From: Prunus persica
Taxonomy: Eukaryota > Streptophyta > Magnoliopsida > Rosales > Rosaceae
DNA length: 64,000 nt
Assembly (NCBI RefSeq): GCF_000346465.2
Contig: NC_034012.1
Location: forward strand, 893,134 to 957,133
Direction of reading: 5' to 3'
Shown: piece after piece, positions 1-64,000 of the stretch
Numbering within the stretch: the stretch's first letter is position 1
Layout: the number at the start of each line of letters is the position of its first letter
Position numbers and translations under genes: made by a program
The notes under the pieces: generated by a model
Databases searched by the model: none
What the model was told of the DNA's origin: nothing
What the model saw: only the letters and a program-made list of their open reading frames with translations

Positions 1-16
1 CAACAGATTACATGGG

Positions 17-412
17 TTGAGAGCACAAATATGTGAAATATATTTCAGCATCCCCAAAAGAACCAATGTGACAGCTATGGAGAGTGTGGTCCCATTTGGT
101 ATTTGTGACACAAATGCTTCACCTGTGTGTAAATGTGCGAGGGGGTTTCAGCCTAAGAATTTGGAGGCTTGGAATTTGGGAAATGGGTTTGATGGGTGTG
201 TGAGAAAACGAGAACTGAAATTTACGAAAGACAAATTCTTGAGGTTGAGGAGTGTGAAATTACCTAAGAGTGGGGGTGCATTTGTGGATGGGGACATGAG
301 CCTTGAGGCATGTAAAGAGAAGTGTTTGGAGAACTGTACTTGCACTGCTTATTGTGACATGGAGATTTCAAACGGAGGACCCTCATGTCCATTAGCTCCC
401 CAAACCACATGA
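17..412 (+). pseudogene. G-type lectin S-receptor-like kinase fragment (EGF-like/PAN region)
   Basis: The reading frame matches the part of S-domain receptor kinases after the lectin domain: a PFGICD...CKCARGF EGF-like stretch, then FDGCVRKREL and the PAN/apple-type pattern ending CKEKCLENCTCTAY and ISNGG. In living members these domains bind extracellular ligands and are followed by a membrane span and a Ser/Thr kinase; none follows here. Between about 55 and 105 the frame is wrong: the familiar CDSYGECGPFG stretch is only readable in another frame, so two compensating indels are present. The frame ends in a stop where the W-containing PAN end should continue, and repeats begin immediately. 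The 5' part lies outside the window or is lost. Family assignment is firm; nonfunctionality is inferred from the indels and missing kinase. Confidence 0.8.
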
Positions 413-701
413 CGCAGACCTCTTCCGACGAAAATACCTCTGTCGACGAAATTTCGTCGAAAGAGGTTTTATTCGAAAAATAAATATAAACTTCGTATCT
501 TTAGGTCAATAATTTTTTTTTAAAAATTCTTTTCAGTAATTGAATAATATCTTAGCCAGATTTAATTACTTTCATTAGTAATTATGTTCTAACTATTATT
601 TCCCTAGTGAATAATTAGTATTAAATACTAATTATTCACTAAGTAAACAATAATTAAAACATAAGTAATTAAAAAAGAGAAATTCAGATTATGGCATTTA
701 T

Positions 702-770
702 AGAGTATAGCCGGGCGGCGGTACCTTTAAAATATTCTATTTGTAGAGTATATCCGCCCGGCTATACTCT
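702..770. repeat. Perfect 17-bp inverted repeat (hairpin) in array unit 1
   Basis: The arm AGAGTATAGCCGGGCGG at 702-718 is the exact reverse complement of 754-770, with a 35-base AT-rich spacer. Unit 2 keeps only the left arm (near 1675-1691), so the hairpin is specific to unit 1 or was deleted from unit 2. Confidence 0.85.
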
Positions 771-2161
771 TTAAATATCTAATGGGTGACTTTTTATTTT
801 TTAAATTAATTCTCCATGATTTTTCTTTTGTCGATAAGACTAGTCTGGAGCAGTATCCATTATGTTTAGGCCATTACCAGGGTATAGCTATTGTCCCCTT
901 TTGATTTTTTACTTTCCCAGAGTTATTACCCGTATAAAGAATTTAGCATTTCCCCATTTAATACTCGTATTATACACGTACGTACGTATTTTTCAAAAAT
1001 ACTTCCACTTTCCGTATACATCTTACAGACTCGTTATAATGAAAGCAAACATATAATACACGTATTGTACAAGTACGCACGTATTTTAATGATTATTCAA
1101 TATCAAAGAACAAAAAACAAAGTCCACAAAATAATTCAAAACAATTAATTACTATTTACCAAGTAATTTACGAAATCAGTAAAATATTTAAATATTCACT
1201 AAATAAATAATAATTAAAACGTAATTACTAATTAAAATTATTATTAAAAAAAAAAGCTTAGGTATTACCTAATTACATGTATTAAATTAAAGAAGTTGGC
1301 TAAAAAACAAAAGTAAAGAAACTAATTTTATATTTTAAAATTTTAAAATAAATAGCAAAACAACCTCTCCCGACGAAAATACCTTTGCCGACGAAATTTC
1401 GTCTGGGAAAACCTAATCCAGCAAATTTTGTCGGCATAGACCTCTGCCGACAAAATTTGGTCGGGAGAGGTTTTCTTCAAAAAATAAATATAAACTTAGT
1501 ATCTTTAAGTCAGTAATTTTTTTTTAAAAAAATTCTTTTCAATAATTGAATAATATTTTAGCTTGATTTAATTACTTTCATTAGTAATTATGTTCTAACT
1601 ATTATTCACTAAGTAAAAAAATAATTAAAACATAAGTAATTTAAAAAGAGAAATTCAAATTATGGTATTTATAGAGTATAGCCGGGCGGTTGTACCTTTA
1701 AAATATTATATTTGTAGATCTTTAAATATCTAATGGGTGCCTTTTTGTTTTTTAAATTTTTTCTCCATGATTTTTCTTTGTCGATAAGACTAGTCTGGAT
1801 CAGTATTACGTTTAGGCTATTACCAAGGTACAGCTATTGTCCCCTTTTGATTTTTTACTTTCCCAGAGTTATTACTCATATAAAGAATTTAGCATTTCCC
1901 CATTTAATACTCGTATTATACATGTATGTACGTACATACATATTTTTCAATAATACTTCCGTTTTTCATATACGTCTTAAAGACTCGTTATAATGAAAGC
2001 AAACATATAATACACGTATTGTACAAGTACGCATATATTTTAATGATTATTCAATATCAAAGAACAAAAAACAAAGTCCACAACATAATTCAAAACAATT
2101 AATTACTATTTACCAAGTAATTTATGAAATCAGTAAAATATTTAAATATTTACTAAATAAA

Positions 2162-2959
2162 TGAAATCGTGCCTCAGGTAGAGTAAATAGATAACCGGAA
2201 TATGATTGGACAAGGATGTCAATCCTAAATCTAACTAATAAAATCTTACAGCAAAAGTAAATTAACACAAGGATTTTTGTACCCAATGGTACGAGGAAAA
2301 AATCCAACTAGGAAAAACCTCTGGAAATCCACTAAGAATGGATTATTACAAGACTCAAGAAGATAAACTTTAAACAAGAATCTATCCAATACTTTTGTCT
2401 TGCCTTACTCAGTCCTTGCTTGAACTCTCTCGAATTGATGATCCTCACGAACAAGCATACCCGCACACAGCTTCCAATATGGAATATGAAATATGAAGAC
2501 GCAAACTAGAATTAAAAAGCTTCACAAAGTTGCTTTATCATTCTAATTTTTCATGAACTCAATTTTGATTCTCTCAATATAAATCTCTCAAATCAGTTTT
2601 TGCAGAAGTAAGTAACAAAGGTCTTCAAGCTTTGTTTCATATCAAGAGAAATCACGTTCCAAAAAGAGTAGAAAGAAGTAGAATTGGTTTTAACGTAAAA
2701 AAGAGGAAAACAATTTTGCTGATTGATTTTATTGTCAATTTCATTCCTAATAAAACTAAATCACAAAAATATAGTTTTCCTAATATGATATGCAAATGCA
2801 AATTACCTTGTAAACATAGTCAACCCTTGATCTGCTCAATATGGATAAGTCTTGTGGCCCAAGTTAATTGGCCTAAAAACTAGGCCTAAATCTACACAAC
2901 TAGGACACAATTACAAGTCTAGGAAATTAAGCCAATTCCTAAGTAAATTCACATTTACA
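2162..2959. mobile_element. Solo LTR (798 bp) with 5-bp target site duplication ATAAA
   Basis: The insert begins TG and ends CA and is flanked by ATAAA at 2157-2161 and 2960-2964. Removing it plus one ATAAA restores the sequence of unit 1 near 1195-1215, so the empty site is present as an internal control. No internal region, primer-binding site or polypurine tract accompanies it, as expected for recombination between the two LTRs of a full element. The superfamily cannot be told without coding sequence. Confidence 0.85.
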
Positions 2960-3739
2960 ATAAATAATAATTAAAACATAATTACTAATTAAAGTAATTT
3001 AAAAAAAAAAGGCTAAGGTATTACCTAATTACATGTATTAAATTAAACAAGTTGGCCAAAAAACAAAAGTAAAGAAATTAATTTTATATTTTAAAATTTT
3101 AAAAATTTAAAAATAAAAAGCAAAACAACCTCTTCCGACGAAATTTCACACGCAGACCTCTCCCAATGAAAATATCTATGCAAACAAGAGCAAACCTAAT
3201 CTGACAAATTTTGTCGGCATAAATCTCTGCTGACGAAATTTTGTCGAAAGAGATTTTCTTCAAAAAATAAATATGAACTTAGTATCTTTAGGTCAATAAT
3301 TTTTTTAAAAAAAATTCTTTTGAGTAATTGAATAATATTAATGTTATTCTTCAGGTTACTTGGGTATAATATTAATGTTATAGTATATAATATATAGGTC
3401 CAGGTTATAGTTGGGGAGGAGTCAAAACGTGCGTTTGACTTAAAATCAAGAAACCAAAACCTTAAAACGAAGTCGTTCCATTGAAGAAAACCTTAAAAAA
3501 AAAAACTTCATCTTCTTCATCGCGCTATTTGCAGAAGGCAGAAACAGCAGCGCTGTTCTGCCTTGCTCCGCCTCGGCCGCCTCACCACCCCTCGCTCCGT
3601 CTCCGCCGCCTCACCACCCCTCGCTGCGCCTCACTCCACTAAACGTGCAGCAAGCTAAACAGACGAACGCTTGAGGAAATTTCCATTCGCCTCGCTCCGA
3701 CGCGCGCACCGGGAGCGATTAGGCATGCTTTTGAAAACA

Positions 3740-3910
3740 CTGGGGTATATGCAGATGGTGGCCAAGATCTCTATGTTCAAGGCGGGGGCTAGGCGGGCTA
3801 GTGGGGGCTAGGCTCGCTAGGCAGTCTAGGCAGTCGCTAGGCGGCCTCTAGGCGGTCTAGGCGGGCGGCATGAGGGTATATGCAGATGGTGGCCAAGATC
3901 TCTATGTTCT
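3740..3910 (+). pseudogene. Two short copies of an S-receptor-kinase GQDLYV segment
   Basis: The block at about 3738-3783 reads TGVYADGGQDLYVQ, the membrane-proximal motif that follows the PAN domain in S-domain kinases. The core of this block recurs at about 3873-3908, with the same reading. The first copy could be the continuation of the fragment at 17-412 after interruption by the repeat array; the second lies within the GC-rich repeat and must be a local duplication. Neither continues into a transmembrane or kinase domain. Confidence 0.55.
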
Positions 3911-4035
3911 TGGAGGGGGCTAGGCTGGGCTAGGCTCGCTAGGTGGTCTAGGCGGTCGCTAGGCGGTCTAGGCGGTCGCTAGGCGGTCTAGGCGGTCTAG
4001 GCGGGCGCTAGGCGGTCTATGCGGGCGGGCTAGGA
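3780..4035. repeat. GC-rich minisatellite (GGCGGTCTAGGCGGTCGCTA-type)
   Basis: Variants of CTAGGCGG, with spacers of TCTAGG or TCGCTAGG, recur more than fifteen times in a strongly GC-rich island inside AT-rich DNA. It is interrupted by the second GQDLYV copy. The flanks 3540-3660 are also GC-rich and contain a duplicated CCGCCTCACCACCCCTCGCT. No coding frame is evident. Confidence 0.8.
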
Positions 4036-4287
4036 GGGCGCTGCGCCAGAGAAAAAAAAACGCCATTTTGGAATCTCCAAGGCCAGGGAAGAGATCACGA
4101 TGGTGCTATGAGCGATAGACAGAGAGATGAGGATTGAAGAAGAAGTCTGAGCGAGAGAGAGTGGCTGGAAGATGGCTCTTGTTAGAGTTAGGGTTTGAGA
4201 AGGATAATTGCATTTATACGTTGAAGAAAAAAAAAACAAAAGAAGAGATGGGCCCCCGATACTCCTCTAGGCGTTAGACCCATGCGT

Positions 4288-4413
4288 GCAGCCCGGCTAG
4301 TGCTTTTAGACTCCGGAAACTTCATTTTGAGAGATCATATATCTGGAGGAATCTTTTGGGAAAGCTTTGATTATCCCTGTGATACTTTCTTGCCTGAAAT
4401 GATGATAGACTTC
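4288..4413 (+). pseudogene. S-receptor-kinase bulb-lectin domain fragment
   Basis: One frame reads VLLDSGNFILRD...IFWESFDYPCDTFLPEMMID, the end of the G-type lectin domain (family form: LLDSGNLVLRD then WQSFDYPTDTLLPGM). This domain is N-terminal in the protein, yet here it lies downstream of the EGF/PAN and GQDLYV pieces on the same strand. The locus is therefore scrambled or holds parts of more than one copy. The frame stops just after this block. Confidence 0.75.
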
Positions 4414-4420
4414 GACACAG

Positions 4421-4654
4421 GAGGAGCTTAGAAGAGCAATATTTGGGCATCCTGAGGACAATGCTGGTGTTGAGAAGTGCTCTTTTAACTGTAACTATAA
4501 GCAGGTGGTGGATGGGCTGGTTATGGAGATGAAGCAGCAGCCAAGGAAAATAATGGTGAACTTGGGTTTGGCATTTTTATTTGTTCTGGTACTTTGGTTC
4601 TATGTCAAGCATACAATCCATTCAATTCAGGAAATTAAACGCCAAGAACTGTAA
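4421..4654 (+). pseudogene. Unrecognised 77-residue terminal-exon-like frame with a membrane span
   Basis: After CACAG (a good splice acceptor) a 78-codon frame runs to a stop: it starts EELRRAIFGHPED, continues through KCSFNCNYKQVVDGL and MEMKQQPRK, then a hydrophobic stretch LGLAFLFVLVLWFYV, and ends HSIQEIKRQEL. It looks like the last exon of a tail-anchored protein. I do not recognise the family. It lies directly after the lectin fragment with no visible upstream exons, so it is either an exon fused to debris or a captured fragment. The region 4655-5025 after it shows nothing. Confidence 0.3.
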
Positions 4655-5025
4655 ATCTGTAATAACTTCTCATGCATGCATATGAAAAATGCATGAATTG
4701 AATAAAAGGGCTTGACCATTGGAAGGTTATCCCTAATTCCTTTACTTACATTTTCATTGTAAAATTTGATTTACCAGTTAAAAATTGTTATTATGTTCTA
4801 AATGTTGTTTCGTGTTTGATAATTTTCCCAAAAGTAATTTTATACTAAATTGTTTCAATCATAACTTAAAAGTTCATAAGACTGGTGCAAATGGGATCAG
4901 CATCCAGCATGAGAAGCAGATACATGCCATAAGTTTAGGTTAAACATAACTGAAAGTCTAGTTGGATATCATGGTAAAACTAGGTCTTATCAAAGACATT
5001 ATTCTGGTAACACCAGCAACTCAAC

Positions 5026-5430
5026 TTAATTGCTTTCTTCATTTGGGAACTTCAACCTGGAAGCCACCCACTTGCCATCACTAACGGGCAGCACCGTTAT
5101 GCGATTAGGGAATGCAATATCAGGAAATTCTGTGTAAACTCTAACCCTGTTGCACAGCGAGTAACTCCTCACCCCTGTACCTTTCCCAACATTTGTGACA
5201 GCAGGAAGATTGGGTTGTATAAACGCTGGAGAGGAAGGGCTTTCTTCAGTTGAAGGGAGCATCGATTCAGAGCATGAAGAAGGATTTCCGGTTTCTTTCA
5301 TGTTATCCATTTCCGGTACTGCATGAAATGAATCGCAGACCTCAGCTTCGAGATTGGCGTTGGCTGATAAATCGTGTAATGTGCCTGTTTCATAAATGCA
5401 AAAACAAAGAATATAAAGGTTTTTGGACAA
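5026..5430 (-). other. Unrecognised frame, possibly a terminal exon
   Basis: A minus-strand frame of 134 codons ends with RVRVYTEFPDIAFPNRITVLPVSDGKWV and a stop. The middle is Ser/Pro/Glu-rich. The composition looks protein-like, and the segment from about 5390 downwards could begin at a splice acceptor, because the upstream residues resemble intron. I do not recognise a family. It lies just downstream of the COP1-like remnant, but COP1 proteins do not end like this, so a shared transcript is unlikely. Confidence 0.25.
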
Positions 5431-5469
5431 AACAACAAGGTTCCTTTTACACTAGCTAGTTTCCTTTCC

Positions 5470-6510
5470 TGCCGTGTGCACCAAACTTTTACCTGCTTGT
5501 TATACAGAGAATAGAGGACAGCATAGTTAGTCTTCAATGAACATTCCTTGAGCACCAAAAAAGCTGAAAGCACAGCATCATTTTAAATAGTCCGCTTAAA
5601 TTACAGATGGGGTAGGTGGTAAACTGTGAGGGCAGCCAAAGTATGGGGCATCTAATATTTAAGTATTGTTAGCCAAACCTTAAGTCAAGCATACACCACA
5701 ATTATTGGGATTGCTAAAACATACTAAACAATTCGACAACCAATATGTAACGTCAAAATTACACAAGGACATATCAATATTTCCCTGAATCCATTAATTT
5801 GTTCTTGCAAAATTAACATATTTATTTTCTCCCAGCTGAAATACAAGAACAGATACTACACCCATAACGCATCAATTTAGCATCCGGCACATATACTAAA
5901 TAAACCAGATACAAGCCTATATCACGTATTCGAGTAGCCTAAACCAGCCAGCCTTAAGTCAAGCATACCAAAAACTTAGTAGCACAGTTAACAACATCTC
6001 GACTATTCAATAGTCGCTTGCAAGTAGTGAGTATATCATTTTACCCCTTAGGGGGTGTTAGTGTAAATAACTCTTTAATAAATAATAGAAGAAACAGAAT
6101 ATAGTGTGCAGCATAACGTTTCTTTACTTTTCTAAAAGGAAACCGGTACTGCATTACATTTCAGATCACCTAAACATAATACCATACTTGGTTTAAGATT
6201 TTAAAGATTTTAAAGATTTTAAAGATTTTGAAACTACCTTACAATCATCATTATGAGATACAAGCTTCGTGCGCTCTGTGCATGAAAAATCAAACACTCC
6301 AAGCACACGTTTTTCATGTTCTTCATATTCCATGACATTTTGTCGGAAAATTTAAGCATGAGCAACAAAAATTGAAGGTTGAGGGAATAAGTACACAAAT
6401 TCAAATCACACACAAAAAATCAGAATGTGTACGTAACATCACATACTTTCCGAGTATTTACATCCCAAACTGTTACTATTCCCTCATCATCAGTACTAGC
6501 TATATGGTTT
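5470..6510 (-). pseudogene. COP1-like WD40 pseudogene fragment
   Basis: Three pieces in the right order on the minus strand match the WD40 half of the E3 ligase COP1: IASTDDEGIVTVWDVNTRK at about 6508-6450, RQNVMEYEEHEKR...LVSHNDDCK at about 6345-6240, and VKVWCTRQE near 5510-5484. They are separated by intron-like DNA. In the second piece a 2-base and a 1-base insertion scramble the usual RAWSVDFS, and GSDD is changed to HNDD. No RING, coiled-coil or further WD40 repeats are present. This is a genomic, not retroposed, fragment because splice-like boundaries remain. A ~9-bp motif (ATTTTAAAG) is tandemly repeated four times at about 6197-6232 beside it. Confidence 0.7.
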
Positions 6511-6554
6511 TTCGTAATTGCATAATTGCATAATTGCATGTTCATTTCTTCTTG

Positions 6555-6740
6555 AATTTTTTCAGGTTTGTTGATGTAGTTCTGATCATACCTGGGGGAA
6601 CTCTATTTCCTATGTGTGGTATGAACTTGGCATTCAGCCGTGAACTGATTGGACCAGCAATGTACTTTGGACTCATGGGTATTGGTGAGACAATTGGAAG
6701 ATATGGTGATATGTGGGTTGGCTAGTGCATGAAGGTAATT
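6555..6740 (+). pseudogene. UDP-arabinopyranose mutase / reversibly glycosylated polypeptide exon fragment
   Basis: The frame contains [23 protein letters not shown] then [13 protein letters not shown] and [11 protein letters not shown], a highly conserved block of plant RGP/UAM proteins, which interconvert UDP-arabinopyranose and UDP-arabinofuranose at the Golgi face. After DMWVG the frame meets a stop (TAG at 6723-6725) and the expected WCVK continues only in another frame. Nothing upstream or downstream matches the rest of the ~360-residue protein, so it is an exon-sized remnant. Confidence 0.75.
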
Positions 6741-6929
6741 TGAATTGCTTCATTTTTTATTCCCTGTTTATGTCTACTGAGAGCTTGTTGGGTATATTCT
6801 ATATGAAATAAACAACTCTTCCATGGTATAAAACTCACTTACTATGCATTTGTCTTGATTTGGAAATGGTTGATGCCATCACTGTCATATGATATTTTGC
6901 AATACCATTTAAGCTTTAATTCAGTGAAA

Positions 6930-7740
6930 TTTTACACAGGTTTTGCATTGTAGTTTTGCACAAACTACATTGCAGTTTTGAAAACTACATTGCAGTTTTG
7001 GCAATTACAATTGGATTTTTGCTCTTTCCTTGGCCTTCAACCTCATCAATTTAAAGAGTAGAGGCTACCTAGATGAGGAATTGGGTGGGCAAAAGAAGAG
7101 TAGAACTACCCAAGAGCAAGGGAACTCAAAATTGGACTTTTGGAAACTGCATGGCCAGAAACATAGTATTTAACCAACATGTATTGAATAAAAAAATTAT
7201 TGTTTTGTTTTGTTTAACTCTAGAGCTGAGCATTTTTGCCCAAACTCAGCATTGCAAGTTCCATTTTTGTATTGCAGTTTCCGTTTATGCATTGCAATTT
7301 CTGTTTCTGCATCGCAGTTTCCATTTTAGTACTTTCATCTTGGTTCTCCATTTTGCTTTTATAAAGTCTAGGACTAGACGCAGTTTATGCATTGCAATGC
7401 TTACTGGTAAGGTGGAGGTGGACCCGTAAACTAAGCAATCTCTGTGTCTAGTCCTAGACTTTGCAGTTCAAGTGGCAGCACCACCTCTATTAATAATCAT
7501 GAATCCCACGATGAGTCTTTGGATCAGGACGCCATCGCTTATGCTGCTGGTGAAGATGAAGGGGAATCGCCAACTATACAAGAAGAAGAAGATGATGATG
7601 ACGGAGATGGACAACAGGAAGAACATAAAAATGGGACTCTGTTGCAGGCAGAAGAAATACCTCAAGCTTTTAGCGCAGAAGAAAAAGGAGGAGAAATACA
7701 TTATGAAAATACTTCTTCAATCAACCAAGGCCTTCATTGA
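6930..7740 (+). other. Degenerate GCATTGCAGTTT repeats and an unrecognised acidic frame
   Basis: Between 6930 and 7400 the phrase (G/T)CATTGCA(G/A)TTT recurs about eight times at irregular spacing, so this stretch is low-complexity duplicated DNA. The frame at 7444-7740 (98 codons) is acidic, with a run EEEDDDDGDGQQEE and a Ser-rich start. I recognise no family. CAG at 7463-7465 could be an acceptor. It may be a captured exon; coding status is uncertain. 7741-8160 holds nothing I can name. Confidence 0.25.
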
Positions 7741-8159
7741 AATACCAAATATATAGGATAGGATGTTGGGTGCAATTTTCCAAGACAGACAGTAATACTA
7801 ATAATAGCTGGGTTTGGTCCAGCACCTCTTGGCTCTCTTAGAATGACGGAGAGTTCGGTTAAACTTGAATTTGAATTTGGATTTGGATGGAGGAGGACAT
7901 GAGATGACCCCATGATCCAAATCAACTTAACTTGAAAAACTTGCAAAATACAAATACATATTACTACTCACAAATAATAAAAAGTAGAGCTAGTATGGTA
8001 ATTCGCAACACTTGTTCCCCATTTTTATGTGATTTGGGTTCTATTATAATATTGCCTTCTATATCTATAATCTGTAGTGGAACAAAAACTTTATGTGAAA
8101 TACAAGGAACAACAAAAATATTGAAACAAATGGATATCTATACGTACACCAATTTTTGG

Positions 8160-8440
8160 TAGAGGGATTGTGTAAAAGGAGTAAACAAGGTTGTGGTGGA
8201 TTAGGCAAGTTTGCCGACAAAGTGTCCCCGTTCCTTTACACCAAGTTTGAATTCCACTCTCGCACATTATGAATCGAAACAGTTTATCCCAGAAATCCAT
8301 TTATATCATTTCAAGACAAGCCCATTTGTTTTTACATTTGTTTGTACATTGGACCATTTGATTGATATTAGGGACAGTCTAGAGTCTCGACCTCCCATCA
8401 ATTGAGTAGTTATCAGCTGAGCTAAGCAACATTAGTTATA
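8160..8440. repeat. Possible tRNA-derived SINE-like remnants
   Basis: On the minus strand around 8430-8370 the text TAGCTCAGCTGATAACTA followed by GGTCGAGACTCT resembles RNA polymerase III A- and B-boxes at roughly tRNA spacing. On the plus strand 8195-8260 resembles a block near 19838-19890 (GTTTGCC..ACA..GT..C..CCTTTACAC). No poly(A) tail or target duplication was confirmed, so this is tentative. Confidence 0.3.
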
Positions 8441-8690
8441 GTGCCTCCTTCATGCCGTGCGCCGCGTCGGCGATTAAGTATAGGGAGGCTCTGGGGATCC
8501 TTTCAAGTGCTTTAGTAGGTGCTGGTTGACAATGAGGATTTTCTCAAGGAACTGCAGAGCAGCAAGAAAGAATAACAGCATCAACCCCCAGCATTGCCTA
8601 GGGTTGCGTTGTTTGTCTATGTTATTATTAATAGGACATGCTACTTTGTTTATCTGTTAATCTAGGGTGGGCTGTTTAACGGACGTTCAC
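8441..8690 (+). pseudogene. Internally deleted genomic copy of glyoxalase I
   Basis: The start matches the end of glyoxalase exon 1 and start of exon 2 (CTCCTTCATGCCGTG and GAGGCTCTGGGGAT; compare 9928-9990 and 10080-10095). It then jumps to intron 6 (CTTTCAAGTGCTTTAG; compare 11698-11715) and the last exon plus 3' UTR (GTGCTGGTTGACAATGAGG; compare 11804-11845 and 11930-12010). Retained intron and flanking UTR show a DNA-level duplication with a large internal deletion, not a retrocopy. It lies 1.2 kb upstream of the intact gene in the same orientation. Confidence 0.85.
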
Positions 8691-9775
8691 ATCATTAATT
8701 TCTCCAGATCCACCTTGTTTTTTTTAGTGCTTAGCGAAAAGAACATTACCTTATCATCACTTATGAGATTTTTTTTTTTCCTTTTCCTCCACTGACAAAA
8801 GTGTGAACTTGAAAGCAATCCTTCTTTCGACCAAAAGTACTAGGATGCCCACGTGCACAAAAATATGCCCACAAATGATTCGCGGCTGCCCATATGTTTC
8901 CAACAGCCTCCAAAAAGTGTCTCATTGCGAACCACAACTTTTATAGCTTTGTTTGTGACAGAGCGCCCTCAATCTTTTAAAAGTTGCACACATGATGTGA
9001 TCCATTTAGGGGTGACAATATTATTTCCGTTTTTGTGCCTATTTTTTGTCTAGTCTCGGCTTTTTTTTTTCGATAAAAATGTTTATCATACATTATAATA
9101 TTTGTATTTCTCCTTAAATTACTATTCTACTCAATTACATTTGATTGAAGAATAAAATTCAACTCAACTACATGGTTATATTATATTAAATAATTTTGTT
9201 AGTCAAGAGTTAATAATAACATTCAAACATGACCGATGATTTATAAAAGTTGGGAATCTTTGTATCAGCCCCTAATTTTCTCTCAAAATCTCACTTTATT
9301 CAGATGGAGACCTGACTAGATAAGAATTTCTCCAATCTCTAATTAATATTAAAAACACTCTAGATCTCCCATCAATTGCCATACATACCGTATGATCTGA
9401 TCAACATAACCTATGGTCCTTATGGAATATCCTAGAAAGGTAAAGTTTCAAACTTTACATTAGTGCAACACCATTAATTGATTAACCCAATGGAGCAATG
9501 GCTGTTTTGTTCTACTACTATGTATTGTGCCTTAAACAAGGCCCAAAACAAAAACGTGCACGTTACGAACAAAAAAAATTACTTCAATCCCAACGACGTG
9601 GACAGATCTTTGTGCTGCCACGCAGCATCTTCAATATCCGTTGAAGACATACAGAGACAACCAGGTGTCAAATCGTCGGATAAAATGCCCTCATCCGGCG
9701 AGCTAAAGCAACAGAGATATTGATTTCACGAGTAACAGGCATCTCTGATTGGTCAAGCTGTTGGTTTGAATTTGA
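8691..9775. other. Intergenic DNA upstream of glyoxalase I
   Basis: AT-rich DNA with no convincing coding frame. The last ~200 bases are the likely glyoxalase promoter. Poly(T) runs occur at 8770 and 9060. Confidence 0.5.
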
Positions 9776-9782
9776 TAAATAA

Positions 9783-9790
9783 TATAAATA
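9783..9790 (+). promoter_or_regulatory. TATA box of glyoxalase I
   Basis: TATAAATA lies 63 bases before the start codon, leaving room for a leader of about 30-40 nucleotides. Position and sequence fit a plant core promoter; the transcription start is inferred. Confidence 0.5.
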
Positions 9791-9852
9791 AAGCTCCACG
9801 GAATTATTTAAAGCACAAGCACACTTTGAGTCACTACACTCCATACTCGAAA

Positions 9853-11845
9853 ATGTCCGAGGCAGAGGCAAAATCAGCTGCTCCAAGCGCTGAGCTTTTG
9901 GAATGGCCGAAGAAGGACAACCGTCGCCTCCTTCACGCCGTGTACCGCGTCGGCGATCTCGATCGCACGATCAAGTACGCTCCTTTACGACATTGTTCAT
10001 ACTGATCTGTGATCACTGATCAATTTCCATGGTTTTTAATTTTAATTTTTTGATTTTTGGAAAAAATTCAGGTTTTACACGGAGGCTCTAGGGATGAAGC
10101 TGTTGAGGAAGAGGGATATTCCTGAAGAGAAATACTCGAATGCATTTCTGGGATTTGGGCCTGAAGAGTCTCACTTCGTGGTCGAGTTGACCTACAATTA
10201 TGGCGTGTCTTCTTATGATATCGGGACTGGTTTTGGACATTTCGCCATTGCTACTCCCGATGTAAGTTTTCAGAGGAATTGGGTTTTGGGTGCTGGGAAT
10301 TGGGATTTTGTTCTTGTTGTTTCTGAATTTTTATAATGGGTGGGTGGAATTGTTTGTAGGTTAAAAAGCTAGTTGAAGAGGTTCGTGCCAAAGGTGGTAA
10401 TGTGACGAGGGAGCCTGGTCCTGTGAAAGGTGGGAACAGCATCATTGCCTTTGTGAAGGACCCAGATGGTTACACATTTGAGATCATTCAGCGACCTTCC
10501 ACCCCTGAGCCACTTTGTCAAGTAATGCTCCGCGTTGGTGATCTTGAACGCTCAATCAAGTTCTATGAAAAGGTAATTAATTGAACCCTTCTATAGGAAA
10601 TTGGGAATACAAAAATGTCAACTTGATCTGGGTTATCAAGGAATTTTACCATTAGCCATGTTTTATGTGGCAATTTCAGTAGGGTTGATAGACACTAGGA
10701 TTTGAAGTCTCCTATTACATTATATTAGCATGGAAAGGCTTCAGCTTTGTCCTTGTTTGAAACCAAGTGATTGTGTTCATCAAATCCATTGTCATGATCT
10801 GTTTTTTAATATTGTCCTACGTCTTGGCTTCCCTTGTGTGCAGGCTTTGGGCTTGAAGCTATTAAGGACGATTGAGAGGCCTGAATACAAGGTGACTAAT
10901 CCTCTCCTCACTAAGCATTATGATTATGTTAGCAGCGTGTATATGAGTAGGCCTTATTGAATCTTTCCCATTTCTCTTGTTTCATACTTTTGTTTGCAGT
11001 ACAACATAGCCATCCTGGGATATGCAGAGGAAGACCAGACAACCATTTTGGAGTTGACTTATAACTATGGTGTGACTGAATACACCAAGGGAAACGCATA
11101 TGCGCAGGTTATTTTATATGTTTATTTGTCCTCCTCTCTTTTAGAATCTTTTGCAACTTCAATTTTTTTACTCTAAGAAGCTGTTAATTCTGATTCCACG
11201 TTCCCGATCCTTTATCGTCCACATCAGATTGCTATTGGTACTGATGATGTCTACAAAAGTGCTGAGGTTGTCAACTTGGTTACACAAGAACTTGGAGGAA
11301 AGATAACCAGGCAACCTGGACCAATTCCCGGACTCAACACCAAGATCACTTCTTTTCTGGATCCAGATGGCTGGAAAACTGTGAGTCTTGTTCGCTATTT
11401 GGCGCTTAACTTTCTTTCAGAAATAGTTTGATTTTGTAGATGCTGTCTAAATTGCATCCACCATTGTCTTATTAGTAACATCTCATATAACGTAGTCACA
11501 TGAGGAACACCGAAGTGCAAAGATGACACAGAACACAATTAATATGTCAGATCCTCTGTTATTTATTAGGTTTTTTTTTATGGCATCTGTTTGGCCCTTT
11601 ATAGATAAAACAACTACAATGTCAATTTATGTATTCTTATGGGGAGAGAAGTTATATGTAACTGAGCCGTAGCTGAAAATATTGAAGGCCCCAGCATCTT
11701 TTCAAGTGCTCTAGCAGTTATTATTTATCACAATCATCACATAATGTCTCCTCCTTCTGCTAATATATCTAACATGTTGTGGTTCTGACTTTTGTCCGCG
11801 TAGGTGCTGGTTGACAATGAGGATTTTCTCAAGGAACTGCAGTAA
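9853..11845 (+). CDS. GLX1: Lactoylglutathione lyase (glyoxalase I), two-domain plant form
   Basis: Seven exons with GT-AG borders join into 291 codons plus stop: 9853-9974, 10072-10261, 10360-10572, 10844-10891, 11000-11107, 11228-11380, 11804-11845. The enzyme isomerises the hemithioacetal of methylglyoxal and glutathione to S-lactoylglutathione. Two tandem glyoxalase (VOC) domains are visible: the first from [18 protein letters not shown] with [18 protein letters not shown] and [16 protein letters not shown], the second from [18 protein letters not shown] with ILELTYNYG and [14 protein letters not shown]. His28 and the Glu of VELTYNYG are candidate metal ligands. No transit peptide is obvious, so cytosol is likely. 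The start [12 protein letters not shown] is the only good Met before domain 1. Length matches the family (~280-295). A deleted copy lies upstream. Confidence 0.95.
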
Positions 11846-13029
11846 GCACGAATATAACCGCATGAAGTCAAAGTATCTGTGGATAGTCCATATTATATGA
11901 ATAAGATATTCCACATGCTGTATTAGCAACCAGGCATTGCCTGTTTCAGTATGGTTGCGTATGTTACTTTGTTTTTCTATTTTAATAGGACATGGTACTT
12001 TGTTTGTCTATTTTAATAGGACATGGTACTTCGACTATCTGTTTTAATATGGTTGTCAAAGTTAATCTATGTCTGTTTAACGTGGTTGTACTATGGTAAT
12101 GGTGGTAACCGAGGTTGACATCATTGTGAAAATTTTATGATCGTGTCGGTTTAGTAAAGTGATTTTGGAGTATTAGCAGAGGCCAAAAGTTATTTAAGCT
12201 AAATGGCCCTCTTCCTCACGAACTTGAAGTCATGAACTAAATAAATATTATTTGATGGGGATGCAAGTAAGTTTATTAAGAGCATAAAAGTAAACATTAT
12301 GAAGCAGGAGAATGCCCGCAAATCCTTGGAGCCAAGAAAGTCATTTTTGGGATGCTCATTCATATCCTCGATTTATATACCCCATGGGCTATTGCTCTTC
12401 TGATACGTCCATAAAGAACGATAAATTTTGTAGTGGGCAGCCCTAGCAGAAGAAAATTTGTTTTCTCCCTTTTTCGTTTCTTATGGTTTTGTTAAAATAA
12501 CAAGATAGTAGTATTGAGTTAGAGAATTTAATTTAACTTCCTCTTTTTATTCACTACTGCAAAACCAATTACTAGTCAACAAAGCAGAAAGCGTAGTAAA
12601 CTGTCTTAACACACAAATTTGAGTCTTTCATGTATCATGCCTATTGTTTACACATGTACTTGGTTTGGGTGGGGTGGGGAGGGGACCTAAAAAGCAGAAC
12701 CGAAACTTTTTATGCATGGCTACACCTACACACATCCATCAAGGTTAAGCTTGTGCCTCCCTCTGTTTATATCAACATATCATGACATTCCAGAAACAGT
12801 AAACACCCCCGTTCGGAGGATAGAAAGAATGATAGAGAGTTCAAAATGAAAGAAACATGAAGCTTTGAGAGGAACTTTCTCCTCATTGGAAGAGCCTCAC
12901 TGAGACAAAGGTATTCTTTTCCGGTTTCAGCGCCCACGATATCAGATATATACACATTGAAGCTTGATCTGTGTTGCATGGCTGGCAATCCAAAAGAAAT
13001 ACTAAATTGCGCCCAATAAACTATAACTT
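11846..13029. other. Intergenic region between convergent glyoxalase I and ADT genes
   Basis: Holds the glyoxalase 3' UTR (with a tandem phrase TTTTAATAGGACATGGTACTT at about 11980-12030) and, toward 13029, the ADT 3' UTR. The two genes converge. No other gene seen. Confidence 0.5.
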
Positions 13030-16000
13030 CTATGGAATTGTGTCCATTGGGTAGCTACCAAGGACACGGAGAAATCTTGCAAATTCCTGCAAAAGAAAGT
13101 AATAAGTTATTCAATCCATTATACTAAATACTCTCTGGTGTCTTTTGTTCTTATTTTATTAGAGGTGAGGGGTGGGGAGGTTTGAGAGGAAGAGATTGTA
13201 ATTTCTAGCATCAGTGTGTCACCATGTGGCAGAACCACTAGTACAAATAAAAGTTTCAGAAGCCAAAATATAAAGAGCATGATCTCGGTATCTAAATTAC
13301 ACAATACTGACCTGCAGATGTCCCAAAGCATATTGGGCACGGGGCTCTGCCATAGAAGCTTCAAAATCAATGTAAAAGAGGTAGTCGAAATACCTGCGAA
13401 ACAGATCAATCAATTGTGTAGAATGGAATTTTTGTGGCATATCTACATTACCCAAATCTAGAGTCATCTCATGACTGCGAATCTAAGGTTTCTATAAGTA
13501 CGTAGAATTAGTGTCACCAAATAATTAAGCACAAATTTATTTACAAGTCATTTCTTTGACTTAATCTTGTTGTTTGTGGTCAAATATACATTAAAAGAAA
13601 AAGACGTTAAAGTTTCTATGATACTGGCTTAGTTTATTGCGTGGATGTGTAAAACTTATCATATTTTACATCTGATGCAAAAGAGTATACCACTCACTTG
13701 GCACTCCCTTCATTGGAATCATCTACAACCCTTAATGGACGTTGTCTCTGTGGGCGACTCTCTATCTGAAATTGCTCCAAAAGGAGAAGATATTGTCAAA
13801 GGTATTGATATAGTGGTGAAAATGAAATAGAGAAAAAGAAAAGAAAAAAGAAGGTATTATCTGAGGTTACCTTTGTCAAGTTAATTCCCCTAAGAGCAAA
13901 CACTGCTAAGGCTTTGAATAGTACACCGGGACCTTCTTCAAGAGTGAAAACAACACTCGTCTATGAAGAAGATTTACAAATAAATATTCAAAATATTAAT
14001 CAAATACAAAGATATGAAAAAATAAAAGCCAAAAACAAAACAAAACAAAGCAAAGATTTATACCTTATATGGCCTATCAGTCCCTGGAATTATTGGTTCT
14101 CTAGCAAGTATCAGAAAGCGAGTAATATTATCGTCATCGTCCTGGCCAGCGCAAAGTGGCAGCAAATTAAATCAAGTGGCATCATTTGTAATCCACAACA
14201 GCTATCGTCTTAAGGAAAAAAAACAGAGGTACAATAAAAGGTCTAAAAACTCCGAAGTATCCATCCAACAGTATTGCAGAGGGTGACGCAGCTTTGTAGT
14301 ATGAGATCAGCCTTTGTTAGTAAATTGTAAATGCTCAAAGCAAGAAAATTTTGACGTGTGGAACTCCATGTAATGCTTAGAAGAAATTTCTATACAGACA
14401 CCCTACCAAACTAACTTCATGGCATGCTGAGACATTGGTGTAAGTACATATTTTGCTTGCTTAAGTAGCAGAAGGTGAATTCTCAATCCATCCAGATGTG
14501 TACCATATCAATACAAAATTGATTGTTCAAACAGGGAAGGAGACTTAACAATATATTAAACCCAAAAAGAATTTCTAAAAATCTAAAAGAACAGTCATAC
14601 TTGAATTTTTTCTGCAAGAATGTCAAGCCCATAGATTTTTGCAGCTCGAGCACTTGCAACCGCACCCGTATTTCTTAGGCCAGTTGAGGCCACCATCTGT
14701 ACAAAATGTCCTAATCATTAGCATATAAACAGTCCTAATGCCTATCACAGTGTGCTTTGACAGAATACAGAAAACGAGCATTGGTGACCTGCGCAGCCAG
14801 AGCAGAGTCATCAGCATTGATTCTGACGATTCCCAAACTGCTTAGCGTCATCTCACATTGAGCAAGAGCCTGCAAGCGAAAATGTTCGCAACAAAACGTT
14901 TGAAGACCTAGGTCTTTCATTTCAAAGATTAGCTTATATATGCATGCATGTGTGCCATGTATAAAACTAATTAGCTCCAGTCTAAAATTTTCTGCACCAG
15001 TCAAACCAACTAGAAGGTGGCTAAAAAGTGCTAGGTCAGGGAGTATAACCCAGTTTGTTACAAGTTCCAAACCTAAGCAAGTAATTACAATGTGTTAGTA
15101 CTATTTGGGAGTTGTGAAAAAGACTACTAGTAGAGGTTACAGGACAAGACAAGCCAATTCTGGAGCAGCTCCACAATTGAACCTTTCCCAGTGGAATTCA
15201 CTCTTGGAGCAAGCATGAAGGATATTGTCAACTTTTAACATACTTACTGGTACTATCCATCCTAAATATTAGCTATCATTACAGATTTTTATTTTGGATG
15301 TGCTACAAAGCAATTAAGAACCTAAGATTACCTAACTGGGACAAAAAAATTATTGTTGCAAATGGTCAGACAAAATATTCATCAGCTTTCCTTGTATGCA
15401 AATATAAAAATAAGAATAAAAAAGAAGTGCAAGACCAACCTGAGGATGGCTTAAAACCCGTTTTAGTTCCTCTTTTGTTACATCAGGTAATCCCAAAAGA
15501 CAATGGTTCACTTGCAATTGTACCTCTCCAACTATGTGCAATCTATGGCGAAGCAGTAAGTCATAATTACGGTGGATGCTTCCACCAACAGAATTCTCAA
15601 TGGGAAGAACTGCTTTATCCACTAACCAAAGTTCAACTGCCTGTTAAATAAAAAAATTAACTCAATCAAGGCACACAAACAGGAAAATATAATAAAAAGG
15701 GAAAATTCTTTAAAAAGATTATTCAAACCTTAAACGCAGCTTCAAACTGGTCACATGGGACGGTCTCACACTTCGGATAAGCTTTTAGTGCAGCGTCCTC
15801 ACTATATGCCCCCGGTAACCCCTAAAACCAGAAAAACAACTAACTTAAGAACGAAAAGAAATCCATAACCACCAAAAGGAATGCAAGCAAATAATGAGAA
15901 GATCTACCTGGTAAGCAACTCTCACTTTTGAACCATCACTAGAAGAAGAAAGGTCATTTGCTGTCAATGGTTCTGCAATTAATTCATATTCAAGCTATGA

Positions 16001-17660
16001 GATGCAAGAAAGAAACAATCGTAAGAGAAAACTGAAACTAAAGGATCAGTGGCATGAAGCAAAATTGTAGTGCATTAGACAACGACAAATATAAATATCG
16101 CTGAAAATGGTAAATAAACAATTGCGTAGACAACTCATTCCCATAAATTAGAACAAAAAAATTCTTCTCAATAATTGGATGACCCCAAAATTAAAAAAAT
16201 CTGATTGTTATACTGCATCTTGAATTCAACCTGTTGGATTGGCCCCACTTGAACATGGGTTAATAGATGTAACCCAAAGATGAAAATATCTGTCTATATA
16301 CCTATATATCCATATATATTTCTGTTTTTTTTAAGCCACCTATATCAATAAGGGGATGGAAAAATATTACTGGTATCACAGCCGTCGGGATATTGATGGA
16401 TTTTAGCATTAGTATGAATTGCCAAGATGTTTTTGCACATTATGGATTTTAGCATTAGTATGAATTGTCAAGATGTTTTTGCACATTCTAGTGGTGGAAA
16501 TACATCTTAATTTCATTAATAAATTTATTGATTTTTATGAAATTAAGATGTTTTTGCACATTCTATTCATCTTACATGAGTTTTTTTTTCTTCTTTTTTT
16601 TACAAAGTTCCTATTCATTTTGTTGTTTATGTAAAGTTATCCCACGTTCCCAATGATATCCGATATTTCCTTAAATATGAGATTACAAATACTGAAGTTT
16701 CGATCCATATGATATTTCTTTAAATATGAAATTATGAATATTGGTATTTTCACCGATATCAATACTTTCATAACTTGACTTGTGCTATACACATGGGTCC
16801 TGTGTTTTTCTCAGAGAGCCTATTTGAGAGTCCTATCTTCCAGAGTAAAGAGATTTGGCTCTGAAAGAGTAAGGCACTTACTGTTACATTTTTAGATCAA
16901 CCTTGTGATAGTGGAAATTCTCCAAGTCCTCAGGCTGTCCTGTCATAAATTTTTATGTATATTGTTCTTAATTTCATTGATTCGATCCCTAATCTATATG
17001 GTTCACGCCAAATTAGTTAAATGCACCCATGTTACTGCTGTCCAATTGGACAGGCGTCATGTATAGCACTAAAAGCAGAACAAAAATCTTCTTCAGGATG
17101 CTTACCCCAGTACCAATGGCCATCTTAGAAAGTAAAGCCGCTAAATTTGCAAGGATGGTAGATATTCAAAAGCATAGTAAAGGAGCCAAATCATTCTACA
17201 TTGCCCAACAACTAGTCATAAGCTAACTTTGTTCTTCAACTACCGGATTTCTATTGTTCATTCCCAACATAGGCTCATTGGATCGCAGTAGACCATTCTA
17301 TGTATACATACAAGTCTCTAACTGACAATTTAACATAAAGGAATTGTGCAAAAGAAAAATTAATAGCTTTTGAGTCAACTCACTAGGAAGAAGGTTCATA
17401 TCCTTATGAAATGCCCTGGACTCATTGTCCTCAATCCGTTGAATTGCCCCCGAAGACTCGGCTCCGGTCAAGTTTGGCTTTTCATCTTCAACCGGAGTGA
17501 TAGCTCTCTGAGCCGAAGCAACACCCAAACAACAACATTCCCATTTGCGGAAACTCAAATTGAAAGCCAACCCAGAACGAGTTGAGCCCAAATCTGAGAT
17601 GCCTGGATGAGAACAAGGGGTTTTAGCATAACACCAAGTGGGTGCACCCTTGACAGCCAT
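13030..17660 (-). CDS. ADT: Arogenate/prephenate dehydratase, plastid, with ACT domain
   Basis: Eleven exons (minus; high to low): 17660-17384, 15972-15908, 15821-15729, 15640-15440, 14869-14789, 14696-14601, 14141-14064, 13960-13871, 13765-13698, 13393-13312, 13086-13030, joining to 395 codons plus stop. The enzyme decarboxylates and dehydrates arogenate to phenylalanine in plastids. Residues 1-~100 are Ser/basic-rich and variable, fitting a transit peptide. The catalytic domain starts [15 protein letters not shown] and includes [39 protein letters not shown] and the catalytic NITRFL (~276-281). The ACT domain (~298 on) has [10 protein letters not shown] and ESRP (~329-332) for Phe feedback. 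Start MAVKGAP was chosen over the upstream in-frame Met because it begins typical family sequence. The multi-exon structure fits the ADT1/2/6 type, not the intronless type. Confidence 0.93.
16396..16489. repeat. Two tandem 47-bp copies in ADT intron 1
   Basis: TGGATTTTAGCATTAGTATG... ending TTTTTGCACATT occurs twice head to tail (16396-16442, 16443-16489) with one or two mismatches. A third partial copy of its 3' half is at 16548-16563. Confidence 0.8.
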
Positions 17661-17928
17661 GAATAAGCTCAATTTCACTGAACCCAGAATAATCCAAAAA
17701 CCCAAAAGAGAGTCTCAGGCAAATCCAGGCTCATGTGAGAGGATGCAGTTGGTGAAGGGTTTGTTGGATGAAACCCAGTAGCACATTGTCAAATTGGACG
17801 AAAATGGTGGCTGGCTTTGGACCCCACAAAATTGTACTAGTCTTTTGTATGTGTGATACAATGTAAGGTATAGTCAGTGGGTGAAAAAAAGTGTAAGAAA
17901 ATTCTGTGGGTGTTGAAAAGTATAGAAC

Positions 17929-17931
<3 letters not shown>

Positions 17932-17969
<38 letters not shown>

Positions 17970-18200
17970 AGTCGAAGTGATTAGATGAAAGGAGTTTTAA
18001 AGAGGTAGGTGAGCAGAATGTTGTTAGCTACACCTCACACGTTGTTGCCTCAGCCTCGGGTAAAATAGAAAGAAACAAAATTAGCAAAGCTATAGAGAAG
18101 AATTGAAGCTGAGTAAATTTACTGATATAGAAGAATGTTTAATATTTGAATGAAAGTATTTATGAAAGGATCTGGCTTTTAGAGAGAGAGAGAGAGAGAG
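17932..18200. repeat. GA microsatellites upstream of ADT
   Basis: (GA)n runs at about 17932-17963 and 18180-18200. On the ADT coding strand they read as CT repeats some 270-540 bases before the start codon, the usual place for CT-rich promoter or leader tracts in plants. Confidence 0.8.
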
Positions 18201-20201
18201 TGATTTGTAGGGCTAAATTGAGGTAAACCTCTCACTGCTTCTTGTGAGTTGCATCCAATCATATAGATGCTGCTGGATGTAGAAGTGGAACCTAACATTT
18301 TTTGTGAGGAAAGGTAGGGTCGACTTCACTTCTTAAAAATTTTATTTCATGGAAATATATGTTTTTGCTGTTAACATGTTAAGTTTTGTCTACAATTTAT
18401 AACACTTCAAGTGAAGTGGCTTACAGTTTATTACTTCTTTCAAGATGTGAGTCACCACCTGCCACAGACACTGGCCAAATACTCCCACAGCAATGGGTCG
18501 ATGCCCTTGGAGTTTTGTGTTGCCCCGGCGTCAAGAATGGGACATTGCCCCTAAAATCTTCAATATGAGAATTAATGCGAGCAAAGAGGATGTAGAATGT
18601 ACGAGAATTAAACTTTCATAATATATGTACGAGTATGTATTTTACTCTTGAAGTTACCAAATTATACCTAAATTCCGCGAAGAGAGAGACGAACTATGAG
18701 AGTTAAATCTATATAATATAAAAAACCTCTATATTTTATGTAAGTATTTTATTTATCATTGAATTTGAAACTATTAAATAAGGATTAAAGTCTAATAAGA
18801 AAACGTCAAGAGTTAAACTTCTATAATTAAATGAGAAGTAAATTCCGATAAAAGAATGTCAAGAGTTAAAATTCTATAATAGAGTAATTATTTTACCGTT
18901 AAAACTATGAATCAATTTGGTGAGGAGGAGCATTTAGTTTGTGAATTTTTTTGTTTTTTTTGGTCTTTACTTTTTATTTTTGCCGTCTTCTTCTTTTTTT
19001 TTTTTGGTCAATATTGCCGTCTTCTTCAAGCTTTCTAAATATGGCAATTTTGTTGTGGATGTGGATGAGACAAAAAAGGCTGCTATCTCAGGACTAGAAG
19101 TCCCCCTGACTCATGTAACTTATTTCTTGGTTTATAGCGGCAGGGCAACTAGGTTCTCTGCACTTCACGCTTCTTGGTTTACCCAACAAGTAAATAGAGA
19201 ATAGAATTTTGGACACAAATGGCTCATTTACCATTTAAATGCGGCCATCTTTATGGTTTTTTCTTTTTGTCTTTTGGGCTCTACATGGCCTTGTCTTACC
19301 AACTGAGCCCAGTGATCCTAGCTTCCGAGGCCGAATAACCCTATGAAAGAGTCCAAACATCATCATCACAAAAAACCAGCCCAATCAACGATCAAGTGCT
19401 TCTACAGCCCATTATCTATTTACGGGCTTGCCTTGGCAAGCTGTGGGTCCCATGAGACTGGGCCAGCCTGCAGGCCAAATCAGCCTAACCTCTAACCTAG
19501 GTTTGTTTACGTCAGCGATGACGTCAGCAACAAACAAATTCTATAAAGAATCTTTAAAAATACTAAAAATTTCAGATTTTTTTTAAATAATAAACACTTA
19601 GTCATATTCTTCACTTCCTACACCAAAACTCTATATAAATTCCTTTCATAATATCTCATTTAAATAGTAGTTGTCATGGCAATGAGTGGAAACACCACAA
19701 CCTTTTGCAATGGCTGTCACTATTCACGTAAATAGTAATAGCCTTTGCCTTTTGTCATGGCAAATGAGTGGAGGTGCTCTTATCACTCTCTCATCGAAAA
19801 TATATAAAAATTACCAAAACATTGTGGATTATGCGAGTTTGCCAGGACAGTGAGTTCGCTCCTCTACACTCAAGTTCGACTTCCCCTCTTTCTAAATTAA
19901 ATTAATTTTAAAGACTATCACTTATTTAAAAATAAAAAGATAACCAAATATTGAATTTGTAGAATGATTTTGATACCGCGGCCTGAAAACACTGACTATA
20001 TATTTGGTGTATAAATTAAACAATAGTTTTTAGTACCCAAAAAAAAAAAAAAAAAAAAAAGTTTGAAGTTGGTTGGTGGCTTGCTTTACTTTATCAGTTG
20101 AAGCGTATGTGTCCATAGATTAGAGTGAAATTCGTTTGGATTTGGTCCACTTAACCCAAACACGCTCCCTCTTACCTCTTCTCTCTCTGTGCCAACAACA
20201 A
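18201..20201. other. Intergenic AT-rich region with repeat debris
   Basis: No gene recognised. Notable items: a CRE-like palindrome TGACGTCA near 19519; a duplicated phrase TGTCATGGCAA(A)TGAGTGGA (about 19673 and 19756) typical of small non-autonomous transposons; a block at 19838-19890 resembling 8195-8260; and a run of about 22 A at 20040-20061. Several poly(T) stretches lie at 18940-19005. Confidence 0.4.
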
Positions 20202-20436
20202 ACAAATTCACGACATACAGGCTTTCAGACGCTGACTTGACTACTCGCTCTCCGGCACAACATCAATGGGCCCCACAAATCATTCTGTAATTCATCAGTT
20301 TTGAATATAGACAAAGGGAACATAATTCATTTTTAATGAAGATTAAATATATAAAATCAGACGTAACGTAACTGTTCATGGATAACAAAAAATAAATTTT
20401 GCAATTTTTTTAAAAGCCTGTATGTCGTGAATTTGT
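20202..20436. repeat. Perfect 24-bp inverted repeat flanking 187 bp
   Basis: The arm at 20202-20225 (ACAAATTCACGACATACAGG plus CTTT) is the exact reverse complement of 20413-20436. The 187-bp interior is not obviously complementary. The structure ends about 330 bp before the ANKRD13-like start codon. It may be a MITE with 24-bp terminal repeats or a long-loop hairpin; no clear target duplication was seen. Confidence 0.8.
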
Positions 20437-20766
20437 AATTTAGTTAAACTTGATGATAAAGACAAATCAAACACAGAGGAAAAAAGACAGAAATTCAAAG
20501 GACGACGAGAAAAAACCAAACAAAAGAAACGGAGGAGGGGGAAAAAGCACTTACATGGAAAGAAATATCCCCGACCCCTCGCCAGAAGCTTAGAATCAAC
20601 AAAAGCCGTGCCGCTGAGCAGTACGGTTTTCGAAACCCAAATGACGAAACTGCCACTCTACCCTCTTCTCGTTCTCCCATAACATTCCATTACCCTTTCC
20701 TTATCCAATTAAACACACTCAAACTCTACTCTCCTTACGCAGTAACGGAGGCACCCAACGCAAACC

Positions 20767-23376
20767 ATGTCCAAATCGTCGGCCACTTCCACCGCGTCGT
20801 GTCCGCCACTCAAACCCGACGACTATTCCCACAGCCCGGTCCACTACGCCGTCGTTTTAGCAGACCACACCACTCTCTCCCGAATCGTCTCCGCCCTTCC
20901 CCGACTCGCTGATCCGACTCAGATCCACACAGAATCCGACTCGATCTCTCATGAACGAACCGCCGACCAGATCTCAGCCGTACTCGACCGCCGCGACGTC
21001 CCCCACAGAGAAACGCCCCTTCACCTCGCTGTACGACTAAACGACGCCGTCTCCGCCAAAATACTAGCCTCCGCTGGCGCTGACGTGTCCCTCCAGAACT
21101 CGGCCGGCTGGAACCCCCTGCAGGAAGCCTTGTGTCGCCGGAGCTCCGACATAGCTCTAATTCTCCTCCGGCTCCACCATCGCTCCGCTTGGGCCAAGTG
21201 GCGCCGCCGCCTGCCCCGTGTCATTGCCGTGCTCCGCAGAATGCGAGACTTTTACATGGAGATCTCGTTCCACTTCGAAAGCTCCGTCATTCCCTTCGTC
21301 GGTAAGATCGCTCCTTCCGATACGTACAAGATCTGGAAGCGCGACGGGAACTTGCGAGCCGACACGTCGTTGGCCGGCTTCGACGGCCTGAAGATCCAGC
21401 GCGCCGATCAGAGCTTCCTTTTCCTCGGCGACGGCGATCAAAACCACGACGTTCCCTCGGGATCGTTACTAGTCTTGAATCGCGACGATCGGAAAATATT
21501 CGACGCGTTCGAGAACGCAGGGTCTCCGATGAGCGAGTCCGATATTGCCGGTTTCTGCTCCCAAACGAGCGTGTATCGGCCCGGCATGGACGTGACCAAA
21601 GCCGAGCTCGTGGGACGGACCAATTGGAGAAGGCAGGAGAAGACGGAGAGCGTCGGAGAATGGAAAGCTAGAGTTTTTGAAATTCACAACGTGTTGTTCA
21701 GCTTCCGCTCGAGAAAAGTCGCCAATGGAGATGCTGACGTGGCAGGGAGCGAGCAGGTGCTTCCTCTTGAGCTAGACGAAGACGACGATGGGTTTTTAGT
21801 GGCGGAGAATCCAAGCTTTGGAATGCCCGACGGTCGGAGGCACAGTAGTTTTGTGAGGGAAGACAGGGAGTTCGCGGCATTGGGAAGAAAAAGCGTCGAC
21901 GTATCGTCAATGGCCGCGGCGGCGCCGCCAAGGCGGTCCATGGCCGCTCCGCCGAGGAGATCCATGGCGGCAGCTCCTCCAAGGCGGTCCATGGCTGCAG
22001 CTCCGCCGATGAGGCCTATGGCGGCAGCTCCGCCTATGAGGCCTATGGCTGCGGCGCCGGTGCAGACAAAAGAAAAAGAGTACGTGAGGAGCTTGAGGCC
22101 GTCTGTATGGTTAACGGAGCAGTTTCCGCTGAAGACGGAGGAGCTGTTGCCGTTACTGGACATTCTGGCGAACAAGGTAAAGGCAGTGAGGAGGATGAGG
22201 GAGTTGCTCACCACCAAGTTCCCGCCAGGATCTTTTCCGGTGAAGGTAAGGACAACTTGGACATTTCGAACTAACTGGGGCCCAGTCTTGATTGGGTGGG
22301 GTTTAATTGCCTGTGTGGGGTCATGGGTCTTTCTTTTTTGTCTGTACTTTGCTTTGCTTTTTTGGTGCTTTTTATGCTTGATGAGAGGAGGGAGAGAGCC
22401 TTAAGCTGTTTAAGCAACGAGGGCTGACTTGAGCTTCGTGACAATTGAGAAACTGTGGCCTCACTCATACAGTCAGTCTCACGCCTTTAGTGGATCCCAC
22501 AAGTGAGAGCTTCATCGTTTTCTCATCACACCATTGGATGATATCATACGTTTTGGAGCTTTTTTTGGGGCCTCTGTGGTCGGTGATTTGACTTGTAATG
22601 CTTACGATTGTCGGGTTCGTCATCCGACGGTGGTGGTAAAAGTGAGACCCGAACCATCCGAGAATCCCAATTTTTACAGGCAGGCATTGGTTGTGGGCCC
22701 AATTATTTTGCTGACCACCCACCATTTTCAGGCAAATTGACCAAACAAAAGAGACTCTAACAATAGAGTTGCTTTGACCCTTGATTCTGCCACGTCAACA
22801 GAACCCATGGAGAGCTGACGTTGCATGTTCCTGGTCTTAACGGTTAACTGCCGATTGTGTGGATTTGTATAGGAGACCAAAGCAGACTAGTAGATTTAAA
22901 ATTCATGTGGCACTTGAGTTTATGGACAAACCTAGCTTAGCTTATGGTTTTTGTTTTGTGTCGGACAGGTGGCGATACCGGTTGTCCCCACAGTCAGAGT
23001 GGTGATAACATTCACTAAGTTCGTCGAGCTCCCGCCAACCGAGCAGTTCTTCACTCCAATGTCAAGCCCCAGACAGTTTATCCACGAAGGACGAGGCCAG
23101 CACCAACATCTACAACAGGAGGAGGAGGAGGAGGAGGAGCACAAGTACAAGTCACAGAAACCATCATCCTTGTCGTCGTCGACTTCGTGGCTGAGGCGGA
23201 GCAGCAGCCAGTCGGGGTCGGGGAGCAAGCAGAACCTCCAACCCCAACGCGGTGCTCCACCAGCGGCGCAAGACTCGTCCGACCCTTTTGCCATTCCTAG
23301 TGGCTATACGTGGACAAGTATCGAGGACAAGTCTCGCAAGATGAGGAAATCCAAGTCCATCAGGAGATCCAAGTGA
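20767..23376 (+). CDS. ANKRD13-like ankyrin repeat / GPCR-chaperone domain protein
   Basis: Two exons, 20767-22245 and 22969-23376 (GT-AG), give 628 residues. Ankyrin repeats occupy roughly 25-130 (SPVHYAVVLAD, ETPLHLAVRLND, DVSLQNSAGWNPLQEAL). The DUF3424/GPCR-chaperone domain follows (FYMEISFHFESSVIPFVGKI, DTYKIWKRDGNLRADTSLAGFD, FLFLGDGD, SVWLTEQFPLKTEELLPLLDILANK) and ends in exon 2 with VAIPVVPTVRVVITFTKF and PPTEQFFTPMSSP. Animal ANKRD13 proteins bind ubiquitinated cargo at endosomes; the plant role is not established. Residues ~380-432 are a tandem repeat of (A)APPRRSMA, an expanded low-complexity insert; exon 2 has a run of seven Glu and a basic Ser-rich tail KSRKMRKSKSIRRSK. The exon is unusually GC-rich compared with flanks. 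Start is the first Met in good context. Confidence 0.9.
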
Positions 23377-24229
23377 CTTGTGTAATCTTCCCAATTTAAT
23401 TTGACACCATGAAATTTATGGAAATTAGTAGATAGATAGATAGATTTTGATTGATGAGGAGTTACGTCATTCGTGTGCTTTTTGTTTTTCTGAAAGTTGC
23501 ATATATAAGATGATTGTAGATACGGCCATCTAATCTTCAGTCATTTTCTAAATGGAGTTTGGTTAATTAACTAATAGAGTTGCGGGCCGCAACAAGATTT
23601 TTGGGTTTGGGCTCCAATCCAATGATGTAGACTGATTTAGTAAAGTTGTTAATCCCCAATTTTGTGTTGTCTTCTGTGGACTAATTACTCAAGCCGGTGA
23701 TGTCATGTGTTTGCCGTTTGCTCAGTCTTCAAATCATTTGTCCCCAAACTAGAACAGTTATGGTGACTAAAGTACTCTCTCTCTCGACAGCACTCTTTTA
23801 CTTTCCTTTGAAGACCATTGGTCATAAAGAACCCTAAAGATAAAGAGCAAAACTTAAAACATTTTAAGTTTCCAACACGAAATTTGTACTACATTGTAAT
23901 TTTCGATATATATATATATATATATCTCTCTTTTGGTTTTGGTCTCTAGATTTATTTTCTTAGGTTGGGCCTAAATTTCATTTGTCGCACAACTCAAATT
24001 GCATTCGAAATCTCTGCGTTCTTTCAAATGTGTTTGCTTTTTTGCTGTGGTGTGTTCCCTTTCTTAACGGTTAGGAGAGGAAAGAGAGGAGAAAAACTTA
24101 CATTTTCCATGTTTCATACTTCTTCATCTTTCTTCACATGTTACATGGAAATTTTACTTGAAAAAGAGTGAGAGGACTCAGAGCAAACCAAACTATTATA
24201 TTTGATTTGATATAAAATGATATTCTTGT
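23377..24229. other. 3' UTR and intergenic DNA after ANKRD13-like gene
   Basis: Contains a TA microsatellite near 23908-23925. The first ~380 bases recur in degraded form at 24540-24700 as part of the tandem copy. No gene seen. Confidence 0.45.
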
Positions 24230-24720
24230 CGGTAATTGACTTACGGACAACTAAGCTCACCTTATGGTGTTGTCTGGTGGGACAGGCAACAAGTAATGCC
24301 GGTGGTTCTCACAGAGTTGGATGAGCTCCCTCCAACTGATCAACAATTTATCTGCACTCCAATGTCAAAGCCCAAGACAATTTGTCCATGAAGGTTGGGC
24401 TCCCCTCACTCATTCTTGGCGAAGCAACGTCCGGACTTCTACCACATCTTGAAATTTCGCATGAAACGAACTCCTACCTACCCCGTTTTCTCTCTCTTCA
24501 GAAGTGAAGCTACAATCAAGCAACATGTTTTTCCAACGGATTTTGATATCAATTAATTTTGTATTGATTTAGTAAAATTGTTGATCCCATTGTTTTGTTT
24601 TATTTGGAGCAATTAGTCACCTGATCATGTTTTTCTCTTTGCTAAGTGTTCATTTTTTAATCAATTGTTTGTCCAACTCCAGCACACAACACAAGTCTCT
24701 TGACAGAACTGGTTCGCCGA
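24230..24720 (+). pseudogene. Decayed tandem copy of ANKRD13-like exon 2 and its 3' flank
   Basis: GACAGGCAACAAGTAATGCCG... to CAATTTGTCCATGAAGG (about 24281-24403) aligns with exon 2 of the gene upstream: it still reads PVV.T..DELPPT.Q.F.CTPMS and FVHEG in broken frames. The preceding intron end (near 24230-24280) and the 3' flank (24550-24690, matching 23620-23760) are also copied. A deletion removes most of the rest of exon 2. It is a local tandem duplication that decayed. Confidence 0.8.
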
Positions 24721-25430
24721 TTGTCTTTGAAAGTTCCGTGACAGGCTTGGAGCCAAGGGAGTGATGACATACAAACACGGTACAAAAGACTCTTGTTCAC
24801 TCATAATAATACCCCAAATGGGCCAAATCTATGGCCTTGAATGCTTGGCTGATATGAAGGCAATGCAGCGACAAAAGGATAAAACAAATTAGTTGTGTTG
24901 GATATAAGAATTCACATTAGATATAGAAATGACTTGGTCATCTTGAATTCATTATCCTACACTTGAAGCAGTCAATTATTGAGCATTTGCACATTTGGTT
25001 GACCAGCTAAACTTAGAAAAGCAAATACCCCTCATTTGGGGTATCTGCGTGCCCCGAACTGCTACGGGGCTCATTTGAGATACCTATGTGCCCCGAAGCG
25101 CTATGGAGCTTATTAGGATGAGATGATGCATCTTGAGTTGAGAACTGAGATGCCTTGTTCGTTAAGGAAAAAGATGCTCTGCCTCTCTGCCTCTCTGCCT
25201 ATGCCTCTGCACGTCTAGGAATCTAGAATGGAAATGGTGGTGATGATTGTTGATAGCACAATGAAGGGAAAATGCCAAACGATGCTTTGCTTCATTGGAT
25301 GGAAACCAACCAGTGAGTTGGCAAGTCCTTTAAAAAAGGTGTATATATTGAGGTGACAGACAGCCCACCCATCCCATGTGGCCCCTTGTTTCTTTTATTG
25401 AGCAGCTTCAAAGGGCTCTAAATACAGGTG
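24721..25430. other. Intergenic region upstream of the small-protein gene
   Basis: A phrase built on GTGCCCCGAA and GGGGT/CTCATTTG is repeated imperfectly at 25030-25110. A CTCTGCCTCTCTGCCTC motif is duplicated at 25175-25205. TATA-like TATATATTGA lies at 25342. No gene seen. Confidence 0.4.
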
Positions 25431-26010
25431 CAACTCGCTAGTGTTTTTGGTTAACTCCACCAGCTTTCTAAATCCACACGCTATCTATAACCAGGTACTC
25501 TCCCTCTTTCTCTCTGAAATAATGGCTATCTTGATTTGCTGTTTGAAGGGTTTAAATCCTCTGTTTGTTTGCTACCAGCATAGCCTTGGAGTGTTAATTG
25601 TTGTTGTTGTTGTCTATTTCTTTGCTTTCATAAAGGATGATGTGGGGAGTTATGGTTTGCCTGCAAATCTTCTTTGATTTTGATACAAAAGCTTCCTATA
25701 AACTCTTAGATTCCATGATGAGTTCAGATCCATCTTCCACTGGTAATCAAAGAAAATGTGAAAACCAGATAGATGTCTCTGCATCTTTTGAATGTGGTTC
25801 GCCTTCGTCTGTTAAGAGTTTTCTACACTAAGATATCATATTGTTTGAAATCATATAAACACTTATAGATCTCCCTTTGAGTTGCTATGACATCAACTTT
25901 AGATATATGGATTTCATTTTTCATTTTGGATGGTTGGTGATGGTAAATTTGTATCCCCCTTAAATTATTATACATGTTTGTGGAACAGAGTGGTTGGAGA
26001 CTTTGAGAGA

Positions 26011-26262
26011 ATGGCAACAGAAGCACCAGGGTGGGCCGACCAATGGGGCGCAGGCGGCATCGGTGCCCTGGAGGATGGAGACAACACCAAAGCCACAGAA
26101 AACAGCAGCAACAACAAGAAGGCAGATACCAAGTCTGGATTAGGCAAAGCCAAGGTGGCTGCAATGGCTGGCGCAGAAAAGATCAAAAATGGGACATCCA
26201 ATGGTATCAAATGGATCAAAAATCAGTGCCAGAAAAAAAAACCTTCTAAACCAGTAAACTAA
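26011..26262 (+). CDS. Small plant-specific protein of unknown function (83 aa)
   Basis: The frame starts MATEAPGWADQWGAGGIGAL and ends WIKNQCQKKKPSKPVN. The N-terminus is Gly/Ala/Trp-rich, the centre Asn/Asp-rich, and the C-terminal half basic, with GLGKAKVAAMAGAEKIKNG predicted helical. I recall similar short unnamed proteins in many dicots but no function. A 5' UTR intron is likely: an untranslated exon ends CAG|GTACTC near 25494 and resumes after GGAACAG at 25988, 23 bases before the ATG. An in-frame upstream Met (25930) lies in that intron, so 26011 is preferred. No signal peptide or membrane span is visible. Confidence 0.7.
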   Translation: MATEAPGWADQWGAGGIGALEDGDNTKATENSSNNKKADTKSGLGKAKVAAMAGAEKIKNGTSNGIKWIKNQCQKKKPSKPVN

Positions 26263-26618
26263 ATTGTCAACCTTAATAGATTGTATCCAGAGCCGTCATA
26301 TATCTGGAAGTCAATTGTTTGTTGTTGAGCGGCGGTTGTGTTTTATTCTATGCCATTGATTGAAGGGCAGGACGGGTCTCTGATTTCGTTTTGTTTGGAC
26401 ATTGTTTCAAGCAACTTTATTTCATGCCTAATTCATCCAAAACAATCTCAATCCTAAGTAACGACCATTAGAAACAAAGATAACTGGAAATTTATCAAAT
26501 TCGATAAAACCTATGCATTATAATCCCTAGAAATTCAATAAAATAAAATAATAATTAGTTCCATCATCATGTTAATGCCAATATTTTACATTTGCTAAAT
26601 TCTATTTACAGTCTTGCT
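26263..26618. other. 3' flanks of convergent genes
   Basis: Contains 3' untranslated DNA of the small-protein gene (plus) and ATG8 (minus), which converge. Nothing else is visible. Confidence 0.4.
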
Positions 26619-28345
<1,727 letters not shown>

Positions 28346-28627
28346 GGCGAAACTCCCACTGCGATTGTTCTCTGCAAATTTCAAACAACGAAACATCACA
28401 ACCGCACAAAAAGTCCCTCTTACCCAAAAATTGTATAACAAGAGCAAACACAAGTATGATAAGAAAACGACTGAGAATTAAGTTTTGCACGAAAGAAAGA
28501 AACATACCAAACACGAAAGGGGAATCGATTATGGTTTTGGGGATTGATGAATTGATTGGTTGAGGACTGGGAAAAGAAGAGAGAGGGTCAAAATCAAACA
28601 GAGAAGGACAGAATTATTGGAGGCAAA

Positions 28628-28662
<35 letters not shown>

Positions 28663-29159
28663 ACATATAAATTAAGGGTTTAGTATCGGGGAAGAGACTT
28701 GTTGGAGGTTCCTTTCCGATTCGAACACGAAATCCATACTTGTAGTCTTCTCTATCTATATCTCTTCTTGATTCGGCGTGTCGCAGGCAAACTCTCTCTG
28801 GGTCCGTCCGAGTCACCAAAGCGACGCCGTTTACACTTGTAACTTATATAACTATTTACCTAAAATCTTTATTTTATTTTTAAAAAAGGAAACCATTTCG
28901 GAAATTTCGTTGAGAATCAGTAAATATGGTAAATAATATTCTTGCTGACCAAGTTATGTACACGTGTTAAGTTTTAGAGTACCACATTTAGTAAACATAT
29001 GATTCTTTCCTATCCCTCGCAACCAATCAATTCTTTCCCAAAAAAATTGAAAAAAAGCAATAAATTCTTCAATTCCCAAAACCCCTAAACCCTTACTTTT
29101 TCGTGACATACCTTAGCCACGCTTATTTGCAGAGAAGAGTCAGAGGTTGGAATTGCGAC
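28346..29159. promoter_or_regulatory. Bidirectional leader/promoter region between ATG8 and its derivative
   Basis: Holds the ATG8 leader exon and intron (minus, about 28346-28550), its promoter with a TA microsatellite (28630-28658), and the leader of the plus-strand derivative. On the plus side ACCAATCAATTC and a C-rich CCCAAAACCCCTAAACCC (29020-29095) echo the ATG8 leader in reverse orientation, and TTATTTGCAG at 29130 looks like a leader-intron acceptor 20-odd bases before the ATG. Core promoter elements are not certain. Confidence 0.45.
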
Positions 29160-30271
29160 ATGGCAGAAAGCTCTCTCAAGAACGAATGTTGTCAGGGTTT
29201 GTATTTTATTTGCTTTGGTTCAGTATGTTTGGATGTTTCATTCTATTTGGTGTGAATTATTGTATTTAACTTTTTCCGTTTGATGGAATAATACTCTAGG
29301 GTTCTAAAACGTCGACCTTTTTTCTGGCAGAATTTTTCTTTTTCATTCAAAATTTCATAAATCCTGCGGTTGATACTGATTATGGTTTGTTTTCCAAGTT
29401 TTTGTCTAACCTTTCTTTCTCATCTGTTTTCTTGTGCTGGTTTTGGACAATTCCGATATTTTAGAAAGGATGCAAGCAGAAGAGAATAATTCAGATCCTG
29501 CACCAGTAAGAATTTCACTGAATCAGCTAGATATGTTCACTTCCTTCTAGGCAGGCATTAAGTGGAAATTTTATGTTCTAATTTGAGTCTTTATGCAGAT
29601 GGTTGTGAAGAATGCTGCCGCTGCTGCTTCCCTAAGTGTCATTCCTGACATTAATAAGATGAAGAAGAAGAAGAAGAGGTTTGCTACCAATTCCTTTAAT
29701 TCTTTTGATTCGTATTGCCACAATAGTGGAACAAGAATAATGTTTGCCTTTTCATTTATTTATTTTTTATGTTCAGGAAACCGACAGTAGTAATATCTCC
29801 GGTTAGAGCTTTACTTTTAGACACTTGGAATATGAGGCACGTGTGGAAGAATGCGGTGAGAATTTCATTGACTTAATTTGTTTTACTGCCTATGGCTATG
29901 TCATTCAGTGGAAATATATACTCTGTTCTAACTTGAGCCTCATGCATCTGATTGTGCAGGATGGTACAAGTAGTAATGAAAAACATATAGACCCTTGGCT
30001 TTTGAGGGAGACGCACCCAGATTTGGTACCAGTAAGAATTTCATAACATTAAATATGTTTACTTTGTATGGATGCATTCGATGGTTATACTTTGTTTTAA
30101 TTTGAGCTTCCATGCAGGTGGCTGTGGAGAAGGATGCAAGGAGTGATATTGCTGAGATTGACGTGAAGAAGTTAGTTGCCAATTCAATTCCCTTGTACTT
30201 TAAGTATATCTTGATTTGATTTATTGCTATCATACCATGGAATAGAAATGTTCTCTTTTTGTTTGTGATTT

Positions 30272-30309
<38 letters not shown>

Positions 30310-30877
30310 TCAGAAATCGTTCAGGAGAAACAGAAGCTGTATATATGTGTTTTTGTTACAAATAAAGTTGTGCATTTTAAAGTGTACATGCGGTTTATGC
30401 TTATATAGATTATAGATATGATGTATTCATGTGTTCATTTTGTGCATTTAGATGTACTTGCGTTATTACTACAAAGTCAAACTCCAAGTTCAATATGTGT
30501 TGGTAATTAACGTTATCTCAATTGAAGATTTTGTTTCTCTGACTGCAGGTACCTTGTCCCTAAGGATGCACTTCTTGGAGATTTTATTGCTTATGTTCGG
30601 ATGTGGATCTTTCTAAAGAAAAGAAAACCTATATTTGTCTTCTTCAAAAACACTGTACCTCCAAAGGGTGAGATGCGCATGCAACTCCTTTTTTAAAATA
30701 GGCATATATATAATAATAGTATCTTCGTTCCCAACTCTCCTTTGTCTTTCAATGAATGTTACAGGTGCCACTTTGGGTGCAATTGATGAGGAAAATAAGG
30801 ATGAAGATGGATTTCTTCACATGACCTACAGTGGGAATGATACCTTCAGCTACAGTGGGAATGATGTGACCTGTTGA
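29160..30877 (+). CDS. ATG8-derived protein, copy A (197 aa, no C-terminal Gly)
   Basis: Eight exons with GT-AG borders stay in frame: 29160-29196, 29465-29505, 29599-29678, 29777-29855, 29960-30031, 30118-30170, 30549-30667, 30765-30877. Exons 1, 6 and 7 have exactly the lengths and phases of ATG8 exons 1, 3 and 4 (37, 53, 119 nt). The C-terminal half follows ATG8: [77 protein letters not shown]. The N-terminal half is a second, diverged ATG8 exon 2/3 unit ([27 protein letters not shown] plus a Lys run) and a novel exon 4. The tail reads [11 protein letters not shown]: the Phe-Gly is Phe-Ser and YSGND is duplicated, so ATG4 processing and lipidation are not expected. The basic VVRKRIKL strand is changed. 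Function unknown; a competitor or scaffold is conceivable but untested. Expression not shown. Confidence 0.75.
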
Positions 30878-31035
30878 TTATTTATAGTTTATCCTCTTGA
30901 TCTTGAGATCAATCGGCTAGCTTATTATGGTGCTACAAGTATTTATTTTTTTGACAAAGGATTTTCATGCATGGAGTAGAAATATTTTAATGATTTGCTA
31001 GTGATGTTTATGTTCATCACAATAAACTAATGAGT

Positions 31036-31115
31036 TGGTGAGATTGACGTGAAGAAGTTAGTTGCAAATTCAATTCCCTTGTACTTTAAGTACCATGGAA
31101 TAGAAATGTTTTAAT
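31036..31115 (+). pseudogene. Orphan copy of the ATG8-derived exon 6 end and intron 6
   Basis: GAGATTGACGTGAAGAAGTTAGTTGC and the following ~50 bases repeat 30153-30250, about 160 bp after the stop codon of copy A, with a deletion inside the intron part. It is a further local duplication. Confidence 0.8.
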
Positions 31116-31139
31116 TCCATACACCTCAGGCTCTCGTCC

Positions 31140-32900
31140 ATAATGGTAATGGACTAAAGTTTATTTTGCCTACCAAGTATTATTTACTATCATCATCATA
31201 AACTATCCTGACAACCTCCACTCTTTTACTCAGAGCATCATCACTATAATCCATATCAGTTTCATCCCTATGATTTCCATTTCCTCTCCAACATGGATAA
31301 TAAGACGATTAAATAATACAGTAGGCTCATCGTTGAGTTGCTTCCAAGTTAGTGTCGAATCATCCAACAAAATAATAGTGTGATTATCCTCGTCAAAATC
31401 GTCTAAGTTTTCAAAATGATAATCCTCAAACTTGTACCAAGTGCTTCATGAATAATACTTAAAACCATACTCCGCCATATATAAACAACCATATTGGATC
31501 ATAACATATTTAATCATCCGCTCTAACTTCTCCGCATTCATATAGTTTTAATGGTCCAAAAACCCAATCTATTACGATGCCCAATCAATTGTCCTAAACA
31601 CCTATACATAGTGAAGGTCAGTGGAGTTTTATAACTATGATGCAATATTGAACTCGTTTATTTTGAACTCCATCTTTGTCACATTCCGGGATCGGCTCCG
31701 TCGTAACACGATATTATTCGCTTTGGGTCCCCTTCTCTACCCTCAAGGTGTTTCTAGAAACTCACGAGCAACTTTCCAGTGGGTCACCCATCCTAGGATT
31801 GCTCTAGCCTAACTCGCTTAACTTCAGAGTTCCCATAACTCCGAAGCCAGTGAGCTCCCAAAAGGTCTCGTGCTAGATGAAAGTAAGCATGTACATATAA
31901 AGCACATCACCCCTCTCCGTTGGTCAATGTGGGATGTTACAATCCACCCCTCTTAAAGACCCGACGTCATTGTCGGTACACTCGCACCACACGGCATAGT
32001 AGCTCTGATACCAAATTGTCACATTCCGGAATTGGCTCCGCCGTAGCACGATATTATCCACAGACATTCCATCTCCATTTATAGTATCATCTCCTTCATC
32101 TAAATCTCTTTCATCCTATTCATCCAAATCATCTTCATCCTATTTATCTAAATCATCTTCCTCTTGAATGTTATGTATGACGTGCACAAGTTTTAGGAGG
32201 TCAAGAACTTGCTGCCAAGACAAGTCGAATATGTAGAGTTCATTCCCTCCTAAATAATACTTAAAACTATATTTCGTCATATCTAAACATGTGGACCATG
32301 GCGAGCGAACAAGAAGTTATAAATTGAAAAACCATGTGGACCATGGCGAGCATCTATGTCTAACGAAGTTGGGGGAAGGGATTATCCTGATATTAGTGAA
32401 TACAGGAACGTTCATTCAACATTATCAGGATTTTAGTGAATACATTATCAATTTGAAAATTTCGACGACGTTGACGAGAATACTCGTACCATTATTCTAC
32501 TGGATGATTTTGCATTAACTTGGGAGGAACTCAACGATAAGCTAGATGTGGTAGCCTGCAAAATTGGACTTGTGTAACATGTTGAGGATTTATGTCGAAA
32601 GAATTTGGAGGAGGATAATTTTCGTACCATCACTCTGCTGGATGATTCGACATTAACTTGGGAGAAATTCAACGATGAGCTAGACATGGTAGCCCACAAA
32701 ATTGTGATCATCTATATCGAACGGAGTTTGGACTTGTGGACCTCGTCAAGCATCTAAATTGAACGGAGTTGGAGGAGGGGATTACAATTATGATCATGCA
32801 ACATTATCATTGAGTACAAGTTTGAGTCTTATCAATTTGAAAATTTGGATGACTTTGACAAGCATACTCGTACCATGTAGTTTCTTAAAACAAGTTGCAT
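31140..32900. repeat. Inverted and tandem fragments of an unrecognised gene family
   Basis: On the minus strand about 31435-31340 reads YHFENLDDFDEDNHTIILLD and then DSTLTWKQL. On the plus strand the same sentence recurs at about 32440-32560, 32610-32700 and 32825-32880 (FENFDDVDENTRTIILLDDF; ALTWEELND). Copies of its flanks lie at 31490-31530 (minus), 32230-32290 (minus) and 32291-32400 (plus). All copies have frame breaks. I do not recognise the family; acidic spacing suggests a disordered or F-box-associated sequence, unproven. A Cassandra element sits inside the minus-oriented part. Confidence 0.55.
31677..32061 (-). mobile_element. Cassandra-type TRIM retrotransposon, 5' LTR truncated
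   Basis: On the minus strand a 265-bp LTR (31941-31677) begins TGTAACATCCCACAT and ends GGAATGTGACA. Inside it, on the same strand, GGATGGGTGACCCACTGG and the preceding block resemble the 5S rRNA internal promoter region, the hallmark of Cassandra. A 75-bp internal region (32016-31942) has TTTGGTATCAGAGC, the initiator-tRNA-Met primer-binding site, directly after a 45-bp LTR end (about 32061-32017), and a purine-rich AAGAGGGGTGG just before the right LTR. It has no coding capacity. The left LTR lacks its first ~220 bp, so no target duplication can be scored. Confidence 0.85.
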
Positions 32901-33516
32901 ATTGTTGCTGTCTTTAACATAGGTTAGGTACCTACCTTGAGGATTAACAATGGAAGATTACTATTTGCCGGATATGTAATGAAAAGACGATAAATTTTGA
33001 AAAACCAAATAATAATTGTTCAAAACCCCAACTCAATTGCATATTTGCTCCACTGGCAAGCAATTCAACATGCAATTCATTATTCATTAATCTTGACTCG
33101 ATGTTGTATTATTAGATGTGCAGAATAAAGACAAAAATAATCATTTGTAACTAGGAAAGGAGACTGAAGGCATACGACAAACATATACGGAAACATATTA
33201 TGAATATGAAGCCTAGTCCATGGCAGAGAACTTACAATATAGCTCCCCCACCATCAAAAGAATGGGGTTGTTAGAAAATCTATCTTCATCTTTCCAGCTG
33301 CCATTGGGGGTTGATTTCCTGAGCTAGAACGGAGAATGGCCCCCCACGGCAATCCCTTTTCCTTAACTGTGTAATCGTTCTATATTTTTGGTATTACGTA
33401 CATTCTCTATATCAACGTAGACATAGCCTGGGCGGGAATGGAAAAATAAAAAACATCTGCATGTTTTTTCCAGATTATCCGCACATCCTTCATGAGATTG
33501 GAAGAATATCAGCCAT
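32901..33516. other. 3' flank of the galactosyltransferase gene
   Basis: Includes the likely 3' UTR of the minus-strand gene. No other gene recognised. Confidence 0.4.
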
Positions 33517-36500
33517 TCATTGAGAAAACCTCGCATTCCAAATAGCGTTCTTGTCCTCACCGCAACGTTCGTGAACATCCATTATCCTCTCAACAGACCT
33601 GCAAATCCCGCTGCATCGCCAATCAAATGAAGCAGCGCAGATGTTGCCTGTCATAGCCTTCCACACACAATCTGCAGAACATAGTACAACATCAACTCTA
33701 TAGCATGCATGTAAGCAGGAATTTACCTATTTGTCTACTTCTGGAATTCATGCTTTAAATTCCTACTAAAGACAGATGGCAGGCTATGCCCCATACTGCA
33801 GGTGCAACACCCAAGCTAAAGTTATTATATCTCAAATGACCATAGGCAAAACAAATCATTCAAACGAAAACTACTACAGGAGAGTCAAAGATTTTCAAAT
33901 TACCTGGTGGGGTACCACAACAGAGTCTCCTGTCATCCACCTGTTCTACGTCTAAACCAATAAACCAAGATCCCAACGAAACATCTTCATTGGCATATTT
34001 GTGCAGCACATCCCTTCCACAATCAGGAAATAAGAATAGATTAAGGCATTTTCAAGAAGCACAAAGTCTATATTATCTAATTAATATTGCAACTCACTCA
34101 ATAATCAACAGGATTAAAGGCTTTGAGTTTCATTTAGCCCAAAGAATAAAGACAAAGCAGGAACTTACTGGTTTATTGATATGTAAGTTGCCAAATCTTT
34201 TGAGATAGCATATAACTGTCCTGTAGCATGTCGAAAATACTTGTTTCCCACCTCACCAAATTTCCAATACTCTGGCTCATGATATTTCACTCCCCTATTC
34301 CACAATAAAAATACCATGAAAACCATGCTCACCAATATCTAAATACATCCAACTGAAAAATAATAGACCACTCTGCTTACTTTCGAGCAAGGACTGGACC
34401 TGACTTCATGCAACCAATATAGACTCGGGGTTTCAAACGATGTTTAGATAGAATCATTCCAAGTGTTGCTGTGGTAAATGAAACGCAAATTAAACCAACA
34501 GGTTGAAAAAGGGGTAAATTGAAACGTTGAGCTATAATGTTAGTAATGCTGTCAAACAAATATATGGTCTAATGCAAGCCTGAGCAACTTTTGAGAAATG
34601 AGCCGATGTGGGCAAAAGCTTAAATTTATGTTACCTAAATTTACATGGACATCATCATCAACTTTGACATAAAATTCAGCATCCCACAAAGCAACAGCTG
34701 TTGAAAAATAGGTCTTTGTCTTGGCTGATAATTCCAGGTAGCCCTCAACATGGTTCTGCATATGTAGTATGTATATGTATTAGAAACTGCAACGGCCTGC
34801 TAGATATAAGAATAATTCCACTGTAGCAAAACCAAGAAAAATAATATTTCTGACTAAAATGAACAAAAAAATCACCAGCCTCAACAAGTCTCCATTGACT
34901 TGCTCCTCCGCTTCAATAGCTTTATCAAGAATACCACCAGCTGTCGAACTAGTAACAACAGCAAAATCAATATATGTCCATATTTTAGAAATTCATCAAT
35001 TACGCCACTGATGCAGGATTGAAGTAGGCATGGCAAAACCTCACCTGTGACCTATAACAAACCGTATGACTATGCCCTTCTCTTCTTCCAGCTTCTTTCT
35101 TTCCTTGCCTAGTAAATATTTTTCAACTAGAAACCATTAATCATAACTCGAATAAGGAACTCAAGTAGCACATTAACATCACAATTAAATTAAACCTAAA
35201 CGCATAATGCACCTTGTGGCATCCAAGTTGCACGTACGGAATCTCTTCTTTTTCGGCTATTAAAAGCTGTATTGATCCCTATAACCATGAAGTACTTTTT
35301 TTTCGAATTTGATTGAAGAGTCTTCAAGTTTCCTGATATAGGAGAGCCATTATGTACAGATTCATGCATTGCCCTGGAAGCGGCTAATTTCATCTCCAAA
35401 TTTGAAATTGTTTTATTTAGCTCCCTGCATGCATGGATAGTAATAAGCTTGCATTTTGGTGCCTCAAAGACACTAGAGCATTTCTTATAAGTAGCATCAG
35501 CATAGCTTACTGAATGACATGATTAGTAGCTTCCCCTGGACTATCATTAGACGTGTGCTTTATAACCTTCAAAGATAGGCAGAAAGTTGGAGAAAATATT
35601 TACCAAAAATTAAAAAAATCAGTGACAAAGGATTAATTAAAAGTTAATGGAATACTTAAATGGCAAAGTGAAACTAAAAATATCAGTATGAAAGAAAGGA
35701 GTAAATAAAATAAATCTCTCCCAAAGTTCAGTGAAACTATAGAAACCTCCCTTCTATATTGAGAAATTATATCCCTCCTAATATATTTCTCAAAAACATG
35801 ATCCGTGATGTAGTGAGACTAAAAAGATTTCCTTTTGCAAGTACTCTAGACCAGAATTCTTTATCCGCATGGTATGATTAATGGCATTGTTCTTTGAAGT
35901 TTTCGATTCGTGACCAAAGAATTTGTTCAGCTATCAAAACCCGACCTTACTTTCGAAAGCTATTCGTTATGCAACTGAAGACTTGAAGACCGGAGAATAA
36001 ATACACTTACAAGCTTCTGATTACAACCATCAGGTTCTGAATATATCCTTTCAGCTCCAATTCTAGATGGCCTTGATTCAGGCACCATCGACAACCTGAT
36101 AAAAAAAAATTCTTGACTATTATGACAAGCATATACTAAATCACTAATTTCAGTTGTGATATCACACATATAATTGACTCAAGCATAAGTAGCACTTAGA
36201 CCAAACTCCAAACTAAACTAGAAAGAAAAAGAAAAGAACTCAAATTTCTGAAAATACAATTAGTGATCCCCATTTCAAGGACATAGAATAATCACCTAAG
36301 CAGCCATCATTAGCCACTGAAATACATAGAATTTAAAACAGTTTCCTCAAGATTCTTCCACAAAAGCGAATTAATTCCGGGACTTCAAACATTTGGCCAC
36401 AATGCATAATGTACTTGAAACAAGCTCTACAGTTAAATAGAAATGGCAAATTTAGAGCAAGGGATAGAAACCCACCAAAGAAAATTACCTGTTAGTAAAT

Positions 36501-36607
36501 AACACTCCAGCACAGAAGCTGCAGAAGCATAGCAGAAAAGCCCAGTTCCTTGACATCACATTCCTCATTGTTACCTCTCCTCCCCATCCTTTGCTCTTCG
36601 AAGACAT
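33517..36607 (-). CDS. GT31 beta-1,3-galactosyltransferase (plant B3GALT type)
   Basis: Eleven exons (minus): 36607-36489, 36095-36011, 35566-35511, 35424-35213, 35108-35045, 34948-34876, 34755-34635, 34468-34381, 34294-34169, 34013-33904, 33671-33517, joining to 402 codons plus stop. Such enzymes add beta-1,3-galactose to arabinogalactan-protein glycans in the Golgi. It is a type II membrane protein: short basic N-terminus [20 protein letters not shown], then one span ([17 protein letters not shown], ~22-38), the DUF4094 stem, and a galactosyltransferase domain with [36 protein letters not shown], the metal-binding DxD in [12 protein letters not shown] (~235), KSGPVL and [14 protein letters not shown]. 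Length and exon pattern are normal. Acceptor specificity among AGP galactosyltransferases cannot be read from sequence. Confidence 0.92.
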
Positions 36608-38702
36608 TTCGTTCCAGCACTGCTTTTGCTACACACAAAGAAATATTTATAATATAAAAAATAAAAGAACAAGTATTTGAAATAGAATCCAATTGAAAAA
36701 CCCAGAAAAGAAAGAAAAGAAAAAAGAGTTCTTTGGAGTCTGGAAGACAAAGGACACCTTCTTGATGAGTCAGTGCTTGACACACACTCTCGCTCTCTCT
36801 TACAGAGACCAGAGAGGTGCACTGAGGAAGACCCACTAACTGCCCTCTCTTATATTCTAAATTACTGAACCGTCCCTCCCTTTGGCAAAAACGCTTCTCA
36901 CCATAACAACAACAGTAACAGCTTCATTTTCTCATGCGGGCTGAAGTCTGTTGAAATGGCACGTTGTCTCAACGCATAAAATTTAGAATGAGGAAACCCG
37001 TTTAATATACAACTGTTGATTATTATTGTCGGTGCCGTTTATTCAGTTTTTCAATATTAAGGCTGTTTCGTTTTGAGTCAAGTAAGGAAACACATGTAAC
37101 TGATAATCGTTTTTTAGCTTTTCTTTTAGTATGATTTATTTATTTATTTCTTTAATTTGGAATTTAATTGAATTTGCAAGAGAAAAGAGATCCAATGGCC
37201 CATTGATGCATATTGAAGACTTGGGGTCCAATATGCCCCCTTGATCCTAAACACAGCCCAACATGAAAAAATAGCAAGCAAGATGTTGTAAAAATAAAAA
37301 ATAAAAAAATAAAAAGTGAAAATCCAAAAGTGGCCTTGTTGTTTTTGTATTTTATTAGGGTCAAAAAGACATTATTTATTTACCCTTATCACGAATTATG
37401 GGAGACAAAATAAGAGGTGGCTGGTCGATGTATGCAACATTTAAATGATGTTCATAAAGATGTGTTAGGTTATAGGGGGGGTGTGTGTGACGTGTCGGTA
37501 AAAGGGGAATAGCCAGTAATTTATTTTATTTTCAGACACTTTATTATTATTATTATTATTTTTTGTCTGAATTTTCCACAGAAACTAGAATCTGTTCAAG
37601 AGGGTGGAGCAAGGCGATTCTATTCTTGAATTTCGTACATTATTGGTGGCACCTTATTCGAATAAAAAAGAATATTGATCATACAAGATTAAAGGTTAAA
37701 CGAGATAGTTTTACATAGATTAAGTTGATGACCTGAGTTGTGTCAATTAGGCATGCTAGACATTCTCTAGTTAACGGGTTTAACCGTTATTTTGTTCTCA
37801 CATTTATCATGAACAAAGGCTTAAGGTAAACTTATAATAAATTTCAATTAATCCTTAATTAAAACATGACTCAAACACCCTTTTTAATTTCATGTGGCTC
37901 TTTAATTACTCAAGTCTTGGAGAGCAAATTCTTCTAGACCACAACCACATTGGCAATGGCAATGGCAATGGCGTGTTAAACTTAAGCAAATGGGTTCAGA
38001 ACTTGTCTATTTCATGATGTAATATGTTTAGCATTCATTTACTAGTTAAATAATTAAACAAATGTTCTGCCAAAACTAAAGAAAAATAATAATGCATGAG
38101 GAAGAAGAGGACAAGAAGTGCAAAACTAGAATGAAAAGCTCTTCGGCTAATTCAAGTCACCGGATAAGTTTTATCCGTGTTCGTCATGATGCTACTTGGA
38201 TCTCTCTCTTTGTACTTTTTCATTTGATCTAATATTCTATTATGACTTGTTCTAAACAAGAACGAAAAGCTTTACTACATTAAAATAATGCTAAATTTTA
38301 ACGAAGCAAGCAGCTGAAAGTAGATAGGGTGCATGAAGATTTACCAACTCCTTTGCAAATACCCATCATTCACCTAAATTAAACACCAAATGTTACTTGG
38401 CTTGGCTACCATACAAAATCTCAGAGGCTGCCAATGGTTTTTCAACTTTTTCCATCTTCTTTTTTTACTGGAAAAAATCACACCATTAAAAGGGCACCTC
38501 TGTTTTCTTTTAGCTAGGGACTTTCTATGTGAAAGTTTCAGTGGACCCCCAGCCAGCACACTACATACTATATTTGCTAAGAAGAATTAAACAAAGCAAA
38601 ATGAAAAAAGATTACATGGGACCCTCATGGCTAACAATGATTTTGATGGTAAATTGAAATTGAAATAGAATAATGGTGGACTGATGAGATGAAGGCAATT
38701 AA
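36608..38702. other. Intergenic region
   Basis: Promoter of the galactosyltransferase gene lies at the left, with its leader carrying a CT-rich run around 36780-36800. A TTATTATTATT run is at 37542-37560 and GGCAATGGCAATGGCAATGG at 37953. The short frames at 38374-38590 look like chance. No gene recognised. Confidence 0.4.
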
Positions 38703-39326
38703 TTACTCTAAGAAACCAGTTTTTGTCAAAATAGCATTTCTTACTTTGCTGAGGTCTCTTCCTTTGAGTGTTCTTCCAATCCCTTCACACACAGAGAAAG
38801 ATGAAATCTGGCTTCTTGCTAGCTTTCTAGCTACCCATTCATGTGGAGGGACCATACCATCATCATCATCACCATCACCATCATTATTCACATCATCATC
38901 ATCATCACTGACACCATGATCATGATGATGCCCCCCATCCTCATAAGCAACATGACCACCATTGACACCATACCCATCATCATCATCATGAACCCAAGAA
39001 CCAATCTTGGCACTCTTGCCATAAATTTTTGACCAATCAGGGATGTTCTGAGGAGCTGATTTTTGGACCACCTTGGGTTCGTGGGAGGTTGGAGTATTAG
39101 CAGCAGCAGCCCTTGGGATAATTCTTGGAGCAGTAGGGAGGCGCCATGCAGAGGAAGAAGCAGAGGAGCTGTCCTTGTTAGACTTCCTCATCATCTTGGG
39201 ACTTGAATTTTCGCTCTCATTATTCCCAACACCCCACACATCTTCTTCTTCAAAATCTTCATTGTTTCTCATTGACCCCCCACCAAAGCCACTGCTTTTG
39301 CTCATCATACCCCTCCAATCTGCCAT
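38703..39326 (-). CDS. Senescence regulator S40 family (DUF584) protein
   Basis: A single exon encodes 207 residues from MADWRGMMSKSSGFGG. Family blocks are present in order: an acidic EDFEEEDVWGV motif near the N-terminus, WRLPTAPRIIPRAAA, APQNIPDWSKIYGKS, then MVPPHEWVARKLARSQISSF and the terminal SVCEGIGRTLKGRDLSKVRNAILTKTGF. S40 proteins are nuclear or cytosolic, often induced in senescence and stress; the biochemical role is unknown. Between the second and third conserved blocks is an unusually long Asp/Gly/His-rich linker (HHHDHG and two poly-Asp runs) encoded by CAT-type trinucleotide repeats. The frame is open upstream to another Met (39383), but MADWRG fits the family start. Confidence 0.9.
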   Translation of the reverse strand: MADWRGMMSKSSGFGGGSMRNNEDFEEEDVWGVGNNESENSSPKMMRKSNKDSSSASSSAWRLPTAPRIIPRAAAANTPTSHEPKVVQKSAPQNIPDWSKIYGKSAKIGSWVHDDDDGYGVNGGHVAYEDGGHHHDHGVSDDDDDVNNDGDGDDDDGMVPPHEWVARKLARSQISSFSVCEGIGRTLKGRDLSKVRNAILTKTGFLE

Positions 39327-40703
39327 TGGGAGTTGCTCTGAAGCATAAAAAAGTTGAAGTGCTTTGAGCAAAAAGCCAACCACACCACAGAGAAAAAGAG
39401 ACTCAGAGCAAAAATAGACCTCTGCTTTGAGTATAAATAAGAGGAGAATAATTTACATTTGGTTGGTAATGAGATAAAATTTTATTTATTTTTCTAGGGA
39501 AGCAAAAAGCAGAAAGGTGCAATAGAGAATAATATCAGGAATCTACCTTCAAAAGGAAACAAGGGGTTTTGGAAGATTTCTGAGGGTATTGAAATGTTCA
39601 CAGCATCAAAAACCAACCAGGAGAGAGGAGAAGCTTGTGACTGTGAGAGCACTTTCCCCTGGCCCTGGCCTGTTGAATCCCTCCAAAAAAGATCACAAAT
39701 TTCAATGAGCCAGCAGCACACTGCAGGATACATACAGATTACAGAGGAAGAAAAAGACAACAAAAACGATATATGAAAGAAATAAGTTTTTACTTTTATG
39801 GGATAGCTTAGCTGCTCTACTATCAGGTACTGCTACAGAAAAGAAAAGGCAAAAGAAAATGATGATGAGAATCTCAGTTCCCTTCCCGGACTACTTTCTT
39901 ACTTACCTGAAAATGGTCAGTGTGTGTGAGGTTGTGTGAGGTTGGTTTATCAGAAAACACCAAAAGGCACACAGAAAGGAGCAACCAGAACTAGAAAAAG
40001 ATAGAAATTTTGGGTCAAAATAGGAACATAGAAGGTGTATTGAGCAAACCCAGAAACCAGCTTGTCATGATCAGGGCATTTTTACCATCTATGGGAAAAG
40101 AGTCAGTAGTGAGAGACTTCTTGATATGAGGTTATATATATATATATGCAAATATATATTGTTGTTGTTGATGTTGGTGTGTGCATTTTTTAATGCATGA
40201 TGGGAAAATTATAGATTATATATATATAATAATATATTATTTAGAGCTTCTGAAAAGCCTGGGTGTTGATTGGGAAAGGTGGAGAAGAAGGATTGGTCCG
40301 TCTGAAACCAATAACCTCACTGATTTCCGTAACCTTATCCTCAACTTACTCACTAGAACAACTCAGCTCATCATCCGGCGTTACAACAGAGGAAAAGCTC
40401 GAAAGTGTGAAGCAACTTTTTTAAGGATGCATAGGATGGGGTGCTTAACAAGTAAAAGCACTTAAAAGCACTTGGTTGACTGCGACTCTACTTTTCTATA
40501 TCTCTCACTTCTTACTTCTTTCTTCAATGCTTCCTGGGTTTTTGGGGATTATTGCAAAGAGAGAAAGAGAGAGTAAGAAAGTGAATTTGGGAGCAAACAA
40601 AGGCACTGTGGTTGCCAAGGTGAAGCGTCTTCTCAAACTCAAATCAGTAAGATCTGTTGGACAATGACCAAAGGGAAGTGTGTGGGTCAATTGCCTCCTC
40701 TTT

Positions 40704-40759
<56 letters not shown>

Positions 40760-42876
40760 ATTCCATCATGGTTTCATTTCATGCTTAGAGTTGCAATCAC
40801 ATCCTTCATATGTGTACATCTGACTTTGCAACTTTACCCCTCGTCACAGGCCTCATCATGTTTCAATGCAGTCACTAGTATACAGAGAGGTATCTTTGGT
40901 TGCTGATCAGGGGTCACCACAAACAACAAACAAACTTTGTGGCTCTTGATGCTTCGCAATTTTGCCAAGCTACCCAAAAAGTAAAACTTAATGGGGGTAA
41001 AAAGCTAAAAAGTTGCTACTAACTTTCACAGGTCTTGTTATTTCTCACCAATTTCAAAAGTTATTGCATGCTCGTGTGATTCAGCTACTTCTCATATACG
41101 ACCAACAAAAAAAAAGATGCTTCTCATATGAGCTAGGCTTCTTGGCCATTGCAAATCATTACTCTGCTAGCAAGTTTACCAAAAATGAATCCTTTTTATT
41201 TTTTTTCATGGTATATAGTATATGACAGTTCAATACAAGTTTTTTGAGCAGAGGAAAGGTATGGAAAGTCGTCATGTGTGATCGTCAGTGGACGGTAGCC
41301 CACAATAGGATCCACACTCTTCGACGATTGATAGTCACCCGCGTATGCCATGTCTTGTATGAGATCATATCCCTAGCAAAACTTTTTTATCCCATTACTT
41401 CTTTTGTTACTTTCTTGCTCAAGTTTGTTGAGAAAGGCGTCATTAACTTTGTCTCAACTGAAAATGATTCTTTCTTTTGAGCTGGAAAATGATTCCATTA
41501 TAAAATGTTGGAAAGTATTTTATAAACCTGTTCAAGAGCCTCCTTACACAAACAAGTATAATTATAATGAGACGCGGTGGTTGGTGGCTCTTAACGTTTC
41601 ATTAGTGTAATCGAACTAATGAGCTTTTCTTTCATCCGAAGTCAAAGTTTTCTTGATTCTTTCCTACAATTGTAAAGCTATAATTCATGTTCCTGAATGA
41701 TAACACAAGCAATTAACATATTGTAAGTAAGCTTTTGGTCCATTGAATGGCCTAGGATATATAGATAGATTACGTACGTTGGAATAAAGGTCACGTGCAA
41801 ATTACAATGCATGGCAGTATAACTAGTGGCGCAAGAGCTGAGCTCAAGTCAGATTTTGCTTTTGGTCACTAGGAGTACAATTCCAAGAGTACAATCATAT
41901 ACATGGAATCCTAGTAAGAGGCATTTAGTGGAGAAAAATCGACTTTTATCGAAGCTTTTCAATGATTGAAGAAAGAATGCAACTTCTACCATCCAAAGAG
42001 GATCTGCTTGATTTGAAAGCACTTGTACGATAAGCACGCTCATACCTGTTTTATTCCCCCTCTCTTTCCCTTTGAGGAGATAAAGTTAGGGTCTTGGAGC
42101 CAAGTTGAAATTAAAGCAACCACTGAATATATTTATAAAGTCATTTATAGTGAGGGCTTTATCAAAGACCCTTTAGATGAGGCCCTATCTCTTAACCGTT
42201 GAATTAAATTAACTACGAACAAATTTAATCCTATAATCAAGAGATTGGGTCTCATCTAAGAGCTTTAGATTATACCCTCGCTATAGAATTCTACGTATTT
42301 TATATACAGTCAAGTCATAAGACCATCATTTTAACAAGGCTCTCGTTTGCTTCAAGGCTTGAACTGTGAAGATCCACTCACTTGCAGGTTTTTCCCCGAA
42401 TTTCAAGTTTTGAAGAAATTAAAATAATGAGATGCGAAAGCTTTGGGATACACTTGCACCTAGCGTCTTTCAGATTAGTTAGAAAATATTTTTCAAAAGT
42501 ACGCAATAAAATTACATCGCAGTTCTCTTTTTGGTCTTCGATATATAAGGACATGAAGAAATTCAAACTTAAAGATCTTTGTATTCTGAACTTTCTCTTT
42601 ACTCTCACAATCACCTTCTATGGTACATTGAACTAATTATAATCAACAAATTATTGCTCAGTACAAAGGATACGCTAAAACGCTACAAAGCTAACCTATT
42701 AACATATGGAACAGAAAAATGGATGAACCATTTTTAGCTCCACAACTGGTGTCAACTTTGCATTATTTCACTTGGGTGAACTATATGCAGCTAGTTAAGC
42801 TATTGAATGAGAAAAATGATGGAAAACTATCACTGAACCTGTACAAAACCATCTCTGAGTATCTGATATCTTATAT
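39327..42876. other. Intergenic region with microsatellites
   Basis: The S40 leader and promoter lie at 39327-40150. The frame at 40181-40465 (LLKSLGVDWERWRRRIGPSE) is open but unrecognised. A pure (CT)25 run occupies 40706-40755. TATATA runs occur at 40134-40147 and 40218-40227. From 41000 to 42870 I see only AT-rich DNA and the starch-synthase 3' flank. Confidence 0.4.
40706..40755. repeat. (CT)25 microsatellite
   Basis: Uninterrupted CT dinucleotides; likely polymorphic. The chance frames that cross it are not genes. Confidence 0.95.
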
Positions 42877-45800
42877 TCACTTCCGTGCTGCGTGATAAAG
42901 CTCCATGTAGTCGAGAGCTGGCTTGTTCCAAGACCAATCTTGCTCCATCACTGTCTTGCACAACGAGTTGAACCAATCCCGACCATCATACCAAGCAGAG
43001 ATAGCCCTGAAAACATCGTTTATGAGTACTACACAAAGAAACAAACTGAACAAATTTATTGTCCATAAAGGAACAGGGACATTCTTGAAACTTTTGTTAA
43101 AAGAAAACACTACGTTTTCCCAGTCATCAGCTAAATATAAATTTACACACCTATTCAGAGCATAATCGACACCAGCGGCGTCAGGTCCATCAAAGCTGAA
43201 TCCATTTGGTTCAACACCCTGGGCATCTGCTCTCTCTTTGTCATGGTCAACATCAAATACAGTATCGTAAAGTCCTACCAAGAAATAACATTAAAATGGA
43301 AAGTCAAATTTAATATCGAAGTATGTTAAGATATTTTTTATATCACCGTGGTGTCTAGTGGCGAGCTAGAAGCTTTCCTTTGGAGAGCCAATAACGTAGT
43401 GACAAGGTTACTTCGGAGCATATATCAATTGCAAAATACAGTACATACACTATTAAAGCACACTCCTCATCAAAGACTGGTAAGGTACGTACACACCTCC
43501 AGTTTTACGAACAACAGGTATAGAACCGTATCTCATTGCTATGAGTTGTGTCAGTCCGCATGGCTCAAAAATTGAAGGAACTAAGATGAAATCAGCACCA
43601 GCGTATATCTATAACAAAATTCAATTAGTCTGTTATTATGGCAGTGAAGATGTAAGAGGTCAATGACTCAGTATAAATAGAAAAAAATAAGTAAAACAGA
43701 ATATAACTTTCACAAGAACAAACCAAATGTGAGAGTGGCTCATCATAAGTCAAACAAAGGCGTGCACGGTCACCATAAGAAGAATGTAATTGATTTGCCA
43801 AATTTACAAAATCATTTTGGATCCGAGGATCTGGAGCTGAACCAAGCAATACAACCTGCAAATCAGTAAGTTCCGTTTTAATTTAGAATTTGCTTTCCTA
43901 CACTAGGAAATGAGAAGGGAGGATTGTCTTACTAGGAGAACATCCAGTGGAATTAAAGAACAATGTTTGTGCAATATGAGGATTCAAAGTATAATAATTC
44001 ACTCACAAAAAGAGAGGACACCCATGAAGAACAGTGTTTGTGTTAATATTCACTCACAAAAAGTGGGAGAGAGATGAAAGTAACCTGTCCATTGCGTTCC
44101 AAGGTACGCCAAATGGCATGCTTGATGAGATGGATTCCTTTTTGGTGAGTTAAGCGAGTAATAATACCTACTACAGGGAGATCGGCTGTTTTCAGACCAA
44201 GCCTTTGTTGCAAGGCTTCCTTGGCAGCTTGTTTGCCTTCAACAACATTTTCAGAAGTATACGATATCTGGAATGATATGCATTCTACACGTTAGACACA
44301 ATTGTATTCAGAGTAGTAGGGATCAAAAGTTACAAACATAGTTGTGGCTAACTTAAAATCAAGCACAGAGATTAGCATAGTTCCATCTTGAGCCTCCAAA
44401 GAGACATTCAAGGGTACCCAACTAGTTAATTTATGATTCCACAATGCTTAGCAACATAACCCAAGTTGGTGATACAAACTATTATTCTTTTGTTTACCCG
44501 TATCATGACCCTGGTATAACCAGCATCCTAATATATAGCCCAAGTACCAAACACAGAGAATTCGGCAAACAGCTTAATACTTATTCCAAGAAATATATAT
44601 AAAAAATCCTTAATAAAAGTTTACAATGGTTAAATGCGAATAGAACAAAGAAAGTATTATTTACTTACAGGAATGAATTTATCATTGTATGGATCCCAGA
44701 TATCTTGATCAATTCCATTTATTATACCATGGAACTTGTAGAGATGTGGAGCAATTGCAGGATTTCCAGCAACCTCCTTAGCATAACTGTCGGATACCTG
44801 TTGATTAAAGATGAAGGACTCAATTGATATTACAGTAATTTTCAGGAAATGAAACAGCAACCATCATGCGTAAAGGATTGGATTGTTGATATCACACTTC
44901 AATCAATTTAACAATTGACAGAACAGAAGAGCATAGAAAGGTGATTCCAGGGCCTACTAAAAGGGAAAATGTTCGAATTCCAATAATTGGCATTGATAGG
45001 TCTGCTCCTATTATTCACAAAGGCAAAGTATCCTAAAATAAAATAAATATGGATAAAATGAGAGTTTTAGGAAATTTTTAAGGACTTACAGTTGTGGCCT
45101 TGTCTGAGTATCCCACAGCTTTTCCAATAAAGTGCGCTCCAAACTCAAGGTTATGAATTGTGAAGACAACCCGAGCTTTACTAAGACCATAATGCATGTA
45201 ATGATCTTTATATAACCAGGCAACAGGTGCGCTAGACCAATCATGGCAGTGAATGATATCCTGCCATCAGAAGCAACAGTTTCAAATAGCTACCCTCAGT
45301 AGCTATCCTCAGATTCACACACACACACACACACACACAAACCAGTACAATGCCAAAAGAGCCATATATTAGCCAAAATATGATTTGACTGTTCCATATA
45401 CATAACTTCCTCTTGTGTAATTGACCTTAATCTACTTTTTTTTTCATAGGCAGTTTTCTTTTATCACCATTTGCACATGTCTAGATATATTATAAAAGTA
45501 GGCAGAAGAACCAACTTCCACTACTAGTAGGATTAATTGAATTTCTCATAGTATATATAAACTGCATGAGTCAAGCACTGAACTTACAGGATGAAATCCA
45601 CTTTGGAGTAAAAATTCTAGAGCAGCATGGCAAAAGAAACCAAATCTCTCTGCATCATTCTTACAACCATATATGCAACCTGTATAAAAGAATCTGCAAA
45701 GAGGAAAGGAAAAAGAAATTCTTGTAAAGAACAGGTTGCTGGATCCAGCACCACGGCGGTATTATTTGCAAGATAATCAACTGTGAACATCCCGGAAATG

Positions 45801-48111
45801 AAATTGAAATACATATTGACCATTAAAACAGAAAATAAAAGGCAGTGAACTTGATAGAAGTAAAGGTGAAAACACATATGACGGTTTGTGACTTTGAAGG
45901 ATGCGGAAGAGGACGTGTACCTATTTTGAGGCTCCAAAAAGTAGACTGGAACACCTTCCACTTTACCAAACCAAACTTTTATTTCAGTTCCGCCCCAAGA
46001 ATAGCTTCTGTTGTACTGGAATCCCTTCACCTGTATCAGAGATTCAGAACACAGCCATTTAGTAACTTAGAAACAAAATTCATCCCCAAACTAAGGTTGA
46101 AGAAGAACAAGTGAAAAAACAGCACAATCTAAGAACTCAGCAATAAGTGTCAAAAGATATACTTACAAATGGGGTTCAACAATGCTCTGAGAGTGCCATA
46201 AAGCCAAAAAGAAAAAAAAAAGTTGCAAAATCTATGTAAAATAAAATAAAATAAAAAAAACCAAGAACATGAAATCATTTTTCAAAACATTTTTCACAAG
46301 AATCCAAGAGGCACCCCATATTTCAAAAATTCCATGAAATGGACCTCCAAGAAGGGCAGGCCTGGCCAATGCCCACAAAAGGCCCTATAGTGAGCATTCT
46401 AAAAATGCAAAAGAAAAGAAAGAATGCAAGCGCTCCATGACAGGAAGAAAGAAAAAGGTAAAAAAGCAGATGAGGTAAGAAAAAAAACAGAAACGAAACT
46501 TACATTGCTAAGGTTCAAACAGTCGTACTTAGGAAGAATAATGTCAACATGGTGATTTAAGTCTTGCACAGCTCGGGATAGACTAGTAACCACGTCACCA
46601 AGCCCTCCAACCTAGAATAGATGTTGTAAATAATGGAGGGGATAAAAAAGAAATAAACAACATCAGTAGGGTCCTTATATGCAAGAAAGTACATACTAGA
46701 TACTGATAATGCATCAGTTCACATGGATATTACAATTCATGGTGGCCATGAACAAAAAATTTCATCCATTGAGATTAAAAGGATTAGAAGGGAACTAAAA
46801 CAATTAAAAAATAATAGATATTAGGAAACTAATTCTGCACAGAGTGGACAGTCAAGTATCATAGTAGTAACACAGTAAGCTGTTGTGCTGCCAGAAAGTG
46901 AAGAGTAAGATAACTCAAAATGACAGCCTAATTTGAAAGTATTAAGAAAATTGAAACTAATGTGAAACATCTATTGACAGTTAAATACACTGAAGGTATA
47001 GAAGTGTTTCATCCAACATTGCATTAAGTTAGTTGCTAAACTTGCCTTTGCAATGGGAGCCATTTCAACAGAAATATGCACAATGTGCATTGGTGACTCC
47101 TTCAAAACTCCTCCAAACACCGGAATGTGGTAATCCATACCATTTTTGTTGTCAAAGAGTCCATCATCATCTTTCTTCTCAGAGAAAACAAAGTCCATCA
47201 CGTATGCATCGAGCGGAACTTTAACTGTAGAGACATCAACAAATAGTTTAACTGATAAAGTAAAGTTAACTTCGTAGCCTCACATTGAGATGCTTAGACA
47301 TTAAAATGGTTGCAAAAGGGTCAAAATAAGCATAAACCAATATGCCAAATGAGCTAGCTTCTTTTCATTCTTTATATGTTGACATTCCTTGTGGTTATGT
47401 CACTTGCCTGTGCATAGGATCCATTTTATAGTAAGACATTCATTTAAATAAGACACTTCTTAAAAACTCCTTAATCTTAAGGAAACGTTAGCATAAAGCA
47501 GGGGAAAAAAATTACCCAAAAAAAGATTTCGGTGGATGTATTATTATAAATCAAACAGAACTGAAGTGAATTATAACTTGAATGGTTTATGGGCATATAT
47601 GTATATATCGACCGGGGAAGGGGACGTAAAAGGAAACAAGAGATTATTTAACCACTTGCACTGAAAAGATAGACTATATAAACATCAAATTGTTCTTATG
47701 AGAAGTATCTATAAACTCAAACTCACCAGTTGTCTTGACATGAGAACCAGTCTCTGCAGGTAACATCTTCTGTGGTGGCAATGGACCCTTGCGATGGGTC
47801 CAACGGTTAAAAGAGCCTCTGAACCAAACCTCAGGCTTTCCATTCAGAACTGTACTGGCAGGATTGTAGAAGACCGTTGCCATGCTTCCAGCTTGAACAT
47901 CAAGAGGCTCAGTGTACACTATATGCTTCTGAGACAGCAAAAACCTTTTCAAAGTTCTTTCCTTCATTTCTGCTTTCATACGTGCTGTTCTTTCGGCCTG
48001 CGACAAGAGAAGAGAAATGGAATCGGGAAGTAATATGCCATAAGATATATTTGAGAAGTTGAATCCCAAAGTTGGCAAGATAAAGATAATAAAATCTGAA
48101 CAAATAAACAT

Positions 48112-48158
<47 letters not shown>

Positions 48159-50879
48159 GAGAGAGGAAATCTCAAGTACCGATTGGCAACATTTTAAGGA
48201 TAGTCCAGAAAATCCACACTTTGCATAAAAGAACAAACACTAGAGGGACCCACCAGTCAAAACCTAAGAAGGTGGTCTGAGTCTCACATCATGCAGGGCT
48301 CAATCTGATTGTTCTAGATGTAATTTTCAGTAAAACTCACCTTGGCACGTATTGCCTCCTCCCTTAATCTCCTCTCCTCCTGGAGCTTCCTATATATCTT
48401 GTGTTCTTCCTCAACCCAATATAGTTCCTCAGGAATGGACTTTGGAACTATAGAATGGAAATCATGGCGGTGGTTGTTATCATATAGAACAGCATTTTGA
48501 GGTGGTCCATCGGCAAAAACCCAATCCAAGACAACAGCTTGATCAGGTACAACAACTACAAGAAATAAAGTTGACCACAAGGATGTTGTTTATAACATGC
48601 TATACCAGCACCAAACAGAAAATTACAGATTAAAGGAAATAGAACTACGGAAAAGAGAAAGCCATCTCCAACAATTTACAACCTTTTATATACGTTAAAG
48701 GAAGAAAAGGACAAGAATATAAAAGAACACATACCATTGGCATACCACCAGTCACCATCCTTTTCCTCAGAGCTAACTAGCCTCTCAACAATAGATAATC
48801 CATCCTTCCAATTATTATGCCCCCCATGAATCCATATTTCCTTAGCATGAGCAAGAGGACCTGAGCTTCGGTTATAGTATAACTTCACCAAGTCCTCACC
48901 TTTAAACTCACTAGGCTCTATGTACCAAACATTCTCTACAGACCTTACACCCTTCTTGATCAACTCTTGCACCATTTTTCGTCTCCTTTCGATCTCTGCT
49001 CTTGCCTCTGCTCTGTCAGCTTCACTTGCTGCCTTCTCTGCTTCAATTTGCCTCTGCTCTTCCGCTTGCCTTTCCCTCTCAGCTTGCTCCTTTGCAAGTT
49101 TCTCCAGTTCTTTGCGCTTCTCATCAAGCAAGAAATCTTCAAATGCAAAGAGGTCCATTCCACCTTCCACGGCTATGCAGAAATCTTTCTCATCATTATT
49201 GTCATAAATATTTTGACCATTGAAGAACACAAAGTCTATCTTATATGATTCTTTAGGAACATGAAACTGGCAAGACCACCAATCCCCTTTGAGTTGTGTT
49301 TTGTTCAACCTGAAGGTAAAAGATTTCCACCGCCAGTCATTAAAGGCTCCCATTATGAGAATCTCTGGCTCATTGCTTAGGGTGGATAGACTTCTATTAA
49401 GAAAAATATCTATATCTTGATCAGGTTTCACCACCTGAGGATAGACAAAGATTTTGTTCCCTCTTAAGAAGTTCTCCTCAGCAAGCCTCACAATCTCCTC
49501 TTTACGCAATTTTTCTTCCATTTCCAACTTTGATTTTAAAGAAGCTTCATCGGTTAACTTTTTATCAGTATCAGTGCCTTTGTCATCCACAGAGTCATCC
49601 ATCTTTCTTCTAGCCAAACTCTGTTTGTCAGAAAGTATTGCTTCTGCCACATTCTCATCACCACCCTCGGAAGCTGTTCCTTTTGGCTGTATCTCTGCCA
49701 AGTCCTCAAGGACCTTATCTACACTCCCATTTTCTATCCCTTGAATACCTCTAGCAATATCTGACGGTTTGCTAATTGAAGATGATCCCTCAACTTTAAT
49801 ACTAGTTTCACCAATTCTTTTTTCCTCAACATCATCCTCTTGTGAAGGTTCAACTGCCCATTCTCCTTTGGTATCAACTCTCAATTCAATTGTTTTCTTG
49901 TTGGGCCCAGCAAGTTCACTGGATTTTGAAGATATAGAACCCTTTTTATCCCCATTACTCTTTTGATTCGTCTTCTGGACGCTAGTTCCTACTGGAATTT
50001 TTGGCACTAATCCCTTGGGACCAGGGCTGTTAGTAGGAGTGGTCACTTTTCTCTGTCTCCTCCTTGAAGAATCTACCAAGTTACAGAGTCGGATTAAGCT
50101 AAAAACAACAAAGACAAATTAAGGAAGGTCAAGTAATCCACTTCAAAACTAAAATAAAACGATGAGATAACTCACCAGCTGAACTGGCAGTAATTTGGTA
50201 TGAAACCCCACTTGCCAGGTCTCCTTTGAACCATGAAGAATACTGAAATCAAACGTATAAATAAGAGAGGTTCAGTTTAAGATGCAGCAGTCACTAAAAT
50301 GGCCATAGTTAAGTGATTTTATTCAGAAAAACTGATTGGAAAAGTAAAAGCCATCATTACTCAAAAAAGAAAATTATTACAATTCAATCCTATCCTGCAG
50401 TAAAATCAACTGAACAGTGAGTACCCGCCAAGAAAAAAGGACATGAATTTCATCAATAAAGCTTACACTTTTCCAGAAAATCTCCTATCAATAACGCCAC
50501 CACAAAAAGACCCAGGAAAAGTATCGATGAACAAATATTTAAATAGTTGTCGCTAGAAAGGAAAATACCAAATTACAAAACTAGACCGCAAAGATCAAAG
50601 AAACCCACAATCGTGCTCTCTACAGAAACACATACTCTTACATGGGTGTGATCAATACCAAAAAACTCAAGGAAACGGAGAAATTTCAGAACAAGAAGAA
50701 GAAAATGCACACCAGAAACTATACATATATGCCAATGATAAACGAAGCTGATTACTCGTAAGAAATTACTTAACTCTTCCATGAGGAGAAAACCCAGTAA
50801 ATGGTTTGAGCTTCAAATTGGTTCCTCTCTCTTGGAAGACCGTTCGCCAGCCGAGTGGCCTCTGTGCTTGCAGAGACAT
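42877..50879 (-). CDS. SS3: Starch synthase III, plastid (soluble)
   Basis: Sixteen exons (minus): 50879-50775, 50242-50176, 50072-48735, 48555-48341, 47997-47727, 47224-47046, 46611-46504, 46030-45921, 45693-45588, 45260-45090, 44797-44669, 44267-44085, 43855-43724, 43608-43497, 43274-43151, 43006-42877; total 1159 residues. It elongates amylopectin chains from ADP-glucose in plastids. The N-terminus is a likely transit peptide; a Glu/Lys-rich low-complexity region follows, then three starch-binding CBM53 modules (~265-360 with [11 protein letters not shown]; ~435-540 with [11 protein letters not shown]; ~600-700 with [12 protein letters not shown]). The GT5 domain starts [21 protein letters not shown] (~707-728), with [48 protein letters not shown] and a second RKTGGLYDTV (~1075). 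The intron after exon 6 is GC-AG. The exon 1/2 border (GTTAAG donor) is the least certain. Confidence 0.95.
45315..45339. repeat. CA microsatellite in SS3 intron 9
   Basis: About twelve CA units in the intron between exons 10 and 9. Confidence 0.9.
47039..47046 (-). other. SS3: GC splice donor of SS3 intron 6
   Basis: Exon 6 ends AAG and the intron starts GCAAGT instead of GTAAGT. The protein must read APIAK|VGGLGD, the invariant ADP-glucose-binding motif, and the only in-frame join to exon 7 (after CTAG at 46612) uses this donor. AAG|GCAAGT is the consensus for the minor GC-AG intron class, so the splice is plausible and efficient. Confidence 0.85.
48112..48165. repeat. GA/GACA compound microsatellite in SS3 intron 4
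   Basis: (GA)n then three GACA units and (GA)n again, between SS3 exons 5 and 4. Confidence 0.9.
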
Positions 50880-51464
50880 TATAAGAATGTTTGTTCTGCT
50901 GCTTTGACACAAAATATAATCCGCAGTGATCAGCAAGCCATTTCTCGAAGGCTCCAACACTGAACTTATCAAACAATTAAATAATAATAAATATCAAATA
51001 TCTTGATTTATATATAATAAAAAACCAAAACGAAGGAAGAAAATTAATAATAATAAAAAGTGTTGAAATGCTGTGGTTTCGGCTAGCAGAGAAGAAGCCT
51101 GCACTCTCAGCCACGTGTGTGTAATTTTTCATAATGCACATTATTAATTTGTATTTTAAATCGGGACCGTTGATTTGCATTGGTCTTTGCGTTCATTGGT
51201 GGGTTTGTGTGTGACGTGGCAGAATTTTTGAATTTTCCAAGATTTTCGAAAGGGATTTTTGTTTTTTTCTAGAAAAGAGATTTTTAATGGGTAGGCTTTT
51301 GGGAGGCTATTAGCATGTGATACAGGCTACCCCATCAGAATTGATGGAATCAATCAGGAATTGCCACGTTAAACGCCAACAGGCACGTGACAACAAACTT
51401 TCCTAGGTTTTTTTGGTTATTCCTAGGAAGGAGGAGAAAGCATTATAAAATAATTTAATTACTA

Positions 51465-51495
<31 letters not shown>

Positions 51496-52259
51496 TTTTG
51501 GGTTTGAAACTATATATTATTAATCAACCTTAGTTGTCCTTCTGATCACTTCTAAGGTTATGTAAAGAATACTGTTTAATAATTACATGCACAAATAAAG
51601 TGCCTAGAGAGGGAGTGCAGCTCTCGTAGTTGTTGTGGGTTGTGATTATTTTTCTCCAAGATTAATCTTCACCATGTTCTGCCATGGCCAGCATTGATGT
51701 TGGCAGGCCAAAGGCAAAGGGTGTAAACCAGGAATATTCTCTAGGATGGGCTAAACTTTTTCCTTCTGTCTTTGTAGTAGAGTGCTAAAACTAAAATACC
51801 TTGAATTAGTCGGTATTCTTTAATTTGTTAACTGTGTGATACAACTAAAGGTTAGCATATCTTAGATTCAAAGAATGTCACCTCTTGAATCATCTACCAG
51901 AAAAAGTTCTAAATCAAAAAACTATAATAATATGCAAACCGTAACCATAAAGGAAAAAACATCACATCGAAATGAATTGGCAACAGCAGCATGCATAACT
52001 CAAACAACAAATTAAGAAGAACTCACAAGATAATTATTTGATGCAAGCATTCATCAACAAATGTTCAATAAGAGGATATGAAGAATAGGGAAAAACAAGA
52101 AACTAGAGATGAGGGATAATATAAGTCTTACCTTAATCAGAGAGACTGAATAAATTGAAACCAGAGATGGAACTGGTTTTCAAGACAAAGGCAGCCAACG
52201 AAAGATAGAGGGAACAATGAATGGCCGAATGGGAATTGACACCGAACAATGTGGGAGGG
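50880..52259 (-). promoter_or_regulatory. Probable SS3 leader exon, leader intron and promoter
   Basis: On the minus strand CTCTGATTAAG|GTAAGACT near 52128 is a strong donor preceded by a plausible untranslated exon (about 52250-52129). A leader intron could then run to an AG just upstream of the start codon (about 50950). This would place the SS3 promoter above 52250. Leader introns are common in such genes; the transcript was not seen. A TA/T tract sits at 51461-51499 inside. Confidence 0.4.
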
Positions 52260-53068
52260 AGAAATGGGGTTTTGTTTGGTTGAGATTCGAAGATTAAAAC
52301 GTGGCTTTTCTCATTGGGCTTTTTCAAAAGCTAAAATTAATCAATGGTCTAAATCTAAAGTGGGTTGGGTTGAAAGGGTTGGCTTTTTTGTTTGTGGGTT
52401 GAAGTGTTTAAAAAGATTGGCTAAGCTGTAGCCCGACCCAATTAACCAATAAATTAAAAATAATTTTGTATATTTTTTTATCTGAATTTTAATGATTCTA
52501 TCAAAGAAAGAAATCTATACGTCTTTCTAAGAAATTTCCCCTTAAATTTTTTAGTTCTCGAAGCAAGCTTTCTGTGATATCAGGTAAGTCTGATCCAGTG
52601 GGGTTAGTGGGGTCGCCCAACCTCTTGGAAGCCATGGAAATCAGCTTAGATGCCCCTTGGAGCTGCTGGTGCGACCTCTTGAAGCTGCACACCAAGTGGT
52701 CGACGAAATGACTGAAATAAGGAAGGTTTGCAGCTGAAGAAGAAGAAGGGAGGGTTTGTTGTGCCCGGGGCTGTTGACGTTGTTTTAGGCCAGGTCTGAA
52801 ACATTTTAAAAATTAAAAATAAAAAAAAATCGCTCAACGTATGTCCTTCTTCACAGCAGCGATTCCTCCAATCTCAACCCCAAAATTCTTTTGTTTTCTC
52901 TTCCAAACCCTCAACTCCATCTCCTCCCTTCCTGCCGCCACTAAATTTTTATTTAAACTTTTATAATAAAACTCATTTTGATAATATTCATAACTCCACC
53001 ACTGGTCTGATCAAAAAAAATAAGTAAACAAATATTTTTGTAGAAGAAAATTTGTCGAGACAAGCCTT
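52260..53068. other. Intergenic region with an unrecognised frame
   Basis: The minus frame 52501-52695 (SHQQLQGASKLISMASKRLGD...DITESLLRELKNLRGNF) looks coding-like and helical but I cannot place it; it may be a captured exon. The rest is AT-rich. Confidence 0.3.
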
Positions 53069-54194
53069 ATCCCATAATTTATCCCCAAAAAAAAAAAAGA
53101 AAAAAAAGAATACTTCATGGAAAACCATTACATGGCGTTGTTTAACAGAAAAACAAACTTTAACCAAAATAAAATTACCAAATAAGGCAGGAAGTGGGTG
53201 TAGAGGTTCTCAGGCTCACATTAGTTAGCAATTGGCCTCATTCTTGGAGATCACGCAATTGTATCCAATGAAGCAATTGAAAAAGACAAATTATGTTTTC
53301 TCTTATTATGTTGAAGTTAAATATATTCTCTTATTATGTTTTCTTATTGGGTTTAAAATCTTACCAAATTAGTTGGGGCGCAAAATCATAGCCAAAGCCA
53401 TAGTGCGGGCTCACATCTTTCATGTTCAACCAACTTGGAGTATTTTCAGAATTCTCAGGCCCAAGAAGGCTTTTTATTATATATATAATATACTTTTATA
53501 ACAATGAGTCCAAGACCAGGTTTTGATAGCTGAACAGACTCTAGTGTCTCGAATCAAACTAACTTAACATCGAGTAGCCTACAAAATTTCTTAATAGTTA
53601 GTCATACGATGCGTTGCGTGCGGGTCTATATTGATTTAGCGTGCTTAGTTGGATTTATCCTGCTGTTAACCTCGACCACACATATGGACGGGCATTAGGA
53701 GTGGAAAATCGGAACACCGAACCAAATCGAATGAAAAAAAGGAAAAAAACTGATTGACCAAAAAATTTAACAAACTGAGACAAAACCGAATCAGATCAAA
53801 CTGATTTTAATTTCGATTTCATACCGCACCAAACCAAACCGGTTGTGTATAAATTTTTTTTTTATACAAAATTATCTAAATCCAATGCTCCATTTTTAAT
53901 TTTAGGACTAATATTTTTCCAAGTCCAACTTCAAAGCATCTCTCTTTGTATGAATTGGATCATTTGTTAATTTTCAAGCTAAAAAATAATTTTTTTTTGT
54001 TAGCATTTGTATTTAAAAATAATAAAAATAATAAGGTTCAAAACCAGAATCGATGAGAACCAAACAAGCCAATTTTTAAAAAAATTTCATTAATATCGAA
54101 TAGAACAGAACCAGTTAAATAGTACCAATTTTAATTTGAGATGAGAATCGGACCGTGCCCGCCCTTACCCACACATGCTGGCAATGGCATGCAT
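53069..54194. repeat. Long direct repeat, copy 1
   Basis: From ATCCCATAATTTATCCCC onward this ~1.13-kb segment is nearly identical (a few substitutions and small indels) to 62887-64000, in the same orientation, 9.8 kb apart. The repeat runs to the window edge, so its true end is unseen. It has no TG/CA ends at the visible left boundary and no recognised coding content, so I treat it as a segmental duplication or an unknown interspersed repeat, not an LTR. Confidence 0.95.
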
Positions 54195-54999
54195 GATAGT
54201 TTTCATTTCAAAACCCTTAGAGGTCATTTGTGGTCCGAAAATGAAAATCATAGTTGAAAAAGTATTTCAAAGAACCAAGATTTTTCATCCCAAATTCCTT
54301 GGACAAATAGTCATGTAAGCTTTTCATTCTTTTGGATAATTTCCTATCACAAATGGTCTTGTAATGCTTTTCGTTCTTCTGAAACATTTAAAATAAGAGA
54401 AATGTCCTTTTTTAATAAGGGAATTTTCCTTAATAAATGTAAATATTAAGAATTAAAATAATTAATCAACTATAAATAATAAGGTAAATTTATACTTTTT
54501 ATTTAAAAAATAAAAACAAAATCATATAATGGTCATATTTTTACCAAGGGACTAGTTATATATAATCATCCAAAACAAAACAAAATTAAAATTAAAAATA
54601 GGGGTCCAAGAAATAGGGAGATTAACTATTATACCCCAATATACGGCCTAAATTATAAAAATACCCTATATGAAATGGACTTTAGAAACACACCCAAAAC
54701 CCATTTACAACATAACAAAGAGGTTTTTAACTTCTTATAAATTACAAACTGCCATCAATTTCTTAAAACAAGTCAAACCCCAAAATCTCATAAAAATACC
54801 CAAAACACTCAATATGGCATCAAAGTAATTTAATAATCAATATTAAATTCAATAAGGCAAGTTGTCATTTTTTGGGTTTTTTTCCGGTTTGTTTATAGAA
54901 ATTCAATGGTGTATAATTTATCTATAATATTAGTGCATGAATGAATATACCACTAAATATCTCCAAGAAATAATGTGATATGGGCCCGGGGTCGTAGTC
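54195..54999. other. AT-rich spacer
   Basis: No gene recognised. The duplication may continue through here, but the second copy is beyond the window. Confidence 0.4.
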
Positions 55000-55397
55000 C
55001 AGGTCATGGAACGGAGCCCAGAGAAAGTAAGTATAAAACACGCCGAAGAAAACCTAGACGACACAGAAAACCTTTCGCGTTGGAAGCTTGCAAATTGCAA
55101 TCGGAAAGAACCTCAACAGGTCTGTTCCCCAATGTGAAACCCTTAAATTTATGTATCGTATGTATATTTTATGATTCTTTGCCTTCAATAATTTTCTCCC
55201 CTTCAGTTGATTTTTACCCTCTGTTCTTTAATATTCTGAACCAATCAATTCATCAATTCCCCAAACCCTAATCGATCCTTTGCATGTTAACTTTTCGTAA
55301 AAACCATCCAAGTCACAATGCATGTCTTGATCTACTGGTGTTCAATGTTGTTTTGTTGTTCCTAATTTGCAGAGATCAGTCGTAGTGGAGTTTCGCC
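55000..55397 (+). promoter_or_regulatory. ATG8-type promoter and leader of copy B
   Basis: The block aligns with the ATG8 promoter and leader read on the minus strand (28820-28346). Shared landmarks in order are ACACGCCGAA, AATCGGAAAG.AACCTC.AC, CCTTAA.TTTATGT, GATTCTTTGCCT.CAATAAT, ACCAATCAATTCATCAAT.CCC and, at the leader-intron acceptor, AATTTGCAGAGA..A.TCG followed by GTGG.AGTTTCGCCATGG. The order and spacing are kept, so copy B was born with ATG8 control DNA. Transcription is inferred, not shown. Confidence 0.75.
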
Positions 55398-56943
55398 ATG
55401 GCCGAAAGCTCTTGCAAGCTTGAAAATCATCTGGGTTCGTTTTCTTGTCTTTTTGTTTTTTGGGTTAATGATATAGGTTTTGCAATACCCGTATGCCGAT
55501 ATCATGTTTGGCCTTTTCATCTGTTTTCTTCTTTTGGTTTTTGATATTTTAGAAACGATGCGAGCAGAAGAGAACATTTCAGATCCAGCCCCAGTAAGAA
55601 TTTTACTGAATCATATTTGTTTACTTCCTTCCTAGGCAGGCATTCAGAGGAATTTTATGTTCTAATTTGAGTATTTATGCAGATGGTTGTGAAGAATGCT
55701 GCCGCTGCGGCTTCCCTAAGTGTCATTCCTGACATTAATAAGATGAAGAAGAAGAAGAAGAGGTTTGCTACCAATTCCTTTAATTCTTTTGATTCGTATT
55801 GCCACAATAGTGGAACAAGAATAATGTTTGCCTTTTCATTTATTTATTTTTTATGTTCAGGAAACCGACAGTAGTAATATCTCCGGTTAGAGCTTTAATT
55901 TTAGACACTTGGAATATGAGGCACGTGTGGAAGGATGCGGTGAGAATTTCATTGACTTAATTTGTTTTACTGCCTATGGCTATGTCATTCAGTGGAAATA
56001 TATACTCTGTTCTAACTTGAGCCTCATGCATCTGATTGTGCAGAATGGTATAAGTGGTACTGAAAAACATATAGACCCTTGGCTTTTGAGGGAGACGGAC
56101 CCAGATTTGGTACCAGTAAGAATTTCATAACATTAAATATGTTTACTTTGTATGGATGCATTCGATGGTTATACTTTGTTTTAATTTGAGCTTCCATGCA
56201 GGTGGCTGTGGAGAAGGATGCAAGGAGTGATATTGCTGAGATTGACGCGAAGAAGTTAGTTGCCAATTCAATTCCCTTGTACTTTAAGTATATCTTGATT
56301 TGATTTATTGTTATCATACCATGGAATAGAAATGTTCTCTTTTTGTTTGTGCTTTGGACATATATATATATATATATGTTTATAAATTGTTCAGGAAAAA
56401 CAGAAGATGTATGTATTCTGTTGTGTTTTTGTTGTTGCAAATAAAGTTGTGCATGCAATTTATGCTTATATAGATTATAGATACGATGTCTTCATGTGTT
56501 AAATTTGTGCATTTAGACGTACTTACTTTATTACTACAAAGTCAAACTCTAAGTTCAATTTGTGTTGGTAATTAACTTTATCTCAATTGAAGATTTTGTT
56601 TATCTGACCGCAGGTACCTTCTCCCCAAGGATGCACTTCTTGGAGATTTTATTGCTTATGTTCGGATGTGGATCTTTCTAAAGAAAAGAAAACCTATATT
56701 TGTCTTCTTCAAAAACACTGTACCTCCCACAGGTGAGATCAACTCCTTTTTTAAAATAGGCATATATATATATATATAATAATAGTATCTTCGTTTCCAA
56801 CTCTCCTTTGTCTTTCAATGAATGTTACAGGTGCCTCTATGGGTGCAGTTGATGAGGAAAATAAGGATGATGATGGATTTCTTCACATGACCTACAGTGG
56901 GAATGATACCTTCAGCTACAGTGGGAATGTTGTGACCTGTTGA
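55398..56943 (+). CDS. ATG8-derived protein, copy B (197 aa, no C-terminal Gly)
   Basis: Eight in-frame exons with the same lengths and phases as copy A: 55398-55434, 55553-55593, 55683-55762, 55861-55939, 56044-56115, 56202-56254, 56614-56732, 56831-56943. Exon 1 reads [12 protein letters not shown], closer to genuine ATG8 (MDKNSFKLDHSL here) than copy A. The body shares [63 protein letters not shown] and [16 protein letters not shown], ending [11 protein letters not shown]. As in A, the lipidation Gly is Ser and the reading continues. Introns 3, 4 and 5 are identical to those of A, while exon 5 differs at five codons. All eight frames open after such duplication argues against simple decay. 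Cellular role unknown. Confidence 0.75.
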
Positions 56944-57084
56944 TTATTTATAGTTTATCCTCTTTATCTTAAGATCAATGGGCTAGTTTATTATGGTGCT
57001 ATAAGTGTTTATTTTTTGATATCTCAAGGGATTTTCATGTATGGAGTTAAAATATTTTAATGATTTGCTAGTGATCTTTATGTG

Positions 57085-58716
57085 TATTGATGTTGGATGA
57101 GGGAATTCCAATGTCATTTGGTTGCCATGGTTGCCTTTCAGTTAAAAGCTTTATCGGGTTTTGCATTTGATCAATCTCCAACAACCCAAGAACCGAACCA
57201 TATACTATGTAAGAAATAAATAAATAGAAACGTTGATATAGATCCTAGTTCTCATTGAAGAGTTGGGTTTGATTCTTAGATTGTGTTATTTATATAAGTC
57301 CTTTGACTTTTGTTCTATATACGATTATATTTATTTTTAAATATTTTCTTACGTATTCTTTTTATTCATTTATTTTTTAACATTTGTTCTATATATGATT
57401 ACATTTATTTTTGAATATTTTCTGATGTATTCTTTTTATTTTTTTATTTTTAAAATTATTTTTGTTTCAATTGCCTCTTATAACTTGAATAAGATAATAG
57501 TCATTTATGTCATAATAATTAGCTATTTACAATGTTTGTCATAGAATAGAAAAAAATATATAGCAAACATATCCCACAAATCACATTTTTACGTACAGTC
57601 ATGCAACTTCGAACTCTAAATGTTTTGACAAAGAAAAAAATGAATTTGTTTATGGTGTAGGTATATTGTCTTATTGCCTATTGAATAGGTACCTATGTGA
57701 TTTTTTTTTCCTTCATATTTTCGATAATATGTAATTTATGTTCTAAATTTTTATAGGTTACATAAAATTTTATTTGTCTATTTGCCTATTTTTGGCGTAT
57801 GCTGTTTTCCATAGCATGTTTTATGAGCTAGATATATACATTATTTGGGTTTTCCCAATTTCTTTGCAAATTGCAAACAAAAGTCGTCCCACCAACTGAT
57901 AACTAAAGCTAGCTACACTCGTCGCATTGTTGGATTTTATCTGGGGCGCCAATATAGACTTGAGTCATGACCATACAAATTACAATTAAGATGCCAAAAT
58001 GCCTTACAACTAAATTCCTTATACGTACAGTACGTACCAAACTGAAATGTATTATATAATAAAAGAAATGTAATTTGTTTTTATCTCCTTTTAAAATATA
58101 AGGAAGCTTGGTACAAAATATCAGACACCGGCTGCAATGGGATGATATATCTTTCAAATTAGATAAAAGAATATATATTTTGAGCTGATAATTGGTTCTA
58201 GAAGCGTTTAGAAATTAGAATAGGACTTCTAATATCAATAGGTTCCATTGCAAGTGTCTTATCTAAGACCCTATCTCTTAACCGTTAGATAAAATTAGTT
58301 CATTATTAAGATACAACTAAAAAAGAAATTCATCCAAATTCCTGCCATCTATATGTGCGCGAGTTGGAAGCATGAAAAATAAAAAGGAAGAGGCTGAATC
58401 CTTGTGATATATTATATATGACAAGTAAATAATGAGAACTTTATTAATTAAGGGATGACAACGTTGATGATTCCTTACAATAAACAATTGATTTGCTAAG
58501 CCCATCGAATGGTGACGGTTAGCTAGCCCTTATTCCTTGCACTTGCACATACACACGTACACTAATTCATAGCCTTATAAATTATTTTCATGTATATAGG
58601 ATATAGCTAGCTTTGAGCAAAATAAAATAATAAAAGTATAGCTACGCAATTAATATTGCAATATCCTTATTCCTTATCGATCCAGTAGCAGTGATCTATC
58701 TGGTGCGTCATGATAA
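57085..58716. other. Intergenic AT-rich region
   Basis: A ~100-bp phrase (TTTGTTCTATATA.GATTA.ATTTATTTTT.AATATTTTCT) is tandemly duplicated at about 57308-57355 and 57378-57430. Otherwise nothing recognised before the STIG1-like gene. Confidence 0.45.
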
Positions 58717-59196
58717 TTAGTGTTCATGCATAGCTGCACATTCCTTTCTTTTCGTGCACGTGTTGTTGCAGCTGCCGCAGTTTTCCTTGTCCGACATCGG
58801 ATTCACACAGTTACCTTCGCAGCAAATCTCTGCGTAATTGCATTTCCTCCCACACCTGCCGCAGTTCGCTGTGTCTGTGTTTCTGTCCACGCATTTCTTG
58901 TTGCAGCAATCCGGCCCTGCGCTGCCCGACGCCTGACAAACCTTAGGGTTTTTGTCGCAAGTCATGGCAGTCGGCCGGGAGGCAAGGAAGCGGCTTCTTA
59001 GAGAAGTGCTTTTTCCAAACTGGTTTTTGGTTTCGTCATTTGCATAAGTATTGTTTTCCTCGTTGAAAAATGATTCTTCTTCGTCTGGTATTGCAGAGAG
59101 AGTAGTGATGGCTGAAGCTATTAGCATGGCAAGAATTAGAAAAACCTTGAAGCGCAGAGGTTTTTCTGCATCGTGTACCCAACATAGAAAAAACAA
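58717..59196 (-). CDS. STIG1-like secreted cysteine-rich protein
   Basis: A single exon of 159 residues. A hydrophobic signal peptide (FKVFLILAMLIASAITTLSA) follows a short N-terminal extension; the mature part starts acidic and ends with the Stig1 cysteine pattern: GPDCCNKKCVDRNTDTANCG, CGRKCNYAEICCEGNCVN, DKENCGSCNNTC. Family members are small secreted proteins first known from stigma exudate; some bind phosphatidylinositol lipids or receptor kinases and act in pollen tube growth or redox control. The first Met (MFFLCWVHDAEKPLRFK) leaves an extension before the hydrophobic core; a start at the Met within the core would be too short, so the longer form is given. A TATA box lies 95 bases upstream. 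Confidence 0.88.
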   Translation of the reverse strand: MFFLCWVHDAEKPLRFKVFLILAMLIASAITTLSAIPDEEESFFNEENNTYANDETKNQFGKSTSLRSRFLASRPTAMTCDKNPKVCQASGSAGPDCCNKKCVDRNTDTANCGRCGRKCNYAEICCEGNCVNPMSDKENCGSCNNTCTKRKECAAMHEH

Positions 59197-59290
59197 CGTT
59201 CGACCAGCTTCCTTTCGTTTACCTTGACTAATTGAGTTCTCCTTTGGAAAGAAACTTCTACATCCAACCTTTGAACCTCTCCTTTAGGCT

Positions 59291-59300
59291 TTTATATATT
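59291..59300 (-). promoter_or_regulatory. TATA box of the STIG1-like gene
   Basis: On the minus strand AATATATAAA lies about 95 bases before the start codon, leaving a leader of about 60 nucleotides. Confidence 0.5.
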
Positions 59301-59695
59301 TTAGCATGGGAAAAGTGTAGTCGTCTATGTTACGTCTATGTTAGGAATTTATATTACGTCTATGTTAATCAGGATAGGTGCCGCAAATCGTGAGGTAGAA
59401 GTCTTGTAACTGAGCTGGTCTTTAGTTGGTTTGGGCTTTTCCTCCTTAAACTAACCTTCACATGGGCTTATATTAAGAAAAATACGATTTTAAGCAAAGC
59501 CCACGCCCAACTATAAAGAAAAAGAAATATTTCATGCCCAATGGTCACCCAAAGGAAATGGAAATGGGAAGACAAATGCCGACTCATCATTACTTGTTCT
59601 CCAATATGCTCATCTCTTCCGCAGCAAGCCACAAATGACAACAAATGACAAAGCAGCAGAAGCAGCATAACAAAAAAAATAAAAAGAGAAAAGAC

Positions 59696-60251
59696 TGTTG
59701 TAAAAGAATAAACATGTGGAGCTCACTAACTATTCATTACTATTCATTTGGAGACTTTTGGTAGAGTTTGTCTGTCACGGGTGAATAGTGAATAGTGATG
59801 AATAGTGATTATTTCAGCCTATAAATAAGAAGAGAAACGGAAAGAGAAGAGAAGAAAAAAGAAGAGAGAAAGAAAAGAAGAAAAAGAAGAGAGAAAGAAA
59901 AGAGGAAAAGAAGAAGAGAGAAAGAGATAGGAAACGGGGAGAAGAAAAGGAAAGGAGGAAAGAGAGAAGAAAAGGAAAGAAGGAAAGAGAAGAGGAAAGG
60001 GAAAGGAGGAAAGAGAGTCAGGCAGAGAAGAGGAAGAGAAGGAAGAAATAGGGTGAGTGAGCAGAGAGAAAATTCAGTGAGCCTTACATATTGTAAACAC
60101 TAAAGTTGTAGCCCTATTATTTTACATAGTGGAAAAGTTACTACTGCTGCTCTCCGGGGACGTAGGCATAGCCGAACCTCGTTAAATACTGTGTCTCATC
60201 TACTTTACGTGCAGCTCAATATTCGCACATATTCCAGGTCATTTTATAACA
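59696..60251 (+). mobile_element. Copia-type LTR (556 bp) with adjoining primer-binding site
   Basis: The segment begins TGTTGTAAAAG and ends TTTTATAACA, followed at once by CGTTATCAGCATG, the primer-binding-site style of a common plant Copia group. A TATA box (CTATAAATAAG) lies at 59820. Then 59825-60055 is an almost pure purine tract, and the 3' part has GGCATAGCCGAACCTCGTTAA, frequent in such LTRs. No gag-pol follows; only a short piece of leader remains, so the element is truncated. The 5-bp target duplication cannot be checked because the other end is missing. Confidence 0.6.
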
Positions 60252-61554
60252 CGTTATCAGCATGCATCCCGCTCCCTCTACTCAAGTTTCTCCAACTTAT
60301 CCTACGAAACACACAACATCTATCATATGGTAATGAATAGTGGCAATAATTATTTGATTGTTCCATTTAATTACTACAATAGGCATTAATATAACTTATT
60401 TTTGCCGCTTCATCATTAATTGGCCTAGGAGTAGGGCCCTTCTTACTGTAAGCAAGCCTGAAAATTATGCAGATTGAATATCATCGACAAACAAATACCA
60501 TTGCCTTTGAACCAAATATTATATATGAAGATACTAGTTAAGGACTTAATATTAATTGCACACTAAAAACAAAAAATTCTAAAAAGCACAGGTTGAAGCA
60601 ATGACACTCTCAACCAAAAAACAAAGTAAACATCACTTCCCCAACGAAGCTTGGTTAAAGACCAAATAACATACTAGCTAAAAGACATGCATACTTTGAA
60701 GCAGTCAAAATTATTCATGCACCAAATTTAAAACAACCTGAAAATAAAAAACGAGAAGCCACTACCCAAGTATCGGAAATTTGTATAACTAACAAGCAAA
60801 ATAGCAAAAGCATTGTGTGTTACTTGCAATTTTCTTATAAAGCCTCTGAAACAGCAGGAGTGTAGATCCCAAGGACAAAGGTAAACATATGTTTATATTC
60901 TTGCAAAAGTTATTAGGTTGTAAAACAATCCACCAAAAGAAGAGGAAATAACCCTTCCTTAATCTAGTTTAATACAAAATCTACACTTATTATATCAGAG
61001 AAGCAGAAGCACCAAACAAGAAGCGATTCAATTTCTTGTCATTTTAACAATCATTGCTTACTGATAGTATGTTCAAAAGGGGAAATTTTTTATATATAAA
61101 GAAAATAACCATGAAGTCCCTAATAAGAGTAATATAGGCCGAAGGTTAAAACATCAACCTCCTCTACAACACCAAGGGAATTACTAAATTAGATACAAAA
61201 ATGGTATCCTCCAAACATGCTTTACATAGAGCAGCAGAAAACCTAGGAGAAACACGTTTGGAAAAGACAAATATTGAGCCAAAACATAAGATTTTACCTT
61301 GACTGAGTTATGGTCAATCTTTAGAGGCTTTGTATGAACTGCAACTTAATCAATTGAAACACATTTTTACAAATAACGAAGGGGGAAAAATCAGACATGA
61401 GAATTCATGAACAAAAGGGCAACTCTAATAACCACCACACTAAGCAAATGATACACAAAATGTGATAATTATAAAATGAATGTGATAATTATAAAATGCA
61501 GGTCAACATCCATACCAGCAACTAATTTGTCAAAGTCATCATGATATGGTGATA

Positions 61555-61590
<36 letters not shown>

Positions 61591-62220
61591 AGTACAAGTT
61601 TAGACTAGCAAAAAGAATTAATGCAATCAGTGATACATAAACAAATTAAACAACAAGTAGAGGGGGGGGGGGGGGGGGGGATTTGGACTTGTACTGATTC
61701 AGGTTGATGAATCAGACATCTTCTGTTTCTTAAAACTACCAATATATCTATCCACTAAAAGTGGAAGAGACAAGACAACTGCCTCACTCTCTTATACTCA
61801 AACCTTACAGATGGTCTCAAAATTGCATACTGCTTATAAAACATCGACAACTAGGGATGAGATTATATTGATAAAACTACAAAAACGTTCTCAAAACATC
61901 AAGGATCCAGTTCAACAGCTGCAAATATCAAGTCTAATTGTACAAAACAAGAAGAGCCACGAGATTCACAATTTGTAATGAATGAAAGCAAACCAAGAGC
62001 AACGCACTAAGTACCTATTTTAAGCATATCCATGGAGCTATTATGTAATATACGCACTAGTTACTTGGCATCAACCACTACACGGGCAATAGAATCCCCT
62101 GATAACCTAAATTGTAAACCAAAATTTCAAGCTAGCTAGTAATTAAAACAATGATGACAAAATTACTTGGGTAAATTTTAAGTGCATATGTAAAACAATG
62201 ATGCCTAGCTACGACTACTC
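60252..62220. other. AT-rich region without recognised genes
   Basis: All frames are short. A TA microsatellite (61557-61589) and a poly-G run (61662-61680) stand out. It may include intron or 3' DNA of the decayed pectate lyase locus. Confidence 0.4.
61662..61680 (+). repeat. Poly-G run of about 19
   Basis: A homopolymer of G, rare in AT-rich plant DNA, sits about 70 bases after a long TA repeat. Confidence 0.8.
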
Positions 62221-62221
62221 T

Positions 62222-62296
62222 GGTTGGGTTAGCGTTGCCTCCAACCGCGTCACATCTTCCACTCGTCATATCTATTTTTTGTATAGTTTTCAACAT
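62222..62296 (-). repeat. ~70-bp direct repeat of pectate-lyase coding DNA, copy 1
   Basis: On the minus strand this reads KTIQKIDMTSGRCDAVGGNANPT, almost the same as 62648-62716. After NPT the frame leaves pectate lyase sequence, so this is an isolated fragment produced by local duplication. Confidence 0.85.
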
Positions 62297-62385
62297 TTTA
62301 TAGGGACTGTTTCTATTATCAGTCTCTAATAAAAGGTCCCTATATAAAATTTTTCTAGTAGTGACGTAAAGCAAATTAACATGCT

Positions 62386-62718
62386 TTACCAACAAAGCAG
62401 CGCAGGACCTGCACTTGAAGTTAAAGCAGGAACCATGGATCCATCTAGGACCTTAAACGACTGAGTTTTAGAGTAGAGTGGGTAACAGCTTCCATATCCA
62501 GATTGAACAAAAAAAGCACCATTTTTGAACACATCCCTTGAAGATCTCCATTTCCAATTATTCCAACGTCCTCCAGACTCTCTCTTTGTAGTCTGTTTTG
62601 CGTAAGCAGTTTCAGGCGCTATGAAGTAGTTCCCATCACTGAAAATGGTCGGGTTAGCGTTGGCTCCAACCGCGTCACATCTTCCACTCGTCATATCTAT
62701 TTTTTGTATAGTTTTCAC
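62386..62718 (-). pseudogene. Pectate lyase terminal exon remnant
   Basis: The minus frame reads DAVGANANPTIFSDGNYFIA, PETAYAKQTTKRE, RWNNWKWRSSRDVFKNGAFFVQSG and ends in a stop after SSAGPALLCW. This is the C-terminal part of plant pectate lyases (family form: NPTI.SQGNRF.AP, AKEVTKR, W..WNWRSEGD.....FF). Such enzymes cleave de-esterified pectin by beta-elimination in the cell wall. The last ~100 residues are open, but no upstream exons with the signal peptide or the catalytic Arg are found on either side. The upstream end is cut by the duplicated 70-bp segment. It is either a truncated pseudogene or the last exon of a gene whose other exons I failed to recognise. Confidence 0.65.
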
Positions 62719-62886
62719 CTCTCCTGTTATAAGAGCTTTTCACCTCTCTTTTGTAAGAACTTTTTATGATCTTGCGTGATCATTAATGGCGGCACACCTT
62801 GTTGTCTTAATTTTGATGTTAGATCACTTCGTTATTGTAATGGCCTTTTGTAGTTAATGACTTTTTTTAACTAAATTATGAATGCA

Positions 62887-64000
62887 ATCCCATAATTTAT
62901 CCCCAAAAAAAAAAAAAAGGAGATACTTCATGGAAAACCATTACATGGCGTTGTTTAACACAAAAACAAACTTTAACCAAAATAAAATTACCAAATAAGG
63001 CAGGAAGTGGGTGTAGAGGTTCTCAGGCTCACATTAGTTAGCAATTGGCCTCATTCTTGGAGATTACGCAATTGTATCCAATGAAGCAATTGAAAAAGAC
63101 AAATTATGTTTTCTCTTATTATGTTGAAGTTAAATATATTCTCTTATTATGTTTCCTTATTGGGTTTAAAATCTTACCAAATTAGTTGGGGCGCAAAATC
63201 ATAGCCAAAGCCATAGTGCGGGCTCACATCTTTCATGTTCAACCAACTTGGAGTATTTTCAGAATTCTCAGGCCCAAGAAGGCTTTTTATTATATATATA
63301 ATATACTTTTATAACAATGAGTCCAAGACCAGGTTTTGATAGCTGAACAGACTCTAGTGTCTCGAATCAAACTAACTTAACATCGAGTAGCCTACAAAAT
63401 TTCTTAATAGTTAGTCATACGATGCGTTGCGTGCGGGTCTATATTGATTTAGCGTGCTTAGTTGGATTTATCCTGTTGTTAACCTCGACCACACATATGG
63501 ATGGGCATTGGGAGCGGAAAATCGGAACACCAAACCAAATCTAATGAAAAAAAGGAAAAAAACTTATTGACCAAAAAATTTAACAAACTGAGACCAAACC
63601 GAATCAGATCAAACTGATTTTAATTTCGATTCAATACCGCACCAAACCAAACCGGTTGTGTATAATTTTTTTTTTTTTTTTACAAAATTATTTAAATCCA
63701 ATGCTCCATTTTTAATTTTAGAACTAATATTTTTCCAAGTGCAACTTCAAAGCATCTCTCTTTGTATGAATTGGATCATTTGTTAATTTTCAAGCTAAAA
63801 AATAATTTTTTTTTGTTAGCATTAATAAAAATAATAATACGGTTCAAAACCAGAATCGATGAGAACCAAACAAGCCAATTTTTTTTAAAATTTCATTAAT
63901 ATCGAATAGAACAGAACCAGTTAAATAGTACCAATTTTAATTTGAGATGAGAATCGGACCGTGCCCGCCCTTACCCACACATGCTGGCAATGGCATGCAT
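62887..64000. repeat. Long direct repeat, copy 2 (runs off the window)
   Basis: Same sequence as 53069-54194 with few differences, for example a longer T run near 63665 and a small deletion around 63820. It starts with the same ATCCCATAATTTATCCCC. The right end is outside the window. Confidence 0.95.

Follow-up and report, generated by a model that had tools for sequence, protein, structure and literature searches.

The gene c1 and its copies in peach

In peach (Prunus persica), the window, that is the whole stretch of 64,000 nucleotides that was analysed, carries at positions 29160-30877 of the plus strand a gene, termed c1 in the following, whose eight exons are spliced to 594 nt encoding 197 residues and a stop codon in an open frame, with GT donor and AG acceptor at 7/7 introns. 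It stands head to head with a canonical ATG8 gene, and the exons of both genes can be set against each other as follows.

26619-28345, minus strand: canonical ATG8 neighbour, 119 residues, end GENVFGSF
29160-29196, plus strand: c1 exon 1, 37 nt, with the start codon; weakly like canonical exon 1 (6/300 shuffles equal or better)
29465-29505, plus strand: c1 exon 2, 41 nt; canonical exon 2, shortened (0/300 shuffles)
29599-29678, plus strand: c1 exon 3, 80 nt; canonical exon 3, copy one, with a lysine run at the end
29777-29855, plus strand: c1 exon 4, 79 nt; without canonical counterpart, carrying LDTWN, a form of the LDPWN motif
29960-30031, plus strand: c1 exon 5, 72 nt; its end corresponds to canonical exon 2 at the protein level (0/2000 shuffles), with no DNA match
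30118-30170, plus strand: c1 exon 6, 53 nt; canonical exon 3, copy two
30549-30667, plus strand: c1 exon 7, 119 nt; canonical exon 4 (ATG8 core)
30765-30877, plus strand: c1 exon 8, 113 nt; canonical exon 5, tail [11 protein letters not shown], with a serine at the position of the canonical ATG8 glycine

A genome-wide search with the joined c1 protein gave 37 matching stretches (E up to 1). Two further copies, c2 and c3, are open with a splice-site layout identical to that of c1, and older relatives are found on C4 and C8.

55398-56943, plus strand, inside the window: c3, same eight exons, 197 residues
55398-55434, 55553-55593, 55683-55762, 55861-55939, plus strand: c3 exons 1-4, spliced open frame
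56044-56115, 56202-56254, 56614-56732, 56831-56943, plus strand: c3 exons 5-8, spliced open frame
L009 3624-5185, on C4, starting about 1.5 kb beyond the window end: c2, same eight exons, 197-residue frame
Window 53069-62222 and L009 1021-8605: tandem duplication carrying c3 and c2, 94-96% alike
c1 29679-30117, c3 55763-56201, both in the window, and c2 L009 3989-4427: span of introns 3-5, these introns identical in the three copies
C4 252-260 kb: L029, older relative, looks broken
C4 2.387 Mb: L030, older relative, fits peach protein P0019
C8 506 kb: L031, older relative
C4 24.42 Mb: L032, older relative, looks broken

Stops, frameshifts and lost splice sites were looked for in c1, c2 and c3 and none was found, the introns being GT/AG throughout. 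The c2 protein is identical in every letter to P. persica PRUPE_4G020400 (P0003), which at 92% identity is the peach database protein nearest to c1. The preliminary description had taken c1 for an intact ATG8-derived gene of 197 residues, which the eight-exon frame, its GT/AG introns and the same frame in two further copies bear out, and the exon lengths of 37, 53 and 119 nt that it held to be shared with the neighbouring ATG8 gene recur among the five exons of the latter (37, 56, 53, 119 and 95 nt).

The copies c3 and c2 lie inside a tandemly duplicated segment, roughly 10 kb long, that spans the window end. The 5' end of c1 is unlike that of c2 and c3, and a second match for 28980-29460, from which its origin might be read, was not found genome-wide. 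Downstream of the c1 stop codon, a stray piece of exon 6/intron 6 is located at 31035-31110. Almond P0001 and apricot P0004 possess three extra residues (DIL) at the join of exons 1 and 2; the codons for DIL are also present in the peach c1 DNA directly before the acceptor used (window 29440-29470), so that the exon 1-2 join may differ among species.

Assembly from ATG8 exons and introns

Each exon and intron of c1 was compared with each canonical one, in 68 comparisons, uncorrected for their number, with 300 single-base shuffles apiece. Exons 2, 3, 6, 7 and 8 of c1 correspond to canonical exons 2, 3, 3, 4 and 5, each match being equalled by 0/300 shuffles. Canonical intron 2 has three counterparts in c1, namely introns 2, 4 and 5 (z 19.7, 13.0 and 18.9; 0/300 shuffles), while intron 6 matches canonical intron 3 (z 7.5; 0/300 shuffles) and intron 1 weakly resembles canonical intron 1 (1/300 shuffles as good). 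The presence of three intron 2 copies in c1 suggests that part of ATG8 underwent duplication twice within the gene. As the comparisons of exon 2 with exon 5 and of exon 3 with exon 6 as DNA gave no match (295/300 and 11/300 shuffles as good), this duplication is read from the introns and from the comparison with the canonical gene. The exon-by-exon comparison with shuffles thereby agrees with the earlier view of duplicated ATG8 exon pieces joined by one exon without ATG8 counterpart.

For the latter exon, exon 4, descent from an ATG8 exon was considered and rejected, since neither its DNA nor its protein gave a match; it precedes a copy of intron 2, a position that is the sole hint to its source and that points to an origin in the duplication. 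The idea that introns 3 and 6 are mutual copies was likewise rejected, with 77/300 shuffles equally good. Among the relatives, apricot P0004 and P. campanulata P0009 harbour an extra exon 3-like stretch between the equivalents of exons 4 and 5 (1 and 4 of 2000 shuffles, respectively), and a comparable stretch of P0016 shows a weaker likeness to exon 3 (41/2000 shuffles). These extra stretches suggest that the ancestor probably had the intron 2-exon 3 piece three times, of which the peach copies, judged from their sequence, probably retained three introns but two recognisable copies of exon 3.

In an unrooted tree of the core, which includes c2, the rebuilt peach genes cluster together with support 100, and the neighbouring ATG8 together with the rebuilt group is split from the three other peach ATG8s with support 98 on DNA and 82 on protein. 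Over 199 positions, the DNA upstream of c2 is 75% like that on the 5' side of the neighbouring ATG8, wherefore the copying seems to have included promoter DNA; in the exon 1 region the likeness between the two genes amounts to 84% over 79 positions. The likely course is that an ATG8 gene of the lineage still adjoining c1 was copied, that the piece of intron 2 and exon 3 was then duplicated twice inside the copy, and that this internal duplication would have led to the longer first half of the protein.

A family in Prunus, Malus and Pyrus

A first protein search retrieved 27 proteins, among them 22 Prunus proteins, spread over eight species, and two Malus proteins. A profile search, read for the best 120 of 138 matches, added Pyrus, P. 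avium and proteins with two ATG8 units, for example of 339-455 residues, and in a third search the Rosa and Fragaria entries among the best 120 of 203 matches were of ordinary length (119-138 residues). Among the matches listed, Prunus, Malus and Pyrus thus have relatives that contain either a single ATG8 unit or two, and the databases label them as 'autophagy-related protein 8C-like', hypothetical or uncharacterized protein (for example P0001, P0019, P0056 and P0003). The proteins counted as family in the following (72 for the motif and 74 for the basic patch) were chosen by the author via organism and sequence, and include fragments and doubtful models as well as P0030, P0042 and P0088; odd or split gene models are P0007, P0012, P0014 and P0015.

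With respect to the first half of the protein, an LDPWN-type motif occurs in 51/72 family proteins and 0/51 ordinary ATG8 proteins, with a mean of 0.86/72 on shuffling, and is retained across Prunus, Malus and Pyrus. Of 90 new proteins among the matches listed of the third search, the motif is present in three: two pear proteins and a Citrus protein (P0131, LDPFD), the motif of which is taken as chance. A basic patch of at least five K/R in eight residues is present in 49/74 family proteins versus 1/50 ordinary ones, and a milder patch (four in eight) lies at most 35 residues upstream of the motif in 46/60 occurrences versus 427/1480 random segments. The lysine-rich patch is a sequence pattern and, as such, would be compatible with import into the nucleus. 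By eye, no AIM motif was seen in the first half of c1.

The fold predicted for P0003, the c2 copy, is a single ATG8 domain with the ubiquitin-like core at approximately residues 90-188, and Pfam PF02991 gives one match to the same protein (93-188, 88.5 bits, cut-off 27); the exon 7 stretch of c1 matches PF02991 with 30.7 bits (cut-off 27). The partly duplicated fold that had been suggested for c1 is thus not what prediction and Pfam give for its 92% identical copy. For the first half, a second ATG8 fold is not supported, given the single Pfam match and the prediction, in which residues 1-60 have a pLDDT below 50. The motif helix at residues 67-73, partly with pLDDT below 50, is aligned with alpha1 in 12/50 rows (2/50 for a pear protein), and alpha2 of the P0003 model comprises H91-97. 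The LDPWN-type motif may stand in for helix alpha1.

ATG8 proteins are highly conserved; they expose a C-terminal glycine that is joined to a lipid, bind partners by two pockets and, in their best-known roles, need the lipid-joined glycine. The aromatic-glycine end is the site that is cut by ATG4 and then joined to the lipid. Of the family tails, 0/78 carry the aromatic-glycine pair [FYW]G in the seven residues past the YSG position, versus 45/49 ordinary tails. The c1 tail [13 protein letters not shown] has, as in c2 and c3, F-S, with serine after the phenylalanine. Many relatives possess C-G or S-G close to the old glycine (about position 116 in some), and judged from these letters processing may still be possible in them.

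The partner-binding groove is kept in part, as far as per-position counts can tell that are approximate, the automatic split having counted about nine family units of Malus, Pyrus and Prunus as ordinary. Of the AIM/LIR pocket residues, in numbering that follows GABARAP, the family mostly keeps P30, K48, Y/F49, V51, F60 and F104; I32 is often A/T/S, L55 is changed to M/A and V63 to F/Y, and R67 is variable. At other positions, Y95 is mostly replaced by D, Y106 by H, A75 by P, V80 by F and A36 by D. With the pocket partly altered, AIM binding may be lost.

Indirect signs of expression, for relatives of c1, come from the database entries. Protein P0030, 350 residues long, stems from a contig of no more than 1371 nt, and its frame crosses several exons of the peach genes, so that the contig looks like spliced RNA from a relative. 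Some of the relatives bear names from 'isoform X1' to 'X8', and 'isoform X' names of NCBI usually rest on RNA reads. Translation of c1 itself we infer, and c1 is very probably a coding member of an ATG8-derived family.

Compared with canonical plant ATG8 (PF02991, GABARAP-type), the c1 family shares the core sequence, the predicted fold and, by the approximate counts, parts of the AIM pockets, and c1 shares the sizes and phases of the last exons. On the other hand, the family differs by the longer, duplicated first half, the motif exon without counterpart, the basic patch, the missing aromatic-glycine end and its fast evolution. We file it as ATG8 by descent and fold, but not by the defining end.

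Selection and possible function

Codon models were run with custom code, not PAML, on a core of 88 codons. The branch model comprised eight peach genes, four ordinary and four rebuilt, and the site model c1, c3, L030 and L031, leaving out c2 as well as L029 and L032, which look broken; likely gene conversion among c1-c3 violates the tree assumption of these models. Omega amounted to 0.033 for the ordinary branches and to 0.81 for the family, an approximately 25-fold difference (likelihood ratio 94). We tentatively favour, as the reading of such a family, that c1 is an unlipidated, off-membrane ATG8-like binder. A c1-type protein would keep one C-terminal ATG8 domain without the aromatic-glycine end for ATG4 and lipid, and its reshaped groove would hold AIM-type or new partners off the autophagosome membranes. 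Acting as a competitor or adaptor, it might compete for, shield or re-route AIM-type partners, possibly in the nucleus.

The alternative that survives best, though it is unlikely for c1 and its open copies, is that these genes are decaying duplicates, functionless products of birth and death which are open by chance. Some family members do decay, as L029 and L032 look broken and the P. mume model P0011 has a frame change in exon 7. The omega of the family crown (0.75) is not distinct from 1 (p=0.26), and dN/dS between c1, c2 and c3 is 0.78-1.15. Per branch, the core would stay free of stops by chance with a probability of 0.19-0.22 and the full frame with 0.02-0.03; the absence of stops by itself is weak evidence of function. 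What argues against general decay is that an all-neutral core is rejected for c1, c3, L030 and L031 (p=4e-5), with 35% of the sites at omega 0.05, and that the LDPWN-type motif persists in all three genera. So does the uneven identity among ten c-type Prunus sequences, a set that excludes the odd models P0007, P0011, P0012, P0014 and P0015: identity is 98% and 94% for exons 6 and 7, but 79% and 77% for exons 4 and 5, with exon 3 at 96% and exon 8 at 88%. We read these figures as a core that is partly constrained and a first half and part of the surface that are fast-evolving.

A special case of the off-membrane binder, improbable in our estimate, is a host-parasite decoy, the groove of which would bait AIM-like proteins of pathogens under diversifying selection. 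Between the copies c1-c3, introns 3-5 show 0/288 differences and exons 3-5 differ at 7-8/231 sites per pair (Fisher p 0.001-0.003, the region having been chosen after seeing the data), and 6/7, 7/8 and 7/7 of these exon changes per pair alter the residue. These introns look as if levelled by gene conversion with the exons spared, and gene conversion among the three copies is likely. Over exons 2-8 versus introns 2-7, however, exons differ at a higher rate than introns in just 1/3 pairs. Model M2a places 13% of the core sites, several of them beside the groove, at omega of about 5, but with p=0.052 on four peach sequences falls short of significance. The structure of potato ATG8 with a peptide of a Phytophthora effector (5l83, among the structure matches listed) would speak for such baiting.

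That c1 is an ordinary ATG8 isoform with a long N-terminal extension, still processed and lipidated, is very improbable, since the canonical fold predicted, the several groove residues kept and the glycine near position 116 of some relatives stand against the F-S ends of all three peach copies, the absence of aromatic-glycine from the family tails and the 25-fold rate of the core.

The off-membrane binder can be extended to a wider reading that is possible but somewhat doubtful, namely that fruit trees possess an ATG8-derived class, of one or two units through tandem exon duplication, that serves as variable off-membrane AIM decoys or adaptors under diversifying selection, perhaps in the nucleus. 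If true, the class would represent a second life for the ATG8 fold outside lipid conjugation. In yeast and fly, roles of Atg8 that are independent of lipidation are reportedly known. The likeness to c1 would consist in the ATG8 fold as a binding surface without lipid; in yeast and fly, though, as far as the accessible part of the source tells, one ordinary Atg8 does both jobs, whereas the c1 family consists of separate genes apparently without the lipidation end. Unlipidated Atg8 roles are described in that part of the source (PMC7615515). A tandem, fast-changing family that keeps the fold without the lipidation end would be a natural test of unlipidated ATG8.

Titles and abstracts on ATG8 in peach, Rosaceae and apple and on lineage-specific or unlipidated ATG8 contain no description of the family, in a coverage outside which most subscription papers fall. 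The 'autophagy-related protein 8C-like' entries of Prunus, Malus and Pyrus are c1-family members that are labelled as ordinary ATG8, and such mislabelling as ATG8C in crop trees could mislead gene counts, expression studies and lists of QTL candidates. In P. mume, PmuATG8CL (Pmu.4_1G430470) with Pro52Leu is a candidate for a bud-dormancy QTL in the accessible part of the report (PMC11747360), and may or may not belong to the rebuilt family. Apple MdATG8i, from the part of its description at hand, is an ordinary ATG8 (PMC4879346).
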